In this document: piece by piece, positions 1 to 64,000 of the stretch | How the letters are laid out: the number at the start of each line of letters is the position of its first letter | Position numbering within the stretch: position 1 is the first letter of the stretch | The notes under the pieces: model-generated | Told to the model about the DNA's origin: nothing | Databases searched by the model: none | The model's input: only the letters and a program-made list of their open reading frames with translations | Assembly: GCF_004322855.1 (NCBI RefSeq) | Contig: NZ_CP036402.1 | Location: forward strand, 1,302,001 to 1,366,000 | Length of the DNA stretch: 64,000 nucleotides | Direction: 5' to 3' | Source: Egibacter rhizosphaerae | Lineage (GTDB): Bacteria; Actinomycetota; Nitriliruptoria; Euzebyales; Egibacteraceae | Translations under genes and position numbers: made by a program

Positions 1-307
1 GGCCGATGTCGCTGCCGAGGTCCCGGTCGGTCGGGTGTGTGCCCTGCGCCGCGGCCGCCGCCAGCGCGAGCCGGAAGCGGCGGTAGCCGTCGAACCCGAC
101 CCGGCGACAGAAGCGCACGATGGTGGTCTCGGAGGCGCCGCACTCCCCGGCCAGATCGGTAATGCTGCGCTGCGACGCGGCGGCCGGGTCCGCGAGCAGC
201 TGATCGGCGACCCGCTGCTCGACCGTCGAGAGGTCACCGCGCAGCCCGCGGATGCGCGCGATCAACTCCCCCGGATCTGGGGCGCGCGGCGGCACGTCGG
301 TCGGCAC
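1..307 (-). CDS. MurR/RpiR-family transcriptional regulator, N-terminal part (runs off the window)
   Basis: The reading frame is open from a GTG at 307 to the window edge, so only the first 102 residues are visible. They form the RpiR-type winged helix-turn-helix: LSTVEQRVADQLLADP is followed by SITDLAGECGASETTIVRFC and RVGFDGYRRFRLAL, the signature of this family. RpiR proteins normally carry a C-terminal SIS domain that binds phosphosugars; that part lies outside the window, so the effector is unknown. An inverted repeat just upstream (318-346) is a plausible self-binding operator. An alternative is a different HTH_6 protein without SIS. Family assignment is firm, specific role unknown. Confidence 0.85.
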   Translation of the reverse strand, partial: MPTDVPPRAPDPGELIARIRGLRGDLSTVEQRVADQLLADPAAASQRSITDLAGECGASETTIVRFCRRVGFDGYRRFRLALAAAAAQGTHPTDRDLGSDIG

Positions 308-317
308 TCGGTACTTT

Positions 318-346
318 CTTTCTTCGAACGTCGATCACGAAGAAAG
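318..346. promoter_or_regulatory. Candidate operator of the RpiR-type regulator
   Basis: A perfect 9-bp inverted repeat, CTTTCTTCG (318-326) and CGAAGAAAG (338-346), with an 11-nt spacer, lies 11 bp upstream of the GTG start of the RpiR-type gene. It is strikingly AT-richer than its surroundings. RpiR-family regulators are known to bind palindromic sites and often autoregulate; that this is such a site is inference. Confidence 0.5.
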
Positions 347-418
347 TTACTACCTACCGCTCCCACGACCCAAACGGGTTCCCCCTGACCGCCGACCCCG
401 GCCGCCCGGCCCCGGCCG

Positions 419-447
419 GTCCCCGCGACCGGTGGGGCCGCGGGGAC
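419..447 (-). terminator. Hairpin downstream of the CWB2/CHRD gene
   Basis: A perfect 9-bp GC stem (GTCCCCGCG / CGCGGGGAC) with an 11-nt loop lies 28 bp past the stop codon of the surface-protein gene and before the RpiR gene on the same strand. There is no T-tract, as is common in high-GC actinobacteria, so terminator function is inferred from position. Confidence 0.5.
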
Positions 448-474
448 GGGCCGGATCGGGTCCTGCCCCGAGGA

Positions 475-2517
475 TCAGTAGTCGCCGTTGTCGTCCTCGC
501 CGCCGTCGTCATCGCCGCTGGCGGTCAGTTCAGCGATGCGATCGGCGCCACCGTCGGGCAGCTGTCCGCGGGCCACGCCGGGCGGAAACGCCTCGCTGTG
601 GACGTTCACGTAGAAGCGGCTCGGGTCGCGCAGGATGTCGGCAACCGTGAGGTCGGCGAAGTCGTCCTGGAACTCGTCCTCGGCCACGGTGCCCGAGACC
701 TCGCCGTCGCCGGCCTCGAGTTCCTCGCCGGTGGCGAAGAAGAACGCGATCGGGCCGTTCTCGGCGATGCGCCCCTCGTGCAGGTGTGCGCCGGGGGCCT
801 CCGCGAACGCGTCGTCGTCGGGCAGGCCGACGGCGATGTCGAAGTCCACCTCGCCGTCGCCGGGCCGGAACGTGACCGTGGCCTCGCCCTCGGCGTCGCT
901 GTCGACGCCGAAGCTCACCCCGTCGTCGTCCTCGACGACCTCGTGGTCGGCCGACAGCTCGACCTCGAATGTGGCGTCCCGGCTCGCGATATCGTCCTGG
1001 CCGCCGAACGGGAGCTGGCCGCGCACCGCACCGGCCGGGAAGCCGTTGCTGTGCAGGTCGACGTAGTACTCGTCGAGATCCGCAACGATCCCGTCCACGG
1101 TGAGGTCGCCGGCGTCGTCGGAGAAGTCGTCCTCGGTGACGGTGCCCGAGACCGCACCCCCGCCGGTCTGCAGACCATCGCCGTCGGCGAAGCCCACCAT
1201 GATCGGGCCGCTGGTCTCCAGATCGCCGGCGTGCAGGTGCACCCCGGGACCCTCGTCGAAGTCGTCGAACTCATCCACGTTGCTGGTGATGTCGAAGTCG
1301 ATCGAGCCCTCCGCGCGGTTCATCGTGAGCGCGGCCTCCCCCTCGCCGTCCGGAAGGCCCGCGAAGAGGTCGGGCGTCTCGCCCTCGGGCGCCTCGGGGT
1401 CGGGCTCGTTGATCCACGACAGCTCGATGCGGTAGGTCGGGTTGGACACCGCGGTGCGCGCCGCCTCCACGGTCTCCGCACTCACCGCGGCGGTGCCGCC
1501 GAAGACGTGCAGGGTGCTCACCTCCGCGGCGTGCTCGGCGAGGAAGTCCGCCGTGGCTCGTGGCAACGATCCGGTGAGCGTCAGCGGAGCGAGCGCCTCG
1601 CCGAGGTAGGGCGCGCTCGCGAGCGCGTCCGCACCGCCGAGGTCGTCGACCCCGGTCGCGAGACCGGTGTTCGCGGGGTCGAAGCCGAGCTCGTCGACGA
1701 AGAAGCCCGACACGGCCGCTGCCGTCTCGTCGCGGTCCGCGCCGGCGAGCCGGACGACGTCGTACTCCTCCGCCAGCGCCGCCTCGACCTCGTCACCGAT
1801 CGCCGCCGAGCCGCCCAGGATCGCGACCTGCTCCACCTCCAGGCCCTCGAGCGCGTCGACGGTGTCGTCGGGCAGCTCGTCGGTCTCGGTGAGCAGGATC
1901 GGGTGGATGCCGGCGTACGCGCCCGGCCCGCCGGCGAGCGCGTCGGGGAAGTTCCGGCCGTCGGCAAGCAGAGCGGTCGCACTGCCGCCCACCTCGCCGA
2001 CGGTGCCGCCGAGCTCGTCGCTCACGATGGCGGAGGCGATGTCGGCGGCGGTGCCGAAGCGGTCGGCGCCCGCGATCCGGTTGGTGACCACGTCGAGTGC
2101 CGACACCGCATCCTCGACCTCCTCGCCGACTGCCGCGGTGCCGCCGAGCACGTGCACGGTGTCGGGATCGAGCACCTCGATGGCATCGGCGGTCGCATCG
2201 GGCAGGCTCGCCTGGCGCGTCAGGAGGATGGGCCCCTCGACGGTCCCAGCGAGCGCGGAGGCCGCGAGCGCATCGGGGAAGTCCTCGCCGCTGGCCAGGA
2301 GGACGTCGTCCACGTCCGCCGCCTCGCCCTCGAACGCGCCGAGCGCCGTCTGCGCGGCCGTTTCGTACCGGTCGGCGCCCTCGCTGCGGATCTCCTCGGG
2401 CGCGAAGTGCTCGTCAGCAGCGGCGGTGGACAACCCGGCTGCGACCAGCAGCAGGGCCAGCACCGCGCCGAACGCGAGCACCACCGCTCCGAACCGGGGG
2501 AACGTTGCCGTCGACAT
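475..2517 (-). CDS. Secreted surface protein with three CWB2 repeats and two CHRD domains
   Basis: The 680-residue product begins with a signal peptide (hydrophobic stretch around residues 10-33, ending AAA-DE). Residues about 40-330 hold three cell-wall-binding repeat 2 units, recognisable by R..GADR(Y/F).TA, .FPDALA and HVLGGTAAV-type strings. The rest contains two tandem CHRD-type domains (about 360-507 and 515-660), each with GVHLH/GAHLH, an AFPPG or GFPAG turn and a terminal RGQLP. CWB2 modules anchor proteins non-covalently to Gram-positive walls; CHRD domains are extracellular with poorly known ligands. The tail is acidic (GGEDDNGDY). An AGGAAAGG ribosome site precedes the ATG. Likely a wall-attached protein; the ligand is unknown. 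Confidence 0.85.
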   Translation of the reverse strand: MSTATFPRFGAVVLAFGAVLALLLVAAGLSTAAADEHFAPEEIRSEGADRYETAAQTALGAFEGEAADVDDVLLASGEDFPDALAASALAGTVEGPILLTRQASLPDATADAIEVLDPDTVHVLGGTAAVGEEVEDAVSALDVVTNRIAGADRFGTAADIASAIVSDELGGTVGEVGGSATALLADGRNFPDALAGGPGAYAGIHPILLTETDELPDDTVDALEGLEVEQVAILGGSAAIGDEVEAALAEEYDVVRLAGADRDETAAAVSGFFVDELGFDPANTGLATGVDDLGGADALASAPYLGEALAPLTLTGSLPRATADFLAEHAAEVSTLHVFGGTAAVSAETVEAARTAVSNPTYRIELSWINEPDPEAPEGETPDLFAGLPDGEGEAALTMNRAEGSIDFDITSNVDEFDDFDEGPGVHLHAGDLETSGPIMVGFADGDGLQTGGGAVSGTVTEDDFSDDAGDLTVDGIVADLDEYYVDLHSNGFPAGAVRGQLPFGGQDDIASRDATFEVELSADHEVVEDDDGVSFGVDSDAEGEATVTFRPGDGEVDFDIAVGLPDDDAFAEAPGAHLHEGRIAENGPIAFFFATGEELEAGDGEVSGTVAEDEFQDDFADLTVADILRDPSRFYVNVHSEAFPPGVARGQLPDGGADRIAELTASGDDDGGEDDNGDY

Positions 2518-2637
2518 GGGTGGCGTCCTTTCCTGAGGGAGCCGCGGGACGACGAGAAGCCGGCCGCGACGGCCGCCTCTCGGCGGGCGCGCGACCGGTC
2601 GACTCCCCCGGTGATACGGGGCCGGTGTCGTGATCGT

Positions 2638-3075
2638 TCACCGTTCGCCGTCCCCGAGGAATCCCGCACGGGGGAACGCGGCGGCCAGTCGCGCCAGCGC
2701 CAGCGCGCCGACCAGGAGACCGACGTCGCGCAGCGCGGCGTCGTAGGCGTCGCCCAGCAGGAGCAGGTTGACGATGATCGCGGCCAGCCACGCCGCGACG
2801 ACGTACCCCCCGATGCGCGGCCAGGCAGCGACGAGGAGCCCCGCGAGGATCTCGACGGGGCCCACGACGAGCATGACGCCATCGGCGCTGAGCGGCAGGA
2901 GCTCGGCGACCCCGGGCCACAGGTACGTGGACCAGTCCACCATCACGTTGAAGAACTTGTCGAGCCCGAAGAGGATCGGGGCGACAGTGAACCCCACGCG
3001 CAGGAGAGCGAAAGCCTGGAATACCGGGGAGGACAGCGTTGCCGGGGCACTGCCGGCCTGGGCGGTCTCGGTCAT
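2638..3075 (-). CDS. DoxX-family membrane protein
   Basis: The 145-residue product has four hydrophobic segments (about residues 22-40, 58-80, 86-105 and 118-135) and the DoxX-like arrangement ALLRVGFTVAPILFGLDKF near the N-terminus. DoxX proteins are small inner-membrane proteins; some take part in quinone- or thiosulfate-linked redox reactions or in membrane oxidoreductase complexes with SodA-like partners, but most have no assigned role. The gene is transcribed divergently from a helix-turn-helix regulator 93 bp away, and a palindrome lies between them, so the regulator probably controls it. Confidence 0.75.
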   Translation of the reverse strand: MTETAQAGSAPATLSSPVFQAFALLRVGFTVAPILFGLDKFFNVMVDWSTYLWPGVAELLPLSADGVMLVVGPVEILAGLLVAAWPRIGGYVVAAWLAAIIVNLLLLGDAYDAALRDVGLLVGALALARLAAAFPRAGFLGDGER

Positions 3076-3113
3076 GTCGACCCACCTCCAAGATAAAAGG
3101 AACGTAGGCTTAC

Positions 3114-3135
3114 TTTAGAAGCCGACATCTCTAAA
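3114..3135. promoter_or_regulatory. Candidate operator between DoxX gene and HTH regulator
   Basis: The 93-bp divergent spacer is AT-rich compared with the window. It contains a perfect inverted repeat, TTTAGA (3114-3119) and TCTAAA (3130-3135), with a 10-nt spacer. The position between a regulator and its divergent neighbour suggests an operator that covers both promoters. This is inferred from position and symmetry only. Confidence 0.45.
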
Positions 3136-3168
3136 AGCAAGACCCATTTTCTATAGAAGGGGCATGAG

Positions 3169-3831
3169 GTGGAGGGAACCGGAAACGACACGCCCCTCGA
3201 CCAGGGTCAACTCGGGGCCCTGTGCAGCCTGGAGGACTCCACGCGGCTGCGCCTGTACACCTACGTCGCCGAGGCCGGAGAGCCCGTGACCCGCGACCAG
3301 GCCGCCGCAGCACTCGACATCGACCGGTCACTCGCCGCCTACCACCTGGACAAGCTGGCGAACGAGGGGCTCCTGGTGCCCTCGTTCGCCCGCCCCGAAG
3401 GCCGCGGCGGCCCCGGGGCAGGGCGCCCCGCCAAGCATTACGCCCGAGCCGACCGGGAGTTCGCCGTCAGTCTGCCGCCGCGCGACTACCGGCTGGCTGC
3501 GGAACTGTTCGCGCGCGCGGCCGCAGCGGACGCCACGGGCACCGTTCGGGGAGCCCTCGAACAGGCTGCGACCCGGATGGGCAGGGAACTTGCCGCCGAT
3601 GGCGCCGATCTGCACGACCAGCTCCGTCAACAAGGCTTCGCGCCGTACGACGACGGGGACACCGTTTGGCTGCGCAACTGCCCGTTCCACCAGCTCGCCC
3701 GCGAGCACACAGCGTTGGTGTGCGGCATGAACCTCGCACTGCTCACGGGCATGACCGAGGCCCTGAACACCGAGGTCAACCCCCGGCTCGATCCGGGCCC
3801 GGACCGCTGCTGCGTGACGCTGGAGACCTGA
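3169..3831 (+). CDS. Winged-HTH transcriptional regulator with C-terminal cysteines (COG2345/SufR-like)
   Basis: The 220-residue protein starts at a GTG with an AAGGGG ribosome site. Residues about 12-75 form an ArsR-type winged helix (TRLRLYTYVAEAGEPVTRDQ, then SLAAYHLDKL), followed by a basic wing. The C-terminal half carries Cys residues in LRNCPFH, LVCGMN and DRCCV. That layout matches COG2345 regulators such as SufR, which bind an iron-sulfur cluster through C-terminal cysteines. Function here is unproven: the cysteines could hold a cluster or a metal. It is divergent from the DoxX gene and likely regulates it. Confident as a regulator, moderate on cofactor. Confidence 0.75.
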   Translation: MEGTGNDTPLDQGQLGALCSLEDSTRLRLYTYVAEAGEPVTRDQAAAALDIDRSLAAYHLDKLANEGLLVPSFARPEGRGGPGAGRPAKHYARADREFAVSLPPRDYRLAAELFARAAAADATGTVRGALEQAATRMGRELAADGADLHDQLRQQGFAPYDDGDTVWLRNCPFHQLAREHTALVCGMNLALLTGMTEALNTEVNPRLDPGPDRCCVTLET

Positions 3832-3962
3832 GCCTGCCTCGTCATTCAGGCGATCCTCCGACCTCGCGACCACCGCGGTGGCGGGCAGGAGCCGGCGCGT
3901 GGGCGCGGAGGCGAGCCGAGGACGAACGGGCTCGTGACGGAAGGCAGCCCTGGGGCTTGTGC

Positions 3963-4673
3963 ATGACCGGGGAGGGGGAATCCGAGGTGGAGCACGGAGA
4001 CAGGCCCCGGGGCCTGCGAGATCGGTCGAGCGGAGAGCGGGAGGCGCTCGCCGAGCGGATCGCGGACCGACTCGACGCGCCGATGACCGCCTTGGGCATC
4101 GTCTTCCTGCTGCTGGTCCTCGCCGAGACGGTGATCCAGCCGGCCGGGCCCGCTTTCGCCGTAGCCGGCTGGGTCATCTGGTCGGCGTTCGTCGGGGAGT
4201 TCCTCCTACGCCTGACCGTCGCCCCCTCGCGGTGGCGCTTCCTGCGACGGAACTGGTGGCAGCTCGTCTTCCTGGTCCTCCCGTTCCTGCGGTTCCTCCG
4301 AGTGCTCGCGCGGATTCGCGTCCGGGCGCTCGTGCGCGGGGGGCGCGTGCTGTCCTCAGCGGTGCGGGGCACGCGCACCGCCGGGCGCAACCTCACCGGT
4401 CGAACGGCGTGGCTCGCGGCGACCACGGTGATCGTCGTGCTCGCCGCGAGCCAGTTGCTCTACGAGTTCGCGACCTACGACGCGTACCTGCTCGCCCTGC
4501 ACGACACGGCCTTGTCAGCCATCAGCGGACAGCCGCTGACGGCGGACGGCGCCGTCGCGCGAGTTCTCGAGCTCGTCCTCGCCGTGTACTCGGTCGTGGT
4601 GTTCGCGGCGCTCGCCGGCATGCTCGGCGCGTTCTTCCTCGAGCGACGGCCCGCCCCCGCCCCCGATCAGTGA
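3963..4673 (+). CDS. Ion-channel-like membrane protein without a standard K+ selectivity filter
   Basis: The 236-residue protein has a charged N-terminus, then hydrophobic segments at about 43-62, 66-85, 98-115, 158-178 and 208-232. An arginine-spaced stretch (LRFLRVLARIRVRALVRGGR) resembles an S4 or S4-S5 segment, and the C-terminal pair of helices flanks a short pore-loop-like sequence (ALSAISGQPLTA). This is the outline of a two-pore-helix, voltage-gated-like channel, but the K+ signature TVGYG is absent. I chose the ATG at 3963; the frame is open further upstream, but that part shows no homology. The stop codon lies inside a strong palindrome. Specific ion and gating are unknown. Confidence 0.6.
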   Translation: MTGEGESEVEHGDRPRGLRDRSSGEREALAERIADRLDAPMTALGIVFLLLVLAETVIQPAGPAFAVAGWVIWSAFVGEFLLRLTVAPSRWRFLRRNWWQLVFLVLPFLRFLRVLARIRVRALVRGGRVLSSAVRGTRTAGRNLTGRTAWLAATTVIVVLAASQLLYEFATYDAYLLALHDTALSAISGQPLTADGAVARVLELVLAVYSVVVFAALAGMLGAFFLERRPAPAPDQ

Positions 4674-4697
4674 CCGCGCGGGCGCCCGCGCGGTCAC
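4670..4697 (+). terminator. 28-bp perfect palindrome overlapping the channel-gene stop
   Basis: A perfect self-complementary sequence starting GTGACCGCGCGGG and ending CCCGCGCGGTCAC includes the TGA stop (4671-4673) of the channel-like gene. As RNA it would form a 12-13-bp GC stem with almost no loop. No T-tract follows. The likely role is transcription termination or 3'-end protection. Confidence 0.55.
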
Positions 4698-4955
4698 TGG
4701 CCGATTCCCACGCTCCGACACCACACCCCGGGACGCTGAGCCATCCTGGGACGAGGGCGCGGCCTGGAAACACCACGTCAGGACGAAGTCACATTAGCCT
4801 CAATATATTCACTTCGTTCGGTGGAGTCCTTCATCGGGGCACGAAGCGGCCGTCGTGAGGGCCAGAGCCCCTCACGACGCACGGAGTTGAGTACCCGACA
4901 TCTCCCCCGGCGCGATCGGCTTGACCGGGCCAAGCCGTTGCGATCGGGAGACACG

Positions 4956-7900
4956 ATGAATGTTGGCACTGAGCAACCATCGTCACGAGGAAGCCGCCGC
5001 ACCAGTCGGCGGGCCACATCCACGTTGGTGGTGCTCATCGCACTCGTGGTCAGCCTGAGCGCGTCCACCGCAGTCGCTCGCGAGGCGCCGAGCGACCCGG
5101 AGATCTCACCCCCTGTCGGCGCGCTGGACGCTCCCGACGACGAGATCATGGTGGGCCTGGCAGCGCCGGTGCGCCCCGAGGGCGAGCTCACCGTGACCCA
5201 ACGTGGCCGCCAGCGTCACCGCATCAGCCGCATGCAAGCCAGTGTCGCCGACGAGATAGACCAGCTCGGCGGCGAGGTGTTGCGCCGCTATGAGACGCTG
5301 GCGCTACTAGCGGTGTCGGCACCCGCGCACCGTCACGACGACATCGCCGCACTCGACGGAGTCGCGGAAGTCGCCCCCAACTGGCGCTTCGAACGCCACC
5401 TGGACGACAACGTGCCGATCACCGGGGCCACCGACGTTGGTGTTGTCGACGCCGGTCTGACCGGCGCCGGCCAGACCGTGGCGATCATTGACGACGGCGT
5501 GCAGTTCGACCACGAGTTCTTCGCGGATGCCGTCGGCGACAGCCGCGTGACGGAAGAAGCGTGCTTCCTGCTCGGAAGCCCCAGCACCTGCCCCGATGGC
5601 AGCGATGAACAAGTCGGCCAGGGCGCAGCCGCACCGCAGCCGGGCGCCGACCACGGTTTGCACGTGACGGGCATCGCCGCCGGGTCCAACCCGGACGGGG
5701 ACGGGCCGGCCCGCGGCATGGCCCCCGAGGCCGACATCCTCGGGGTCAACGTGTTCGGCACTAACGGCAACACGTCGTTCGCCGACCTGGTCTCCGCGCT
5801 CGAGTGGGTGTACGGCCATACGCAGGGCGGCTACTCGGTGTCCGCAGCCAACATGAGTATCAGCGGCGGGCTGGAGCTGTCCGCGGAGTGCGAGTCCAGC
5901 TACGCCGCTCTGTTCGCGCCGGCCGTCGAACAGTTACGCAGCGTCGGTGCGTTGGTGATCTCGGCAGCCGGCAACAACAGCAGCCGCGAGTTCATGGGTG
6001 CGCCGGCATGTGTGGACAGCATCCTCTCGGTGGGCGCCAGCGACCGCTTCGACAACATCGCCGAGTTCAGCAACGCGAGCGCCCACACCGACCTGCTCGC
6101 TCCCGGCGTCGAGATCCTCTCCGCTGGACTCGATGATAGCTATCGCCTCCACTCGGGCACCTCCATGGCAGCGCCATTGACCACCGGCGCCACCGCGCTG
6201 CTCGCCCAGGCCACCGACGATCTCGACGCCGACGACCTCTCCGCCGCCTTGCTGGCCTCACCAGTGACCATCGACGACGACCGCTCCGGTGGCACCCTCG
6301 GCGGCCTGCCACGCCTCGACGTGCCCGCCGCCCTGGTCGCGCTCGGCGAACGGGAGTTGGCGGCGACCACCACCACGGTGCGCGCCACACCCGGCGAGCA
6401 GCTGACCGTCGACCTCGCTGACCTCGTCATGGGTGAGGATCCCGCCGGGCTCACCTACGACGTGACCACAGACGGTGGCGTGGCTGCCTCGATGGACGAC
6501 TCGCAGGTGCATCTGGAGGTTCCGCCCGACACCGAGCAGGGCGCGGTCGGGGTGGGATGGCAGGCGGCAAGCGGCGACGCTGTCGCTGAGGCGCAGCTGA
6601 CGGTCCACGTCACGCCGTGGCAGGAACGTGGGTCGGTTCCGGCGCAGCGCGTGGCCGGAGCGGGCATACCCCCCGCCGACATCACGACCGATGCGAGCGG
6701 TCGCCTGTACGTCGCCGGTGGGCGCGTCACCGGCACGGGCACACCGAACGACGTGGGACCGTCTCCCCGCGTCGACCGCTACGACCCCGCCACCGACCAG
6801 TGGGACCTGATCTTGCCGTTGCCGTTCGGACCCACCGACGACGTCGCGATGGCCAGCGACGACCAGGGGCGCGTGTACGCGCTGTCCCCCGACGGCGTGG
6901 CTCGGTTCGACCCCGACGACGACGAGTGGGGCTCGATCGCCGAGCTGCCCTCCGAGCGCATCCTGCTTGCCGCGGCCAGCGACCACGAGGGTCGCATCTA
7001 TGCCGTCGGTGGCTTCGACAGGGCCGACGGCGCCACCTCCAGTCTCGTGGAGCGCTACGACCCCTCCACCGACGAATGGACGGAAGTCGCCTCGCTAGAG
7101 ACCTCCCGCGAGCAGCTCACCACCACCACCGATGCCGATGGGCGCATCTACGCCGTGGGCGGCTACGACTATGACACCGAGGACTCGGTTGCCGCCGTGG
7201 AGCGCTTCGACCCGGACGTCGGCGAATGGGAAACGCTGGCAGCCATGGAAGAAGGCCGACTTGGCCACGCCGTGGGCGTTGACTCCGACGGGCACGTGCT
7301 CGCGTTGCGCGGCACCACACCCGACCCGGACACCGCCTTGTGGACCCACGTGAACGGCAGCGAGCGCTACGACCCTGCGACTGACGAATGGGCCGCTACG
7401 GACCACCCGCCACGGGAAGGTGCTATGGCCTCGGCCGCCCGTAGCGGCGACAGCCTCTACCTGGTGGGCAACCTGTATCAGCGCACCAGGGCCATCGAGG
7501 CGCGCGGGGTGAAGCGCATGGCGGGTGCTGACCGCTTCGCGACCGCCGCGCAGCTGTCGGCCGACCGCTTCGCGCCCGGTGTGAACGTCGCCTACGTGGC
7601 TTCCGGCACGGGCTTCGCTGACGCGCTGACCGGTAGCGTTGCCGCCGGTATCGACGAGGCACCGGTGCTCTTGGTCACCGCCGATGCGGTCCCCGGGGTC
7701 ATCGCCGAGGAGCTGGCTCGGCTCAGCCCCGAGCGGATCGTCGCGCTGGGCGGGTCAGCCGCGATCAGCGCCGACGTGGTCTCCGAACTGGGGACGTTCA
7801 CCGACGGCGATGTGCAGCGCCTGTCCGGCCCGGAGCGATTCTCGACCGCCGCGGCGATCTCGCACGCCACCTTCGCCGAGGCCGACACGGTGTATGTGGC

Positions 7901-8402
7901 CACCGGGTCGGACTTCCCCGACGGGTTGGCAGGGGCGCCGGCGGCCGTAGCTGCCGGTGGACCGCTGCTGCTGGTCACCGCCGACGCCGTCCCGGACGCC
8001 ACCGCCGACGAGGTCGCCCGCCTGGACCCCGAGCGGATCGTCCTGCTCGGGGGCACCGGGGCGATCGGCCCCGGCGTCGAGTCTGCCCTCGCCGCGGAGG
8101 CAGAAGTGGACCGCCTGGCCGGCTCGCAACGGTTTGCCACAGCCGCACTCGTCGCCGACGAGTTCGAGGATCCCAGCGAAGTGTTCGTGGCGACCGGCGC
8201 GGAGTTCGCCGACGCGTTGACGGCCGGCGCGGTGGCTGGCGCTGCCGGCGCCCCGGTCATGCTGGCAACGGCCGACACGCTACCCGAGGACACCAGGGTC
8301 GCGATCACCGCCTTCGGCCCCAGGGCGATCACGGTGATGGGCGGCACGGCCGCGATCGGCGAGACCGTCAGCACCACGCTGGAGGAGTTGGTGGCCCCCT
8401 GA
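4956..8402 (+). CDS. Secreted S8 subtilase with kelch-like propeller and C-terminal CWB2 repeats
   Basis: I take the ATG at 4956, with GGGAG upstream and a signal peptide directly after it (hydrophobic residues 23-40, AVA cleavage region); this gives 1148 residues. The peptidase domain spans about 150-480 with Asp179 (AIIDDGVQ), His233 (DHGLHVTGI, where HGTHVAG is usual), oxyanion Asn340 (SAAGNN) and Ser403 (GTSMAAP). Residues about 560-850 contain repeated YDPATD.W and RIYAVGG motifs of a kelch-type beta-propeller. Three CWB2 repeats (about 850-1148; GADRFATAA, GFADALT, VALGGSAAI) should anchor it to the wall. It is probably an extracellular, wall-tethered serine protease; the substrate is unknown. 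It converges on the sigma-factor gene 10 bp downstream. Confidence 0.9.
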   Translation: MNVGTEQPSSRGSRRTSRRATSTLVVLIALVVSLSASTAVAREAPSDPEISPPVGALDAPDDEIMVGLAAPVRPEGELTVTQRGRQRHRISRMQASVADEIDQLGGEVLRRYETLALLAVSAPAHRHDDIAALDGVAEVAPNWRFERHLDDNVPITGATDVGVVDAGLTGAGQTVAIIDDGVQFDHEFFADAVGDSRVTEEACFLLGSPSTCPDGSDEQVGQGAAAPQPGADHGLHVTGIAAGSNPDGDGPARGMAPEADILGVNVFGTNGNTSFADLVSALEWVYGHTQGGYSVSAANMSISGGLELSAECESSYAALFAPAVEQLRSVGALVISAAGNNSSREFMGAPACVDSILSVGASDRFDNIAEFSNASAHTDLLAPGVEILSAGLDDSYRLHSGTSMAAPLTTGATALLAQATDDLDADDLSAALLASPVTIDDDRSGGTLGGLPRLDVPAALVALGERELAATTTTVRATPGEQLTVDLADLVMGEDPAGLTYDVTTDGGVAASMDDSQVHLEVPPDTEQGAVGVGWQAASGDAVAEAQLTVHVTPWQERGSVPAQRVAGAGIPPADITTDASGRLYVAGGRVTGTGTPNDVGPSPRVDRYDPATDQWDLILPLPFGPTDDVAMASDDQGRVYALSPDGVARFDPDDDEWGSIAELPSERILLAAASDHEGRIYAVGGFDRADGATSSLVERYDPSTDEWTEVASLETSREQLTTTTDADGRIYAVGGYDYDTEDSVAAVERFDPDVGEWETLAAMEEGRLGHAVGVDSDGHVLALRGTTPDPDTALWTHVNGSERYDPATDEWAATDHPPREGAMASAARSGDSLYLVGNLYQRTRAIEARGVKRMAGADRFATAAQLSADRFAPGVNVAYVASGTGFADALTGSVAAGIDEAPVLLVTADAVPGVIAEELARLSPERIVALGGSAAISADVVSELGTFTDGDVQRLSGPERFSTAAAISHATFAEADTVYVATGSDFPDGLAGAPAAVAAGGPLLLVTADAVPDATADEVARLDPERIVLLGGTGAIGPGVESALAAEAEVDRLAGSQRFATAALVADEFEDPSEVFVATGAEFADALTAGAVAGAAGAPVMLATADTLPEDTRVAITAFGPRAITVMGGTAAIGETVSTTLEELVAP

Positions 8403-8412
8403 GCCCCGACCT

Positions 8413-9696
8413 TCAGCTGAGGTCGCCGAGCTTGCGCTCGAGCACGGCACGTTCGCGGTAGTTCGCGCAGAGGTCGACGGCTCGGCTGAGCTCCGACCGG
8501 GCCTCCTCGGTCCGTCCGAGGCGGGTCAACAGCTCGCCGCGCACGCTCGGCAGAAGGTGGGAGCCAGCGAGCCGCTCGCTGCCGGCCAGGTCGTCGACGA
8601 CGGGCAGCGCGACGGCGGGCCCCAGCGCCATCGAGAGCGCCACGGCGCGGTTCAGCTCGACCACCGGGGAGGGCGCCAAACGTTCGAGCGCCTCGTACAG
8701 CACCACGATCCGCTCCCAGTCCGTGTCGTCGACCGAGGGGGCGACCGCGTGGCACTCGGCAATCGCAGCCTGCAGGCCGTACGCGCCAAGGCCCCGGCCC
8801 GCCCCCGCGGCGCGGGCAAGCGCGGCGCGACCACGCCCGATCGCGGCCCGGTCCCACCGTCGCCGGTCCTGGTCCTCGAGCAGCACCGGGTCGCCCTCGG
8901 GGCCGGTGCGGGCCGGGAACCGGGCGGCGGTCAGCTCGAGCAGCGCGAGCAGGCCGTGAACCTCGGGCTCGTCGGGGGCCAGGCGCGCGAGGACCCGCGC
9001 CATCCGCAGCGCCTCATGGGCGAGGTCGGGGCGAATCAGGTCGTCGCCGGACGTGGCCGTCGATCCCTCCGTGAAGACCAGGTAGACGACACTCAGTACC
9101 GAGCCCAGCCGCTCCCGGCGCTCCTCGGGCGGTGGCACCTCGAACGGGACCCGGGCGGCCGACAGGGTCTTCTTGGCTCGGGTGATCCGCGCCTGCACCG
9201 TCGCGGTGGGCACGAGGAACGCGCGGGCGATCTCGTCGCTGGTCAGGCCGCCGATGACCCGCAACGTGAGCGCGACCTGCGCCTCCGGCGACAGCGCCGG
9301 GTGACAGGCGGTGAACGCCAATGCCAGCACGTCGTCGTCGACCCGGTCCGGATCGAACAGCAACGCGCCCTCGGACGCCGCGCCCGAGGACGCCGGCGAC
9401 CCGCCCGAGGCGGCGCCGCCCTCGCCCAACTGGTGGGCGAGGGCGGCGTACCGCTCGTCGAGTGCGGCGCGACGCCGGAACGTGTCGATCGCCCGGCGCC
9501 GGCCCACGGTCGTCAGCCACCCGGCCGGGTTGTGCGGCACACCGTCGCGGGGCCAGGCCACCAGCGCCTCCGCCAGGGCCTCCTGGGCGACGTCCTCGGC
9601 CAGCGCGACGTCCCCGGTGTAGCGGGCCAGCGCCCCGACGATCCGGGCCGACTCAATCCGCCACACCGCGCCGACGACGTGCCGCGCGTCCCTCAC
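8413..9696 (-). CDS. ECF42-type RNA polymerase sigma factor with TPR-like C-terminal extension
   Basis: The frame opens further upstream, but the GTG at 9696 overlaps the stop of the YCII gene (GTGA) and starts the homologous region, giving 427 residues. Region 2 is visible in YTGDVALAEDVAQEALAEAL, and region 4 in LTSDEIARAFLVPTATVQAR. After about residue 180 comes a long helical, TPR-like extension (DUF6596 type) rather than a short end. Sigma factors of this ECF42 class carry that extension and sit beside DGPF/YCII genes, exactly as here; no anti-sigma gene is present. The extension probably controls activity. The regulon is unknown. Confidence 0.88.
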   Translation of the reverse strand: MRDARHVVGAVWRIESARIVGALARYTGDVALAEDVAQEALAEALVAWPRDGVPHNPAGWLTTVGRRRAIDTFRRRAALDERYAALAHQLGEGGAASGGSPASSGAASEGALLFDPDRVDDDVLALAFTACHPALSPEAQVALTLRVIGGLTSDEIARAFLVPTATVQARITRAKKTLSAARVPFEVPPPEERRERLGSVLSVVYLVFTEGSTATSGDDLIRPDLAHEALRMARVLARLAPDEPEVHGLLALLELTAARFPARTGPEGDPVLLEDQDRRRWDRAAIGRGRAALARAAGAGRGLGAYGLQAAIAECHAVAPSVDDTDWERIVVLYEALERLAPSPVVELNRAVALSMALGPAVALPVVDDLAGSERLAGSHLLPSVRGELLTRLGRTEEARSELSRAVDLCANYRERAVLERKLGDLS

Positions 9697-10112
9697 AGCT
9701 GGCCCGTGGCCTCCCGCCACGCCCGCTCCTTCCGGGTCCACTCGTTGTCCTGCGGGAACTCCTCGACGCTGTTGACCCGCCGGATCTCGAGCTTGCTTCC
9801 CGGGCCGGTCAACGGCGCCCGCTTGGCCCACTCGATCGCCTCGTCCTTGGAGGCGACGTCGACGATCCAGAAGCCGGTGAACAGCTCTTTGGTTTCCCCG
9901 TACGGCCCGTCGGTCACCACCGGCGGCTGCGACGAGTAGTCGACGACCACGCCCTCCGACGCATCATCGAGCCCCTCGGCCGCGACGAGGACCCCGGCCG
10001 AGATCATCTCCTGGTTGAACCGGCCCATCGCCTCGATGATCTCCTCGAAGTCGACGTGCTCGTAGGCCGCGAAGGTCTCGTCGGTCGCGCGCATGATCAG
10101 CATGTACTTCAC
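9693..10112 (-). CDS. YCII/DGPF-domain protein
   Basis: The 139-residue protein begins MKYMLIMRA, the usual start of YCII-related proteins, and contains the DGPY-GETKELF..FWIVDV motif of the DGPF subfamily. The fold is a ferredoxin-like alpha/beta barrel dimer; no catalytic role is established. Its stop overlaps the sigma-factor start by 4 bp, so the two are translated from one message. In ECF42 loci the DGPF proteins are the standard partners and often targets of the sigma factor. The ribosome site GAAGGAG lies upstream. Confidence 0.88.
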   Translation of the reverse strand: MKYMLIMRATDETFAAYEHVDFEEIIEAMGRFNQEMISAGVLVAAEGLDDASEGVVVDYSSQPPVVTDGPYGETKELFTGFWIVDVASKDEAIEWAKRAPLTGPGSKLEIRRVNSVEEFPQDNEWTRKERAWREATGQL

Positions 10113-10301
10113 GGTTCGCTCCTTCTGTCTCGGGGTCCCGCTCGGGACCCTCGCACCCCTAGGTCGAATGGTGGGACGTCCGAATCGACACCGTCGCGGG
10201 GAGATTTCTCGTCAGGACCGTGCGGGTCAGCGGCCGCGGCGGCCTTGCCGCCCCGCGGGCAGACTGAAGCCGTCTGGGAAGGTATCCGGCGGGAGGAACC
10301 C

Positions 10302-10672
10302 GTGAGCGAACAGCTGGCCGTCGCGGCCGCGCAGCCGCCGACGAGGCCCGAGGACCCCGAGTCCAACGCGCGAGCGCACGCCGCGGCGATCGCGCGTGCG
10401 CGCGCTCGTCTGGTGGTCTTCCCCGAGCTGTCCCTCACCGGCTACGACCTGGAGGCCGCACCGGTCCAGCCGGGCGACACGAGCCTGCGACCCGTCATCG
10501 AGGCTGGTGGCCGGTCCGGCGCGACCGCGCTCGTCGGCGCACCGGTGACCGAGGGCGGCCGCGCGTCGATCGCGATGCTCCGCGTCGAGGCTCACGGCGC
10601 GCAGGTGGCGTACCGCAAGCGCTGGCTCGGCGAGGAGGAAGCGGTCCGCTTCGACGGTGGCGCGAAGCGCAA
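10302..10672 (+). pseudogene. Truncated carbon-nitrogen hydrolase (nitrilase superfamily), N-terminal stump
   Basis: A GTG at 10302 with GGGAGG ahead starts a nitrilase-superfamily protein: EQLAVAAAQPPTRPEDPESN, the catalytic Glu in VVFPELSLTGYD, and the catalytic Lys in YRKRWLGEEEAVRF. The homology stops at RFDGGAK, before the region that would hold the catalytic Cys, so the protein could not be active. Beyond this point the same frame runs into sequence belonging to a different gene (restriction endonuclease), so a deletion has joined two unrelated genes. Confidence 0.75.
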
Positions 10673-10689
10673 CAGGGCAGCAGGCGCGC

Positions 10690-11584
10690 ACGCGATTCCC
10701 ACCGCGGTCGACCAGCTGCGCGTGTGGCGGCACGGGGATCAGCGTGCCCACACAAGCCCCTGCTGGTGCTGCTCATGCTGGGGCGTGTCCAGCGCGGCCA
10801 ACGCTTCGTTGCCTTCAGCGACATCGAGGACGAGTTGCGCGCGGCTGGCCGACTTCGGCCCGCCGCGCCGACACCACCATCCCGAGTTCCCGTTCTGGCA
10901 CTTGCGCAACGACGGGATCTGGGAGGTCGCCGACGCCGAGCCCCTGCGGAGCAGTAGACCGGCGCGACCCCCCGCTCTCACGCCTGCGCCCCATGCAGGC
11001 CGGGTTCCCCGAGGAGATCCACGAGCAGCTCACCGGGGACTCCTCGCTCGTCCACGAGGTCGCCGAACGACTGCTGGCCGCGCACCTCCCCCGCCTCACT
11101 TCATGAGGACGTCCTGCCCCGCGTAGAGCTCGAGCTCGTCGAGCCGCCAGGCGATCGTCGACATGATCCCGCGTTCCGTGTCGAGGTCCTGCGCGCCTAC
11201 GCCTACTGCTGCGCCGTGTGCGGCTACGACGGGAAGGTGGACACCACGCCGGTGGGATTGGACGCCGCACACGTGCGCTGGTGGGCCGCGGGCGGTCCCG
11301 ACACCCTGGACCACGGGCTCGCGCTGTGCGCCCTTCACCACAAGGCCCTCGACCTCGGCGTGCTCGGCATCAGCGAGGAGCACCGCATCCAGGTCTCGCG
11401 CGCCTTCCACGGCGGCCAGCGCGCCCAGGCACTGGTGGCATCGCTGGCCGGCCACCCACTGGCGCTGCCGCAGCCCGGCGCGCCGACGCTCAGCGAGATC
11501 CACCGCGGCTGGCACGCCCGCGAGGTCTTCCGCGAGCCACCCCGCCAGCTGGCCGCGGCGGCCGAGGCCGACTCGCCCCCCTAA
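10690..11584 (+). pseudogene. Frameshifted phosphorothioate-dependent HNH restriction endonuclease (SBD-HNH, McrA-like)
   Basis: Pieces of one protein lie in order but in different frames: VDQLRVWRHGDQRA, then HKPLLVLLMLGRVQRGQRFV (10751 on), then LADFGPPRRHHHPEFPFWHL with NDGIWEV, then GFPEEIHEQLTGDSSLVHEV, then an HNH part with CCAVCGYDG, GLDAAHVRWWAAGGPD and GLALCALHH ending at 11584. The first pieces match the sulfur-binding domain that reads phosphorothioated DNA; the last is a zinc-bound HNH nuclease as in ScoMcrA-type enzymes. At least four frameshifts (near 10748, 10840, 10950 and 11095) and loss of its own start make it inactive. No dnd genes are in the window. Confidence 0.75.
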
Positions 11585-12629
11585 GTCGTGGCAACTCGCG
11601 GTGATCGGCCACCGAGTGGCCACGCGGCCAGGCGTTCTCCCACAGCTTGGTGACCGCGGGGCACTTCTCGCCCAGAGCTCGTTGAAGTCGGCGAGGCGCT
11701 CGGTAGCGGCCTGCCCGCTGGGCGCGGTGTACACCGGCCGCAGATCGCGGGCCATCTTGTCCCAGTCGGCTCGTGACGCCAGCCGGAAGGTGTAGCCGAT
11801 GCAGGTGGCGGCACACACGTCTGGATGACCGCCAGCGGCCAGGTCGCCTCGATCGCTTCGGGCAGCCCTTTGAGGCCGTCGCACACGACGATGCAGACGT
11901 CCTCGGTGCGCGGTTCTCGGGTCTCGGTGAGCCCCTGCAGCCAGAACTACAGCGCCCATCGCCGCCCTGGCCGATCCAGATGCCTGCGGATGTCTCCGGT
12001 GCCCTCGGCGGTCATGCCGATGGCGGTGTCCGCGGGCCGGTTGGCCACCTGCCCGTCGCGGACCTCGGGCCACGACGCGCGCGATGAACACCGCGGCATA
12101 CACGCGCTCGAGCGGCCGGTTCAGCCAGTCGCCCACCTCCTCTCTTGATCCGGTCGGTGATCTTCGACACCGTCTCACGCGACACCTCGGCGCCGTACAC
12201 CTCCGCCAGATGGGCTTGCACCTCGCCGGGCGTCAGGCCCTTGGCCGATAGCGACAGCACCATCTCATCCACGCCCGACAGGCGCCGCTGGCGCTTCTTG
12301 ACCAGCTTGGGCTCGAACGAACCCTCCCGATCCCGCGGCACCTCCAGCGGAACCGGGCCAATCTCGGTCAGCACCGTCTTCGAGCGGATGCCGTTGCACG
12401 AGTTGCTGCCGTCGCGGCCTTCGACGGCGTGCTTGTCATAGCCCAGATGCTCCGACAACTCGGCCTCCGGGCCCGTCTCGAGCAGGTGCTTGGTCAACCC
12501 CGTCAGCACCCCGTCGGGGCCGACCAGGTCCAGGCCTTCTTCGCGAGCCTGCTCCACGAGGCGTTCGGCGACTTCGCGGTCCTCGTCCGAGCGCTCCCGC
12601 TCGGCATCATGTCCAGTGGCATCGGTCAT
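11585..12629 (-). mobile_element. Degenerate IS256-family transposase remnant
   Basis: The N-terminal 180 residues from the ATG at 12629 (ribosome site AAGGGA) are intact and match IS256 transposases: LTKHLLETGPEAELSEHLGY, KTVLTEIGPVPLEVPRDREG, LSAKGLTPGEVQAHLAEVYG. After TDRIK the frame shifts (near 12150). Later pieces, such as EEVGDWLNRPLERVYAAVFI, VCDGLKGLPEAIEATWPLAV and ASRADWDKMARDLRPVYTAP, are scattered over three frames. The residue expected to be the first catalytic Asp is lost (FIARVV instead of FIDAIV). The C-terminal 60 or so residues and one end are missing, and the remnant abuts the HNH pseudogene. No complete inverted-repeat pair was found. Dead element. Confidence 0.85.
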
Positions 12630-12831
12630 CAGCTGTCCCTTCCGGCCGAGCGGATAGCTCAGCCTGCCAGGTCAGCTCCGCTACACCCTTTAACGACACT
12701 TCCTTCAGTCAAGGCTTCTCGCCCATGGGCGGCCCGCGAGACGTTCGCTGTTCGAGACCGATGCCCGAAGGTTTCTCCCGCCGTACCAGGGGAACCCGTG
12801 GCACGGTTCGCAACCATCAGAGGGTCCCACC

Positions 12832-13518
12832 ATGACGTTCTCCATCGCCACTCACGATCCCCACAGCGGATGGTTCGCTGCGGGCGCGGTCACCGCCATG
12901 CCGGCTGTGGGCAAGCTGGTCACCCACGCGCGAGCAGGGGTGGGCGCCGCGTGCACCCAGGCCACGATCAACCCGTACCTGGCCATCGACGGCTTGGCGC
13001 AGCTCGCCGATGGGCGGCACGCGCAGCCGGTGTTGAAGGAGCTGGTCAGCGCTGATCCTGGTCGCGACTTCCGCCAGGCCGGGCTCGTCGACGGCCACGG
13101 TGGCGCGTGGGCGTGGACCGGCGAGCAAACCCCCCAGTGGGCCGGCCATCTGGTGCATCCCCACGTTGTCGTCCAAGGCAATCGGCTCGTGGGCCCCGAG
13201 ACGTTGGAGGCGACGCTCGAAGCATTCCAACAGCGTGACGGCCAAGTGCTCGCGCATCGCATCCTCGAGGCGCTGGCCGCCGGCGAGGCGACCGGGGCCG
13301 ACACGAAAGGTGCGTTGTCGGCCAACCTGACGGTGTTCGCCACCGAGGACTATCCCCTGTGGGATGTGCGCGTCGACCACACCGAGGATCCCGTAGCCGC
13401 GTTGCGCAGCCTGGTCGAGGAGTTCGACCAGGAACTCCTCCCCCAAGTCCGAAAGCTGCCCACCCGGGCTGACCCCATGGGCGAGGCCGCTCGCGAGCAG
13501 ACCGAATCGATCGGCTGA
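12832..13518 (+). CDS. DUF1028-family protein
   Basis: The 228-residue protein starts MTFSIATHDPHSGWFAAGAV and contains ARAGVGAACTQATINP and the AADPGRDFRQ..LVD-like segment (here SADPGRDFRQAGLVDGHG), which define DUF1028. The family has an Ntn-hydrolase-like fold, with the position after the initial beta strand acting as possible nucleophile; substrates are not known, although some members carry a peptidoglycan-binding domain (absent here). It lies between an IS256 wreck and a deleted oxidase gene but is itself intact, with codon use like the rest of the window. Confidence 0.85.
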   Translation: MTFSIATHDPHSGWFAAGAVTAMPAVGKLVTHARAGVGAACTQATINPYLAIDGLAQLADGRHAQPVLKELVSADPGRDFRQAGLVDGHGGAWAWTGEQTPQWAGHLVHPHVVVQGNRLVGPETLEATLEAFQQRDGQVLAHRILEALAAGEATGADTKGALSANLTVFATEDYPLWDVRVDHTEDPVAALRSLVEEFDQELLPQVRKLPTRADPMGEAAREQTESIG

Positions 13519-13565
13519 GGCGGGCGGTAGCGACCGCGCTCCTGGCCGGTCCATACGTGCGGGGT

Positions 13566-14635
13566 TCACGATCCCGCGCGCGACGGAAGGGCTCCGAGCA
13601 CCTCCGCCGCCGCGCGCTCGCCCGAGGAGACTGCCCCGTCCATGTAGCCGAACCAGGAGGTCGCGGTCTCGCTGCCCGCCCAGTGCAAACGGCCAACGGG
13701 CTGGCGCAGCGCGGGGCCGTGCTGGGTCCACGTTCCCGGGCAACCGCGTTGGCCTTGATCACGCTGCCCATCGGCAGCCGTTGGACGAGTTGATCCGTCA
13801 TCGCCGGCAGCGGCGGCTCGAAAGCGATGCGGCCGACCAAGGGAGGGGGGACCGCCACGACGACGCGTGAGGCCTGCACGGACTCCGCACCGTCTACCTC
13901 CACACGGACGCCGTCGGTGTCCTCGACGATCCGCCGGACCGGGGACTCCAGCTGCACCCGGCCCGGCAAGGAGGCGGCGATGCGATCGGCGAGCACCTGT
14001 GAGCCCCCGACGAAGCGCCGCTCGTGAATCCCCCCGGAACCTGCGAGCAGCCGCCTCGGCGACCCCGCGAACGCCACGTAGTAGGCCGCGTGCAAAAGCG
14101 ACACCGAGGCCGGCTCCGTGGACAGCACCAGCCGGCACGCGAGCGTGGCCAATGCCCGTCCCTGCGCGGTGCGCAGGGTGCGGTCGAACCAGGTCGCCAG
14201 CGTTTCCCCGTCCAAGCGAGCCGCGGCGGGTGCGAGCCATGGCGCGTCGACCGGGACCTGCCGCGCCATCCGCCCGAGCCTATGTGAGGCCCGCGCGAGA
14301 TCCGCGAGCACAGCGGGGCCGAACGGCGGCAACGAGCGGTGGAACCGGCGGATCTGCCCGCAGGTCTCCACGAGCGGCTCGCCGTAGTCGTAGCTGCGGA
14401 AGGTCTCCACGCCGAGCTCATCAGCCAGCGCGGCGATGCGCGTCTGCCCCGGACCGATCCACTGTCCCCCGGCTTCGAGGACCGTTCCGCCGGCGAGGAC
14501 GTCGTTGCGCACTCGCCCGCCGACCCGGTCGCGTGCTTCGAGCACCACCACGTCCCGCGCTTCCTGCGCGAGCCGACGGGCGGCGGTGAGGCCGGCGAGG
14601 CCCGCGCCCACGACGGCGACGTCACAGACGCGCAT
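13566..14635 (-). pseudogene. Flavin monoamine oxidase-like gene with internal deletion
   Basis: From the ATG at 14635 (GAAGGGGG ribosome site) the product has the FAD dinucleotide motif VVGAGLAGLTAARRL, the RVGGR loop, EAGGQWIGPGQ, and continues to [12 protein letters not shown]. There the frame changes (near 13740) and resumes as [20 protein letters not shown] followed by [20 protein letters not shown], the C-terminal FAD-binding end of the same family. About 100 residues between the two are missing, so an out-of-frame internal deletion has removed part of the substrate domain. The codable length (about 355) is well short of the usual 440-460. Without the deletion it would oxidise amines using FAD. 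Confidence 0.8.
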
Positions 14636-14715
14636 CCTCGTGCCCCCTTCGGATTGCGCCGACATGCCGGGGCCGGTGGGGCGGGAATCCTGCGCCCCGA
14701 CGAAGTGCTGACGGT

Positions 14716-15270
14716 TCAGTCGGCGAAGACGTTGCGGGCAGCGTCGCGGGCACGGTCGAAGGCTCCCACGATGGGGCCTGCGGCCGCGCGCGTCTCGGGC
14801 TGCTGGGGGGTTCCCGGATGCGGACGCGTGGGCCCGGAGTCACGCAGCTGCTGGAAGCGGCGCCCCATCTCGCGGCGTCGCTCAGCATCGACGTGCTCGC
14901 GGATCAACGGGAACTCGTCGCGCTCCTCGTGCCCAGCGTGCTCGACGACGTCGTCACGCAGACGGCCGAGCGACTCCATGAACTCATCGGACGTGGGGTC
15001 CATGTCGGCCATTTCGGCCAACAGATGCTCGGCCGAGTCCTCCTCGGCGAGCACCGCTTCGGCGACAGCCTGCCCGCTGGGCACGTCGTCGCGGACGGTG
15101 CGGTGCACCACTGCTTCCTCCGCCGCCTCGTGGCTGGCCAGGCGCGCGACGGTGTAGCGGAACAACTCCTCGCGCTCGTCCCGTGCCGCAGCCTCGAGCT
15201 CCTCGAACAACTCCCGGAACTCCCGATGCTCCTCGAGCAGCAATTCGACGATGTCGCGATCCTCAGCCAT
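14716..15270 (-). CDS. Hemerythrin/HHE-domain protein
   Basis: The ATG at 15270 has a GGAGG site 6 bp upstream, giving 184 residues. The four-helix HHE cation-binding layout is visible: DIVELLLEEHREFRELFEEL (His in helix 1), LFRYTVARLASHEAAEEAVV (HxxxE), and VVEHAGHEERDEFPLIREHV with the paired His/Glu ligands. Such cytoplasmic proteins bind a di-iron centre and sense or carry O2, NO or iron. The last 45 residues are a low-complexity, partly basic tail with a short amphipathic end (VGAFDRARDAARNVF). Isolated gene with no obvious partner. Confidence 0.85.
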   Translation of the reverse strand: MAEDRDIVELLLEEHREFRELFEELEAAARDEREELFRYTVARLASHEAAEEAVVHRTVRDDVPSGQAVAEAVLAEEDSAEHLLAEMADMDPTSDEFMESLGRLRDDVVEHAGHEERDEFPLIREHVDAERRREMGRRFQQLRDSGPTRPHPGTPQQPETRAAAGPIVGAFDRARDAARNVFAD

Positions 15271-15759
15271 GGTCAACCTCCGGTATTCGAGTCGGCGCGT
15301 CGGTGCAGACGCCGCCCCTGCCTACCCGCGCTGCGCGCGCCGAATCCCGGGATGTCGTTCCGCCTCCGGGTCCACGCACCGACGGTCGCGGGGATGCGTC
15401 AGCTCCGTCGCGTGCTGCGTGATCCCTGGGGAAGAACGCGTGCGGCCACGTCTGGGACGTACTGGGTCTGGCGGAGGGGTGTGATCAGGACCCGGTCGCC
15501 ACAACTCCAGGCTCGGCAGCGATCCGCACTGAGCGCGCCCTTCGAACGGCACGCTTTCCTTGTCGCCGCAGCTCGTCAGTTGACGGCGCCCCGGGGACCG
15601 CGCGCCATGGTCAGCCGCGGTGCGCGACGCGTCGCGTCGCGTCGCCTGCTCGGTCTGTTGGCCACCGCTCCTGTCTTCGGGGGCGTTTCTTGCCTTACTC
15701 CGCGGGCATCCGGAGGGAGCAAGAGGATCACGCATCCCCTCCATGGGAGGCGCGCCGCC
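15271..15759. other. Intergenic region with no recognised gene
   Basis: About 490 bp between the hemerythrin gene and the small His-rich ORF. All open frames here look like chance frames of GC-rich DNA with no recognisable motif. The stretch around 15620-15650 has a short CGTCGCGT-rich run. It presumably contains the hemerythrin promoter and upstream signals for the small ORF. Confidence 0.5.
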
Positions 15760-15957
15760 ATGTCCTGCAACCACGCTGCAGCCGAACCGAACGACGAGCC
15801 GGAGGGACGGTTTTACGAGGACGCTTGGGTTCACACCCACCGTTTCGCTGGTGTGAGCATCACCCACGCCCACCGCGGGGGCGCGAGTCCGCATGGGGTC
15901 TTCGAATACCCGGCCGCTGCGCCTCATGCCTGCGGTGAGCACGGCGAGGCGGCCTGA
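15760..15957 (+). CDS. Small histidine-rich protein (65 aa), function unknown
   Basis: An ATG at 15760 with GGGAGG 9 bp upstream opens a 65-codon frame. The product has nine His and two or more Cys: MSCNHAAAEPNDEPEGRF, then DAWVHTHRFAGVSITHAHRG and GASPHGVFEYP, ending PHACGEHGEAA. The HTHRxxGVxxxHxHxGG pattern is not what random GC-rich frames give, and I have the impression of similar small His-rich proteins in other actinobacteria, without being able to verify it. Metal binding (Zn, Ni or Cu) is a reasonable guess. It would be missed by gene finders with a higher length limit. Confidence 0.5.
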   Translation: MSCNHAAAEPNDEPEGRFYEDAWVHTHRFAGVSITHAHRGGASPHGVFEYPAAAPHACGEHGEAA

Positions 15958-16325
15958 CCTCGCAAGGTGCTGGCGAGGAGCGGCGCCACGGCAGCGAGGG
16001 CGCCGGCATGGGTTCCGCGCGCGTAGGCGCGCATGCGCTCGGGTCGGTTTCGGGAGAGGTTCACCGCTCGCTCACCCGCTAGGAGCATCGGCATCCCAGC
16101 GACCGCGAGCAGCCCATGAGCGGCGGCCTCGGCCTAGCAGCCGGATCAGCGGTGCTCATGGCGAAGGTCGACGGTGAACACCTCCTGCCCGGTTGTGAAA
16201 CCCCCTGGTAGCAGGGACCTGCGTGGCCGCCATGGCTGCACCGTGGGTCTGCGCCGATCGCGCGGCGCGTGATCGACATGAGCGTGCGCGTGCGCGCCCG
16301 AACCGCGCGGGTGCGCCCCGGCCGG
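15958..16325. other. Intergenic region with no recognised gene
   Basis: About 370 bp between the His-rich small ORF and the end of the ANTAR regulator gene. No coding homology, tRNA, or clear hairpin recognised. Both neighbouring genes end here (convergent), so only termination signals are expected. Confidence 0.5.
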
Positions 16326-17024
16326 CTAGCAGTCGAGGTGGCCGTTGACGACGGCGCGGGCGGCGTCGTGGATGCGTTCGCGGCGGCTGCGGGCGGCGCC
16401 GCGGAGCCGCTCGAAGGCGGTGGCAGCGTCGAGGCCGTGGCGTTCGGCGAGCTTGCCCTTGGCCTGTTCGATCACCACGCGGCTGTCGAGCGCGTGTTGC
16501 AGCTGCTCGCGAACGGTGTCGCGCTCGACGATGGTCTGGGCGTTGAGGATGTAGGACGCGGCCATGTCAGCCAGCACCCCGGCGGCCTCGACCCGGTCGG
16601 CAGGCCATTCCTGTGGGCCACGGCGGTAGAGGTCGAGCGCGCCGAGGGGGCGTCCCGCCGCATACAGCGGGACCCCCGCGACCGCGCACCAACCCTGCTG
16701 CAACGCCACCGGGGTGAAGCGGGGCCACCGCGTCTCCGCGGTGAGATCGGCGCTGGTGACCACCTCCCCGCTGGCATAGGCCTCGTGACAGGGACCGTCA
16801 CCGACTTCGGTCTGGTGGTCCTCGATGCGCACCACCTGCGCGTCCGACGCGCTCACGAACTGCAGCTCTCCGTGCTCGCCCAGCGACACGCCGGCGCCAT
16901 CGATGTCGAGCGCGGCCACGACCTGGTCGGTGAGCCGGTACAACACATCACCAACCTCGTAGCCGTCCCTGAGCGTGCGCGCGTAGTCGGCGAACACCCG
17001 CACCAGCTCAGCCTGATCCACCAT
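16326..17024 (-). CDS. GAF-ANTAR domain RNA-binding antiterminator regulator
   Basis: I take the ATG at 17024 (GGAGGGG 6 bp upstream), 232 residues; the frame is open for 37 more codons. Residues about 15-165 form a GAF domain (DVLYRLTDQVVAALDIDGAG, GDGPCHEAYASGEVV, AGVPLYAAGRPLGALDLYRR). Residues about 175-225 form an ANTAR domain: SRVVIEQAKGKLAERHGLDA and ERLRGAARSRRERIHDAARA. ANTAR proteins bind paired RNA hairpins and prevent transcription termination; the GAF domain presumably senses a ligand or redox state. No RNA target is obvious nearby. It is not paired with the PdtaS-type kinase located 26 kb away, although ANTAR proteins are that kinase's usual partners. Confidence 0.88.
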   Translation of the reverse strand: MVDQAELVRVFADYARTLRDGYEVGDVLYRLTDQVVAALDIDGAGVSLGEHGELQFVSASDAQVVRIEDHQTEVGDGPCHEAYASGEVVTSADLTAETRWPRFTPVALQQGWCAVAGVPLYAAGRPLGALDLYRRGPQEWPADRVEAAGVLADMAASYILNAQTIVERDTVREQLQHALDSRVVIEQAKGKLAERHGLDAATAFERLRGAARSRRERIHDAARAVVNGHLDC

Positions 17025-17258
17025 GGCCAGCCCCTCCATGCCTCTTGGGGTCGCCGCCTTCCCGACGAGAACGGCCACCCGACGAGCTCTGGACACCACA
17101 GGCGCCGGCGAGGTCAAGGCCGAACGGACACCCACCGTCGGTGGTGGACGTGGGCAGCGTCGGAGCGCTGCCAGGCAAATAGGCTAGCCGCCCCCTCCGC
17201 GCCCGTCACCTTCTCAGGTTGGGCCGTGGCGGCGTCACAGATCGAGGTCACCGGCAGT

Positions 17259-17432
17259 TCAGCCGCGCGACCGCGAACCCAAGACTAGAGTGAACCTTCC
17301 CCGCCACCTGAGCAACTTCAAGTGGCCCTCGCCGGTCGCGGCCACCGTGATCTGATCGATCTCGCGGCCGAGCTCGTCGACGGCGACCACAGTGTCGGTG
17401 CGGCTGTGCGCATCGATGCCAATCATGATCAT
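17259..17432 (-). mobile_element. IS110-family transposase N-terminal fragment
   Basis: A 57-codon frame starting at an ATG with GAAGGGG upstream encodes MIMIGIDAHSRTDTVVAVDE, LGREIDQITVAATGEGHLKL and LRW, the start of IS110 (DEDD) transposases with the first catalytic Asp in GIDAHS. Homology stops after LLRW, and the frame then runs through unrelated sequence to a TGA. More than 85 percent of the usual 350-400 residues are missing. Confidence 0.75.
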
Positions 17433-17646
17433 CAACAGCCCCTTCTCGTCGACCTACTCCCAGTGGTCACGGCCGAGGGGCATGCCTCAATCAAGACCTC
17501 GTCGTGCTCCCATCAAGCCACCCCAGCCGCCCGGGCTCGAAGCGCCGCAGATCCAGGACAAACCACCACCCACCGGGCGGGGCAGCGAAATAGCGAGCGA
17601 ACGCCCCGAGCCGCCCTTCAGCCTGACATTGAGGCGAAGTAGGCGG

Positions 17647-17871
17647 CCGCTCGTTTAGGATCTCACGCTCCTGCTCGAGCTGCTCGTTGCGCCGCTTGAG
17701 CTCGGTGTTCTCGGTCTGCAGCCGCTCGCGCTCGTCGCTGGACAGCCCCTCGCGCTCGCCCGCGTCGATCTCGGCCTGCCGGCGCCAGTCGCGGATCGCC
17801 TGCGCCGAACAACCCAGGTCCTGCGCCGCCTGCGCTGGGGTCATGCCCATCTCGGTGACCAGCCGCAGCGC
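17647..17871 (-). mobile_element. IS3-family OrfA fragment
   Basis: Within a longer open frame, this segment encodes ALRLVTEMGMTPAQAAQDLG, CSAQAIRDWRRQAEIDAGER and the coiled-coil RLQTENTELKRRNEQLEQER followed by EILN, which is the helix-turn-helix and leucine-zipper part of IS3 OrfA. The first 15 or so residues and the OrfA/OrfB junction are lost. The frame on either side is unrelated. Confidence 0.75.
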
Positions 17872-17887
17872 CGCTGGCCCACCCGCC

Positions 17888-18018
17888 AGGCCGCCCGCAC
17901 CGCCGTGTACACCTACATCGAGACCTTCTACAACCGCCGCCGACGCCACTCCACCATCCACTACCTGACCCCACTGGAGTACGAACAACCGCAGCCACCT
18001 ATCGTGGCCGCGGCATAA
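17888..18018 (+). mobile_element. IS3-family OrfB (DDE integrase) C-terminal fragment
   Basis: Read on the plus strand this gives TAVYTYIETFYNRRRRHSTI followed by HYLTPLEYEQ and a TAA stop at 18016-18018. That is the characteristic end of IS3 OrfB (YIE.FYNRRRRHS..GYL.P..FE) including the last catalytic Glu. It points away from the adjoining OrfA fragment on the other strand, so the two are pieces brought together by rearrangement, not one element. Confidence 0.75.
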
Positions 18019-18140
18019 CCCACCCGTGTCCGTCACACCAGGTCAACTCCATCGTGTCCTCGAGGTCGGGAGCGCACTCCCCACCCGCCCCGCCCACCCC
18101 CGGTCAGGCGCCAGCGCGGTCTGCTACCGTGGCCTCGTCC

Positions 18141-18178
18141 GGGACAAGCCAGGGACAATCCTGGGACGGATCCGGACG
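18141..18178. repeat. Four phased GGGAC(A/G) hexamers upstream of tRNA-Arg
   Basis: GGGACA at 18141, GGGACA at 18152, GGGACG at 18163 and CGGACG at 18173 recur at 11-, 11- and 10-bp spacing, one helical turn each. They lie 115-150 bp upstream of the tRNA and just beyond the IS fragments. A protein-binding array is plausible (promoter or recombinase arm sites); this is inference. Confidence 0.35.
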
Positions 18179-18293
18179 GAAACACGCGGCAGTTCGTGGC
18201 AATCGGCTCCAGGAGGGCCGGACCGCGCCCCGACTGCCGCCGCACAACGAAGCCGCTGGTCAGCCCCCGAGAGGAGGAAGCCAGCGGGGCCAT

Positions 18294-18366
18294 GCCCGCG
18301 TAGCTCAGGGGATAGAGCGACTGCCTCCGGAGCAGTAGGTCGCAGGTTCGAATCCTGCCGCGGGTG
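18294..18366 (+). tRNA. tRNA-Arg (anticodon CCG)
   Basis: A 73-nt cloverleaf can be drawn by eye: acceptor GCCCGCG pairs with CGCGGGT (G1-U72 wobble), D stem GCTC/GAGC, anticodon stem ACTGC/GCAGT around loop CTCCGGA (anticodon CCG, reading CGG Arg codons), variable loop AGGTC, T stem GCAGG/CCTGC with loop TTCGAAT, and discriminator G. CCA is not encoded. IS fragments accumulate immediately upstream. Confidence 0.93.
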
Positions 18367-18516
18367 CCTTTCCGACCCAGCCCGTTCGCGGGCCGGGTCG
18401 TTGCATGGCCACGACTCGCGCGCAGTTCGCGCGCGTCGGTGCGTCGCGGCAGGATGCCGTCGCTCTGTGGGGCCCACACCTTCCCGCCCCCGCCGACGAC
18501 GTTTGGAGCCGCCCGC

Positions 18517-19482
18517 GTGCCTGACCTCGCGCGACCAACGACGACCACCCGCACCGGATTCCTGCTGGTGGCCGCCGCCGCGGCCCTCTGGGGCACCGAC
18601 GGGCTCTTCCGGTTCGGCCTGGCCGAGGGGCTGCCCGGCAGCACCGTCGTCGCCGCCGAGCACCTCATCCTCGTCGTCCTCATGTTCCCGTTGCTCGTCC
18701 GCGGCGCCCGGCGAGCCCGCCGCACCTTCTCTCCCGGCGACGTCGTCGCGCTGCTCCTGGTGGGCGTGGGCGCCTCCGCCGTGGCCACGGTGCTGTTCAC
18801 CAGCGCGTTCGCGTACGGCGACCCGAACACGCCCCTTCTCCTGCAGCAGCTGCAGCCGGTGTTCGCGGTGCTCGGGGCACGTCTGCTGCTGGGCGAACGA
18901 CTACGGCGCCGCTTCCCCGTGTTCTTCGTCGCCGCGCTGGCCGGTGCGTTCCTCGTGGCCTTCCCCGACCCCACCGAGGTCGGTGTCGCAGGGGCCGCGC
19001 CCGCGCTGCTGGCCGCGTCCGCCGCGCTGCTGTGGGCGATGGGCACCGTGCTGGGCCGCCGGCTCACGGCCAAGGTGAGCTTCACCGAGCTCGCCGCGCT
19101 GCGGTTCGGCGTGGGCCTGCCCGCCGCGCTCGCGCTCCTGCCGATCGGGGGCGGGGTGCAGGCGGCGACCACACTCGACGGCGCTGCGTGGCTGTCGCTG
19201 CTCCTGCTCGCGCTGATCCCGGGGCTGCTCGGGCTGGTCGTCTATTACCGCGGCCTGCGCGGCACTCCGGCCGCCAGCGCCACCCTGGCCGAGCTGGCGT
19301 TCCCGCTGAGCTCGCTGGTCGTCAACTACGTGGCCTTCGGGGCGGTGCTGACCACGAGCCAGGTCGTCGGCGTCGCATTGCTGGCGGGCACGATCGCCGT
19401 GATGGGGGTGGCACACCAACGGCGTCCCGAGGCCGCGGGGGTGGCCGTCCCCACCCGCTCGGGCCGCGTCGAGACCTCGTAG
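18517..19482 (+). CDS. EamA/DMT-superfamily transporter
   Basis: I start at the GTG at 18517 (GGAG upstream), giving 321 residues; the frame is open into the tRNA, which rules out earlier starts. The protein has ten hydrophobic segments in two homologous EamA halves: FLLVAAAAALWGTDGLFRFG opens the first and LLAASAALLWAMGTVLGRRL the second. Such drug/metabolite transporters export amino acids, nucleosides or other small metabolites by proton antiport. The substrate cannot be inferred and there is no informative neighbour. Confidence 0.88.
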   Translation: MPDLARPTTTTRTGFLLVAAAAALWGTDGLFRFGLAEGLPGSTVVAAEHLILVVLMFPLLVRGARRARRTFSPGDVVALLLVGVGASAVATVLFTSAFAYGDPNTPLLLQQLQPVFAVLGARLLLGERLRRRFPVFFVAALAGAFLVAFPDPTEVGVAGAAPALLAASAALLWAMGTVLGRRLTAKVSFTELAALRFGVGLPAALALLPIGGGVQAATTLDGAAWLSLLLLALIPGLLGLVVYYRGLRGTPAASATLAELAFPLSSLVVNYVAFGAVLTTSQVVGVALLAGTIAVMGVAHQRRPEAAGVAVPTRSGRVETS

Positions 19483-19654
19483 ACCCGCTCGACAGAACCT
19501 GCGGGCCCCGGGTATCCGGCGAGCCCTCGAACCCGAGCAAGCACGTTTTCCGGGCTTCCCGGAGCCGGGGTTCAGGGTCCCTCCCGGACGCCGCCGCCCG
19601 GCCGGCCGAGCACGCTCTCCTCGACAGAGTCGCCACTGCGCGAAGGAGGGCGTC

Positions 19655-20698
19655 ATGACCTCACGACCGACGGATTGGACCACGCGACCGCACCCGCCCG
19701 AGGAGGCCCGGGAGGAACCCCGGGTCCCACCCTGGTCGCAGCGCATACCCGAGCTGGTGGCGGGGATCGGCAGCCTCCTGCTCGCCCTCGCTGCCATCGG
19801 CGGGGTCATCCACTCGTGGGACTGGCTCTCGCAGCTGCAGCGCGGCGTCCTGCTGCTCGCCGTCGGCGTCGGGCTGACCGTCGCCGGGCTGTGGCTCGAC
19901 GACCGGGTCCGGGATCCGCGAGCCCGCCACACCATCACGCTCGCCTGGGCGGGCGCGACCGCGCTGGTGATCGCCGCGGTCGACCTCATGGCCGGCGCGA
20001 CCGGCATCCTCATGGCCGGCGCGACCGGCATCGTCGAGCGTGGGGTCGTCGCGGTGAGCGGCGCCGCCGGAGCCGCCCACGCCGGGGCGCTGCTGGCATG
20101 GCGGCGTCCCCGGGCGATGCTGCAGCACGTGACGTTGTTCGTCGCGCTCGTCTACGGGCTCGGCCCCCTGGCGGCGACGTCCACGGCAAGCGTCGACTTC
20201 ACGACGGGGTGGACGTTGGAGCGCCTCGCGACCACGACGCTGTGGCCGCTGGTCTCGCTGCTCACCGGCGACATCCCCACCGCCGCGGTGCTACCCAACG
20301 CGCTCGGCCTCGCGGCGATCGGCGCCGCATGGGCGGTCGTCAGCGCCCGCGCGAGCGGCGCGCTGCGCTACACCGGGGTTGCCATCGCCTCGTTCGCGCT
20401 CGCCTGGGGCGCGCTGCTCGCCAACGGCGCCGACAACCCCGTGGGCTCGGCGATCGCGCTCGCGATCGTGCTCGGCCTGCTCGTGGGCGGGATCGCGCGT
20501 GAGGACGCGCTGCTCGTCACGCTGGGCTCGATCGGCACGACGGTCGCGGGCCTGCGGGTCCTCGCGGCCATCTTCGCCGGGGTCGAGCTGGTGATCCTCC
20601 TGACCGGCGGCCTCGGCTTGGCGATGGTCGCGGGCGCGCTCTGGGCCTTGCGGCGCCGCCGGGGCGTCGGCTCGGGACCGGGGCGCGGGGAGGGCTAG
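19655..20698 (+). CDS. Multi-spanning membrane protein, function unknown
   Basis: An ATG with GGAGG 7 bp upstream starts a 347-residue protein. A hydrophilic, Pro-rich N-terminus (about 28 residues) is followed by roughly nine to ten hydrophobic segments, ending in a basic tail RRRRGVGSGPGRGEG. The general plan recalls DUF2157-like membrane proteins, but I do not recognise a diagnostic motif. Inside the gene an in-frame 24-bp duplication (19988-20035) repeats MAGATGI, and a 23-bp tandem repeat covers its stop codon. No function proposed. Confidence 0.7.
   Translation: MTSRPTDWTTRPHPPEEAREEPRVPPWSQRIPELVAGIGSLLLALAAIGGVIHSWDWLSQLQRGVLLLAVGVGLTVAGLWLDDRVRDPRARHTITLAWAGATALVIAAVDLMAGATGILMAGATGIVERGVVAVSGAAGAAHAGALLAWRRPRAMLQHVTLFVALVYGLGPLAATSTASVDFTTGWTLERLATTTLWPLVSLLTGDIPTAAVLPNALGLAAIGAAWAVVSARASGALRYTGVAIASFALAWGALLANGADNPVGSAIALAIVLGLLVGGIAREDALLVTLGSIGTTVAGLRVLAAIFAGVELVILLTGGLGLAMVAGALWALRRRRGVGSGPGRGEG
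19988..20035 (+). repeat. In-frame 24-bp tandem duplication
   Basis: ATGGCCGGCGCGACCGGCAT followed by CCTC, then the same 21 bases followed by GTC: two copies at 19988-20011 and 20012-20035 that differ at a single base. They duplicate eight codons inside a transmembrane region of the membrane-protein gene without changing the frame. Confidence 0.85.
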
Positions 20699-20736
20699 GA
20701 CCCGAACTCGGAGAGGGCTAGGACCCGAACTCGGAG
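20691..20736. repeat. 23-bp perfect tandem repeat over the membrane-protein stop codon
   Basis: Two identical 23-bp units (20691-20713 and 20714-20736, beginning AGGGCTAGGACCCGAACTCG). The first contains the TAG stop of the upstream gene (20696-20698). It looks like a recent slipped-strand duplication. Confidence 0.85.
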
Positions 20737-20821
20737 AAGGGACCGGGCGCGGGCGAGAGTCGGAGCAGGACACGACACGTCCACGGCGACCCGGAGCGGT
20801 ACGCGGCGCGCGGGCGACGGC

Positions 20822-21448
20822 TCAGGCGAGGCGGCGCTCGCGCGCCCACCGCTCGAGCTGGCGTCGGTCGGTGAGCTGCAGCTTGCGCAGCACGTTCGAC
20901 ACGTGGGTCTCCACCGTGCGCGGGGAGACCACGAGCTCCTCGGCGGCCTCCCGGTAGGTGAGACCGCGCGCGATGACCCGCAGGGTCGCCAGCTCGCGCT
21001 CGGTGAGCGAGGCGAGGTCGGCGTCCGAGGCGACCGCGTCGGTCTGCTGGAACGCATCCAGGACGAACCCGGCGAGCCGTGGGGCGAAGACCGCGTCCCC
21101 ACCCGACACGCGCGTGAGCGCCGCGAGGAGCTCTCCCGTCTCGGAGGACTTCGTGAGGTACCCCCGCGCGCCGGCGTGGACGGTGGCGATGACGTCGGCC
21201 GGGTCCTCGCTCACGCTGAAGGCCAGGAACCGCGCGTCCGTGCGATCACCGAGCCGGCCGATGACGTCCGCGCCGCTGCCGTCCGGGAGATGCACGTCGA
21301 GGAGCACGACGTCCGGCTCGGTGCGGGCGATCACCTCGACCGCCTCGGCGACGCTGCCGGCCTCCCCCACGACGTGCACGCTCCCAGCGAGCTCGCTGCG
21401 CAGGCCGCTGCGCACCACCTGGTGGTCGTCGACGATCACGATCCGCAT
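20822..21448 (-). CDS. NarL/FixJ-family response regulator
   Basis: The 208-residue protein has a receiver domain at residues 1-115 (acidic pocket DD at 7-8, phosphoacceptor Asp in VVLLDVHLPDGSG, Lys in LTKSSE) and a LuxR-type HTH at about 145-205 (LTERELATLRVIARGLTYRE, SPRTVETHVSNVLRKL). It acts as a DNA-binding transcription factor after phosphorylation by the histidine kinase whose gene ends 6 bp before this start. Kinase first, regulator second, same strand: a standard two-component operon. Targets unknown. Confidence 0.92.
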   Translation of the reverse strand: MRIVIVDDHQVVRSGLRSELAGSVHVVGEAGSVAEAVEVIARTEPDVVLLDVHLPDGSGADVIGRLGDRTDARFLAFSVSEDPADVIATVHAGARGYLTKSSETGELLAALTRVSGGDAVFAPRLAGFVLDAFQQTDAVASDADLASLTERELATLRVIARGLTYREAAEELVVSPRTVETHVSNVLRKLQLTDRRQLERWARERRLA

Positions 21449-21454
21449 CGGCGT

Positions 21455-22603
21455 TCAGCTCCCTGTCGGCGGCGTGGCGCCCGCCGTCTCGGTCGGCACC
21501 CGCAGCTCCCAGTCGCAGCCCTGCCCGGGCGCGGCTCGCACCCGGGCCACGCCGCCCGCGCGGTCGAGGCGCCCGCGGATCGACTCGGCGATGCCCCCGT
21601 GCCCGGCGGGCACGGCGTCAGGATCGAACCCCACCCCGCGGTCGCGCACGTGCGCGACCACCTCGTCCCCGAGCGCCTCGACGTAGACGTCGACTCGCTC
21701 GGCGCCAGCGTGCGCGCACGCGTTCCGGATCGCCTCACCGACGGCCTCGACCAGCGACCGTACCGCCGGGTCGTCGGGCGGGTCGCCGACCGCGACGACC
21801 TCGACGCGAGCGTGCGGGTGCGCGGTCTCGGCCTCCCGCGCGATCGCCTCGAGCCGCTCGCGAGGGGCTTCGTCCGCATGGTCCGTCGCAGCGCCCGACG
21901 GGGCGCCGAACAGCCAGCCGCGCAGCTCGTGCTCCTGTCGGCGGGCGAGGCCGCGAACCTCCTCGGGGATCTCCTCGCGCCGCTGCACGAGCGCCAGGGT
22001 CTGCAGGACCGAGTCGTGCAAGCGCGCGGCCGTGGCCGCGCGCTCCTCGGCGATCGCACGGGCCGCCCGCTCGGCCCGACTGCGCTCCTCGGCGGCGCGG
22101 ATCTGCTTGCCGCCCCAGCCGATCACCGCGGCGCTCGCGAGGTAGAACACCGCGACCTCGACGGTCGCGGGCTCGGCGAGCTGCCCCACCGCCAGCGGCG
22201 CGCCAGCGGACAGGAGGCCAAGGGGCGCTGCGGCGGCCAGGCCCGCCCGCACCCCGATGAGCGCCGCCGCGTGGAGCACCGCCGCGAACGGGTAGCCGCC
22301 GGCGACCCCCGCCACGTCGAGGGCTGCGGGGAGCGCGATCGTCGCGGCGGCGATCGCGACGTCGGCCGAGACGAACCATGGAGACACGAGCTCGCGGCCG
22401 GCTCCTCGGGCCAGCACCACGCCCAGCGTCCACACCGCCGCGAGGGCGACCACGGTGAACGCGGTCGGCGCCGGCGCGTCACCGGAGGCGACGTGGGCGA
22501 TGGCGATGAGCCCGGCCCACGCGACCCCGACGATGCGGTAGCCGAGCGCCACCCGCCGGATCGAGCGGGCGACCCGTGGCTCTTCGCGCGCCGACGGTGC
22601 CAT
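21455..22603 (-). CDS. NarL-type sensor histidine kinase (HisKA_3)
   Basis: I start at the ATG at 22603 (AGGGGTG upstream), 382 residues; the longer frame has no homology. Five or six hydrophobic segments fill residues about 15-165. The dimerisation/phosphoacceptor motif AARLHDSVLQTLALVQ lies near residue 205, and the ATP-binding domain follows: EAIRNACAHAGA (N box), VRDRGVGFDP (G1) and GHGGIAESIRGRL (G2). This is a membrane-bound kinase of the DesK/NarL class paired with the downstream regulator. The signal is unknown; a sensor buried in the membrane part would fit cell-envelope sensing. Confidence 0.9.
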   Translation of the reverse strand: MAPSAREEPRVARSIRRVALGYRIVGVAWAGLIAIAHVASGDAPAPTAFTVVALAAVWTLGVVLARGAGRELVSPWFVSADVAIAAATIALPAALDVAGVAGGYPFAAVLHAAALIGVRAGLAAAAPLGLLSAGAPLAVGQLAEPATVEVAVFYLASAAVIGWGGKQIRAAEERSRAERAARAIAEERAATAARLHDSVLQTLALVQRREEIPEEVRGLARRQEHELRGWLFGAPSGAATDHADEAPRERLEAIAREAETAHPHARVEVVAVGDPPDDPAVRSLVEAVGEAIRNACAHAGAERVDVYVEALGDEVVAHVRDRGVGFDPDAVPAGHGGIAESIRGRLDRAGGVARVRAAPGQGCDWELRVPTETAGATPPTGS

Positions 22604-22914
22604 GCGCACCCCTGTGGTCCGGACTACCGGGGCCGCCGCAGCGTCCCCCCGTACTCGGGCAGCACGATAGCCGCCGGCCGGTTCCGCACGGTCGAGGGTA
22701 CGACGAAACCCCCGGCGCAAGGGCGGGAGCAAGCACCGGGGGTCCGTCGGTCGAGGTTAGGGCTCAGCACGTCGTCTGTACTTCCTCATCATGATGCCCA
22801 ATGGACGCGTTCCTAGACCTAGCACCTGCCCGGTCAAACGGGCAGCCGATCGCAGTACGACAGTCTTCCTTCAGACCGGGCGTCAGGCAGTTGTAAGTTT
22901 TTGTGACTCGATTG

Positions 22915-23799
22915 TCAGCGGGGACCGGCCTCATCCTCGAGGCCGGCGAGCAACCCCTCAAGCGGCTGCTCATCGACCGCGCTACGGGGCCGGGCGACGT
23001 ACAACCATGCGTGCAGGAACCCGTCGCTCTCGACGCCGTCCGGATCGATCCCCTGGTCGCGGAGATGGGTGAGGACCTGCTCCTGTTCGTGGTCGCTCGC
23101 GAACCGCCGCTGGGGGAACGTGCGTGGGGTGAACCGCTCGGTGACGAGGCCGTGGCGCTGCAGGGCTTCCTCGATGGGTCGCATGTCGACCCCGCGGAGG
23201 GCGAAGGCCGCCACCCACGGGGGCTCCGCGACCCGGGCAGCGCCGAGCACACGATCGAACGTCGCCGCCGTCACGTAGCTCATCCCACCGGTGACGGTGA
23301 CCAGGCGGGCATCAGCCAGCGCTCGCGCCAGCTCCGGGCTCGGGTCGCGCTCCTCGAGGTTCTCGGCCGCGGCGACGTCGAGCAGGCCGACCCGGTCGGC
23401 GTACTGGATCGCGTTCGCGGCCACGTCGAGACCGATGGCGTGGACGGCATCCGCGCGTCGCCGATCGGCGAAGAAGCGCTTGTCCGCGAGCTGGAGATCC
23501 TCGGTCGCGAGATCGGCGAGCTCCGGGGAGCGGTAGCGGGCGTACAGCTCAGCGAGTACGACCTCGTGGTTCAGCAGCGCGGGATTCACCCCGTACGAGG
23601 TGCACAGGTCGACCAACGAGAACGGCTGCCCCTCGTCCCGCTCGCGCAGCACCTCCACCAGACGGCGGAACACCGCGCGTCCGTGCTCGGGGATCTGGTA
23701 GTCGAGCGGCGCGAGCGCCTGCGCGAACGCTCGCGGATCAGGCTGATCGTACACGTCGTCGAACGATGCCTTGCCCTTCATGGGACGGTTCCTCGCCAT
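22915..23799 (-). CDS. Putative SAM-dependent methyltransferase-like protein of unknown role
   Basis: I take the ATG at 23799 (GGAGGGAG upstream), 294 residues. The visible pattern is LVDLCTSYGVNPALLNHEVV, then DAVHAIGLDVAANAIQYADR, VTVTGGMSYVTAATFDRVL, and a C-terminal ESDGFLHAWLYVARP. This resembles actinobacterial proteins annotated as class I methyltransferase-like: a GLD-type acidic loop and a TVTGG strand stand where a SAM pocket would be, but there is no standard GxGxG. I cannot name the substrate. It follows the NAGGN genes on the same strand after 117 bp and may be co-transcribed with them. Confidence 0.5.
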   Translation of the reverse strand: MARNRPMKGKASFDDVYDQPDPRAFAQALAPLDYQIPEHGRAVFRRLVEVLRERDEGQPFSLVDLCTSYGVNPALLNHEVVLAELYARYRSPELADLATEDLQLADKRFFADRRRADAVHAIGLDVAANAIQYADRVGLLDVAAAENLEERDPSPELARALADARLVTVTGGMSYVTAATFDRVLGAARVAEPPWVAAFALRGVDMRPIEEALQRHGLVTERFTPRTFPQRRFASDHEQEQVLTHLRDQGIDPDGVESDGFLHAWLYVARPRSAVDEQPLEGLLAGLEDEAGPR

Positions 23800-23916
23800 C
23801 TGCACTCCCTCCGACCGCTGCTCCCGAATGTCTGAAACCTCACGATAACCCCGCCTCGCGGGGGGCGCTGCGGGCACGAGCCCAACCGCTCCGACCCGAG
23901 GGATCCCCGCCCGCGT

Positions 23917-25062
23917 TCAGCGGTACTCACCGATCGCGGCCTCGGCGTCCTGGGCGGGGAAGTCCGCCAGCTCGCCCCGGCGCTCCTCGTCCCAGGCGAA
24001 CATCAACGGGGTCTGGAGGTAGGCCACGAGGAGCTCGGCGACGTTGCGAATCCCGTCCAGGTGGGTGCGCTCGTGCCCGTGACTCGCGTCGACGCCGCAG
24101 CCGATCAGCGCGGCGCGGGTCTCGGCCCCCGAGTTGAGGGCGGTCGCGATGTCGGAGCGGTAGTAGTTGAACACGTCGCGCTGGGCGGGGATGCCGAGCT
24201 CCCGGCAGAGTCGCAGCAGCTTGCGGGTGAGGTGGTAGTCGAAGGGCCCGACCTCGTCCTTCATGGCGACGTTGACGCCGGTCTCGCGGCTGTACTGCCC
24301 GGGCGCCACGACCGCGTTGTCGACCGAGATCATCTCGGCGACGTCCGCGTCGAGCCCGTGGCTCGCCCCCTGGCCGACCTCCTCGGCGATCGTCACCAGC
24401 AGGTGTGCGTTGACCGGCAGCGCGAGCTCGTGGTCGATCACGCACTTGAACGCCCCGAGCGCGGCCGCGACACCGGCCTTGTCGTCGAGGTGGCGCGAGT
24501 TCACGAAGCCCGCCGGCGTGATCACGGGGTTGGCGTCGAGGGACACGAAGTCACCCGCGCGGATGCCGAGAGCCTCGGTCTCGTCCGGCGACTCGACGAA
24601 CTCGTCGATGCGGACCTCCACCTGCTCCCAGGCCACTCGCTGGACGTCGACCTCGTCGCCGAACGTGTGGCCGCTCGCCTTGAGCGGCAACACGGTGCCC
24701 GTGTAGGTGGTGTCCGGGTCGTCGGTGAAAACCCGCACCCGCGCGCCCTCGGCGAAACGCGCGCTGAACGTGCCGACCGGTGTGACCTGCAGCCGGCCGT
24801 TCTCGCGGATCCGCTTGACGATGCAGCCGATCGTGTCGCTGTGGACGACCACCGCGCGGTCGGGTCGGGCCTGCTCACCCCGGACCTCGGCCACCAGGGA
24901 ACCGAGCCGGGTGAGGTAGAAGTCGACGCCGAGCTGCTGCAGCTCCTCGCCGATCAGGTGCATGACCTCGTCGGTGCGACCGGTCGGGCTCGGCGTGCGC
25001 AGCATGCGGACGAGCACGTCGCGCACGTAGTCCATGTCGATCGGAAGGAGCTTCGGGCTCAC
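23917..25062 (-). CDS. NAGGN-system M42-family metallopeptidase
   Basis: The 381-residue protein has the M42 co-catalytic metal ligands: VVVHSDTIG (His-Asp), NSRHLDDKAG (bridging Asp), TIAEEVGQGASHG (Glu-Glu) and a C-terminal HGHERTHLDG His. This class of aminopeptidase-like enzyme is the third gene of the N-acetylglutaminylglutamine amide osmoprotectant locus in many bacteria; its exact role (turnover of the dipeptide or a related amide) is not settled. Here it is the last of three genes in the order amidotransferase, synthetase, peptidase, all on the minus strand, which supports this assignment over a general aminopeptidase. Confidence 0.88.
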   Translation of the reverse strand: MSPKLLPIDMDYVRDVLVRMLRTPSPTGRTDEVMHLIGEELQQLGVDFYLTRLGSLVAEVRGEQARPDRAVVVHSDTIGCIVKRIRENGRLQVTPVGTFSARFAEGARVRVFTDDPDTTYTGTVLPLKASGHTFGDEVDVQRVAWEQVEVRIDEFVESPDETEALGIRAGDFVSLDANPVITPAGFVNSRHLDDKAGVAAALGAFKCVIDHELALPVNAHLLVTIAEEVGQGASHGLDADVAEMISVDNAVVAPGQYSRETGVNVAMKDEVGPFDYHLTRKLLRLCRELGIPAQRDVFNYYRSDIATALNSGAETRAALIGCGVDASHGHERTHLDGIRNVAELLVAYLQTPLMFAWDEERRGELADFPAQDAEAAIGEYR

Positions 25063-25159
25063 GGACGCTCCTGGCGGGCACGGTGTCGGTCTGATCGAAC
25101 CCTACCGCCCGGGACCGCGCACGCATGCCCTTCGGGCGCCCGGACGCGCGGGCGCGCGG

Positions 25160-25222
25160 GCGCAGCACACCCCGAGGTCCGGCCGCGCTGGAGCGCAGCA
25201 CACCCCGAGGTCCGGGCGCGCT
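25160..25222. repeat. Two 30-bp direct repeats ending at the NAGGN synthetase stop
   Basis: Units 25160-25189 and 25193-25222 (GCGCAGCACACCCCGAGGTC and on) differ at one base and are spaced 33 bp. The second overlaps the TAG stop of the synthetase gene, so the copies form a 33-bp tandem duplication at a gene end. Confidence 0.8.
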
Positions 25223-26855
25223 ACGAACGCTCGACCTGACGGGTCTGAGGGAAGAGGAGGTCGATGAACCGCTGCGCGGTGGGTTGCGGCTCGTGGTTGG
25301 CGAGGCCCGGCCGCTCGTTCGCCTCGATGATCACGTACTCGGGTCCGTCCACTGCCGGCACGAGGAAGTCCAGGCCCACGACGGGGATGTCGAGCGTGCG
25401 GCTGGCATGGACGGCCGCCTGCGCCAGGTCGGGGTGCAGCTGCGCGGTGACGTCGTGGATCGTCCCCCCGGTGTGCAGGTTCGCGGTCCGCCTGACCTGC
25501 AGCGTCTCGCCCTCGGCGAGCACGTCGTCGAGGGCGTAGCCCGCGTCCGCCACGACCTGCGCGGTGTGAACGTCCAGCGGGATCCGCGCCTCCCCCCCGG
25601 TCGCGGCCGCGCGGCGACGGGACTGCTTGTCGACGAGCTCCCGGATCGGCCGGGACCCGGTGCCGACCACCTGGGCGGGCCGCCGCACCGCCGCCGCGAC
25701 GACCTCGTGGTCGATGACGACGATCCGCAGGTCCTCGCCCTCGATGCACTCCTCGAGCAGCGCCTCGGGGCAGTGGCCCCAGGCCTCCGCCACGGCGTGA
25801 CGCAACGTCTCAGCGTCGCGGACCCCGACCGTGACGCCACGGCCCTGCTCGCCCCGCGCCGGCTTGACGACGACCTCGCCGACCCGGTCAAGGAAGCTGG
25901 CGTCGCCGTCGTCGCCGGAGGCCAGCCGTCCCCGCGGCACGGTGAGGCCGGACTGCTCCAGGAGCCTGCGGGTCACCCGCTTGTCGTCGCAGTAGCTCAT
26001 TGCCACGGCGGTCGTCATCTCCGACAGCGACTCGCGGGTCACGACCTCACGACCCCCGTGGGCGAGCGCGAAGAAGCCGCCCTCGGCATCGATGACGCGC
26101 ACGGTGATCCCCCGGCGTCGCGCCTCGTCCACGATGAGCTGGGCATACGGGTTGAGCTCCTCGTCCGGCGGTGCCGGGGTGAACAACGGCTCATTGATCG
26201 GGTTCTTGCGCTTGACGCAGAACACCGGCACACGCTCGAACCCGAGCTTCTCGTAGAGGCGGATCGCCGCGGTGTTGTCGTGCATCACCGAGAGGTCCAT
26301 GTACGAGCGCGCGCGAGCCTGGAAGCGCTCGGCCAGGGTGCGCACGAGCGCCTCCCCGACCCCCGGCTTCTGCGCCTGCGGGTCGACCGCCAGACACCAG
26401 AGGCTCGACCCGCCCTCGGGGTCGTTGAACGCGAACGGGTGGTCCACGCCGGTGACCGTGCCGATCACCTCCCCCGAATCGCCGTCCTCGGCGACGAGGT
26501 AGGTGAACGTCGGCGTGAGCTGGTTCGACCACATCGTCTCCGGGTCCGCGGGGACCATGTGGTTGCGGTGGTAGATGCGGTTCGTCGCCTCCGCGTCCTC
26601 CTCGGTCTGCATTTTGCGGACCACGACACCCCGGATCGGCTCTCGGGCGGGCCGGTAGCGGTGAAACCACAGCCGGTAGGTGTAGCTGGGATCGATGAAC
26701 AGCTCGTCGGGGGCCAACGAGACGAGCACGTGCGGGTCCCGCAGGTACAGAGCGATGTCCCGGCGCTGGTCCTCCTCCTGGAGCATGACCTCGAGCAGGG
26801 CCTCGCGATCATCGAAGGTCTGACCGAAGATCAGCCGACCCCACCCGCAGTCCAC
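25221..26855 (-). CDS. ngg: N-acetylglutaminylglutamine synthetase (GNAT plus ATP-grasp)
   Basis: The protein joins an N-terminal acetyltransferase domain (residues about 75-220; VDPQAQKPGVGEALVRTLAE is the acetyl-CoA loop) to a C-terminal ATP-grasp ligase (about 270-540; VVKPARGEQGRGVTVGV, EECIEGEDLRIVVID, IIEANERPGL). It builds N-acetyl-glutaminyl-glutamine, the precursor of the osmolyte NAGGN, in the cytoplasm. The GTG at 26855 is the first ordinary start, but homology appears to extend upstream in frame (STRNWEQPPDDLAQEV) to a CTG at 26921, with no ATG, GTG or TTG available. The true start may therefore be CTG, or the 5' end is altered. Confidence 0.88.
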   Translation of the reverse strand: MDCGWGRLIFGQTFDDREALLEVMLQEEDQRRDIALYLRDPHVLVSLAPDELFIDPSYTYRLWFHRYRPAREPIRGVVVRKMQTEEDAEATNRIYHRNHMVPADPETMWSNQLTPTFTYLVAEDGDSGEVIGTVTGVDHPFAFNDPEGGSSLWCLAVDPQAQKPGVGEALVRTLAERFQARARSYMDLSVMHDNTAAIRLYEKLGFERVPVFCVKRKNPINEPLFTPAPPDEELNPYAQLIVDEARRRGITVRVIDAEGGFFALAHGGREVVTRESLSEMTTAVAMSYCDDKRVTRRLLEQSGLTVPRGRLASGDDGDASFLDRVGEVVVKPARGEQGRGVTVGVRDAETLRHAVAEAWGHCPEALLEECIEGEDLRIVVIDHEVVAAAVRRPAQVVGTGSRPIRELVDKQSRRRAAATGGEARIPLDVHTAQVVADAGYALDDVLAEGETLQVRRTANLHTGGTIHDVTAQLHPDLAQAAVHASRTLDIPVVGLDFLVPAVDGPEYVIIEANERPGLANHEPQPTAQRFIDLLFPQTRQVERS

Positions 26856-27101
26856 GGCGACGTGAGCGGCGACCTCCTGCGCGAGATCGTCGGGGGGCTG
26901 TTCCCAGTTGCGCGTGGACAGCGCGTCCTCGCGCCCGCTGCGTGACTCGTGTCCGCGCGACGACCGGCTCCCGCGGCGGGAGGCCGGCTCGGGCGGTTCG
27001 GGATCTCGGGCGGGGATGGAGCGACTCCCTGTGCTCGTCGGGGCGGTCCGGGGCGGTCGGGGGCCTCAGCGGTCGGGTGGGCCTCAGCGGTCGGGTGGAC
27101 C

Positions 27102-28904
27102 TCAGAGGTCCTGAGCCTGGAGCCACAGCTCGAGCAGCCCCAGCTGCCACAGCTTGTTCCCGCGCAACGGGGTCAGATGCTGCGGGTCGGTGCCCCCACC
27201 CGGACGCTCGTGCCCGGCGATCAGCTCGTCCACGTACTCGGGGCGGAACAGGCCCCGCTCGCGCGCCGCGGGCGCGTGCAGGGCCTCGCGGACCAGCTCC
27301 AGGTACGGGCCCTGCAGATACTTGAGCGCCGGCACGGGGAAATAGCCCTTGGGACGGTCGATCACCTCGCTGGGGATCACGCGCCGGGCGGCGTCCTTCA
27401 GCACCCCCTTGCCGTCCTGCGCGGTCTTCAGCTCGGGCGGGCACTGGGCTGCCAGCTCCACGAGCTCGTGGTCCAGGAACGGGACCCGGGCCTCCAGACC
27501 CCACGCCATCGTCATGTTGTCCACCCGCTTGACCGGATCGTCGACGAGCATGACGAGGCTGTCGATGCGCAGAGCCCGGTCGGCCGGGGTCTCGGCCCCC
27601 GGCCGGTCGAAATGTGCCTGCGCGAAGGCGCCGCTCGCGTCGTGGTCGACGAGGTGGCGGGCGGCGACCACTCGCGCCATCTCCTCGTGGTCCCGGTCGA
27701 AGAACGCCTCGCGGTACGTCTCGACGCCGCTGCCGGCGGCCTCCAGCATCGGCGGGTACCAGTGGTAGCCGGCGAACACCTCGTCGGCTCCCTGTCCCGA
27801 CTGCACGACCTTCCGGCTCTTCGCGACCTCCTTCGAGAGGAGGTAGAAGCCGACCGCATCGTGGCTGACCATCGGCTCGCTCATCGCCTCGATCGCTTCC
27901 GACAGGGCCGGCAGCATCTCCTCGGTGGCGATGCGCAGCTGGTGGTGGTCCGTGCCGAACTCCTCCGCGACGACGTCGGAGTACTTGAACTCGTCGCCCT
28001 CCTCACCGCCGACCGATTCGAAGCCCACGCTGAAGGTCGCGAGGTCCCGTTGGCCCTCCTCGGCCAGCAGGCCGACGATGAGGCTCGAGTCGAGGCCGCC
28101 GGACAGGAGCACACCGACCGGCACGTCCGCGACCAGGCGCCGGCGGACCGCGACCCGCAGCGCTTCGAGCGTGGCGTCCTCCCAGTCCCGCGCGGTCCAG
28201 TCGGCCTTGCCCGGATCACGCTCGAAACGCGGTCGCCAGTACTTCTCGTCGCGCTCGCGCCCGTCGGGTTCGACGGTGCGCACGGTCGCCGGCGGGAGCT
28301 TGCGAACCCCCGAAAGGATGGTGTGGGGCGGGGGCACGACCGAGTGGAAGCTGAGGTAGTGGTGCAGCGCGACCGGGTCGACGGTGGTGTCGATGCCGCC
28401 ACCGGCGAGCACGGCGGGAAGGGTGCTGGCGAACCGCACACGACCCTGGCCGGGCGCGAGGTAGAGCGGCTTGATGCCCAAGCGGTCACGAGCCAGCACC
28501 AGGCGCCCGGTGTCACGCTCATGGAGCGCGAAGGCGAACATCCCGTGGAAGCGCTCGACACAGCGGGCGCCCCACCGGTGGTAGGCCTTGACGATCACCT
28601 CGGTGTCGCTGTGGCTCCAGAACCGGTACCCGGCCTGCTCCAGCTCGCTCCGCAGCTCGGGATAGTTGTAGATGCAGCCGTTGAAGGCGATCGCGAGGCC
28701 GAGCTCGGGATCGAGCATCGGCTGCGCCGCGCGTTCGGAGAGGTCGATGATCTTGAGCCGCCGATGGCCGAGCGACACGTTGCCCTGCGCATAGATGCCG
28801 GCCCCGTCGGGTCCGCGCCGCCCCATCGACTCCGCCATGCGCGCGACCGCCGTGGTGTCCGCGAAGCCGCCGTCGGTGCGCACCTCACCGCTGAATCCGC
28901 ACAT
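27102..28904 (-). CDS. N-acetylglutaminylglutamine amidotransferase (asparagine-synthase family)
   Basis: The 600-residue protein starts MCGFSGEV, so Cys2 is the N-terminal nucleophile of a class II glutamine amidotransferase (glutaminase domain about 1-210; [19 protein letters not shown]). A synthase domain follows with the ATP pyrophosphatase loop [15 protein letters not shown] and the [15 protein letters not shown] segment. It transfers ammonia from glutamine to the C-terminal carboxylate of N-acetylglutaminylglutamine, giving the neutral osmoprotectant. The length and the downstream synthetase and M42 genes separate it from ordinary asparagine synthetase. It is the first gene of the locus; osmotic control is expected. 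Confidence 0.9.
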
Positions 28905-29206
28905 GTGTCGGGATCCTTACTTCGCGAATCACGAACGGGGCTACGGCCCACCGGATCGGCCTGCGCCGGCACCGGACAGGATATTCCCCTGGTGGCGACC
29001 GGCAGCACGCACCCCCTGGGACGCCGATCGTCGGGCATCGTCCACTGGCCGCGCGCTCCGGGACCTCCCACCGCGGCCGTGGAGGTGCTACGGTTTCCCG
29101 CGAGGGCACGAGGTTCGTGAGTCTGCGTCAGTATGCCTGTTGCAGCCCCTCCCGATTCTCGGGAACTCCGGGGATCGCGCACGAAATAGAAGGTACGGAG
29201 GGCAAC

Positions 29207-29413
29207 ATGGCAGTAGGCACGGTCAAGTGGTTTTCGGACGACAAGGGCTACGGGTTCATCTCGCGCGAGGACGGCGATGACGTCTTCGTGCACTATTCGA
29301 ACATCGAGTCCAACGACCGCTTCAAGACGCTCACTGAGGGCGCTCAGGTCGAGTTCGAGATCACGCAGACTTCGAAGGGCGCGCAGGCCGAGAACGTGAG
29401 GCCGGTCGCCTAG
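29207..29413 (+). CDS. cspA: Cold-shock protein (CSD family)
   Basis: The start ATG at 29207 has GGAGGG 4-9 bp upstream; 68 residues. RNP1 (KGYGFIS) and RNP2 (DVFVHYS) motifs, the start [14 protein letters not shown] and length are typical of CspA-type proteins, single-stranded nucleic-acid chaperones that unfold mRNA. The 300-bp region before it, divergent from the NAGGN genes, would contain a long 5' leader as is usual for cold-shock mRNAs. A perfect hairpin lies 26 bp after the stop. Confidence 0.95.
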
Positions 29414-29438
29414 GCTCCCGCCGCGACGAAGCGTCGAT

Positions 29439-29465
29439 GTGCCCCCGTCACGACGACGGGGGCAC
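29439..29465 (+). terminator. Hairpin after the cold-shock gene
   Basis: A perfect 11-bp stem, GTGCCCCCGTC and GACGGGGGCAC, with a 5-nt loop (ACGAC), starts 26 bp past the stop codon. There is no T-run, but the stem's strength and position argue for a terminator. Confidence 0.7.
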
Positions 29466-29503
29466 ACGTGTGTCGGGGATCGATGCGCCCGGAGCGATGC
29501 GTC

Positions 29504-29566
29504 TCGGGGCGATGCCTGTCGAGGGCGACGCGTGTCGGGGCGATGCCTGTCGGGGCGATGCCTGTC
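29504..29566. repeat. Three copies of a 17-bp repeat downstream of the cold-shock gene
   Basis: TCGGGGCGATGCCTGTC occurs at 29504-29520, 29535-29551 and 29550-29566 (the last two overlap by 2 bp), with diverged relatives of it back to about 29470. It lies between the terminator hairpin and the 3' end of the glycosylase gene. Confidence 0.8.
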
Positions 29567-29597
29567 GAGGGCGCGGCGACGCGCGGCCGGGGGTCGA

Positions 29598-30497
29598 CTA
29601 GGCCTCGCGTGCGTTGCTCGCACGGTTGTCGGCTTCATGATCCGGGCGGATGGTGGCCGCGGCGACGGAGGGCGACCGTGAGGGTCCCGGGCCCTGACAG
29701 TGCGGACACCAGTACGTCAGGCGTGCGTTCGTTCCCTGACGAGCCACCGCGATCGGAGTCGCACACCGCGGGCACGGACGCCGCGCCCTTCCGTAGACGT
29801 AGTGGCGGTCCGCACCACCCGAGCGCGCAGCGGCCGTCACTCGCTGTGGACTGCGATCCGCGACGTTGGCCTGCAGCAGCCGCATGGCCGTGCGGAGGAG
29901 AGCGTCGCGAACCTCGCCATCCAGCTCCCCGACGGGCGTCCACGGGTCGATCCCGAGGATGAAGCACACCTCGCACCGGTAGACGTTGCCGACGCCCGCC
30001 AGCACCCGCTGGTCGAGCAGGGCCTCCCCGATCGGGACATCGGGTCGTCGATCGAGCCGTCGACGCGCCTCGTCGAGGTTGTCGCCGTCCGCGCCGAGCG
30101 GATCCGGGCCGAGTGCCGCCAAGGTGGGGTGACGGGCCACCTGCTCGTTGCTGAGGAGCTCGCAGACGGGCGCGGAGAAGCACACCGCCACCCACTCCGC
30201 GGTGCGGATCCACACCTTGGCGAGGTGCGACGGCTTGCGCCAGCGCTCCCCCGGCGGGTACAGGTGCCAGGAACCGCTCATGCGCATGTGGGTGTGCAGC
30301 GCGAGTCGGCTCGGCTCGAACCAGACGAGCAGGTGCTTGCCTCGGGGTTCGACCGTGTCGACGTGCTGGCCGACCAGGCGTCGCGGGTCGAGCCGGCGCA
30401 CCGCCGGGGAACGATCGCCGACCTCGGTGACCTCCCGTCCCTCGAGCGCGTCGGCCAAGGTCACGGCGGTCCGGTAGATCGTGTCGCCCTCGGCCAT
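29598..30497 (-). CDS. nei: Fpg/Nei-family DNA glycosylase (Nei2-like)
   Basis: The ATG at 30497 gives 299 residues. The family landmarks are EGDTIYRTAVTLADAL, the beta-hairpin Lys in EPRGKHLLVWF, LHTHMRMSGSWHLY, the helix-two-turn-helix GEALLDQRVLAGVGNVYRCE, and a zinc finger CPRC...YWCPHC. It would excise oxidised bases and cleave the abasic site. Residue 2 is Ala (MAEGDT) rather than the usual catalytic Pro2. An acidic Glu3 is kept. Lhr helicase lies upstream on the same strand, the partnership known from mycobacteria. Confident on family; activity depends on whether Ala2 can serve as the N-terminal amine. Confidence 0.88.
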   Translation of the reverse strand: MAEGDTIYRTAVTLADALEGREVTEVGDRSPAVRRLDPRRLVGQHVDTVEPRGKHLLVWFEPSRLALHTHMRMSGSWHLYPPGERWRKPSHLAKVWIRTAEWVAVCFSAPVCELLSNEQVARHPTLAALGPDPLGADGDNLDEARRRLDRRPDVPIGEALLDQRVLAGVGNVYRCEVCFILGIDPWTPVGELDGEVRDALLRTAMRLLQANVADRSPQRVTAAARSGGADRHYVYGRARRPCPRCATPIAVARQGTNARLTYWCPHCQGPGPSRSPSVAAATIRPDHEADNRASNAREA

Positions 30498-30629
30498 GCC
30501 GCGACGATACCCGCGTCCGACGCGCGAGGCGGCCTCGCGTCGCACGGCTCGCCTGCGCGATCCGCGGATCCACAACCGCGGTCGCCCGATCCCCGCCCCG
30601 ATCGCCCGCCCCGCCGCACACTCACCCGC

Positions 30630-31569
30630 ATGGCCGAGGATTTCAGCCGTTGGCAACGCATCGCGGAGCTTGCTCGCGCGCAACGCGGCATCGTGACGAT
30701 CCCTCAGTGCGAAGCGGAGGGCGTGCCGGCCCGGACCGCGTATGACGCGGTCGTGCGCCGCGGCTACCAACGCCCGTACGACGGCGTTCTCGTCATGCCG
30801 GGAGTCGAGCTCACGCCGGATCTCCGGGCCCTTGCGGTGATCCGGTCACTGCCGGCCCCCGCGGCCGCATCCGGATGGCTCGCGGCGTGGGCGCACGACT
30901 TCACCCGCCGTCCGCCGAGCACACCCGAGCTCCTCACCGACCCCCGCACGGCCCGCCGTCGACGGGAGCGCTGCCTGCTTCGCGGATCCCGGGCCTTCGA
31001 CGTCATGCCGACCGTCGAGGTCGATCAGCTCCCGTGCCTCTCCCCCTCCTGGGTGGTCGCCGACCTCGCGGGTCGCATCGAACAACGGCTTCTGCGCAGC
31101 CTGTTGATCGACGGCCGCCAGCGTGGCTGCTTCGACCTCGAGGACGTGCGGGCAGTCGCGACCGCCGGGCCGCGGCTGCCCGGACGCGCGGCCCTGATGC
31201 AGCTCCTGTGGGAACTCGATCCGGTGCGGTGCGACTCGGTGCTGGAGCACTGGACGCGTACGGCGATCTGCGACCGATCTGCCACCGCCCGCTCCCGAGC
31301 CCGTCCCGGCACCGCTGCCCACCCGGACCCTGCACCTCGACATCGGCTGGCCCGATCACCTGGTGGGCGTCGAGTGCGACGGGCTCGGCAGCCACTCCTC
31401 ACGGGCGCACCTGGAGAAGGATCAGCGGCGACACAATGCGTTCGTCCTCGGAGGGTGGCAAGTCCTCCGGGTCAGCTGGTGGAGGCTCGAGCACGACCGC
31501 GCCGGGTTCCTCCGCGAGCTGCGCGCGCTGCTGGAATCGCGGGCCGTCGAGGGTCGGCCCGGACCTTGA
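30630..31569 (+). pseudogene. AbiEi-like N-terminus plus DUF559 endonuclease-like domain, frameshifted
   Basis: From the ATG at 30630 the first 210 residues match the common type IV toxin-antitoxin AbiEi-like/DUF559 architecture: RIAELARAQRGIVTIPQCEA, VVRRGYQRPYDGVLVMPGVE, DQLPCLSPSWVVADLA. Near 31270 the homology moves to another frame, which continues LPPPAPEPVPAPLPTRTLHL, DIGWPDHLVGVECDG and LEKDQRRHNAFVLGGWQVLR to a stop at 31569. The second part is the DUF559 (Vsr-like) domain. One indel separates them. It lies on the opposite strand between lhr and nei and has no clear ribosome site, so it looks like an inserted and decayed gene. Confidence 0.7.
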
Positions 31570-31616
31570 GCGAGCCGCGGAACGCGCCGATCGCACGGAT
31601 CCCACCGTTGACGGAC

Positions 31617-31721
31617 CGGTCGCCGCATGGATCCGGGCACTGAGCCGCCTTCACGTGCGGTCCCCGCATGGATCCGGGCCTGAGCCGACTTCGCGTGCGG
31701 TCGCCGTACGGATCCGACTGC
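31617..31721. repeat. Degenerate 40-41-bp tandem repeat, two and a half copies
   Basis: Units start at 31617, 31658 and 31698, each beginning CGGTCGCCGCATGGATCCG or a close variant and continuing GGC(A)CTGAGCCG(C/A)CTTC. The third is partial. Confidence 0.75.
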
Positions 31722-31812
31722 ACCAGATGGTCGAGATCACCCTCGCGCAGAATCTTGCACGCGTTTGTGCTGTTCAGGCGCCGATCCATTGCACCCGATC
31801 GACCACGTCACA

Positions 31813-31834
31813 TTGGCGCACGATCTTGCGCCAA
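31813..31834. terminator. Hairpin between convergent genes
   Basis: TTGGCGCA and TGCGCCAA form a perfect 8-bp stem with a 6-nt loop. It is placed about 110 bp beyond the lhr stop codon (minus strand) and 240 bp beyond the DUF559 stop, so it could end either transcript. Confidence 0.4.
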
Positions 31835-31944
31835 GTTGACGTCGTCGAACGGGTGCAAGCCGCGTCGGGCGGGCGCAAACCGCGTCGAACCCAGCCACGC
31901 CACCGGGCGCAAGCCGTCGAGCTGGCGATCCGGTCGGCCAACGG

Positions 31945-37089
<5,145 letters not shown>

Positions 37090-37354
37090 CGACCTCCTCC
37101 GTCCAGGCTCTCGAGCCGACCGCCGGCCCTGTCCCTCCGGGCATGCTGCCACGCGGGTGGGACAGCCTCGTGCGCTGGGAGTCTGCGGTTCCGGGTCCAC
37201 TGTCGCCGGCTCGACGCCCGCGGGCGACCTGTCCGAACGCCGTATCGCCGCACGGCACGGCGTACCCCTACGGCCGGTCGCTAAGCTGGGGGATTCGCCC
37301 GAACATGTGGGCCGGGCGCCACCTCAACCGGCCCGAAGGGAGCGCGAGACGCCT

Positions 37355-37786
37355 GTGGAAGCCCCGACGGTCACCGTGCGCATTCCGCCCGACGCGGAGC
37401 ACGTCCCGCTGTTCCGAACGACGGTCGCCGGCATCGCCGCCCGCGCCGATTGCACGCTGGACGAGGTCGAGGACCTGCGGATGGGCGTCGAGGAGGCTGC
37501 GGTGCTCCTCCTGCGCCAGGGCGGCGGCGACCGCATCGACCTCGACGTGGTCATCGGCGAGGAGGCGCTGGAGGTCTCGGTGGCCCGCGCCGCGATGGCG
37601 ACCGACCCGATCGAGGAAGGCACGTTCTCCTGGCAGATCCTCTCGGCACTCTCGGACGAGCTCCGACTGGAGCACAGCGAGGGCACGGGCCGGATCGTCC
37701 TCGTCAAGCACCGCAACCAGGCTCGGGACCCCGCGCCCGCGGTGAGCCCGCAGGCCGGGGCCGCGGGCAACTCGGAGGCATCGTGA
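37355..37786 (+). CDS. RsbW-like anti-sigma factor / serine kinase ATPase domain
   Basis: I start at the GTG at 37355, giving 143 residues; the frame is open earlier without homology. The start VTVRIPPDAEHVPLFRTTVA and CTLDEVEDLRMGVEEAAVLL fit the HATPase_c_2 domain of RsbW/SpoIIAB proteins, which bind and inhibit SigB/SigF-type sigma factors and phosphorylate an anti-anti-sigma protein. The G boxes are degenerate (GTGRIVLVK). It lies directly upstream of a SigB/SigF-type gene on the same strand, the expected arrangement. No RsbV gene is visible. A stress-response switch is inferred. Confidence 0.75.
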   Translation: MEAPTVTVRIPPDAEHVPLFRTTVAGIAARADCTLDEVEDLRMGVEEAAVLLLRQGGGDRIDLDVVIGEEALEVSVARAAMATDPIEEGTFSWQILSALSDELRLEHSEGTGRIVLVKHRNQARDPAPAVSPQAGAAGNSEAS

Positions 37787-37842
37787 ACTCACCGATCCTC
37801 GCGAACGGTCCGACGTCGCCGGATCAGAAGGGCGCCGGCTGA
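37783..37842 (+). CDS. Possible 19-codon coupling ORF between anti-sigma and sigma genes
   Basis: A GTG at 37783 overlaps the anti-sigma stop (GTGA) and opens a 19-codon frame, VNSPILANGPTSPDQKGAG, whose TGA overlaps the sigma-factor ATG (TGATG). Both ends are therefore positioned for translational coupling. No conservation can be checked here, and the product may be irrelevant; the ORF may simply carry ribosomes to the sigma start. Could also be coincidence. Confidence 0.3.
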   Translation: MNSPILANGPTSPDQKGAG

Positions 37843-38609
37843 TGAGCACGCAGCAGTACAGCCGCGAGGACACGAAGATGCTCTTCGCGAAGCTGCAGGA
37901 GACCGGGGATCCCGCGATCCGCGAAGAGCTCGCGCGCCTGCACCTCCCGCTGGTGGAGTACCTGGCGAAGCGCTTCAAGGATCGTGGCGAGCCCCTCGAC
38001 GACCTCGTGCAGGTGGGCAGCGTCGGGCTCCTCAAGGCGATCGATCGGTTCGACCTCGACCGTGGGGTCGAGTTCTCGACGTACGCCACGCCGACCATCG
38101 TCGGGGAGCTCAAGCGCTACTTCCGCGACAAGGGCTGGGCGATCCGCGTCCCGCGACGGCTGCAGGAACTCAGCCTGCGGCTCAACAAGGTGGTCGCGCA
38201 GCTCACCCAGGATCTCGGCCGCAGCCCGACGGTGGCGGAGATCGCCCGGGCGGCGGAGGTCAGCGAGGAGGAGGTCCTCGAGGCCCTGGAGTCGGGCCAG
38301 GCCTATTCGACCACGAGCCTCGACGCGCCCGCGGGCAACGATGAGGAGGACACCCCCATGCGGCTCGACCGCATGGGCGAGGAGGACGTCGCGCTCGACA
38401 ACCTCGAGTACTTCGCGTCCCTGGCGCCGCTCATCGAACAGCTGCCCGAGCGCGAGCGGGAGATCCTCTACCTCCGGTTCTTCAAGGGGATGACCCAGTC
38501 GAAGATCGCCGAGCACGTCGGCATCAGCCAGATGCACGTCTCGCGGTTGCTGTCCCGCATGCTCGAGTTCCTGCGCCAGGGCATGGAGGGCGAGGAACCG
38601 ATCGGGTAG
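37842..38609 (+). CDS. SigB/SigF/SigG-family RNA polymerase sigma factor
   Basis: The 255-residue protein has region 2 (LARLHLPLVEYLAKRFKDRG, DDLVQVGSVGLLKAIDRFDL, FSTYATPTIVGELKRYFRDK), region 3 (RVPRRLQELSLRLNKVVAQL, GRSPTVAEIARAAEVSEEEV) and region 4 (LPEREREILYLRFFKGMTQS, QMHVSRLLSRMLEFLRQ). This is a general stress or developmental sigma factor, held by the RsbW-like protein encoded just upstream. The start ATG overlaps the stop of a 19-codon ORF. Regulon and inducing signal are not visible. Confidence 0.93.
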   Translation: MSTQQYSREDTKMLFAKLQETGDPAIREELARLHLPLVEYLAKRFKDRGEPLDDLVQVGSVGLLKAIDRFDLDRGVEFSTYATPTIVGELKRYFRDKGWAIRVPRRLQELSLRLNKVVAQLTQDLGRSPTVAEIARAAEVSEEEVLEALESGQAYSTTSLDAPAGNDEEDTPMRLDRMGEEDVALDNLEYFASLAPLIEQLPEREREILYLRFFKGMTQSKIAEHVGISQMHVSRLLSRMLEFLRQGMEGEEPIG

Positions 38610-38660
38610 GCGGGGGCCCGACCGCTTCACTCTCCCCCGGCCGCCGCCGATATTCCCGGT

Positions 38661-40793
38661 GTGCGCCGCACCACGCTGTCCACCTGTCTGGGATTGCTCG
38701 TGCTCGGCCTCGCCGGGTGCGCCTCGCCGGTGCGCCTGGATCTGCCCGATCTCGACGCCGAACCGCAGTCGGCGCCCGTCCAGTCCGAGGTCTACGACGC
38801 CAGCGGCGAGCGGATCGCGATCTTTCGCACCGATCACCGGGAACCGGTCCGGTTCGCGGAGCTCCCCGAGGTGCTCGTCGCGGCCGTGATCGCGGCCGAG
38901 GACCGCCGGTTCTACGAGCACGGGGGCGTCGACGCCCGATCGATCGCCCGGGCGGCGATCGCGAATCAGCGAGCCGGAGCCGTCGTCCAGGGCGGGTCGA
39001 CGATCACCCAGCAGCTCGCGAAGAACCGCTATCTCCCCGAGGCCGAACCGACACTCGACCGCAAGGTCACCGAAGCACGCCTGGCCCTCGAGCTCGAGGA
39101 CCGCATGTCGAAGGACGCGATCCTCGCCGACTACCTCAACACGATCTACTTCGGCGAGGGCGCGTACGGCATCGCCGCTGCCGCCCGCACGTACTTCGAC
39201 ACCGACGTGGCCGACCTCGACCTCGCGCAGTCCGCGCTGCTCGCCGGCATCATCCCGGAGCCGGTCCGCGCGAGCCCGCATCACGATCCCGAGCGGGCGC
39301 GACAGGCCCGGGCCGAGGTGCTCAGGCGCATGGTCGAGACCGGCGCGATCGATCGTCCGGCCGCCGACGAGGCCGCGACCGCCGAACTGGGCCTCGCCGA
39401 TCCCCCCGAGCCCGCCGAGACCGAGCATCCGTTCTTCGTCGACCTCGTGCGCCGGGAGCTGCTCGCCGACCCGCGGCTCGGGGACGATCCGGCCGCGAGG
39501 TTCGAACGGGTGCACGGGGGCGGGCTCAGGATCGAGACCACGATCGACCCCGAGGTGCAGGCGGCGGCCGAGGAGGCGGTCGCCACCCATCGCGAGCAGC
39601 TGTCCACCGGCGACGACGACCCCGAGGTGGCCGCAGCCGTGCTCCGGCCCGGCGACGGGCACGTGCTCGCGGTGGTCGGGGGCAGCGATCACGACGAGCG
39701 GCCGTTCGACCTCGCCACCCAGGGACGACGCCAGCCGGGCAGCGCGTTCAAGCCGTTCGCGCTCATCGCCGCCCTGGAGGACGGTTACCGGCCGGGCCAA
39801 ACGATCGACTCCGGATCGGTCAGCCTCACGATCGACGAGTACGGCGAGCCGTGGAGGGTCCGCAGCAACACGAGCGGGCCCATGCCCCTCGACCGGGCGC
39901 TCGAGGTGTCGTCGAACGGTGCTTACGCCCGCCTCGGGCACGAGCTCGGCGGTGGGCGCATCGCCGAGGTCGCGCAGCGTCTGGGGATCGACGCGGATCT
40001 CGGGACGCACCCCGCGCTCGCGCTGGGTGGCTTGCGCGAGGGCGTGACCCCGCTCGAACTGGCGGCCTCCTACGCCACGGTGGCCGCGGGTGGGGTGCAC
40101 GCCGAGCCGCGAGCGGTGGCCCGCGTGACGGACAGCGACGGCCGGACCGTGATCGACGACGAGCCCGAGCAGGAGGTCGTGCTGGACGAGGAGGTGGCGT
40201 GGCACGCGACGGAGGCCCTCCGCGGCGTCGTGCTGAACGGCACGGGGCAGCTCGCCGATCCCGGTCGCCCCGCCCTCGGCAAGACCGGCACGAGCCAGGG
40301 CTACCGCGACGCGTGGTTCGCGGGCGCGACACCCGAGCTCGCCGCGAGCGTGTGGATCGGGCACCCCGACCGGGCACGCCGACTCGAGGGACCGTCCGGC
40401 GCCCCGATCGAGGGTGGCTCCTGGCCGGCTCGCATCTGGCGCGACCTGGTCGTCGGTGCACTCGGGGACGGCGAGGAACGCGACTTCCCATATCCCGAGC
40501 ACCTCGAGGTGACGCGGATCGTGGACGACCGACAGGGTTGCGTGCTCGACGCGGCACCCGGCGCCGAGCTGGTCGAGGCCGTCGACGAGGGCGAGGCGGT
40601 CAGAGGGTTCGCGGACGCGCAGCCCGTGGTCCGCACCCGCCTTCCCGGGGAGCTCCCCGAGCGGGCGTGCCCCGAGCCCACCGACGCGGACGAGGAGGAC
40701 GAGGCGGAGGAGGCGGAGGACGAGGAGCCCGAGACCGAGGACGAGCCGGACCCCGAGACCGACACCGCCGAGCCCGCGGAGGACGACCGATGA
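38661..40793 (+). CDS. Class A penicillin-binding protein (bifunctional PBP1), lipoprotein-like
   Basis: The 710-residue protein starts at a GTG. The N-terminus is MRRTTLSTCLGLLVLGLAGC, a lipobox-like signal (LAGC) instead of the usual membrane anchor, so it may be lipid-attached. Glycosyltransferase 51 motifs: IAAEDRRFYEHGGVD and QGGSTITQQLAKN. Transpeptidase motifs: SAFK (in RQPGSAFKPF), SSN (EVSSNGAYA) and KTGTS. It polymerises and cross-links peptidoglycan outside the membrane. The last 45 residues are almost all Glu, Asp, Pro and Thr. The gene runs alone between the sigma factor and a lipid kinase. Confidence 0.92.
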   Translation: MRRTTLSTCLGLLVLGLAGCASPVRLDLPDLDAEPQSAPVQSEVYDASGERIAIFRTDHREPVRFAELPEVLVAAVIAAEDRRFYEHGGVDARSIARAAIANQRAGAVVQGGSTITQQLAKNRYLPEAEPTLDRKVTEARLALELEDRMSKDAILADYLNTIYFGEGAYGIAAAARTYFDTDVADLDLAQSALLAGIIPEPVRASPHHDPERARQARAEVLRRMVETGAIDRPAADEAATAELGLADPPEPAETEHPFFVDLVRRELLADPRLGDDPAARFERVHGGGLRIETTIDPEVQAAAEEAVATHREQLSTGDDDPEVAAAVLRPGDGHVLAVVGGSDHDERPFDLATQGRRQPGSAFKPFALIAALEDGYRPGQTIDSGSVSLTIDEYGEPWRVRSNTSGPMPLDRALEVSSNGAYARLGHELGGGRIAEVAQRLGIDADLGTHPALALGGLREGVTPLELAASYATVAAGGVHAEPRAVARVTDSDGRTVIDDEPEQEVVLDEEVAWHATEALRGVVLNGTGQLADPGRPALGKTGTSQGYRDAWFAGATPELAASVWIGHPDRARRLEGPSGAPIEGGSWPARIWRDLVVGALGDGEERDFPYPEHLEVTRIVDDRQGCVLDAAPGAELVEAVDEGEAVRGFADAQPVVRTRLPGELPERACPEPTDADEEDEAEEAEDEEPETEDEPDPETDTAEPAEDDR

Positions 40794-40866
40794 CGACGCC
40801 GGACGGGCAGGTGCTAGCGTCCCGTTCGTTCGTGCCCGTGCTGTCGGCCCCGCCGGCCGGGAGACG

Positions 40867-41823
40867 GTGACCGGGGGCCGGCGACCCTCCGACGCGCCCC
40901 GGAGTCCCGTGCGCGCTCTCCTGCTCTACAACCCGGCGGCGACGACGACGACCGCGCGCGTGCGCGACGCGATCGCCCAGCTGCTCGCGTCCGAGCTCAA
41001 GCTCGAGGTGGCGCCCACCAAGCGTCGCGACCACGCCTCGTTCCTCGCGGCCGGGGCGGCCGATGAGGGTATCGACGTGGTCGTCGCGCTCGGCGGTGAC
41101 GGCACGGTCAACGAGATCGTCCAGGGCGTCGCGCACTCGCGCGTGCTGCTCGCGGTCCTGCCCGGCGGCTCCACCAACGTGTACGCCCGCGCCCTCGGGC
41201 TGCCCAACGATCCGCGCGCGGCGACGCAGGAGGTCGTCGACCTCCTGCGTCACGGGCAGCATCGCCGCGTCCCGCTCGCGAGCGCGAACGAACGCTACTT
41301 CTGCTTCGCGGCTGGCCTCGGTTTCGACGCCGAGGTCGTCCGCAGGGTCGAGCAGCGTCCGCGCGTCAAGCGCGTCGTCCGACAGGGCGCCTTCGTGATC
41401 TCCGGCATCGGCCCCCTGTTGACCGCATCGGATCCCCGCCGGGCCGAGATCCGGGTGACCGCCGACGGGACGACCCACGAGGGGTACCGGTCCGTCGTGT
41501 GCGGCGCCGCGCAGCCCTACACCTACCTGGGTCCGTGGCCGGTGCGGCTGTGCCCCGACGGCTCGCTCGACCGCGGGCTCGCGGTGACCGCGCTCACGCG
41601 TCTGGGACTGCCAGGGCTGCTGCGCCTCGCCCGGGTCGCGCTGTCGGCGGGGGACGTGAGGCGGCTGCCGACGGTGGACGCCTGGAGCGACCTCACCGAA
41701 GCGCATCTGCTGAGCGACCGACCGTTGCCCCTGCAGCTCGACGGCGACTACGTCGGTGAGCTGACCGAGGTGTGGCTGCGACGGGTCCCCGCCGCGTTGT
41801 CGGTCGTCGCGCCGCGGAGCTAG
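40867..41823 (+). CDS. Diacylglycerol/lipid kinase family protein
   Basis: The 318-residue protein contains the DAGK catalytic pattern: LLLYNPAA near the N-terminus, VVALGGDGTVNEIVQGV (GGDGT nucleotide loop) and LPGGSTNVYARALGLP. The YegS/BmrU-like family phosphorylates diacylglycerol or related lipids with ATP at the membrane. The start at the GTG at 40867 could instead be the GTG at 40912 (VRALLLYNP). It converges on the glycerophosphodiesterase gene, the two TAG stops sharing one CTAG; both act on membrane-lipid breakdown products. Confidence 0.88.
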   Translation: MTGGRRPSDAPRSPVRALLLYNPAATTTTARVRDAIAQLLASELKLEVAPTKRRDHASFLAAGAADEGIDVVVALGGDGTVNEIVQGVAHSRVLLAVLPGGSTNVYARALGLPNDPRAATQEVVDLLRHGQHRRVPLASANERYFCFAAGLGFDAEVVRRVEQRPRVKRVVRQGAFVISGIGPLLTASDPRRAEIRVTADGTTHEGYRSVVCGAAQPYTYLGPWPVRLCPDGSLDRGLAVTALTRLGLPGLLRLARVALSAGDVRRLPTVDAWSDLTEAHLLSDRPLPLQLDGDYVGELTEVWLRRVPAALSVVAPRS

Positions 41824-42548
41824 CCGGCCGCGAGGTCGGCGAGCGCCTTGACCACCTCGCCGGGACGGTTGGTGCAGATCGCGTCGACGCCCAGCCGCAC
41901 GAGCCGCAGGACCTCGTCGAGGTCGTCGACGGTCCAGACGAACACCGCGAGTCCCTCGGCGTGCAGCGCCGCCACCTCAGCGGGCGCGAGCCCGTCGGCG
42001 TCGATCGGCGGACAGATGATCTGCGCCCCGTACTCGACCCCGAAGTTCGCCGCCTGAGCGAGGCTGAGCGTGCCCAGGTGCAAGAGCCCGGCCGGCACGC
42101 TCGGCAGGGCCTTCGCGATCGCCGACACGGTGAGCGGGTTGAACGAGCTCGTCATCCAGGGGCGCTCGTCGATCCGACCCTCGAGCAGTTCGGTGACCAG
42201 CTCGACGGTGCGTTGATCGTTCTCCTGGTAGTCCACCTCACCGGGATTGTTCTTGATCTCGACATCCACGCCGAGCCCGTCGGGCAGGTCCGCGAGGACC
42301 GCCTCGAGGCCCCAGACGCCGAGGCTCGAGAGATCGTGCGCTGTCTGCTCGATGAGGGGCGTGCCGTCGGGCGTCGTCGGATCGTGGTGCACGACCGGGA
42401 CGTCGTCGGCGCTGCGCCGCACGTCCAGCTCCACCCAGCGCGCTCCCGCTTCCCATGCGGCGAGGAACGCGGCTGGCGTGTTCTCGGGCGCGACGTGCGG
42501 GGCGCCGCGGTGACCGACCACCGCCGGGGCGTCGTAGAAGGGAAACAT
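41820..42548 (-). CDS. Glycerophosphodiester phosphodiesterase
   Basis: I start at the ATG at 42548 (MFPFYDAPAVVGHRG), 242 residues; a GTG 13 codons earlier is possible. GDPD signature: VVGHRGAPHVAPENTPAAFL (HR and EN), WVELDVRRSADDVPVVHHD (ExD and His), and later VDVEIKN. The enzyme hydrolyses glycerophosphodiesters to glycerol-3-phosphate and an alcohol using a divalent metal. No signal peptide, so cytoplasmic. It overlaps the lipid-kinase gene tail to tail. Confidence 0.92.
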   Translation of the reverse strand: MFPFYDAPAVVGHRGAPHVAPENTPAAFLAAWEAGARWVELDVRRSADDVPVVHHDPTTPDGTPLIEQTAHDLSSLGVWGLEAVLADLPDGLGVDVEIKNNPGEVDYQENDQRTVELVTELLEGRIDERPWMTSSFNPLTVSAIAKALPSVPAGLLHLGTLSLAQAANFGVEYGAQIICPPIDADGLAPAEVAALHAEGLAVFVWTVDDLDEVLRLVRLGVDAICTNRPGEVVKALADLAAG

Positions 42549-43103
42549 CGCAGGGCAGTCTACGAGGTCGGCGCAAGGTCGGCTCACCCGTTCGGACGGC
42601 GGAGTGGGAACGAACTCCCCCCTTTACGTCGGAGCCGGGTGCCGCTAAGCTTCTTGTGAAGTCAGGCACAAGCCCGGAGCATCGGCCTGTGCCTGAGGGA
42701 GCCGAGCCGGGCCTGAGGGAGCCGAGCCGGGCCTGAGGGAGCCGAGCCGGTCGCGCGCCGAGCCCCTCGGTGGCGCGCGCTGCTCCCGCCCTGTGCCCCT
42801 GCGTTCGAGGGCGCGGGCCGGCGAGCTGGCGTGGACACCGCGTCCGCCCAGCGACCCGTACCCGCGGCGGAACCGGCCCGTCAGGTTCCGCAGGCAACGG
42901 CACGCCGTGGCGAGACCGCGCCACATGGAGAACGACCCAGCAAGGACGACAGCACAGCGCGATGCGCCCCTTGTGCGCGCCTTCACAAGGTGGCGGAGGT
43001 CGCGCTCGACGACGAGAGACAACGCCATGCCGGCATCGACCGATGCCGGGCTAGCTCCGAGACCGATAATCACGACGGCGAGACGAAAGCGAGTTCACCC
43101 CCC
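42549..43103. other. Regulatory region between gdpD and whiB
   Basis: About 555 bp between divergent genes with no credible ORF. It contains a CAGGCACA/TGTGCCTG hairpin (42663-42695), three perfect tandem copies of a 20-bp unit (42691-42750), and a TAAGCT hexamer (42644-42649) that could be part of a whiB promoter. whiB genes usually have long regulated leaders, which fits this space. Confidence 0.55.
42691..42750. repeat. Three perfect tandem copies of a 20-bp unit
   Basis: GCCTGAGGGAGCCGAGCCGG at 42691-42710, 42711-42730 and 42731-42750. The first copy begins inside the right arm of an 8-bp hairpin (CAGGCACA at 42663-42670, TGTGCCTG at 42688-42695). Confidence 0.9.
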
Positions 43104-43355
43104 ATGGACTGGCGTCAGCAGGCAGCATGCATCGGCGAGGATCCCGAGCTGTTCTTCCCCGTGGGAAGCACCGGCCCTGCACTGGAGCAGGTGGAGCGAG
43201 CCAAGGCCGTCTGCCGGCGGTGCCCCGTGATCGAGGAGTGCCTCGAATGGGCACTGGCCACGAACCAGGACGCAGGTGTCTGGGGGGGCATGAGCGAGGA
43301 CGAACGCCGAGCGCTGCGGCGCAACCGCCAGCGGCGTCGGCGGGTCGCCAGCTAG
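43104..43355 (+). CDS. whiB: WhiB-family iron-sulfur transcription factor (WhiB1-like)
   Basis: I start at MDWRQQAACIGEDPELFFPV (ATG 43104), 83 residues; a longer frame exists but has no homology. The four cluster Cys are present (AACIGED, VCRRCPVIEEC), followed by GVWGGMSEDERRAL and a basic tail RRNRQRRRRVAS. WhiB proteins carry an O2/NO-sensitive 4Fe-4S cluster and bind region 4 of the main sigma factor. Length and the adjoining PdtaS-type kinase gene, as for whiB1 in M. tuberculosis, favour WhiB1. Confidence 0.93.
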   Translation: MDWRQQAACIGEDPELFFPVGSTGPALEQVERAKAVCRRCPVIEECLEWALATNQDAGVWGGMSEDERRALRRNRQRRRRVAS

Positions 43356-43391
43356 CCAGCCAGCGGCGTCGGCGGGTCGCCAGCCAGCCAG
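43328..43391. repeat. 32-bp tandem repeat overlapping the whiB 3' end
   Basis: Units 43328-43359 and 43360-43391 (CCAGCGGCGTCGGCGGGTCG and on) differ at one base, and a third partial copy follows. The first unit contains the last codons and stop of whiB. Confidence 0.8.
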
Positions 43392-43437
43392 CGGCGTCGG
43401 GTCGCGGGACGAGAGGGGCGCGGGTCGTTCCGCGCGG

Positions 43438-44904
43438 TCAGGGCAGGGGCAGGACGAGCTCGATGGCCGTCCCGGTCTCCTGCTCGAGGGGTTCGAACGT
43501 TCCCCCGAGTTCGCTCTCGGCCAGGGTCCGTGCGATGCGCAGGCCGAGGTGGGCGGATTCGTCCAGGTCGGTCGGCATGCCGACCCCGTCGTCGCTCACC
43601 AGCACGCGCAGGGTCGTCGAGCCGCGTTCGAAGCCGACGACGATGCGGCCGCCCGTCGCGCCGTCCTTCCCTCGACCCTCGGACGAGGGAAAGGCGTGCT
43701 CGACCGAGTTCTGCAGCAGCTCGGTCAGCACGAGCGCCAGCGGGGTCGCGACCTCGGCGGGCAACTCGCCCGGGTCGCCCTCGACGGCGAACTGCACGGG
43801 CGCGTCGGGATCGGAGAGCCCCTCGCCGAGCATCCGGACGATGCGCTCGGTGATGCCCCCGAACGGGAGCCGCTCCCGGGACTCCTGGGACAGCGTCTCG
43901 TGAACGAGTGCGATGGACGTGATCCGCCGAACGGACTCGTTCAGCGCGGCGCGCGCCTCCCCCGATCCCAGCCTCCGCGCCTGCAGCCGCAGGAGCGACG
44001 CCACCGTCTGCAGATTGTTCTTCACGCGGTGGTGGATCTCGCGGATCGTCGCGTCCTTGACCCGCAGGGCCCGCTCGTGTCGCCGCAACTCGGTGACCTC
44101 GCGGACGAGCAGCAGCCCTCCGACCACGTTCCCGGCCTCGATGAGGGGCAGGAGGCGGCGTCGGATCACCGCGCGCTCGCGCTCGACCTCGTCGTCGACC
44201 GGCCGTCCGTGCTCGAGGCCCGCTCGCAGATCCTCGGGTGCGGGATCGAACGCGTCCAGCGCGTGGCCGGTGACCTTGTCCAGCGTGCCGAGACGGCGGT
44301 AGGCACTGATCCCGTTCGGTGACGCGAACGTGACCGTCGCGGTCTCGTCGACCCGCAGGGTCCCGTCGCCGACCCGCAGGAGGTACTCCCGCTCCTCGGG
44401 CTCCTGCTCCGGGTACGGGAACGTGCCGTCCGCGAGCATCTGGGCGAACTGGCTGGCCGTCTGCAGGTAGGTGAGCTCCAGCTGTGAGGGGGAGCGCGCG
44501 GTCGACACGTTGGCCTCCCGGCTGATCACCGCGACAACTTCGTCGCGGAACCGCACGGGGATGGCCTCCTCGCGCACCGGCACACCGAGCGACCAGTCCG
44601 GATCGGCGTCGCGGATGACCCGCTGCTCGTGCACGGCTCGCCCGAGCATCGGGCGCTGGCGCACGTCGTAGACCTCGCCGACGAGATCCTCGGCGTAGAT
44701 GGTCTGCGCGGTGTACGGCCGCATCTGCCCGACGCACAGGAACGACTCGCGAACTCCCTCGTGGGGCACGGGCACCCACAGCAACAGGTCCGCGAACGAG
44801 AGGTCGGCGAGGATCTGCCAGTCGCTCAGGAGACTCTGCAGGTGCGCGATGGCGTCCTCGCGCAGGCCCACCCGATCGCGGAGCAGGTCCTCCGGTAGGG
44901 ACAC
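43438..44904 (-). CDS. pdtaS: PdtaS-type cytosolic sensor histidine kinase
   Basis: The 488-residue protein has no membrane segment. The N-terminus (HLQSLLSDWQILADLSFADL, LLWVPVP) is the H_kinase_N GAF-like domain of PdtaS; a PAS domain follows (about 180-290); then the HisKA_2 phosphoacceptor EIHHRVKNNLQTVASLLRLQ at about residue 290 and an ATPase domain with ELLQNSVEHAF, VSDDGVGMP and LGLRIA. In mycobacteria PdtaS phosphorylates the ANTAR regulator PdtaR and affects growth and metal/NO responses. whiB lies next to it tail to tail, as in M. tuberculosis. No PdtaR gene is adjacent. Confidence 0.92.
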   Translation of the reverse strand: MSLPEDLLRDRVGLREDAIAHLQSLLSDWQILADLSFADLLLWVPVPHEGVRESFLCVGQMRPYTAQTIYAEDLVGEVYDVRQRPMLGRAVHEQRVIRDADPDWSLGVPVREEAIPVRFRDEVVAVISREANVSTARSPSQLELTYLQTASQFAQMLADGTFPYPEQEPEEREYLLRVGDGTLRVDETATVTFASPNGISAYRRLGTLDKVTGHALDAFDPAPEDLRAGLEHGRPVDDEVERERAVIRRRLLPLIEAGNVVGGLLLVREVTELRRHERALRVKDATIREIHHRVKNNLQTVASLLRLQARRLGSGEARAALNESVRRITSIALVHETLSQESRERLPFGGITERIVRMLGEGLSDPDAPVQFAVEGDPGELPAEVATPLALVLTELLQNSVEHAFPSSEGRGKDGATGGRIVVGFERGSTTLRVLVSDDGVGMPTDLDESAHLGLRIARTLAESELGGTFEPLEQETGTAIELVLPLP

Positions 44905-44936
44905 GGGTCGCTATCCCTCTCGCGCAGTCGACATGA

Positions 44937-45206
44937 TCATTTCCCGAGGAAGCGTTCGAGACCCTTGATGGGTCCGACCTCGCGGATCCGCTCGAATGCA
45001 CGCGCCTCGATGCGCTTGACCTCGGCGATCGTCAGGCCGAGCCGCTCGGCGACCTCGCCCGGTCTCGCGGGCGTGCCGTCGGCCAGACCCATGCGGTGCT
45101 CGATGACCTTGCGCTCGATCTCGGGCAGCCGCGACAGGACACCCGACAGCTTCTGCCGCAGCGCCTTGACCGCGGCTTCCTCGTCCCCGCGTTCTGCCTC
45201 GCTCAT
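44937..45206 (-). CDS. Stand-alone sigma-70 region 4-like protein
   Basis: The ATG at 45206 gives 89 residues; the longer frame is spurious. The sequence AVKALRQKLSGVLSRLPEIE, RKVIEHRMGLADGTPARPGE and EVAERLGLTIAEVKRIEARA is region 4 of a sigma-70 factor (-35-binding HTH), including FERIR at the end, but there is no region 2. It ends 32 bp before the pdtaS start on the same strand. Such free sigma4 domains may bind core polymerase or DNA as regulators, or be remnants. Function unknown. Confidence 0.75.
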   Translation of the reverse strand: MSEAERGDEEAAVKALRQKLSGVLSRLPEIERKVIEHRMGLADGTPARPGEVAERLGLTIAEVKRIEARAFERIREVGPIKGLERFLGK

Positions 45207-45302
45207 GCTCCGAAGGCTAGCGTGCCTGCCCCGACGTTCGGGACCGAATCGCGGCCCGGATGGCCGAGCGGTCGAATCGGGGACGCGCGCGCCGGCCACA
45301 CC

Positions 45303-46439
45303 ATGGGTAGCCTCGCGACCGTGGACGACCGCACGACCTACGACCTGCAGGGGCTCGTCGATGCCGCCGACGACGCCGAGCTCCTCGCTGCGGTCGATGG
45401 CCTGTGTGGGGGCCGGCAGTGGGACGCCCTCGAGGATCTGGCGCATCGGTGCCGTGCAGCGGTCGAGCTCGGACGTCAGCTCTGGGGCGTCGCGATGCAC
45501 ATCGACTACCGGCTGGCCCGCGAGGCACCGGCCGGCCACGCGGCGCGGGCGGTCGCACCCGGTGCCGGTCGCTTCGCGCTGGGACCGCTCACCGAGGTCG
45601 TGGCCGCGCAGCACACGTGGAGCGAGCTCGCCCCACACCTCGTGGACCCGGCGACGCGTTCGACAGTCGCACAGGAGCGCGTGCTCCGCGGTGAAGACCT
45701 GTGCCACGCGGACGTCGCCGCCGAGCTGCCGCTACGGCTCGCCCCCTTCGAGCCCTCGTACCCGCTGCCGCACTATCGGGACCGGTCCGCACGGTTCCCT
45801 GCGCCCCCGAGCGCGACGAGCCCCACCGGACCCCCGCGTGAACTCCCTCACGCGGATCCCCGGCCGACCGACGACGCGGCGCGCGCGCTCCACGAGCTCG
45901 CTGCCACCTGGGCGACGGAATCGACCGGCACCGTTCGGGTCGTCGCGGCACACGGCGACGGTCCCGAGGGGGTCGGCTTGCTCACACCGACCGCGCGCGT
46001 CGAGGAGATCAGCGGGGACGAGGCCCTGGCACTGATGCAGTGGGCCGGTGCGAGCGGAGGGGCGCGTGGACGCCGACGCGGTGGGGCCGCGGGTCGTTTC
46101 GCCGCGTGGTGGGCCCTCGCGGCAGTCGCCGGCCTCGATTGGGACGACGACCCGGAGGCGCTGGCCGAGGAGCTCACGCTCGTCGCGGGCGAGCTCCGCA
46201 TGTGGCGATGGGCTCCGGCCACCGACGCGCCGCGCCCGATCGAGGAGCCAGCGACTCCCGAGACCCCCGCGAACGGCACGACGCAGACGGACCCCGCGAC
46301 GTCCGCGACAGCCAGGATCCCGGACGGGCCCGGCGGTGAGCAGGGATGGGTCCTGCGCCTGGCGATCGCCGATCCCTTGGATGGCCTCTCGTGGGTGATC
46401 GACGCCCACGACCGCGTCGACAGCGCGTTGCCGGACTGA
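45303..46439 (+). CDS. Conserved-looking protein of unknown function
   Basis: I take the ATG at 45303 (MGSLATVDDRTTYDLQGLVD), 378 residues, divergent from the sigma4 gene. No membrane segment or catalytic motif is recognised. The N-terminal third is helical and ordered (LCGGRQWDALEDLAHRCRAA, LWGVAMHIDYRLAREAPAGH). The C-terminal half has an AAWWALAAVAGLDW segment and ends ADPLDGLSWVIDAHDRVDS. The length and non-random composition, with the strong reading-frame signature of GC3 codons, argue for a real gene. I cannot assign a role; position within a WhiB1/PdtaS region suggests an actinobacterial core protein. Confidence 0.65.
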   Translation: MGSLATVDDRTTYDLQGLVDAADDAELLAAVDGLCGGRQWDALEDLAHRCRAAVELGRQLWGVAMHIDYRLAREAPAGHAARAVAPGAGRFALGPLTEVVAAQHTWSELAPHLVDPATRSTVAQERVLRGEDLCHADVAAELPLRLAPFEPSYPLPHYRDRSARFPAPPSATSPTGPPRELPHADPRPTDDAARALHELAATWATESTGTVRVVAAHGDGPEGVGLLTPTARVEEISGDEALALMQWAGASGGARGRRRGGAAGRFAAWWALAAVAGLDWDDDPEALAEELTLVAGELRMWRWAPATDAPRPIEEPATPETPANGTTQTDPATSATARIPDGPGGEQGWVLRLAIADPLDGLSWVIDAHDRVDSALPD

Positions 46440-46581
46440 CCCGCTCCACGCGCTCCGGTCGGCGGGCCGGCGATGTGCGAGGATCCGCGCGACCGCGCTC
46501 GCATCAGCCGCGGTCATGGTCGGGTCCGGCCCGCGCGCCGGAACCCGCGAGCGAAAGAGCTCGACGCGACCCGGGGTACAC

Positions 46582-47145
46582 ATGCCTCTCGTGCTGGCGG
46601 TCCTGGTGGCGGCCGTCCTCATCGGCTACGCCCGCGGCGGACGGCTGCGCGCGCTCGCCACCCTCGATCTCCGCCGACCCTGGCTGCTCGCCGTCGCCGT
46701 CGTCACCCAGCTCACGGCGGCGGCCACACGCTTCGTCGGCGAGGGGACCGTTGAGGCCCTCGGACCCCCACTGCTCGCGGTGGGATTCGCCGCCGTCCTG
46801 CTGTTCCTGCTCGCGAACCGCCACCTGCCGGGGATCTGGTTGGCGTTCGTCGGCGTCGCGCTCAACACGCTCGTGATCCTCGCCAACGGCGCCATGCCGG
46901 TCTCGCCACGAGCGCTCGAGGTCGTGGGTGACGCCAGCGCCGCGCTGCCCGGCGGTCGCCACGCGTTGCTGGACGCGCGGACCCAGCTTCCGTGGTTGGC
47001 GGACGTCATCCCCGTGCCACCGCTGCGCAGCGTCGTCAGCGTCGGCGATCTGGTGCTCGCGGCGGGCGTCGGCTGGCTCGTCGTGCGTGTGATGGGATCG
47101 GCGCCCCCGCCGCTGGAGGGCGCCGGGGCCCCCGAACAGGGGTAG
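46582..47145 (+). CDS. DUF5317 membrane protein
   Basis: The start MPLVLAVLVAAVLIGYARGG (ATG 46582) gives 187 residues with about five hydrophobic helices. The R-G-G-RLRALATLDLRRPWLLA loop and NTLVILANGAMPVSPRALEV are characteristic of DUF5317, small actinobacterial and firmicute membrane proteins with no assigned function. The gene follows the unknown gene above by 142 bp on the same strand. Confidence 0.82.
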   Translation: MPLVLAVLVAAVLIGYARGGRLRALATLDLRRPWLLAVAVVTQLTAAATRFVGEGTVEALGPPLLAVGFAAVLLFLLANRHLPGIWLAFVGVALNTLVILANGAMPVSPRALEVVGDASAALPGGRHALLDARTQLPWLADVIPVPPLRSVVSVGDLVLAAGVGWLVVRVMGSAPPPLEGAGAPEQG

Positions 47146-47244
47146 CACCGCCGCACGCGGGCCCTGAAAGGATGACGGGCGCGGACTGGCCCGAGCGGGG
47201 AGACCCGGGCGGACGATGACCGGGCGGACGTCGCCCGGGGGAGA

Positions 47245-47484
47245 TCACTCGAGCCGCGGATTCGTGCCGAGCCGCCCGATCACGCGGTCGAAGAGCTCGG
47301 GCGGGGCCGCCTCGCGGCACTTGGAGGCGAGCAGCGCTCGGACCTGCCGCTCGAAGTCCGCGCGCTCGAGGCACGGTGGACAGTCAGCGAGGTGATCGGC
47401 GAGCACCTGCGCGACATCCTGCGGACACTCGTCGTCGAGGTAGGCGCTGAGGTCCGCGAGTATCCGCTCGCAATGGTCCTTCAT
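47245..47484 (-). CDS. RsrA/RshA-like zinc anti-sigma factor
   Basis: The 79-residue protein carries the ZAS pattern: LADHLADCPPCLERADFERQ (HxxxCxxC) with an upstream Cys in MKDHCERI and a further Cys in ASKCREAAPPEL. These ligate zinc in RsrA-type anti-sigma factors, which release their sigma factor when thiols are oxidised. The sigma gene ends 6 bp upstream on the same strand. This is the expected sigma/anti-sigma order for SigR-RsrA or SigH-RshA. Confidence 0.88.
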   Translation of the reverse strand: MKDHCERILADLSAYLDDECPQDVAQVLADHLADCPPCLERADFERQVRALLASKCREAAPPELFDRVIGRLGTNPRLE

Positions 47485-47489
47485 CGCGC

Positions 47490-48233
47490 TCAACGCTCCT
47501 CCGTCGCGGATCGGGCGGCGGCGGACCCGCGTTGCGTGTCCTCCACGGCGGCTGCCTCCTCGGTCTCGACCTCGTCGGGGATCACGAGCCCCCGACGAAC
47601 GGCCAAGTCGTACAACGCGCGCTGGAGGGCTGCTCTTCCCCGATGCAGCCGGCTCATCACCGTGCCGACGGGCGTGTCCATTATTTCGGCGATCTCGGCG
47701 TAGCGGAAGCCCTCGACGTCCGCGAGGTAGACGGCGATCCGGAACTGCTCGGGCAGGTCGGCGAGGGCCTGGGTGACCTCGACGTCCGTGAGCCGCTCGA
47801 GCACCTCGGTCTCGGCCGCCGCGTGGGTGGTGGAGCTGATGCGGTCGTAGAGGCTGAACTCCTCGTCCGCGTCGGCGGAGACCTCGTCCGGCCGGCGCTG
47901 CTCCTTGCGGTAGCCCGAGATGTAGGTGTTGGTGAGGATCCGGTAGAGCCATGCCTTGAGGTTCGTCCCCGGCCGGTACTGGTGGAACTTGTCGTACGCC
48001 TTCGCGAACGTCTCCTGGACGAGGTCCTCGGCGTCTGCGGGGTTGCGGGTGTAGCGCAACGCCGCCGAGTAGAGCGCGTCGAGGTGCGGGAGCGCATCGC
48101 GGACGAACCGCTCTTGACGCTGCTCGTCGCTCAGTTCCTGACGCACCGGATCGCGACCGGGCGCCACGGGTTCGTCGGCCGCTCCCTCCGCGCCCGACGA
48201 GGGCGTGGCGCCGGCGGGCTCGCTGGATGGCAA
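47490..48233 (-). CDS. SigR/SigH-type ECF sigma factor (thiol-oxidative stress)
   Basis: The start is uncertain: I chose a TTG at 48233 behind GGAGGA (247 residues); GTGs at 48275, 48167 or 48146 are alternatives. The core is typical: [60 protein letters not shown], then region 4 [20 protein letters not shown] and [18 protein letters not shown]. This matches actinobacterial SigR/SigH, which induce thioredoxin, proteases and mycothiol genes. The N-terminus is extended, possibly like the unstable longer form known for Streptomyces SigR, and the C-terminal tail of about 35 residues is Glu/Ala-rich. Confidence 0.88.
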
Positions 48234-48505
48234 GGATCCTCCGATTCGCGGATGTGCGCCGGCGAAGGCATCCACCGGATCGGCGTCGACGGCAGACCTG
48301 CCCTCGACGCCCGTCCAGTTTACCCGGTTACCGGTCCACCACCGCGTCGTGACGGCTGCCCGGTGGACGGGGTGGGACGAGTCCACAGGCCACCACGAGG
48401 GGCGGGACAGATGAGTGACTCTAGAATAAGATAGGCATCTCTCATGATGTTCCATTGTATCCAGAAGCGTCCGCCGTCGGAGTGCCGGCGGCACCGGAGG
48501 ATCGC

Positions 48506-49546
48506 GTGCGCGTGCGGGACGAGCAGGGCTGGCTGGACGACCTCCCCGACGAGGAGGCCCCCGCGACTTCCGATCGGAGCCGCCGGCGGCGGCTCGTGCT
48601 GGCGGCGGCGGTGCCCTGGTTGCTCCTGCCGCTGCTCCTCCTCGTCGCACGCGGCGGTGGCGAGGACAACGCGGCCGAGGGCGTCACCCCGGAGGAGGAA
48701 GCACCGCGGCTGGGGGCCACCGAGCAGGGGATGGCCGACGAGGCCGGCCCCGAGGAACCAGCCGACGAGGCCCGCCCCGAGGAACCAGCCGACACGGACG
48801 CCCCCGAAGAATCACCCGACGACGAGGCCACCCCCGAGGAACCACCCGACACGGTCGCCCCCGAAGGGCCGCCCGAGGACCCGACGGGCGACGCTGCGGC
48901 CCCCGGGCCCGACGGCGGGGCGGGCGCACGAGGGGGCTGGACCGGTGCACCTCTCACCACGGACGCCGCGACTCCCGTGGAGGGCCGCGTTGCCGCAGCC
49001 GCCGAGCTCGGGGTTCGGACCCACGTCACGTCGCTCGGTGACGCAGCGGCCTACGTGGACCACGCGCGGGCGGAGTGGGCGGAGGAGGTGGGCCCGTTCA
49101 CCGTCGTGCGGGTCTCCGCGCTGGTCCTGACCGGAAACGAGGACGGCTGGGAGGAGGCCCGCATCCACCGCTTCGCCGTCGCACTGCACGACGACCCGGG
49201 GTCCGAACCGCGTGCGGCGGGCCCCCCATGGGAGGTCGCGGCACCCGAGCCGGTGCCCGCCGACTCGGACCTGCCGGACGCCGGACCGGCGTTCGAGGAG
49301 GCGGACCAGCCGCCCGATGGGCTCGAGGCCGCGCTCCGGGAGGCGGGCTACGAGGAGCCCACGGACGTGGTGGCGCACGTGGCCGCGGAGCTACCCGATG
49401 CGTGGCTGGTCACCTTCGAGGCCGAGACCGCATCCGACCCGTCGTCCACGCGCCAGGTCCTCGTGACCGGCGAGCCGCCGCGCGTGATGGGCCTGCCACC
49501 GGACCCGTCGGATGAGCGCGCGCCCCCCGACGACACCGAGCGCTGA
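48506..49546 (+). CDS. Membrane-anchored acidic, proline-rich protein of unknown function
   Basis: The GTG at 48506 has GGAGG 5 bp upstream, giving 346 residues. One membrane helix (about 31-50, [20 protein letters not shown]) follows a basic RSRRRR, so the rest lies outside. Residues about 65-140 are an imperfect repeat of Glu/Pro/Asp units ([20 protein letters not shown]) that looks like a wall-spanning stalk. The C-terminal 200 residues are a globular domain with [20 protein letters not shown] and HRFAVALHD. It is divergent from the SigR-type gene. Unknown function; an envelope protein is inferred. Confidence 0.7.
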
Positions 49547-49586
49547 ACCGACCCGCAACCGTCGCGAACGACCGAAGGGAGCCACG

Positions 49587-50078
49587 ATGTCCCAGACCGC
49601 ACTCACCCGGACGGACGCCACGACTCACCCCGGAAGCGCCAGCTCGCCCCCGTCCGCACCGCTCACCCGGTCGACGCCCCGCCCACAGCCTCAACCGCCC
49701 ACCGCACGGCTGGCGCGCATGGCTCGGGCGTTCGCGCACCTCTACCTGGAGGTCGAACGCGGCGCGCGCCCGCACCGGCAGCTGCAGCGCCTGCTCTGCC
49801 CCGTGCTCTACGCGCGCCTGCCGGAGGTCTGGGTGCGCCCCCACGCGCCGCCGCCGCAGCTGCGGACGGTCACGGGTTGCCGAACGGCCCCGGGATCCTT
49901 CGAGGCGGTCGCGACCGTGACCCGAGGGCACCGGGTCGGTGCGCTCGCGTTCCGCCTCCGGCGAACCTCGGCGGGCTGGCGGGTCGACGAGCTGTGCCGG
50001 CCGGAGCACGGCCCCCTCCCCGATCCACCGTTCCCGGTCCCCGTCGACGAACCTGACGTGTTCGACCTGGTGCCGTGA
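49587..50078 (+). CDS. Rv3235-family (DUF6459) protein
   Basis: The ATG at 49587 has GAAGGGAG upstream; 163 residues. A disordered Pro/Ser/Thr-rich N-terminus of about 50 residues precedes the domain LARMARAFAHLYLEVERGAR, HRQLQRLLCPVLYARLPEV, GSFEAVATVTRGHRVGALAF and GWRVDELC, the pattern of DUF6459. The family is found just upstream of secA in many actinobacteria, including Rv3235 of M. tuberculosis. Function unknown. Confidence 0.78.
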   Translation: MSQTALTRTDATTHPGSASSPPSAPLTRSTPRPQPQPPTARLARMARAFAHLYLEVERGARPHRQLQRLLCPVLYARLPEVWVRPHAPPPQLRTVTGCRTAPGSFEAVATVTRGHRVGALAFRLRRTSAGWRVDELCRPEHGPLPDPPFPVPVDEPDVFDLVP

Positions 50079-50222
50079 GGCGCTGCGCCTCGACGCCCAC
50101 GTCGCCAGGAGAGCGTGTCAGCGACCACAGCGGCGCTACGCTGCCCGAATGAGTGTGCACCTGTCCGCCTCCACCCGTCCGGGTGACCGCCCCGGCCCCA
50201 CCGAGTCGGGCCCGCACGAGGC

Positions 50223-51203
50223 ATGACCGCCACCGATCCTGCAGGGGTGTCGTCGGTGGCCGCGCGCTGGCTCGGCGAGCTCCTGCCGGCAGCCGCCCCC
50301 GTCGCCACGACCGACGAGCTGCTGGCGGCCAGCCTGGAGGCCGCCGGCCGCCCGGTGTCGCGAACGGACGGTCCTGCCCTGCCCCCGGCCGGGTCCGTGC
50401 GCGGGGTCGCGCTCCTCGACGAGCAGCTGACCGACGACCCCAGGGGCCCCGAGACGCAGCTCGAGCTGCTCGCGCGGACGCTCGAGCCCGCCGGCGTGAT
50501 CGTCGCGACGCTCACCAACCGCGGGTACGCCGAGGCGCACGGCCACGCGGCCCACGCGCACGCGGTCACCGGGGCGCAGGCGGCACGTTTGCTGGGGCAG
50601 CGGGGCTTCACGGTCGAAGCGCAGATCGCGCCCGGCGCCGCCGCGCGGGTTCGTGGCGAGCCCGCCACGGTCGATACCCGGGCCGACGCGGCCCCGGGGC
50701 TGGCCGATGCCGCGCCCGTCCTGCTGGTCGCCGCGCGGGCACCAGCGTCCTTCGAGGATCGTGCGGCGACGTTCTTCGCGACGTTGCCCCGCCACGTACT
50801 CGCGGCCGCGGTGCTCTGCCGGGAACTCAACGGGCGGATGCTGATCGTCCACGACGTCTTCAAGGGGGCCTGGACCATCCCCGGCGGTGTCGTCGAACCC
50901 GACGAACGTCCCAGCGACGCCGCGGCGCGGGAAGCGTGGGAGGAGGCCGGCGTGCGCGTCGACGTGGGACGTGTCCTCGGGCTCTTCGCCGCGCGGCGAC
51001 CCGACCGGGCGATCGTCGTCTACGACGCGTGGCCGTCGGCGGGCGGCGCCGTCGACCCCGAGCCGCAGAACGTCTACGAGAGCGACGCCGCGGCCTGGGT
51101 CACCGTCGACGAGGCGCTGGCGCGGATCGCGCCTCACGTGGCGTTCCAGGTCCGCCGCTGCCTGGACGAGCCCGGCGGCACGCACTGGCAGGCCCGTGCC
51201 TGA
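50223..51203 (+). CDS. Fusion of a degenerate methyltransferase-like domain with a NUDIX hydrolase
   Basis: The 326-residue protein has two parts. Residues about 1-180 resemble the end of a SAM-methyltransferase fold (LELLARTLEPAGVIVATLTN, GAQAARLLGQRGFTVEAQ) without a SAM-binding glycine motif. Residues about 195-320 are a NUDIX domain: TIPGGVVEPDERPSDAAARE followed by AWEEAGVRV gives the G-5-E-7-REUxEE box. NUDIX enzymes hydrolyse nucleoside diphosphates linked to other groups; the substrate here is not predictable. It converges on secA. Confidence 0.8.
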   Translation: MTATDPAGVSSVAARWLGELLPAAAPVATTDELLAASLEAAGRPVSRTDGPALPPAGSVRGVALLDEQLTDDPRGPETQLELLARTLEPAGVIVATLTNRGYAEAHGHAAHAHAVTGAQAARLLGQRGFTVEAQIAPGAAARVRGEPATVDTRADAAPGLADAAPVLLVAARAPASFEDRAATFFATLPRHVLAAAVLCRELNGRMLIVHDVFKGAWTIPGGVVEPDERPSDAAAREAWEEAGVRVDVGRVLGLFAARRPDRAIVVYDAWPSAGGAVDPEPQNVYESDAAAWVTVDEALARIAPHVAFQVRRCLDEPGGTHWQARA

Positions 51204-51276
51204 CAACGGCGGCTGATGCCTCGGCCGCGCGCGCCGGGTCGCGATGCGCTGCCGGCTCAGGCCGATTCGGCACCCG

Positions 51277-54234
<2,958 letters not shown>

Positions 54235-54440
54235 GACGCCTCCAGAAACGGGATCCGCCCTTCAGTGTAGGTCGGCGGCGGGGTGCTGCGTCCCGCGGTC
54301 GCGTGCCTCCCCGGACGGGCCGCCTCCCCGATGGGCACCGGGCGAGGTGCGTAGCCGGACCCACGGTCCCAGCCGCGTCCCATCTCCGGCGTGCTGCGCG
54401 TTCCGAGCGCGCAGCAGTCCCGACCGGAGCCGCGGGCTGG

Positions 54441-55142
54441 CTACTTGATGTCGAGGAGCTTCTCACGCACCGCGTAGACCACGGCCTCCATCCGCGAGTG
54501 CAGGTGCAGCTTCTCGAGGATGTTGCGCACGTGGTTCTTGACCGTGTTCTCGCTGATGAACAGTTCGCGGGCGATCTCACGGTTGCCCAGCCCCTGCGCG
54601 ACGAGGGAGAGGACCTCCATCTCCCGCTCGGTGAGCTTGGGGGCGGGGACCTGCTCCTTCTCCTCGCCCTTCTTCGCCATCGAGGCGAACTCGTCGAGGA
54701 GCTTCGAGGCCATCGACGGCGTGATCAGCGACTGGCCGGCGTGCACCGCACGGACGGCGTCGGCGACCTCGTCGATCGAGATCTCCTTCAGCAGGTAGCC
54801 GCTCGCCCCCGCTTTGATCGCCTCGTAGAGATCCTCCTCCTCGTCACTGATCGTGAGCATCAGGATCTTCGCCTGCGGGATCGCCTGCTTGATCTCGCGC
54901 GTCGCCTCGATGCCCGACACCGTCGGCATGCGCACGTCCATCAGGACAAGGTCGGGCTGGTGGGAGGTCGCAAGCCGCACCGCCTCGTCGCCGTCACCGG
55001 CCTCGGCGAGCACGTCGATGTCGGGTTCGCTCGACAGCACCATCTCGAGACCCCGTCGGAACAGGGAATGGTCGTCCGCGATCAGGACGCCGAGCATGCC
55101 GTCCTCGGCGTCGGACGATTCGTTGGCAGAGGCCTCGCTCAT
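54441..55142 (-). CDS. NarL/LiaR-family response regulator
   Basis: I start at the ATG at 55142 (GAGGG 5 bp upstream), 233 residues. The receiver domain has ADD, LVLMDVRMPTVSG (phosphoacceptor Asp) and LLKEISIDE. The LuxR HTH has LTEREMEVLSLVAQGLGNRE, SENTVKNHVRNILEKLHLHS. A 20-residue acidic N-terminus and a charged linker (AKKGEEKEQVPAP) surround them. No kinase gene adjoins it, so it is an orphan regulator between secA and hpf. Confidence 0.92.
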   Translation of the reverse strand: MSEASANESSDAEDGMLGVLIADDHSLFRRGLEMVLSSEPDIDVLAEAGDGDEAVRLATSHQPDLVLMDVRMPTVSGIEATREIKQAIPQAKILMLTISDEEEDLYEAIKAGASGYLLKEISIDEVADAVRAVHAGQSLITPSMASKLLDEFASMAKKGEEKEQVPAPKLTEREMEVLSLVAQGLGNREIARELFISENTVKNHVRNILEKLHLHSRMEAVVYAVREKLLDIK

Positions 55143-55399
55143 GGTTGCCCTCACGTCGTGAGCTGCTCGTCGGTGACCGGCACGTCACGCGTCCACAGCG
55201 TCCCTCGGCCGGGGGCTCCCCGAGCAACACCGCGGACAGTCACGGAGTCTAGCCCCGCAGGGGATGCGCCGCGCGACCACCGGGACCCGATGGGCTACGG
55301 GAGCATCACCCTTTCGGGCCACCCCGTGGGAGGTATCGGCAGGTTCGCGCGCCGACTTCAGTCATCGACCGGGTGACCGACCGTGTCCCCGGGCGTGCG

Positions 55400-56038
55400 C
55401 TACGCCTGCGCTTCGGGCGCGGCCTGCTCAGCCGGCTCGATCAGCCCGAGGTCGCCGTCGCGCCGACGGTAGAGGACGTTCTCCCGGCCCGTGGCGGAGT
55501 TGGTGAAGAAGAAGAAGTCGTGGCCGAGCAACTCCAACTGCAGCGCCGCCTCCTCCGGCAGCATCGGTCCGATCTCGAACTGCTTGTGGCGAACGATGCG
55601 CGGACTCGGCTCGACCTCGGCAGCCACAGACTCGGGTGAGGGGCCGGCCTCCGCAGGGCCGTCGCCGTTCGCCGCCTCGACGAGTTGGGGAGGCAGCATC
55701 TCGGTGGAGGACGGTTCTGCGTTGCCCGCTTTGCGCCGCCGGTCCACGAGACGCGCCTTGTACTTGCGCAACTGGCGCTCGAATCGACCGACGGCGGCTT
55801 CGACGGCCCCGCGGTGATCGGCCCCCGCCCCTCGCGCGCGGATGTGGTGGCCCTTGGTTCGTGCCGTGATCTCGACGACCGCCGGCTCCGGAATGCGCGG
55901 GTTCTGCTCCTCGCTGAACAGCATCTCGATGCCCAGCAGACGATCGAAGAACCGCGTGGCGTGCTGGACCCGGGCCACCGCATCGTCCTTGAGCCGCTCG
56001 GAGACGTCGCAGTCCTTCGTCTTGACGATCACGTCCAT
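55400..56038 (-). CDS. hpf: Long-form ribosome hibernation promoting factor
   Basis: The 212-residue protein has the S30AE domain (residues 1-105; MDVIVKTKDCDVSERLKDDA, AVVEITARTKGHHIRARGAG, RQLRKYKARLVDRRRK) and a C-terminal dimerisation domain (about 155-210; IVRHKQFEIGPMLPEEAALQ, LGHDFFFFTNSATGRENVLY). The long form joins two 70S ribosomes into inactive 100S particles. A low-complexity linker connects the two domains. secA lies downstream, as in mycobacteria; comF, its usual neighbour on the other side, is displaced 4 kb by the methyltransferase/sigma cassette. Confidence 0.96.
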   Translation of the reverse strand: MDVIVKTKDCDVSERLKDDAVARVQHATRFFDRLLGIEMLFSEEQNPRIPEPAVVEITARTKGHHIRARGAGADHRGAVEAAVGRFERQLRKYKARLVDRRRKAGNAEPSSTEMLPPQLVEAANGDGPAEAGPSPESVAAEVEPSPRIVRHKQFEIGPMLPEEAALQLELLGHDFFFFTNSATGRENVLYRRRDGDLGLIEPAEQAAPEAQA

Positions 56039-56414
56039 GCCGCTCCCCTATCGTCGGCTGCGCATCGAGTGCCACTCGGTGCCCTTTCGACGACGCGCCG
56101 ACACCGCCGGCGCCGTCGACCCGCTCCTCGCCGCCGTGCCCGTCGATCCCGTCGGCCCGTGGGGGCGGGGGATCGATGATCGGGCCGGCGTGGCACCAAC
56201 GGCCGTCCGCGACGGCCAGGAGTGGCCGCGTTCGCGGGGCAGCCGGGGGCCGGGCAGTGGGATGCGAATGGATCGCGGCCACACGGTGCGCATGTCGACC
56301 GGAGGCCTCGGGAGGGTGCAGCCATCCGGTGGTGCGGTCACATCCACCTCGCGGTAGGGCGACGGGCTCGCATCCTACCCCTGATCGGCGGTGTCCACGC
56401 GCCGCGTGTCGGTG

Positions 56415-56777
56415 TCAGTAGCTGAAGGTCGTGGCGCCGTCGCCGATCCATTCCCAGAGCGGCACGGTTCCCTGGATCTCGGCGTTGGGCAGCAGGTCAC
56501 CCTTGTCGAGCTGACGAGCGTTGAAGCAGACGGGGCACACGTAGTACTGACCGCCCGCATCGGCGTACCGCTTCATCAGGTCCGGCAAGGGCGGACAGCC
56601 GTCGCAGGCGACGCCGACCGCCACCCCCTCCTGCGCGAGCCGCACCGCCTCCTTGGTCAGGAACATCAGGGGCGGCCGTCCCGACTCGGCGGCGCCCACC
56701 GCGACGAGGAACGCCACGGTGACGGTCTCGGCGTCCTCGAGTCCGGTGGTGAGGCTGATCACGCTCTTGTCCGACAT
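56415..56777 (-). CDS. DsrE-family protein
   Basis: The ATG at 56777 follows AAGGAGG; 120 residues. MSDKSVISLTTGLEDAETVT, AVGAAESGRPPLMFLTKEAV and GVACDGCPPLPDLMKRYADA are DsrE/TusD-like. The Cys pairs in CDGC and YVCPVCFNARQL are candidates for sulfur relay or metal binding. DsrE-type proteins carry persulfide sulfur or act in thiol and arsenic/selenium-related chemistry. It starts 16 bp after the true end of the UGA-containing methyltransferase gene, the same operon, and should be its partner. Confidence 0.85.
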   Translation of the reverse strand: MSDKSVISLTTGLEDAETVTVAFLVAVGAAESGRPPLMFLTKEAVRLAQEGVAVGVACDGCPPLPDLMKRYADAGGQYYVCPVCFNARQLDKGDLLPNAEIQGTVPLWEWIGDGATTFSY

Positions 56778-56793
56778 TCCGGCCTCCTTGTCG

Positions 56794-57573
56794 TCACTGC
56801 TCGGGTTTGCGGGCGCGTATCGGGTACCCGAAGGTGCCGAACGCCCGCGCCTTCTCCTCGCCGCTGGCACCAGCGAACGTGTCCGTGGCCGGGCCGAACT
56901 CGACGTCGACGAACCCGGCCTGCTCGATGACCGCCTGCCACCCTGCGCACGGCAGGGCACCGGCGATTCAAGCGGTCCAGAGGTCGACGTCGGCTCTGGC
57001 TTCGTCGGGGACCGGCTGTTCCAGGCAGATGTCGCTGATCTGGAGGCGCCCACCGGGACGCAGGACTCGGAAGAGCTCCCCGTAGCCGGCGGCCTTGTCC
57101 GGCACGAGGTTCATGACGCCGTTCGAGATGACGACGTCCGCCCAGCCGTCGGGCAGCGGCATGTCCTCGATGACGCCCTCGTGGAACGTCACGTGGTCGA
57201 GTTGCTGCTCGGCGGCGGCACTTCGAGCACGGACGAGCATGGCGTCGTTCATGTCGACCCCGACCACCTCGCCCTCCGCGCCCACCGCTCGAGCGGCGAT
57301 CAGAGCGTCGGCGCCGGCCCCGGAGCCGACGTCGACGACCCGCTCCCCCCGAGCGGGCAGGCCCCAGTGGAAGACGTTCGCGACTCCTGCGAACGCATCG
57401 ACAGCATCGACGGGCAGGCCATCGACGAGATCAGCTCGGTAGCCGAGGTGGTCCATCGCCGGCCGTCCGGTGTGGAAGTGGTGCTCGGCCTCGGGTTCCT
57501 CGGCCACCTCCTTGTACTTCAGGGTGATCTCGCTGCGTAGCCGGTCGACGTCCACCGGCACATGGCTACTCAT
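56794..57573 (-). CDS. ArsM-like SAM methyltransferase with in-frame UGA, probable selenoprotein (Sec202)
   Basis: The ATG at 57573 (GGAGGGG upstream) opens a frame of 201 codons to a TGA at 56968-56970, then stays open 57 more codons to a second TGA (56794-56796): 259 residues if the first is read as Sec. SAM motifs VVDVGSGAGADALIAARAVG and VVGVDMNDAM lie before, FRVLRPGGRLQISDI after. The UGA is in DLWTA-U-IAGALPCAG; beyond it DTFAGASGEEKARAFGTFGY and PIRARKPEQ are clear arsenite-methyltransferase C-terminus. The neighbouring paralogue has Cys at that place. Alternatives are a nonsense mutation or an assembly error. It probably methylates arsenite or a related thiophilic substrate. Confidence 0.75.
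56941..56957 (-). promoter_or_regulatory. Candidate bacterial SECIS stem-loop after the in-frame UGA
   Basis: On the minus strand, 10 nt after the UGA (ATCGCCGGTG), comes CCCTGCCGTGCGCAGGG: a perfect 6-bp stem with a 5-nt loop, CGUGC, with G at the second loop position. A 17-nt apical stem-loop about 11 nt after UGA is the geometry of the E. coli fdhF SECIS that SelB binds. An alternative pairing (CCTGCC with GGCAGG) is also possible. The paralogue with a Cys codon is nearly identical for 14 nt after the codon and then lacks the stem. Confidence 0.6.
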
Positions 57574-57682
57574 CTCACCAACCCCTCCCTGGTCGTGGTC
57601 GCGTCACCCGTCAGGACGACAGCCGCGGCCGACACATTGCATCGGAGCGCGGGAAGGGCCCGACCCGGCCGGTCCGAGTCGG

Positions 57683-58894
57683 TCAGGGCAGGAGGCAGTC
57701 CATGCAGACGAAGCGCAGCGGCTCCGAGCCGGTGTTCTCGACTGCGTGCGGGTCGGTGGGGGCGACGGTGAACACGTCGCCGGGTTGCAGGGGCTCCTCG
57801 TCGTCGCTCAGGCGGAGTCGGCCCTGGCCGCTGACCATGACCGCCTCGTGCGCCTGGGGATGGGTGTGGAAGGGCGTCGACTCGCCCACCGCCACGTCGA
57901 GGACCTTGAGCTCCACGTCGTCGTCCTCGACGCGTTTCAGGTGGCGCACGGTCACTCCGGGAGCCTCGACCGAGTCGGGGTGGATCGCGTCGAGCGGCCG
58001 ACGGGTCGTCGCGAAGCTCGCGGGTGAGGCGGCACCGCTGCTCGCGCCGTCGACGCGCTGCGCTCCACGGGGCTGCGGACCAGCGGGCACCGCCGGGTCG
58101 CTGGGCCGTTCGGCCCGTACGATCACCCCCTGGGCGACCCGCTCCTGCGCGGAGGTGGGGATGAGACGCCGCATGAGATCGACCACTTCGGGGGGAAACA
58201 GCGGGTAGGCGGCAACCTCGTCGATCCCGAACGGCGTGTGCTCGCTCACGGCCACCCCCGCCAGGCCGGCACGGCGCAGCTTCTTGCTGAGCACCTGCTC
58301 GGAGAGGGCACCGGCGATGCATCCGGCCCAGGCGGCCCCGCTGGCGAGGACCTCGGGCGGGAGCTCGCCTTCGACGATGAGGTCGGCGACCACGAGACGT
58401 CCGCCGGGGCGGAGCACCCGGGCGATCTCGGCGATCGCGCGGCTCTTGCGTGGCGAGAGGTTCAGCACCCCGTTCGAGATGACGACGTCCACGGACGTCG
58501 ATGGCAGGGGCAGCGCCTCCATCTCGCCGACCAGGAACGTGCAACGATCGGCGACCCCCGCGTCGCCGGCCAGCCGGTGGGCGCGCTCGACCATCTCGGG
58601 CAGCGCGTCCACGCCCAGCACGCGACCGGTGGGTCCCACCCGACGAGCGGCGAGCAGGCTGTCGATCCCTCCGCCACAGCCGACGTCCAGCACGCGCTCG
58701 CCAGCAACGGGATCGGCGCTCCGCACGGGGTTGCCGACCCCGAGGGCCCATTCGATCGCGGCCCCGGGCAAGGCGTCGAGCTGGTCGGCAGCGTAGAACC
58801 GCTCGGCCACTGCCCGCCCGGCGCCGGTCCGCAGCTCCCGATAGGTCGACCGCACCACGTCGCGGATCTCGTCCTGGAACATGAGATCGCTCAT
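57683..58894 (-). CDS. ArsM-like SAM methyltransferase fused to a cupin domain
   Basis: The 403-residue protein has a methyltransferase domain (residues about 30-235; VLDVGCGGGIDSLLAARRVG, VLGVDALPEM, ISNGVLNLSPRKS, VLRPGGRLVVADLIV) with the Cys motif AWAGCIAGALSEQVLSKKL. A C-terminal cupin (about 325-400; PFHTHPQAHEAVMVSGQGRL, EPLQPGDVFTVAPTDPHAV) probably binds a metal. The start ATG overlaps the anti-sigma stop (ATGA). It resembles arsenite methyltransferase without the N-terminal Cys pair, so the substrate may be arsenite or another soft metal or metalloid. Confidence 0.85.
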   Translation of the reverse strand: MSDLMFQDEIRDVVRSTYRELRTGAGRAVAERFYAADQLDALPGAAIEWALGVGNPVRSADPVAGERVLDVGCGGGIDSLLAARRVGPTGRVLGVDALPEMVERAHRLAGDAGVADRCTFLVGEMEALPLPSTSVDVVISNGVLNLSPRKSRAIAEIARVLRPGGRLVVADLIVEGELPPEVLASGAAWAGCIAGALSEQVLSKKLRRAGLAGVAVSEHTPFGIDEVAAYPLFPPEVVDLMRRLIPTSAQERVAQGVIVRAERPSDPAVPAGPQPRGAQRVDGASSGAASPASFATTRRPLDAIHPDSVEAPGVTVRHLKRVEDDDVELKVLDVAVGESTPFHTHPQAHEAVMVSGQGRLRLSDDEEPLQPGDVFTVAPTDPHAVENTGSEPLRFVCMDCLLP

Positions 58895-59154
58895 GGCTCG
58901 GTACCCCTCCCCTGCGATTCGGCGAACCCGTCGATGAGGGCATCCAGCCGCTCGTGGACATCGGGCGGCAGGTGGCTCTCGGTTCTGCTGGCCAAGAGCC
59001 GGCGCAGTTCGCGCGCGAACTCGAGCTCCCCGCAGCAGCGACGGCAGAACGCGAGATGCGCCTCGAGCTGCTCCCGGTCCACACCGTCGAGGCCCTGGTC
59101 GAGGAAGTCCCAGAGCTGCGCCACGGCGTCCTGGCAGCCGATCGGTGTCGTCAC
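58891..59154 (-). CDS. Zinc-finger anti-sigma factor (zf-HC2)
   Basis: The 87-residue protein has the ZAS motif: QLEAHLAFCRRCCGELEFAR (HxxxCxxC), plus an N-terminal Cys in TPIGCQDAV. No membrane helix, so it is a soluble redox- or metal-sensing anti-sigma factor. The GTG start overlaps the sigma stop (GTGA), and its stop overlaps the methyltransferase-cupin start (ATGA), so the three are tightly coupled. Release of the sigma factor by thiol oxidation or by metal(loid) binding is the natural hypothesis. Confidence 0.87.
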   Translation of the reverse strand: MTTPIGCQDAVAQLWDFLDQGLDGVDREQLEAHLAFCRRCCGELEFARELRRLLASRTESHLPPDVHERLDALIDGFAESQGRGTEP

Positions 59155-59825
59155 GGGCCCACTCCCCTCGCTCCCCCCGCCGCGTTGGTCCCTTCAGGTC
59201 CCCGCGGGGGGCCGCTGCCGGATGCGGGGGCGCTCGCGGTCCCCGAGCCGGCCGCGGTCAGCTCACTCAACAACCCGGACTCCTCGGCATAGCTCCACAT
59301 CTCGCGTTCGAACCGGTGGCGCCCACGGTGCAGCTGGGAGAGCACCGTCCCGAGCGGAAGCTCCAGCATCTCGGCGATCTCGGCGGTGGCGAAGCCCTCG
59401 ACGTAGCGCAGGACCAGCGGGCCTCGATACTTGGCCGGCAGGCGCTGCAGTACGAGGTGCACGTCCTCCTCGCTGAACGCACCGAGGAAGTCGATGTGCA
59501 GGGTGTCGGAGTAGGGCGCCGGATCCTCCTCGATGAGTGTCCGGTAGAGCGAGAAGCCCTCCTCCTCGTCGACCAACACCTCCCCCGGATCCCGATAGCC
59601 CTTGCGGAGCCTGTCGCGCCAGACGTTGGTGAGGATGACACGCAGCCACTTGGTCGCGGCCTGACGATCGCGCAGCGAGCCGTAGGACCGGCAAGCCCGC
59701 AGCAGCGCCTCCTGGACGAGGTCCTCCGCGTCGGCCCCGGCCAGTCGCCGCGCGAGCGCGTAAAGGCCCGGCAGCTCCTCGCGGGCGAGGAGCTGCAACG
59801 CCGTGCGGTCCTCGGTCTCCAGCAC
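59151..59825 (-). CDS. ECF sigma factor heading the methyltransferase/DsrE cassette
   Basis: The GTG at 59825 has GGGAG 5 bp ahead, giving 224 residues (ATG at 59864 is the alternative, without a ribosome site). Region 2: [55 protein letters not shown]. Region 4: LPAKYRGPLVLRYVEGFATA, LPLGTVLSQLHRGRHRFERE. The C-terminal 40 residues are Gly/Pro/Ala-rich. It is SigR-like in overall plan and first of a five-gene row on the minus strand, so it probably controls its own cassette. The 230-bp region upstream should contain its promoter. Confidence 0.9.
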   Translation of the reverse strand: MLETEDRTALQLLAREELPGLYALARRLAGADAEDLVQEALLRACRSYGSLRDRQAATKWLRVILTNVWRDRLRKGYRDPGEVLVDEEEGFSLYRTLIEEDPAPYSDTLHIDFLGAFSEEDVHLVLQRLPAKYRGPLVLRYVEGFATAEIAEMLELPLGTVLSQLHRGRHRFEREMWSYAEESGLLSELTAAGSGTASAPASGSGPPRGPEGTNAAGGARGVGP

Positions 59826-60056
59826 GAACGCTCCCGACCTCCCCCGTCCGTGGTCGACGACCATCGGCCCGCGCGGGCCGGTCGTGGACGCCCGTGTGAG
59901 CCGGTGTGCCGTCGAGCGGCAGCGACGTCATCGTCACCCGACGCGGCGCGTCTGTCCACCGCCTGGTGAGCGGAACCGGACCGCACACGCCGGGCCATGG
60001 ATAAGGACGTTCGATTCCGACGCCACATTGCACGGTGCCCACCTCGACCCGTGAAC

Positions 60057-60755
60057 TCATCCTGTTCCCAGGCGGTTTCTCGGCCGGTCGGTTGGGGCGG
60101 GCTCGGTGCGGTCCGCGGCGCCCGGGGCGTCGCGCGCACCGGGCGATTCGGCCACGGCGAGGGTGGCGACGAGAACCCGGCGTGCTCCCGCTGCCCGCAG
60201 CGCCCCGGCGGCTGCGGTCGCCGTGGCGCCGGTCGTCCGGACGTCGTCGACGAGGAGGACCCGCGGGGGCACGGGTCCGATCGCCCGGAACGCACCGACA
60301 GGGCCGGAGAGCCGCCCGGCTCGATCCTGGGTGGTCTGGTCGGGCGCGTCCCGGATGCGCCGCAGGAGGCGGCGGGCGCCCGGGCCAGCGAGCAGGCGCG
60401 GGATCTCGGCACCCCTCGCCGCGCGGCGCCGCCGGGTCGACGGCACCCACGTGACCGCCCAGGGAGCCCGCCGCGAGGGTGGGAGCGCGAGCTCGTAGCG
60501 CAGGAGCCTGCCGAGCGCGGGTGCGGCTCCGTGACGGCCGGGCGTCTTCACGTGCTTGATCGACGCCGCCACCGGACCGGCGTAGGCGTAGGCGCCGACC
60601 GCGCGCACGCCGGGAGCGAGGTCGACCGCCGCCCCGTCGTCGAGGGCGAGCTCGGGGAGCTCGGCGCCGCAGTCGGCACAGAGGCCGTCACGCGTGGGAG
60701 CGCCGCACGCCGCGCAGGAGAGCGGGAGCAGCAGGTCGACGACCGCGCGGACCAT
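60057..60755 (-). CDS. comF: ComF-family phosphoribosyltransferase-like protein
   Basis: The 232-residue protein has an N-terminal zinc ribbon (CAACGAPTRDGLCADCGAEL) and a C-terminal PRTase loop VLLVDDVRTTGATATAAAGA. ComF proteins act in DNA uptake and recombination together with PriA and DprA-type partners. The central segment (VTWVPSTRRRRAARGAEIPR) departs from the usual RGFNQA motif. In M. tuberculosis comF directly follows hpf; here the sigma/methyltransferase cassette separates them. Confidence 0.9.
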   Translation of the reverse strand: MVRAVVDLLLPLSCAACGAPTRDGLCADCGAELPELALDDGAAVDLAPGVRAVGAYAYAGPVAASIKHVKTPGRHGAAPALGRLLRYELALPPSRRAPWAVTWVPSTRRRRAARGAEIPRLLAGPGARRLLRRIRDAPDQTTQDRAGRLSGPVGAFRAIGPVPPRVLLVDDVRTTGATATAAAGALRAAGARRVLVATLAVAESPGARDAPGAADRTEPAPTDRPRNRLGTG

Positions 60756-60794
60756 GCCGCCAGCATGCCGCGGGCGCCGCGGCCGTCGGACCGA

Positions 60795-61874
60795 TCAATC
60801 CCGGGCCGCTGTGGACGGGGCGAGGTGCGCGGCCACCGCGTCGGTGTCGGGGTCACGGATCACACCGCGCTCGGTGACGATCGCGGTCACGAGCTCCGCG
60901 GGCGTCACGTCGAAGGCCGGGTTCGCGGCATCGCTCCCGGCTGGTGTGAGGTCGACCTGGCCCAACACTCGGCGCACCTCGTCGGGAGCCCGCTCCTCGA
61001 TCGGGATGGCGGCCCCGTCGGGCGTCGCGGGATCGATGGTCGAGACGGGTGCCACCACCAGGAACGGGACGCCGTGCCGCGCCGCGAGGACCGCGAGGGG
61101 GTAGGTGCCGATCTTGTTCGCCACGTCGCCGTTGGCGGCGATCCGGTCCGAGCCGACGACGATCGCGTCCACGTGGGCGCGCCCGAGGAGCGATCCCGCG
61201 GCAGCGTCCGCGAGCACGGCGTGGGGCATGTCGAGCGCTGCGGCCTCGTAGGCGGTCAGCCGGGCGCCCTGCAGCAGCGGGCGCGTCTCGTCGACCCACA
61301 GATGGCTCAGCCGACCGTCCTCGTGCAGGGTCCGCGCCACCCCGAACGCGGTCCCGATGCCCTGGCACGCGAGCATCCCGGTGTTGCAGTGGGTCAGGAC
61401 CCGGGCGGGTGTGGCCGCGAGCTCGCCGATCAGGTCCGCGCCATGGCGCCCCATGGCGCGGCACGCGACGGCGTTCGCCTCGTCGAGCTCGCGCGCGGCG
61501 GCGAGGAGCTCGCGCGGATCGTTCCCCCGGGCCGCGATGCGCTCGGCCGCCCAGCCGAGGTTCACGGCGGTCGGCCGCTGGGCAGCCAACTCGGCCGCGG
61601 CCTGCCCCGGCGACCAGCCCGTGAGCGCACCGAGCACGACCCCGTAGGCGCCGGCCACGCCAAGCGCGGGCGCTCCCCGCACCCGCAGCGACCGGATGGC
61701 CTCGGCCAGGGTCGCGAGATCCCGACAGTCGATGACGTGCACCTCGCCCGGCAGGCGGGTCTGGTCGAGCAGCCGCACGGCGGGAGGGTCGTCGACCCAC
61801 GCCACGGCGAAGAGGTCGTCGGTCTGATCCGGCGCGCCGTCGTGTCCGGCGCCGGGCTCACGTGGGGTGGTCAT
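60795..61874 (-). CDS. mtnA: S-methyl-5-thioribose-1-phosphate isomerase
   Basis: The 359-residue protein shows the MtnA landmarks: RSLRVRGAPALGVAGAYGVV, RVLTHCNTGMLACQGIGTAF (catalytic Cys), and VDAIVVGSDRIAANGDVANK with IGTYPLAVLAA (catalytic Asp). It isomerises 5-methylthioribose-1-phosphate to methylthioribulose-1-phosphate in methionine salvage. The phosphorylase gene at the end of the window could supply its substrate if it accepts methylthioadenosine. comF follows 39 bp downstream on the same strand. Confidence 0.95.
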   Translation of the reverse strand: MTTPREPGAGHDGAPDQTDDLFAVAWVDDPPAVRLLDQTRLPGEVHVIDCRDLATLAEAIRSLRVRGAPALGVAGAYGVVLGALTGWSPGQAAAELAAQRPTAVNLGWAAERIAARGNDPRELLAAARELDEANAVACRAMGRHGADLIGELAATPARVLTHCNTGMLACQGIGTAFGVARTLHEDGRLSHLWVDETRPLLQGARLTAYEAAALDMPHAVLADAAAGSLLGRAHVDAIVVGSDRIAANGDVANKIGTYPLAVLAARHGVPFLVVAPVSTIDPATPDGAAIPIEERAPDEVRRVLGQVDLTPAGSDAANPAFDVTPAELVTAIVTERGVIRDPDTDAVAAHLAPSTAARD

Positions 61875-61944
61875 GGCGCCAGCATCGGTCGTGGAGCACT
61901 GGCCGGCAACCTCGACCGCCGCCCCTTTGCGAGCTCCCGTGGTG

Positions 61945-62044
61945 CGGTTGCCCGCGCCCGCGCGAGTAACCGCACCACGCCAAGGATGCGCGCGTTGACG
62001 GCACTTAGGGGCCGTACGGTTACCCGCGCGGGCGCGGGCAACCG
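61945..62044. repeat. 28-bp near-perfect inverted repeat, 44-bp spacer
   Basis: Arms 61945-61972 (starts CGGTTGCCCGCGCCCGCGCG) and 62017-62044 are reverse complements with one mismatch. Each arm is itself an imperfect palindrome (CGGTT...AACCG). It lies in the 290-bp gap between mtnA and hisG, upstream of mtnA and downstream of hisG. It could be a terminator, a double operator, or a small repeated element. Confidence 0.8.
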
Positions 62045-62166
62045 TTCCGACGCACCGCCTCGCCGTGCACTGTCCGCACGAACCCGCTCGCCGCGTGGGC
62101 GTCGCCCGGCGAAGCGCGTTCGATTCGAGCGGCAGCCCGACGATGGGATCGCCGCCGGGCCCGGAC

Positions 62167-63015
62167 TCAGTCCAGCAGCGCCTGTGGTTCCAGGGCGACG
62201 ATGCCGGTGGCGCCGAGCTGCCGGAGGTCGGACAGGCGCCGCCACAGCTCGTCCGCTCCCACGACGAAGTGCACCGCGACGAGGTCCGTGCGGGCGGCGA
62301 GCGGCAGCACCGTGGGGCTCTCGAGCCCGGGGAAGAGCTCGCGGAGCGCGTCCAGGCGTTCCTCGCGCACGTGCAACATCACGTAGCGGTGCTGGCGGGC
62401 GGACAGCACCGCCTCCATCCGCAGCTCGAGATCGGCGAGCTGGGCGGCCTCGTGCCTGCGCGTGAACACCGCCTCGCAAGGGCGGATCTGCTCGAGCACG
62501 CGCAGCCGGTTCGCCCGCAGGCTGCGACCGGTCTCGCGAAGATCCACGATCGCGTCGGCGAGGCCGGCGGCGCAGAAGCCCTCGAGCGAGCCGCCCATCT
62601 CGACGATCGTGACGTCCAGGCCCTTGCCCGCGAAAAACGTGCGGGTGACGTTGGGAAGGTGCGTCGCGATCACGGCCCCGTCGAGGTCGCCGGCATCGTA
62701 ACGCCCGTCGTCGTCGCGGCTGGCGACCACCAGGTCGCTGCGGCTGAACCCCAGCGGACGTGTGGGCAGATCCTCGAGGCCGTGCTCCATCGCGATGTCG
62801 GTCGAGATGAACGCGCCGGCGAGCTGGCCGGCAGCGAGCGCGGCGCCCGCGTCCCGGGGGCGCATCTCGAGGAACTCGAGCTCGCCGTCGCCGGCCATGG
62901 CACCGCCGCCCTTGATCGCACCGGTGCCGTAGCCGGCGGTCTCGAGAACGGCGAGCACGTCGTCACGCAGCCGGCCCTTGCTCGGCAGCGCGATGCGGGT
63001 TGGTGTGGTCGTCAT
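62167..63015 (-). CDS. hisG: ATP phosphoribosyltransferase (long form)
   Basis: The ATG at 63015 gives 282 residues. IALPSKGRLRDDVLAVLETA, the AFISTDIAMEHGLEDL region, and ADAIVDLRETGRSLRANRLR with the C-terminal ACT-like regulatory domain (RQHRYVMLHVREERLDALRE) identify long-form HisG, the first enzyme of histidine biosynthesis, feedback-inhibited by histidine. hisE lies 14 bp upstream on the same strand, the normal actinobacterial hisE-hisG order. Confidence 0.96.
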   Translation of the reverse strand: MTTTPTRIALPSKGRLRDDVLAVLETAGYGTGAIKGGGAMAGDGELEFLEMRPRDAGAALAAGQLAGAFISTDIAMEHGLEDLPTRPLGFSRSDLVVASRDDDGRYDAGDLDGAVIATHLPNVTRTFFAGKGLDVTIVEMGGSLEGFCAAGLADAIVDLRETGRSLRANRLRVLEQIRPCEAVFTRRHEAAQLADLELRMEAVLSARQHRYVMLHVREERLDALRELFPGLESPTVLPLAARTDLVAVHFVVGADELWRRLSDLRQLGATGIVALEPQALLD

Positions 63016-63029
63016 TGGCGGGTTGGTCC

Positions 63030-63329
63030 TCACTCGGGTCGGGGGCGGCCCCGACGCTCGGCCAGCTCCTCGAGGACGGCGTCGAGCGGCACGCCCGCGC
63101 CGACGAGCCCGGCCAGGGTATGGAACAGGACGTCGGCGGCCTCGCTCGCGACCCGCTCGCGGTCGACCTCCGGGCGCATCAGTTCGACGCCGAGTTCGAA
63201 CGACTCCTCGAGGAGCTTGCGCGACACCCGCTCCGGGTCGGAGAGCAACGTCGCGGAGTACGAGCCGGGTGGGGCCTCCCGCCGACGCTCCCGGAGCACC
63301 TCCTCGAGCTCTGCCAGCGACAGGCTCAC
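63030..63329 (-). CDS. hisE: Phosphoribosyl-ATP pyrophosphatase
   Basis: The GTG at 63329 overlaps the stop of the upstream phosphorylase (GTGA); 99 residues. It is an all-helical MazG-like domain with PGSYSATLLSDPERVSRKLL, EESFELGVEL and ASEAADVLFHTLAGLVGAGV, where the Glu/Asp residues bind magnesium. It hydrolyses phosphoribosyl-ATP to phosphoribosyl-AMP, step two of histidine synthesis. Confidence 0.95.
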   Translation of the reverse strand: MSLSLAELEEVLRERRREAPPGSYSATLLSDPERVSRKLLEESFELGVELMRPEVDRERVASEAADVLFHTLAGLVGAGVPLDAVLEELAERRGRPRPE

Positions 63330-64000
63330 GCCCGTGCCTCGCTCTCGGCGAGCCGCGGCACCAGCGCCCCGAGGATCCGGGCGAGGCGCGGGCCGGCCTG
63401 CCCACCCACGTCGATGACCTCCTCGTGGTCGGTCGGGGTTCCCCCGGGCTGGTGCACGTTGGTGAGCAGGCTGAAGCCCGCGACGCGCAGCCCCGCCGCC
63501 CGCGCGGCGATCACCTCGCACACGGTGGACATGCCGACGGCGTGCGCCCCGATGGTCCGCAGGTAGGCGATCTCCGCCGGTGTCTCGAAGCTCGGGCCGA
63601 CCAGTCCCGCGTACACCCCCTCGCGCAGCGTCTCCCCGACCTCGTCGGCCGCCCCGTGCGCCGCCGCGCGGAGCTCCGGGTCGTAGGCCGAGCTCATGTC
63701 GAGGAAGTGCGGCGCCGTCTGCCCGATCAGCGGGTTGCGGCCGGTGAGATTCAAGTGGTCGGTGATCAGCATCAGGTCGCCCGGGTCCGGGTCGGCCGGC
63801 GTGCCGGACGCGATCCCACCCGCCGCATTGGTCGGGACGAACGTGTGAACTCCCAGCGCGGCCGCGGCCTCGACCACCGCGACGACCTCCGCGACGTCGC
63901 GACCCTCGTAGAGGTGCACGCGCCCCTGCTGGCACAGGACGGGGACTCCGCGCAGGGTGCCCGCGAGGAGCCGGCCCGCGTGCCCGGGCACCGTCGTGTC
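63326..64000 (-). CDS. Purine nucleoside phosphorylase family (PNP/MTAP), N-terminus beyond the window
   Basis: 225 residues are visible and the frame is open to the window edge. The trimeric PNP pattern is clear: FVPTNAAGGIASG, LMLITDHLNLTGRNPLIG, VYAGLVGPSFETPAEIAYLR, VGMSTVCEVIAARAAGLRVA and FSLLTN. It cleaves purine nucleosides with phosphate. MTAP enzymes belong to the same fold, and mtnA is three genes away, but the NLTGRNPLIG and TN..AGG motifs point to PNP. Its stop overlaps hisE, so the genes are co-transcribed. Confidence 0.9.
   Translation of the reverse strand, partial: DTTVPGHAGRLLAGTLRGVPVLCQQGRVHLYEGRDVAEVVAVVEAAAALGVHTFVPTNAAGGIASGTPADPDPGDLMLITDHLNLTGRNPLIGQTAPHFLDMSSAYDPELRAAAHGAADEVGETLREGVYAGLVGPSFETPAEIAYLRTIGAHAVGMSTVCEVIAARAAGLRVAGFSLLTNVHQPGGTPTDHEEVIDVGGQAGPRLARILGALVPRLAESEARA

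What the first reader, a model, noticed from the sequence alone, without database searches (positions are those of the whole stretch)
10302..11584. Nitrilase stump fused to a ruined phosphorothioate-dependent restriction enzyme
Seen: nitrilase homology ends at RFDGGAK without the catalytic Cys region, and within 25 bp the same frame enters VDQLRVW..., the start of an SBD-HNH protein. That protein is then spread over several frames but keeps all its motifs (HPEFPFW, CAVCGYDG, LDAAHVRWW). Known: such enzymes cut DNA carrying dnd phosphorothioate. Decay could reflect acquisition of, or conflict with, a modification system, or loss of need for it.
Basis: partly seen in the sequence, partly recalled or inferred. 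Interest (0 to 1): 0.5.

Follow-up and report, generated by a model that had tools for sequence, protein, structure and literature searches.

The report
Dead sulfur-DNA restriction gene beside IS wreckage
A gene for a known kind of enzyme that cuts sulfur-marked DNA has been broken in several places and joined to the front of a broken nitrilase gene, in a stretch of decaying genes and dead transposons; it looks like an ordinary pseudogene, and the searches made found no sulfur-marking system that would explain its loss.

Summary
A GTG-started frame at 10302 matches the N-terminal part of a carbon-nitrogen hydrolase (nitrilase superfamily) to about 10661 and stops short of the catalytic-Cys region. 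The same frame enters the start of an SBD-HNH phosphorothioate-dependent restriction enzyme (NF045808) at about 10695-10704. The enzyme then runs through four frame changes to 11584, has no start codon of its own and no in-frame stop, and is 53-55% identical to three intact homologues.
Sequencing error is an unlikely cause: 4 frame-change calls in 344 kb of sampled coding DNA of the same genome (detector sensitivity about two thirds); the HNH asparagine, N in 80 of 80 homologous loci, is H here; the nearby amine oxidase has lost about 105 codons; the IS256-type remnant beside the enzyme is 11% diverged and broken; more IS fragments lie at 17.3-18.0 kb.
Searches of the genome found no second SBD-HNH gene, no DndC, no DUF4007 protein and one PAPS-reductase-family gene, which looks like cysD. 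'Conflict with or acquisition of a PT system' is therefore unsupported; local decay suffices. Ordinary pseudogene of a known family; low interest.

The parts
10302..10661 (+). N-terminal stump of a carbon-nitrogen hydrolase (nitrilase superfamily); catalytic-Cys region and the rest absent
   Evidence: PF00795 E 3.4e-07; 52% identity to a 297-aa relative, ending at stump residue 120
10662..10703 (+). junction, 33-42 bp without assigned homology; the reading frame passes through; no start codon in this frame
10704..10745 (+). SBD start in the nitrilase frame (AVDQLRVWRHGDQR); the enzyme's own start codon is missing
10748..10845 (+). SBD continued in a second frame (PHKPLLVLL...; His and Lys at the H116/R117 positions of ScoMcrA)
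10854..10956 (+). SBD continued, back in the first frame (HPEFPFWHL...; Pro kept at the P165 position, Phe at the Y164 position)
10957..11094 (+). part between SBD and HNH, in a third frame
11099..11584 (+). rest of the middle part, HNH domain and C-terminus to TAA, in the second frame; the HNH Asn codon (11312-11314) encodes His
   Evidence: NF045808 179-284, E 1.9e-37; N in 80 of 80 homologous loci
11622..12699 (-). remnant of an IS256/Mutator-type element (transposase frame broken); 955 matches, 120 mismatches, 9 single-base gaps against another copy in the genome
   Evidence: PF00872 E 2.4e-32
13569..14665 (-). flavin amine oxidase with an internal deletion: profile 1-293 in one frame, then 399-443 in another with almost no DNA between
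   Evidence: PF01593
17265..18042 (.). fragments of IS110-type and IS3-type transposases
   Evidence: PF01548 E 0.003 (below Pfam's cut-off), PF01527 E 4.2e-07, PF13333 E 3.2e-07

Best explanation
This is a true, probably recently inactivated pseudogene of an SBD-HNH (type IV, phosphorothioate-dependent) restriction endonuclease. The ancestor would have bound the sulfur of incoming Dnd/Ssp-type modified DNA with its N-terminal sulfur-binding domain and cut nearby with its C-terminal HNH domain. A deletion most likely removed the nitrilase C-terminus and the enzyme's start codon and so joined the two genes in frame. At least four small frame-changing indels and a change of the HNH Asn followed or accompanied it. 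The locus lies in a stretch of decay (10.3-14.7 kb, with intact genes in between, and more IS fragments at 17.3-18.0 kb). No functional product is expected. Shown: the anatomy, the frame changes, the N-to-H change, the damaged neighbours, and no match for the writers searched. Inferred: the order of events, the deletion as the joining event, the recency and the loss of activity.
For: NF045808 matches in the right order spread over frames; four frame changes against each of three intact homologues. HNH Asn is N in 80 of 80 homologous loci; each of the 80 gives a single-frame match at E 1e-10, and the stops in 12 of them all lie at query residue 302 or beyond, apart from one at residue 14 in L146. 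Background: 4 frame-change calls (labelled FS, no stop nearby) in 343,696 coding bases of 400 kb sampled from the same genome. Neighbouring genes carry damage that sequencing indels do not make: about 105 codons lost from the amine oxidase and 120 substitutions between two IS copies. The end branch of the broken protein is 0.65 against a median of 0.57, so little extra change since inactivation.
Against: No in-frame stop, and of 53 columns conserved at 90% or more only three show a real change; three further departures are at a frame join or residues I left out beside one. Small indels near C runs could also be sequencing errors. The detector is imperfect: with the FS label it finds 65 of 99 planted single deletions (92 of 99 if any frame change counts), and in planted sets of four it labels 1.5 on average; here it labelled one, so the count of four comes from homology and is not like-for-like with the background count. 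78 further frame changes in the controls lie beside a stop and were taken as gene ends, not examined one by one. Control stretch L029 also has two calls within 0.9 kb.
Confidence: 0.9

Rival explanations
1. Local sequencing or assembly errors broke an intact gene; the real gene is an active restriction enzyme, perhaps with a fused or separate N-terminus.
For: Four small frame changes without any stop codon and with most conserved residues intact; C-rich runs at several of the places.
Against: Background about 1.2e-5 FS calls per coding base: expected 0.01 in 860 bp, P(>=4) 4e-10, and 4e-6 at ten times that rate, which more than covers the detector's missed third; this assumes errors spread evenly. 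The missing start and nitrilase C-terminus, the HNH Asn change and the deletion in a neighbour are not indel errors.
Confidence: 0.07
2. The gene was inactivated specifically because the lineage acquired a PT modification system (self-restriction conflict).
For: In the literature dnd clusters lie beside SBD-HNH genes in under 3.6% of cases (passages of PMC7461809), so a conflict would be harmful.
Against: No DndC in the genome or 60 relatives; no DUF4007 in the genome; its single PAPS-reductase-family gene looks like cysD. Unrelated neighbours are decayed too.
Confidence: 0.03
3. A remnant frame is still useful: the nitrilase-SBD fusion frame or the 122-aa HNH-only frame (GTG at 11216) makes a working protein.
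For: The frames are open; SprMcrA without its SBD was reported to nick non-specifically (passage of PMC7461809).
Against: The fusion frame holds only pieces of the SBD in frame and no HNH; the HNH-only frame carries H for the N found in 80 of 80 loci.
Confidence: 0.02

Closest known systems
NCBIfam NF045808, phosphorothioated DNA-binding restriction endonuclease (SBD-HNH; SprMcrA, EcoWI and Bsp305I are described as such in PMC7461809)
   Same: Domain order SBD then HNH, sulfur-cavity His/Lys/Pro, Cys pairs and the flanking HNH His residues
   Different: No own start, four frame changes, HNH Asn replaced by His, N-terminus joined to a nitrilase stump
ScoMcrA (SBD-SRA-HNH; PDB 5zmm, 5zmo)
   Same: SBD similarity (and a weak HNH match) of an intact relative of this gene, the G009 protein (phmmer E 1e-13)
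   Different: ScoMcrA has an SRA domain between SBD and HNH; the relatives of this gene are too short for one (282-317 aa); the copy here is broken
Carbon-nitrogen hydrolase / nitrilase superfamily (PF00795)
   Same: N-terminal about 120 residues, 52% identical to a 297-aa relative
   Different: Catalytic-Cys region and C-terminus missing

Membership tests
SBD-HNH PT-dependent restriction endonuclease (NF045808) | Sequence match to the family profile | tested here: met
   Best single stretch 175.1 bits, 197.4 bits with its neighbour in the frame, cut-off 180; pieces in order
SBD-HNH PT-dependent restriction endonuclease (NF045808) | Sulfur-cavity residues (ScoMcrA H116, R/K117, P165; Y164 variable) | tested here: met
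   H, K and P present; F at the Y164 position, as in 3 of the 79 loci scored there; roles from passages of PMC6224610
SBD-HNH PT-dependent restriction endonuclease (NF045808) | HNH catalytic triad H-N-H | tested here: not met
   First His and the C..HH His present; the middle Asn (N in 80 of 80 loci) is His
SBD-HNH PT-dependent restriction endonuclease (NF045808) | One open reading frame with a start codon | tested here: not met
   Four frame changes, no start
SBD-HNH PT-dependent restriction endonuclease (NF045808) | PT-dependent DNA cleavage | not testable with these tools
   needs the protein
SBD-HNH PT-dependent restriction endonuclease (NF045808) | Host without its own PT writer (typical, not strict) | tested here: inconclusive
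   No DndC, no DUF4007, one PAPS-reductase-family gene that looks like cysD; other dnd and ssp genes not searched, SspB = DUF4007 recalled, plasmids not held
Carbon-nitrogen hydrolase (nitrilase) | Glu-Lys-Cys catalytic set | tested here: not met
   The alignment to the intact relative ends before its GICKD Cys region; the catalytic set itself is recalled
IS256/Mutator-type insertion sequence (11622-12699) | Intact transposase frame | tested here: not met
   The 205-aa frame matches only positions 11-145 of the 379-position profile; indels against the other copy

The most novel reading that the evidence does not exclude
The enzyme was lost recently because a PT writer (dnd or ssp), perhaps plasmid-borne, passed through the lineage and selected against PT-dependent restriction, and was itself lost later; the HNH Asn change would then be a second hit against toxic residual nicking.
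Probability: 0.04. Interest if true: 0.4.

Novelty: new member of a known kind. Interest (0 to 1): 0.08.

Why it matters
It matters little by itself: it documents a dead copy of a type IV, PT-dependent restriction enzyme in a bacterium that appears related to Egibacter, where four other genomes of the class hold copies above the family's cut-off in open frames. Its practical use is as a caution: the nitrilase-SBD open frame could be annotated as a fusion protein, and the strain should not be assumed to restrict PT-modified DNA through this gene.

Tried and rejected
First coding model: self-trained on the longest open frames, it put known plus-strand genes on the minus strand and was discarded. 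It was retrained from five window genes, one of which I gave out of frame (2 stops), then iterated over the 20 control stretches to 291,789 bases of training frames. The 20 stretches thus served both for training and for the background count.

Detector sensitivity: one search counted a planted deletion as seen if any frame change was called nearby (94 of 100). The background count uses only changes labelled FS, so I repeated the test with that label: 65 of 99 (92 of 99 for any change).

Nitrilase linkage elsewhere: tblastn of the G044 nitrilase against the 80 SBD-HNH loci (3.2 to about 13 kb each) gave nothing at E 1e-3. The same search finds the window stump at E 5e-30 but an intact, more distant CN_hydrolase of the same genome (L048) only at E 0.086, so only close relatives of this nitrilase are excluded there. 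A search for the nitrilase C-terminus in the pieces of the genome then held (not the whole genome) found nothing at E 1, with the same limit. Of 61 genomes searched with the stump 10 match, own included, and apart from own only G044 strongly (51%).

Second copy: the only other NF045808 match in the genome is at 2237483-2237857 (50.9 bits, profile 157-280); it lies in a 608-aa open frame in which I found no SBD match. It is not counted as a second SBD-HNH enzyme.

Junction repeats: those found in 10150-13050 are short and imperfect; none marks the junction as an IS end. PADLOC gives two HNH models for the HNH piece and nothing for the fusion frame.

Conserved-column count: I took 40 of the 80 loci, 9 failed my frame-picking rule, 31 were used; the read-through track left out a few residues at joins, which accounts for two of the six departures. 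redid the key positions on the 80 loci (79 or 80 scored per position).

Papers: passages only of PMC6224610, PMC7461809 and PMC9646914; search listings only for the rest. I saw no paper on this locus in those three listings.

Full report
Observation. The frame that opens with GTG at 10302 matches the N-terminal part of the carbon-nitrogen hydrolase family (PF00795, E 3.4e-07, profile 2-63 of 256). Against the best relative found (a 297-aa frame in G044) the match is 52% over residues 5-120 and stops at RFDGG, window 10661; the relative goes on through its GICKD region (catalytic Cys, recalled), which is absent here. In the same frame NF045808 (phosphorothioated DNA-binding restriction endonuclease) begins at residue 132, about 10695. 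Alignments to single homologues begin at 10716, 10656 and 10704; the one from 10656 starts with a chance-like stretch, so I take 10704, AVDQL, as the start. There is no start codon in this frame between the two parts.

The enzyme is broken in a simple way. A frameshift-aware alignment to three intact homologues gives four frame changes each time, in nearly the same places (20-bp bins 10740; 10820 or 10840; 10920, 10940 or 10960; 11080), no in-frame stop, and 53-55% identity: 153 of 279, 160 of 301 and 151 of 279 aligned residues. The gene ends at the TAA at 11582-11584.

Is the breakage real? I built a codon-frame model of this genome and ran it on 20 evenly spaced 20-kb stretches (400 kb of 4.64 Mb). 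It called 4 frame changes without a stop nearby in 343,696 coding bases: two in L029, one in L037, one in L040, none in the other 17. 78 further frame changes lie beside a stop and were taken as gene ends. With the FS label the model finds 65 of 99 planted single-base deletions, and 92 of 99 if any frame change counts (with the laxer rule, gave 94 of 100). At the observed rate 0.01 events are expected in 860 bp and four have probability 4e-10, or 4e-6 at ten times the rate, which more than covers the missed third; this assumes evenly spread errors. A caveat: the model labelled only one of the four changes here, because the others fall in gaps between its coding segments. In 99 planted sets of four deletions 110 bp apart it labelled 1.5 per set on average and at least one in 70. 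So four is a homology count set against a model count. Over the whole window the model called 3 in 52,762 coding bases: 10750 (this gene), 11820 (the IS remnant) and 31269.

Independent signs of decay. The middle residue of the HNH motif is Asn in 80 of 80 homologous loci and His here (codon 11312-11314); the scan pattern allowed H at this place, so the set was not selected against it. The Arg of the R-D-P motif (R in 77 of the 79 loci scored) is His here. The amine oxidase at 13.57-14.67 kb (minus strand) has profile positions 1-293 in one frame and 399-443 in another with almost no DNA between, a loss of about 105 codons. The IS256/Mutator-type remnant directly 3' of the gene (11622-12699) differs from another copy at G000:C1:1891.9-1893.0 kb by 120 mismatches and 9 single-base gaps, with 955 matches; the longest transposase frame of that copy is 267 aa, so it is apparently broken too. 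IS110-like and IS3-like fragments lie at 17.3-18.0 kb (the IS110 match is below Pfam's cut-off). Sequencing indels do not make substitutions or 105-codon deletions, so a decaying stretch is the simpler reading. Genes with near full-length Pfam matches lie in and around it: DUF1028 (12832-13518), hemerythrin (14716-15276) and YCII (9693-10112).

Age. In a tree of 32 proteins the end branch of the broken copy is 0.65 changes per column against a median of 0.57. Of 53 columns conserved at 90% or more in 31 intact homologues, 47 are unchanged; of the six departures one is a join, two are residues that my track left out beside a join, and three are real changes (F to L, R to H, N to H). The intact sequences depart at 0-7 of these columns. 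The protein therefore looks as if it was under constraint until recently; this is inference.

Relatives. Among 66 genomes of the class, own included, 36 match NF045808 at E 0.001 (many by the HNH part only) and 5 reach its cut-off: own, G047, G009, G001 and G029; G018 holds a copy that appears split between two contig ends. The 80 loci each give one single-frame match, with stops in 12 of them only at residue 302 or beyond apart from one at residue 14 in L146; one locus (L103) is cut by a contig end. This set was chosen by strength of match, so it is biased towards intact genes.

The proposed cause. No DndC in the genome or 60 relatives (no control genome reached the cut-off there); in 296 genomes of the phylum 5 match, one over the cut-off (G305, 637.6 bits), so the model works. 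No DUF4007 in the genome (where the controls were silent); in the phylum 6 of 296 genomes have it, own not among them. DUF4007 as SspB is recalled; PMC9646914 did not confirm it. One PAPS-reductase-family gene, followed directly by a 429-aa frame that looks like CysN (naming recalled), so probably sulfate assimilation. DndB, DndD, DndE, SspC and SspE were not searched. The genome held is one contig at 95.7% completeness, so a plasmid could be missing. A PT-conflict explanation is thus unsupported, and unnecessary given the decayed neighbours.

Known context. SBD-HNH enzymes and the sulfur cavity are described in PMC6224610 and PMC7461809 (passages read). Here His, Lys and Pro of the cavity are kept and the variable Tyr position is Phe; the HNH Asn is lost. 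As a sequence this is a dead member of a known family; as an enzyme it is expected to be inactive.

Verdict. Ordinary pseudogene; interest 0.08.

Noticed in passing
window 13569-14665 (-): Flavin amine oxidase with an internal deletion of about 105 codons and a frame change (PF01593 1-293 then 399-443).
   Followed up: yes
window 11622-12699 and G000:C1:1891920-1892993: Two diverged copies of an IS256/Mutator-type element; the window copy has a broken transposase frame and the other apparently too.
   Followed up: partly
window 17265-18042: Fragments of IS110-type and IS3-type transposases on both strands, a small IS graveyard.
   Followed up: partly
window about 31269 (+): The coding frame changes without a stop inside a gene of unassigned family starting near 30.6 kb; possible pseudogene.
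   Followed up: no
G000:C1:2237483-2237857 (L091:4065-5888): A 608-aa open frame with a C-terminal HNH domain related to NF045808 positions 157-280 and no assigned N-terminal domain; possibly another restriction-type nuclease.
   Followed up: partly
G009:C207:1368-1718 with 1792-2634; G018:C38: In G009 a second HNH protein, matching NF045808 160-277, lies directly upstream of the SBD-HNH gene; G018, of the same genus, has a similar pair of matches on contig C38.
   Followed up: no

Follow-up and report, generated by a model that had tools for sequence, protein, structure and literature searches.

A predicted selenocysteine-containing methyltransferase of the ArsM fold encoded near an ECF-type sigma factor in Egibacter rhizosphaerae

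The window, i.e., the whole stretch of 64,000 nucleotides of the Egibacter rhizosphaerae genome that was analyzed, contains on its minus strand a row of genes that are separated by small gaps or overlap slightly. The first encodes an ECF-type sigma factor with the domains Sigma70_r2 and r4 (59151-59864, minus strand), and directly adjacent to it lies the gene of an anti-sigma factor, a zf-HC2 protein with an Hx3Cx2C motif (58891-59154, minus strand). Next is MT2 (57683-58894, minus strand), which encodes a methyltransferase with a fused cupin domain, and then its paralog MT1 (56794-57573, minus strand, stop codon included), which encodes a SAM methyltransferase of 259 residues with an ArsM fold that is predicted to be a selenoprotein. 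The gene of a DsrE-family protein (56415-56777, minus strand) starts 16 nt past the MT1 stop codon. Judged from this arrangement, the sigma factor, the anti-sigma factor, MT2, MT1 and the DsrE protein are probably encoded in one operon.

The reading frame of MT1 starts with the ATG at 57573, and after 201 codons it reaches a TGA (56970-56968), which is followed by a further 57 codons and the TGA stop codon at 56796-56794. The internal TGA (56968-56970, minus strand) is the codon of the proposed Sec202; MT2 of the window has Cys at the equivalent position, and several of its relatives have Sec. The initial annotation had described the 57 codons past the TGA as open and family-like, and the segments AGFVDVEF, DTFAGASGEE and GYPIRARKPEQ were indeed all found there. 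It was also correct that the frame contains neither a frameshift nor a stop besides the TGA at codon 202, and that the adjacent paralog reads WAGCIAGAL. The MT1 domain is a class I SAM methyltransferase (Methyltransf_31, 109 bits). MT1 thus has a UGA within its frame and a conserved coding region past it, the pattern of bacterial selenoprotein genes.

Selenocysteine incorporation requires a dedicated machinery, and a lack of selA, selB, selC and selD had been named beforehand as an observation that would speak against a selenoprotein. However, all four are present in the host genome of 4.64 Mb. It encodes SelA (profile score 350 bits), SelB (295 bits versus a cut-off of 242), SelD (360 bits) and a tRNA-Sec with the anticodon TCA (UCA), which scored 72.5 bits versus a gathering score of 47. 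As an aside, selD of the host is itself a selenoprotein gene with one in-frame TGA in the context GAGUACK (G000:C1:795781-796701, minus strand, L018).

The TGA was found at the identical MT1 codon in 27 distinct verified loci, i.e., the window and 26 others, from many families of Actinomycetota, although most of these relatives are MAGs and are not independent of one another. The homologs of the Nitriliruptorales have also kept the TGA. Frames disrupted at random places in the relatives, which would have pointed to gene decay, were not seen; instead, the TGA stands at the same codon. Downstream of the UGA the dN/dS ratio was below 1 in every MT1 comparison, and the same was true upstream of it, where the out-of-frame stretch of L096 was left out. 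These results bear on the possibility that the TGA is an ordinary stop codon, so that a protein of 201 residues is made and the frame past the TGA is the remnant of a decaying pseudogene, or that it is a sequencing error for TGC. TGA does serve as a normal stop codon elsewhere in the same operon. However, the identical TGA recurs in the 26 other, separately assembled loci, the sequence past it is under purifying selection, the hairpin described below is constrained, and the Sec machinery is complete. A pseudogene, a sequencing error and a plain stop were therefore rejected on the basis of TGA conservation and post-UGA selection, and this explanation is extremely improbable. Two further cases were treated separately. 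A second MT1 copy in the genome G002 (L065:3222-4326, minus strand) retains the TGA, but its frame is broken upstream of this codon, which points to either a damaged copy or an assembly error; it was counted apart from the 27 verified loci. A second TGA in G001 was considered and turned out to be an ordinary stop codon past the last conserved residues.

At residue 202 the alignment of homologs contained Sec (TGA) in the 27 MT1 loci and Cys (TGC) in three MT1 proteins (L092, L093 and L094). In the tree these three Cys proteins are nested inside the Sec clade. Among the MT2 proteins of the same tree, those with Sec form a clade of their own, next to members with Cys, namely those of the window and of L056, L057, L067, L093 and L094. 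The MT2 equivalents with a TGA at the same position are those of L041, L052, L058, L059, L060, L065, L096 and L105, most of which have a SECIS-like hairpin of their own. A loss of the Sec machinery as the reason for the Cys forms was not supported, as SelA is still encoded in all three genomes with a Cys MT1. SelA was detected in 25 of the 26 testable genomes with a verified TGA, compared with 233 of 392 genomes sampled across the phylum; the 25 include G220, in which SelA is a fragment only, while G098, a TGA genome, is without SelA. By itself, the co-occurrence with selA carries little weight, as the gene is present in 59% of the phylum's sampled genomes.

A hairpin of SECIS-like geometry had been proposed to follow the TGA, and it was found at 56939-56959 (minus strand). 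It has a stem of 8 bp, the loop CGUGC, which starts 16 nt past the TGA, and a minimum free energy of -11.3 kcal/mol. Thereby it conforms to the published bSECIS model, which specifies a loop of 3-9 nt, a stem of 4-16 bp, a G in the first two loop positions, a spacing of 16-37 nt and a minimum free energy of at most -7.5 kcal/mol (PMC13188914). A scan against Rfam gave no match to a known RNA family at the locus. In the single sequence the hairpin is not significant, because 6-8% of random window positions yield a comparable hairpin with -10 kcal/mol or below. In contrast, the conservation, the covariation and the synonymous codon constraint were significant. In an alignment of 27 rows the eight pairs were formed in 92% of the cells, versus 30-49% when the partner strand was slid by 1-3 columns, and 16 double changes were observed versus 5.6 after shuffling. 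RNAalifold recovered the same hairpin. In addition, Ala210 is encoded by GCA in 19 of the 20 members with the sequence LPCAGW, while GCA accounts for only 5% of the Ala codons in these genes; the remaining member has GCG, with which pairing is still possible. The hairpin is present in the Sec homologs and absent from the Cys homologs of both MT1 and MT2, in which the best hairpins under the same rules ranged from none to -5.1 kcal/mol. The MT2 genes with Sec have a different hairpin with the same loop CGUGU, in most cases 21 nt past the UGA.

The hairpin also helps to judge whether the UGA might be read as Trp or Cys by near-cognate suppression, i.e., without selenium. Read-through as such would fit the conserved frame. 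However, the hairpin is conserved, has the published geometry and is missing from the Cys homologs, the homologs without UGA have Cys and not Trp, and nearly all carriers possess the Sec machinery, so that near-cognate suppression is very unlikely. The selenoprotein prediction of the initial annotation was thus borne out by the Sec machinery, the conservation of the UGA, the sporadic exchange of Sec and Cys, the covarying hairpin and the purifying selection past the UGA, and on these comparative grounds MT1 is almost certainly a selenoprotein.

The structure of MT1 was modeled with AlphaFold2 on an alignment of 30 members (pLDDT 93). The top structural match was CmArsM (4fr0, Z 26.6, 212 residues, 1.9 A), and 6cx6 was also matched, so that the class I SAM fold of MT1 is closest to ArsM structures. 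In the alignment with CmArsM, Sec202 corresponds to Cys224 within a gap-free stretch, while Gly152 and Val64 stand at the positions of Cys174 and Cys72. Residue 202 is the sole invariant Cys/Sec column of the MT1 family. In the SAM-binding motif, the residues D81, G83, G85, G87 and D107 show no or almost no variation, and a segment HFHTGR is conserved. It is very probable, as far as can be predicted from sequence and model, that MT1 is a Sec-containing class I SAM methyltransferase of the ArsM/AS3MT fold with Sec202 at the substrate site. The initial annotation had assigned Sec202 a role in binding or transfer with a thiophilic substrate, and a contact with such a substrate is plausible, because Sec202 takes the place of Cys224 of CmArsM.

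The earlier label "arsenite-methyltransferase-like" is appropriate for fold and homology. Cys residues at the positions 72, 174 and 224 are conserved in ArsM (PMC5552862), so that MT1, which has Val64, Gly152 and Sec202 instead, does not belong to the canonical ArsM proteins. There is no support for arsenic specificity, because only one of the three positions at which ArsM binds As(III) through Cys has a counterpart in MT1, and the neighborhoods point to sulfur trafficking. Nevertheless, MT1 could be a true arsenite methyltransferase that methylates As(III) for detoxification, with Sec202 acting alone or together with His, and the selenoprotein claim would be unchanged by this. The best sequence and fold matches of MT1 are ArsM proteins, and Sec-containing arsenite methyltransferases with the same UxxG motif have been catalogued (PMC13188914). 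Furthermore, one Cys in the active site, assisted by two His, is sufficient for arsenite methylation by TtArsM of Thermus thermophilus (PMC8649762), so that arsenite is still a possible substrate of MT1, in which HFHTGR is conserved. On the other hand, the equivalents of Cys72 and Cys174 are lacking, MT1 misses the cut-off of the family model NF008823 (201 versus 263 bits), no arsenic gene cluster was identified among the conserved neighbors of MT1, and the sole Acr3-superfamily match of the host genome is 2.6 Mb away. Methylation of arsenite is thus a possibility to be kept in mind, albeit not a probable one. As a separate observation, there is an ArsM-like gene of the canonical Cys type (ISNC, CIAGAL; L116:5001-5552) on a plasmid of Streptomyces sp. 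NBC_01450, for which PLSDB lists no annotation.

The genes around MT1 were compared in 31 loci, and sigma factor and anti-sigma factor genes were near MT1 in 14 of them. Besides this pair, the paralogous methyltransferase is a conserved neighbor, and many loci also encode proteins of sulfur trafficking (DsrE, TusA, rhodanese and persulfide-dioxygenase-like proteins). Near MT1 genes with Sec, DsrE was present in seven loci, a persulfide-dioxygenase-like MBL protein in five, a cupin in four, and TusA and DsrE2 in two each. Other MT1 loci contain ArsR-rhodanese regulators and MFS transporters, as well as DsrE2, TusA-like domains, cupins and MBL proteins, the last of which are read as putative persulfide dioxygenases on the basis of a Lactamase_B match and a fusion to rhodanese. 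Representatives of DsrE, DsrE2, TusA, MBL, MFS and cupin had no match in 313 kb of other sequence, unlike the ArsR-rhodanese set, which does have a match there. The link to sulfur is suggestive only, because about half of the MT1 loci do not have a sulfur gene within 4.5 kb. In L058 (6385-7401, minus strand) the frame of the Sec MT1 continues into a TusA-like domain, which might be a fusion for sulfur delivery, and a similar-looking, putatively TusA-like tail is found on MT2 of L052. In L100, L103, L062 and L109, MT1 is clustered with an ArsR-rhodanese regulator, an MFS transporter and a persulfide-dioxygenase-like MBL protein, and these clusters resemble sulfane-sulfur response operons. The plasmid pCO-6 of the alphaproteobacterium Chelatococcus sp. 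CO-6 (L114, 4193-6759) carries a sigma/zf-HC2/cupin/methyltransferase cassette, in which the methyltransferase has Cys and a second, short methyltransferase is apparently truncated.

The sulfur-trafficking neighbors, the cupins and the thiol-type anti-sigma factor would also fit a redox enzyme or sensor, in which Sec202 is peroxidatic or handles persulfides on a retained SAM fold, and the presence of only one invariant chalcogen residue in the MT1 family is in line with this. However, the SAM-binding motif has been kept, and methyl transfer is thereby implied to have been kept as well, so that a redox function in vivo is unlikely.

It is likely that MT1 is a SAM methyltransferase for a soft substrate of the chalcogen or metalloid type, and most likely it methylates a soft substrate that is bound to a thiol, under the control of redox stress. 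Based on the anatomy of the gene and the comparative evidence, SelB and tRNA-Sec would insert Sec at UGA202 with the aid of the hairpin directly downstream. Sec202 would then be placed like Cys224 of CmArsM, which binds arsenic beside the methyl group of SAM, and its selenolate would most likely capture a thiol-bound sulfane-sulfur, selenide or metalloid-thiol species, which DsrE, TusA or rhodanese partners might hand over. The substrate would be held on Sec202 for methyl transfer from SAM, and the methylated product would be less reactive or volatile. Expression of the operon would probably be induced under thiol or metalloid stress by the ECF sigma factor after its release from the thiol/zinc sensor, i.e., the anti-sigma factor. 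A sulfur or selenium species as the actual substrate is a tentative assignment. The most far-reaching proposal, an uncatalogued Actinomycetota-wide family of Sec-dependent methyltransferases whose substrates are sulfane sulfur, sulfide or selenide and not arsenic, which are induced by a thiol-sensing ECF sigma factor and in which two neighboring paralogs of the same operon gained Sec separately, is doubtful as a whole.

As had been predicted for the window, standard annotation would truncate MT1 at residue 201, and this applies to every carrier genome; no NCBI selenoprotein model covers the protein. The MT1 branch is widespread in Actinomycetota, and in this phylum the family connects the use of selenium with stress operons under ECF control and with sulfur trafficking. 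In the two paralogs MT1 and MT2, Sec and Cys occur naturally as pairs at a single catalytic position, some of them within one operon, which makes the advantage of Sec in methyl transfer to soft substrates directly testable.

No literature was found that links the organism group of Egibacter to an MT1-type selenoprotein. The statement in the initial annotation that Sec-containing ArsM proteins exist is confirmed by two catalogues: a selenoprotein table includes "Arsenite S-adenosylmethyltransferase" (PMC5029168), and Sec arsenite methyltransferases with the motif UxxG are listed under NF008823 together with the fusions NF041536, NF041537 and NF047649 (PMC13188914). Sec at the UxxG position of arsenite methyltransferases is thus already known, and the MT1 branch fits no catalogued selenoprotein family model. 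The fusions NF041537 (ArsM/AhpD, UU), NF041536 (ArsM/DUF2284, UU) and NF047649 (MTase/UXPK-star) share the ArsM-like methyltransferase domain and UxxG with MT1, but they contain two or more Sec, whereas MT1 is a single-domain protein with a single Sec. Membership was rejected by score (218/510, 200/575 and 186/460 bits, respectively). NF041537, the best-scoring NCBIfam model for MT1, demands a C-terminal AhpD domain, a further Sec and more than 510 bits, while MT1 has one internal UGA and no extra domain; among 396 genomes of the phylum, not one passed the cut-off. TtArsM (PMC8649762) resembles MT1, by description, in lacking the canonical Cys set and having one active-site Cys, but it has Cys where MT1 has Sec, and it is evolutionarily distant from other ArsM proteins. 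CmArsM (4fr0, 6cx6) and human AS3MT (8xt7) have the class I SAM fold of MT1, and CmArsM differs from it at Cys72 and Cys174. The Sec arsenite S-adenosylmethyltransferase (NF008823/PRK11873, WP_011987699.1; PMC13188914, PMC5029168), which was compared by catalogue description and family score, shares the fold and the UxxG Sec motif; in contrast to it, MT1 scores below the NF008823 cut-off and resides in ECF sigma factor or sulfur-trafficking loci of Actinomycetota.
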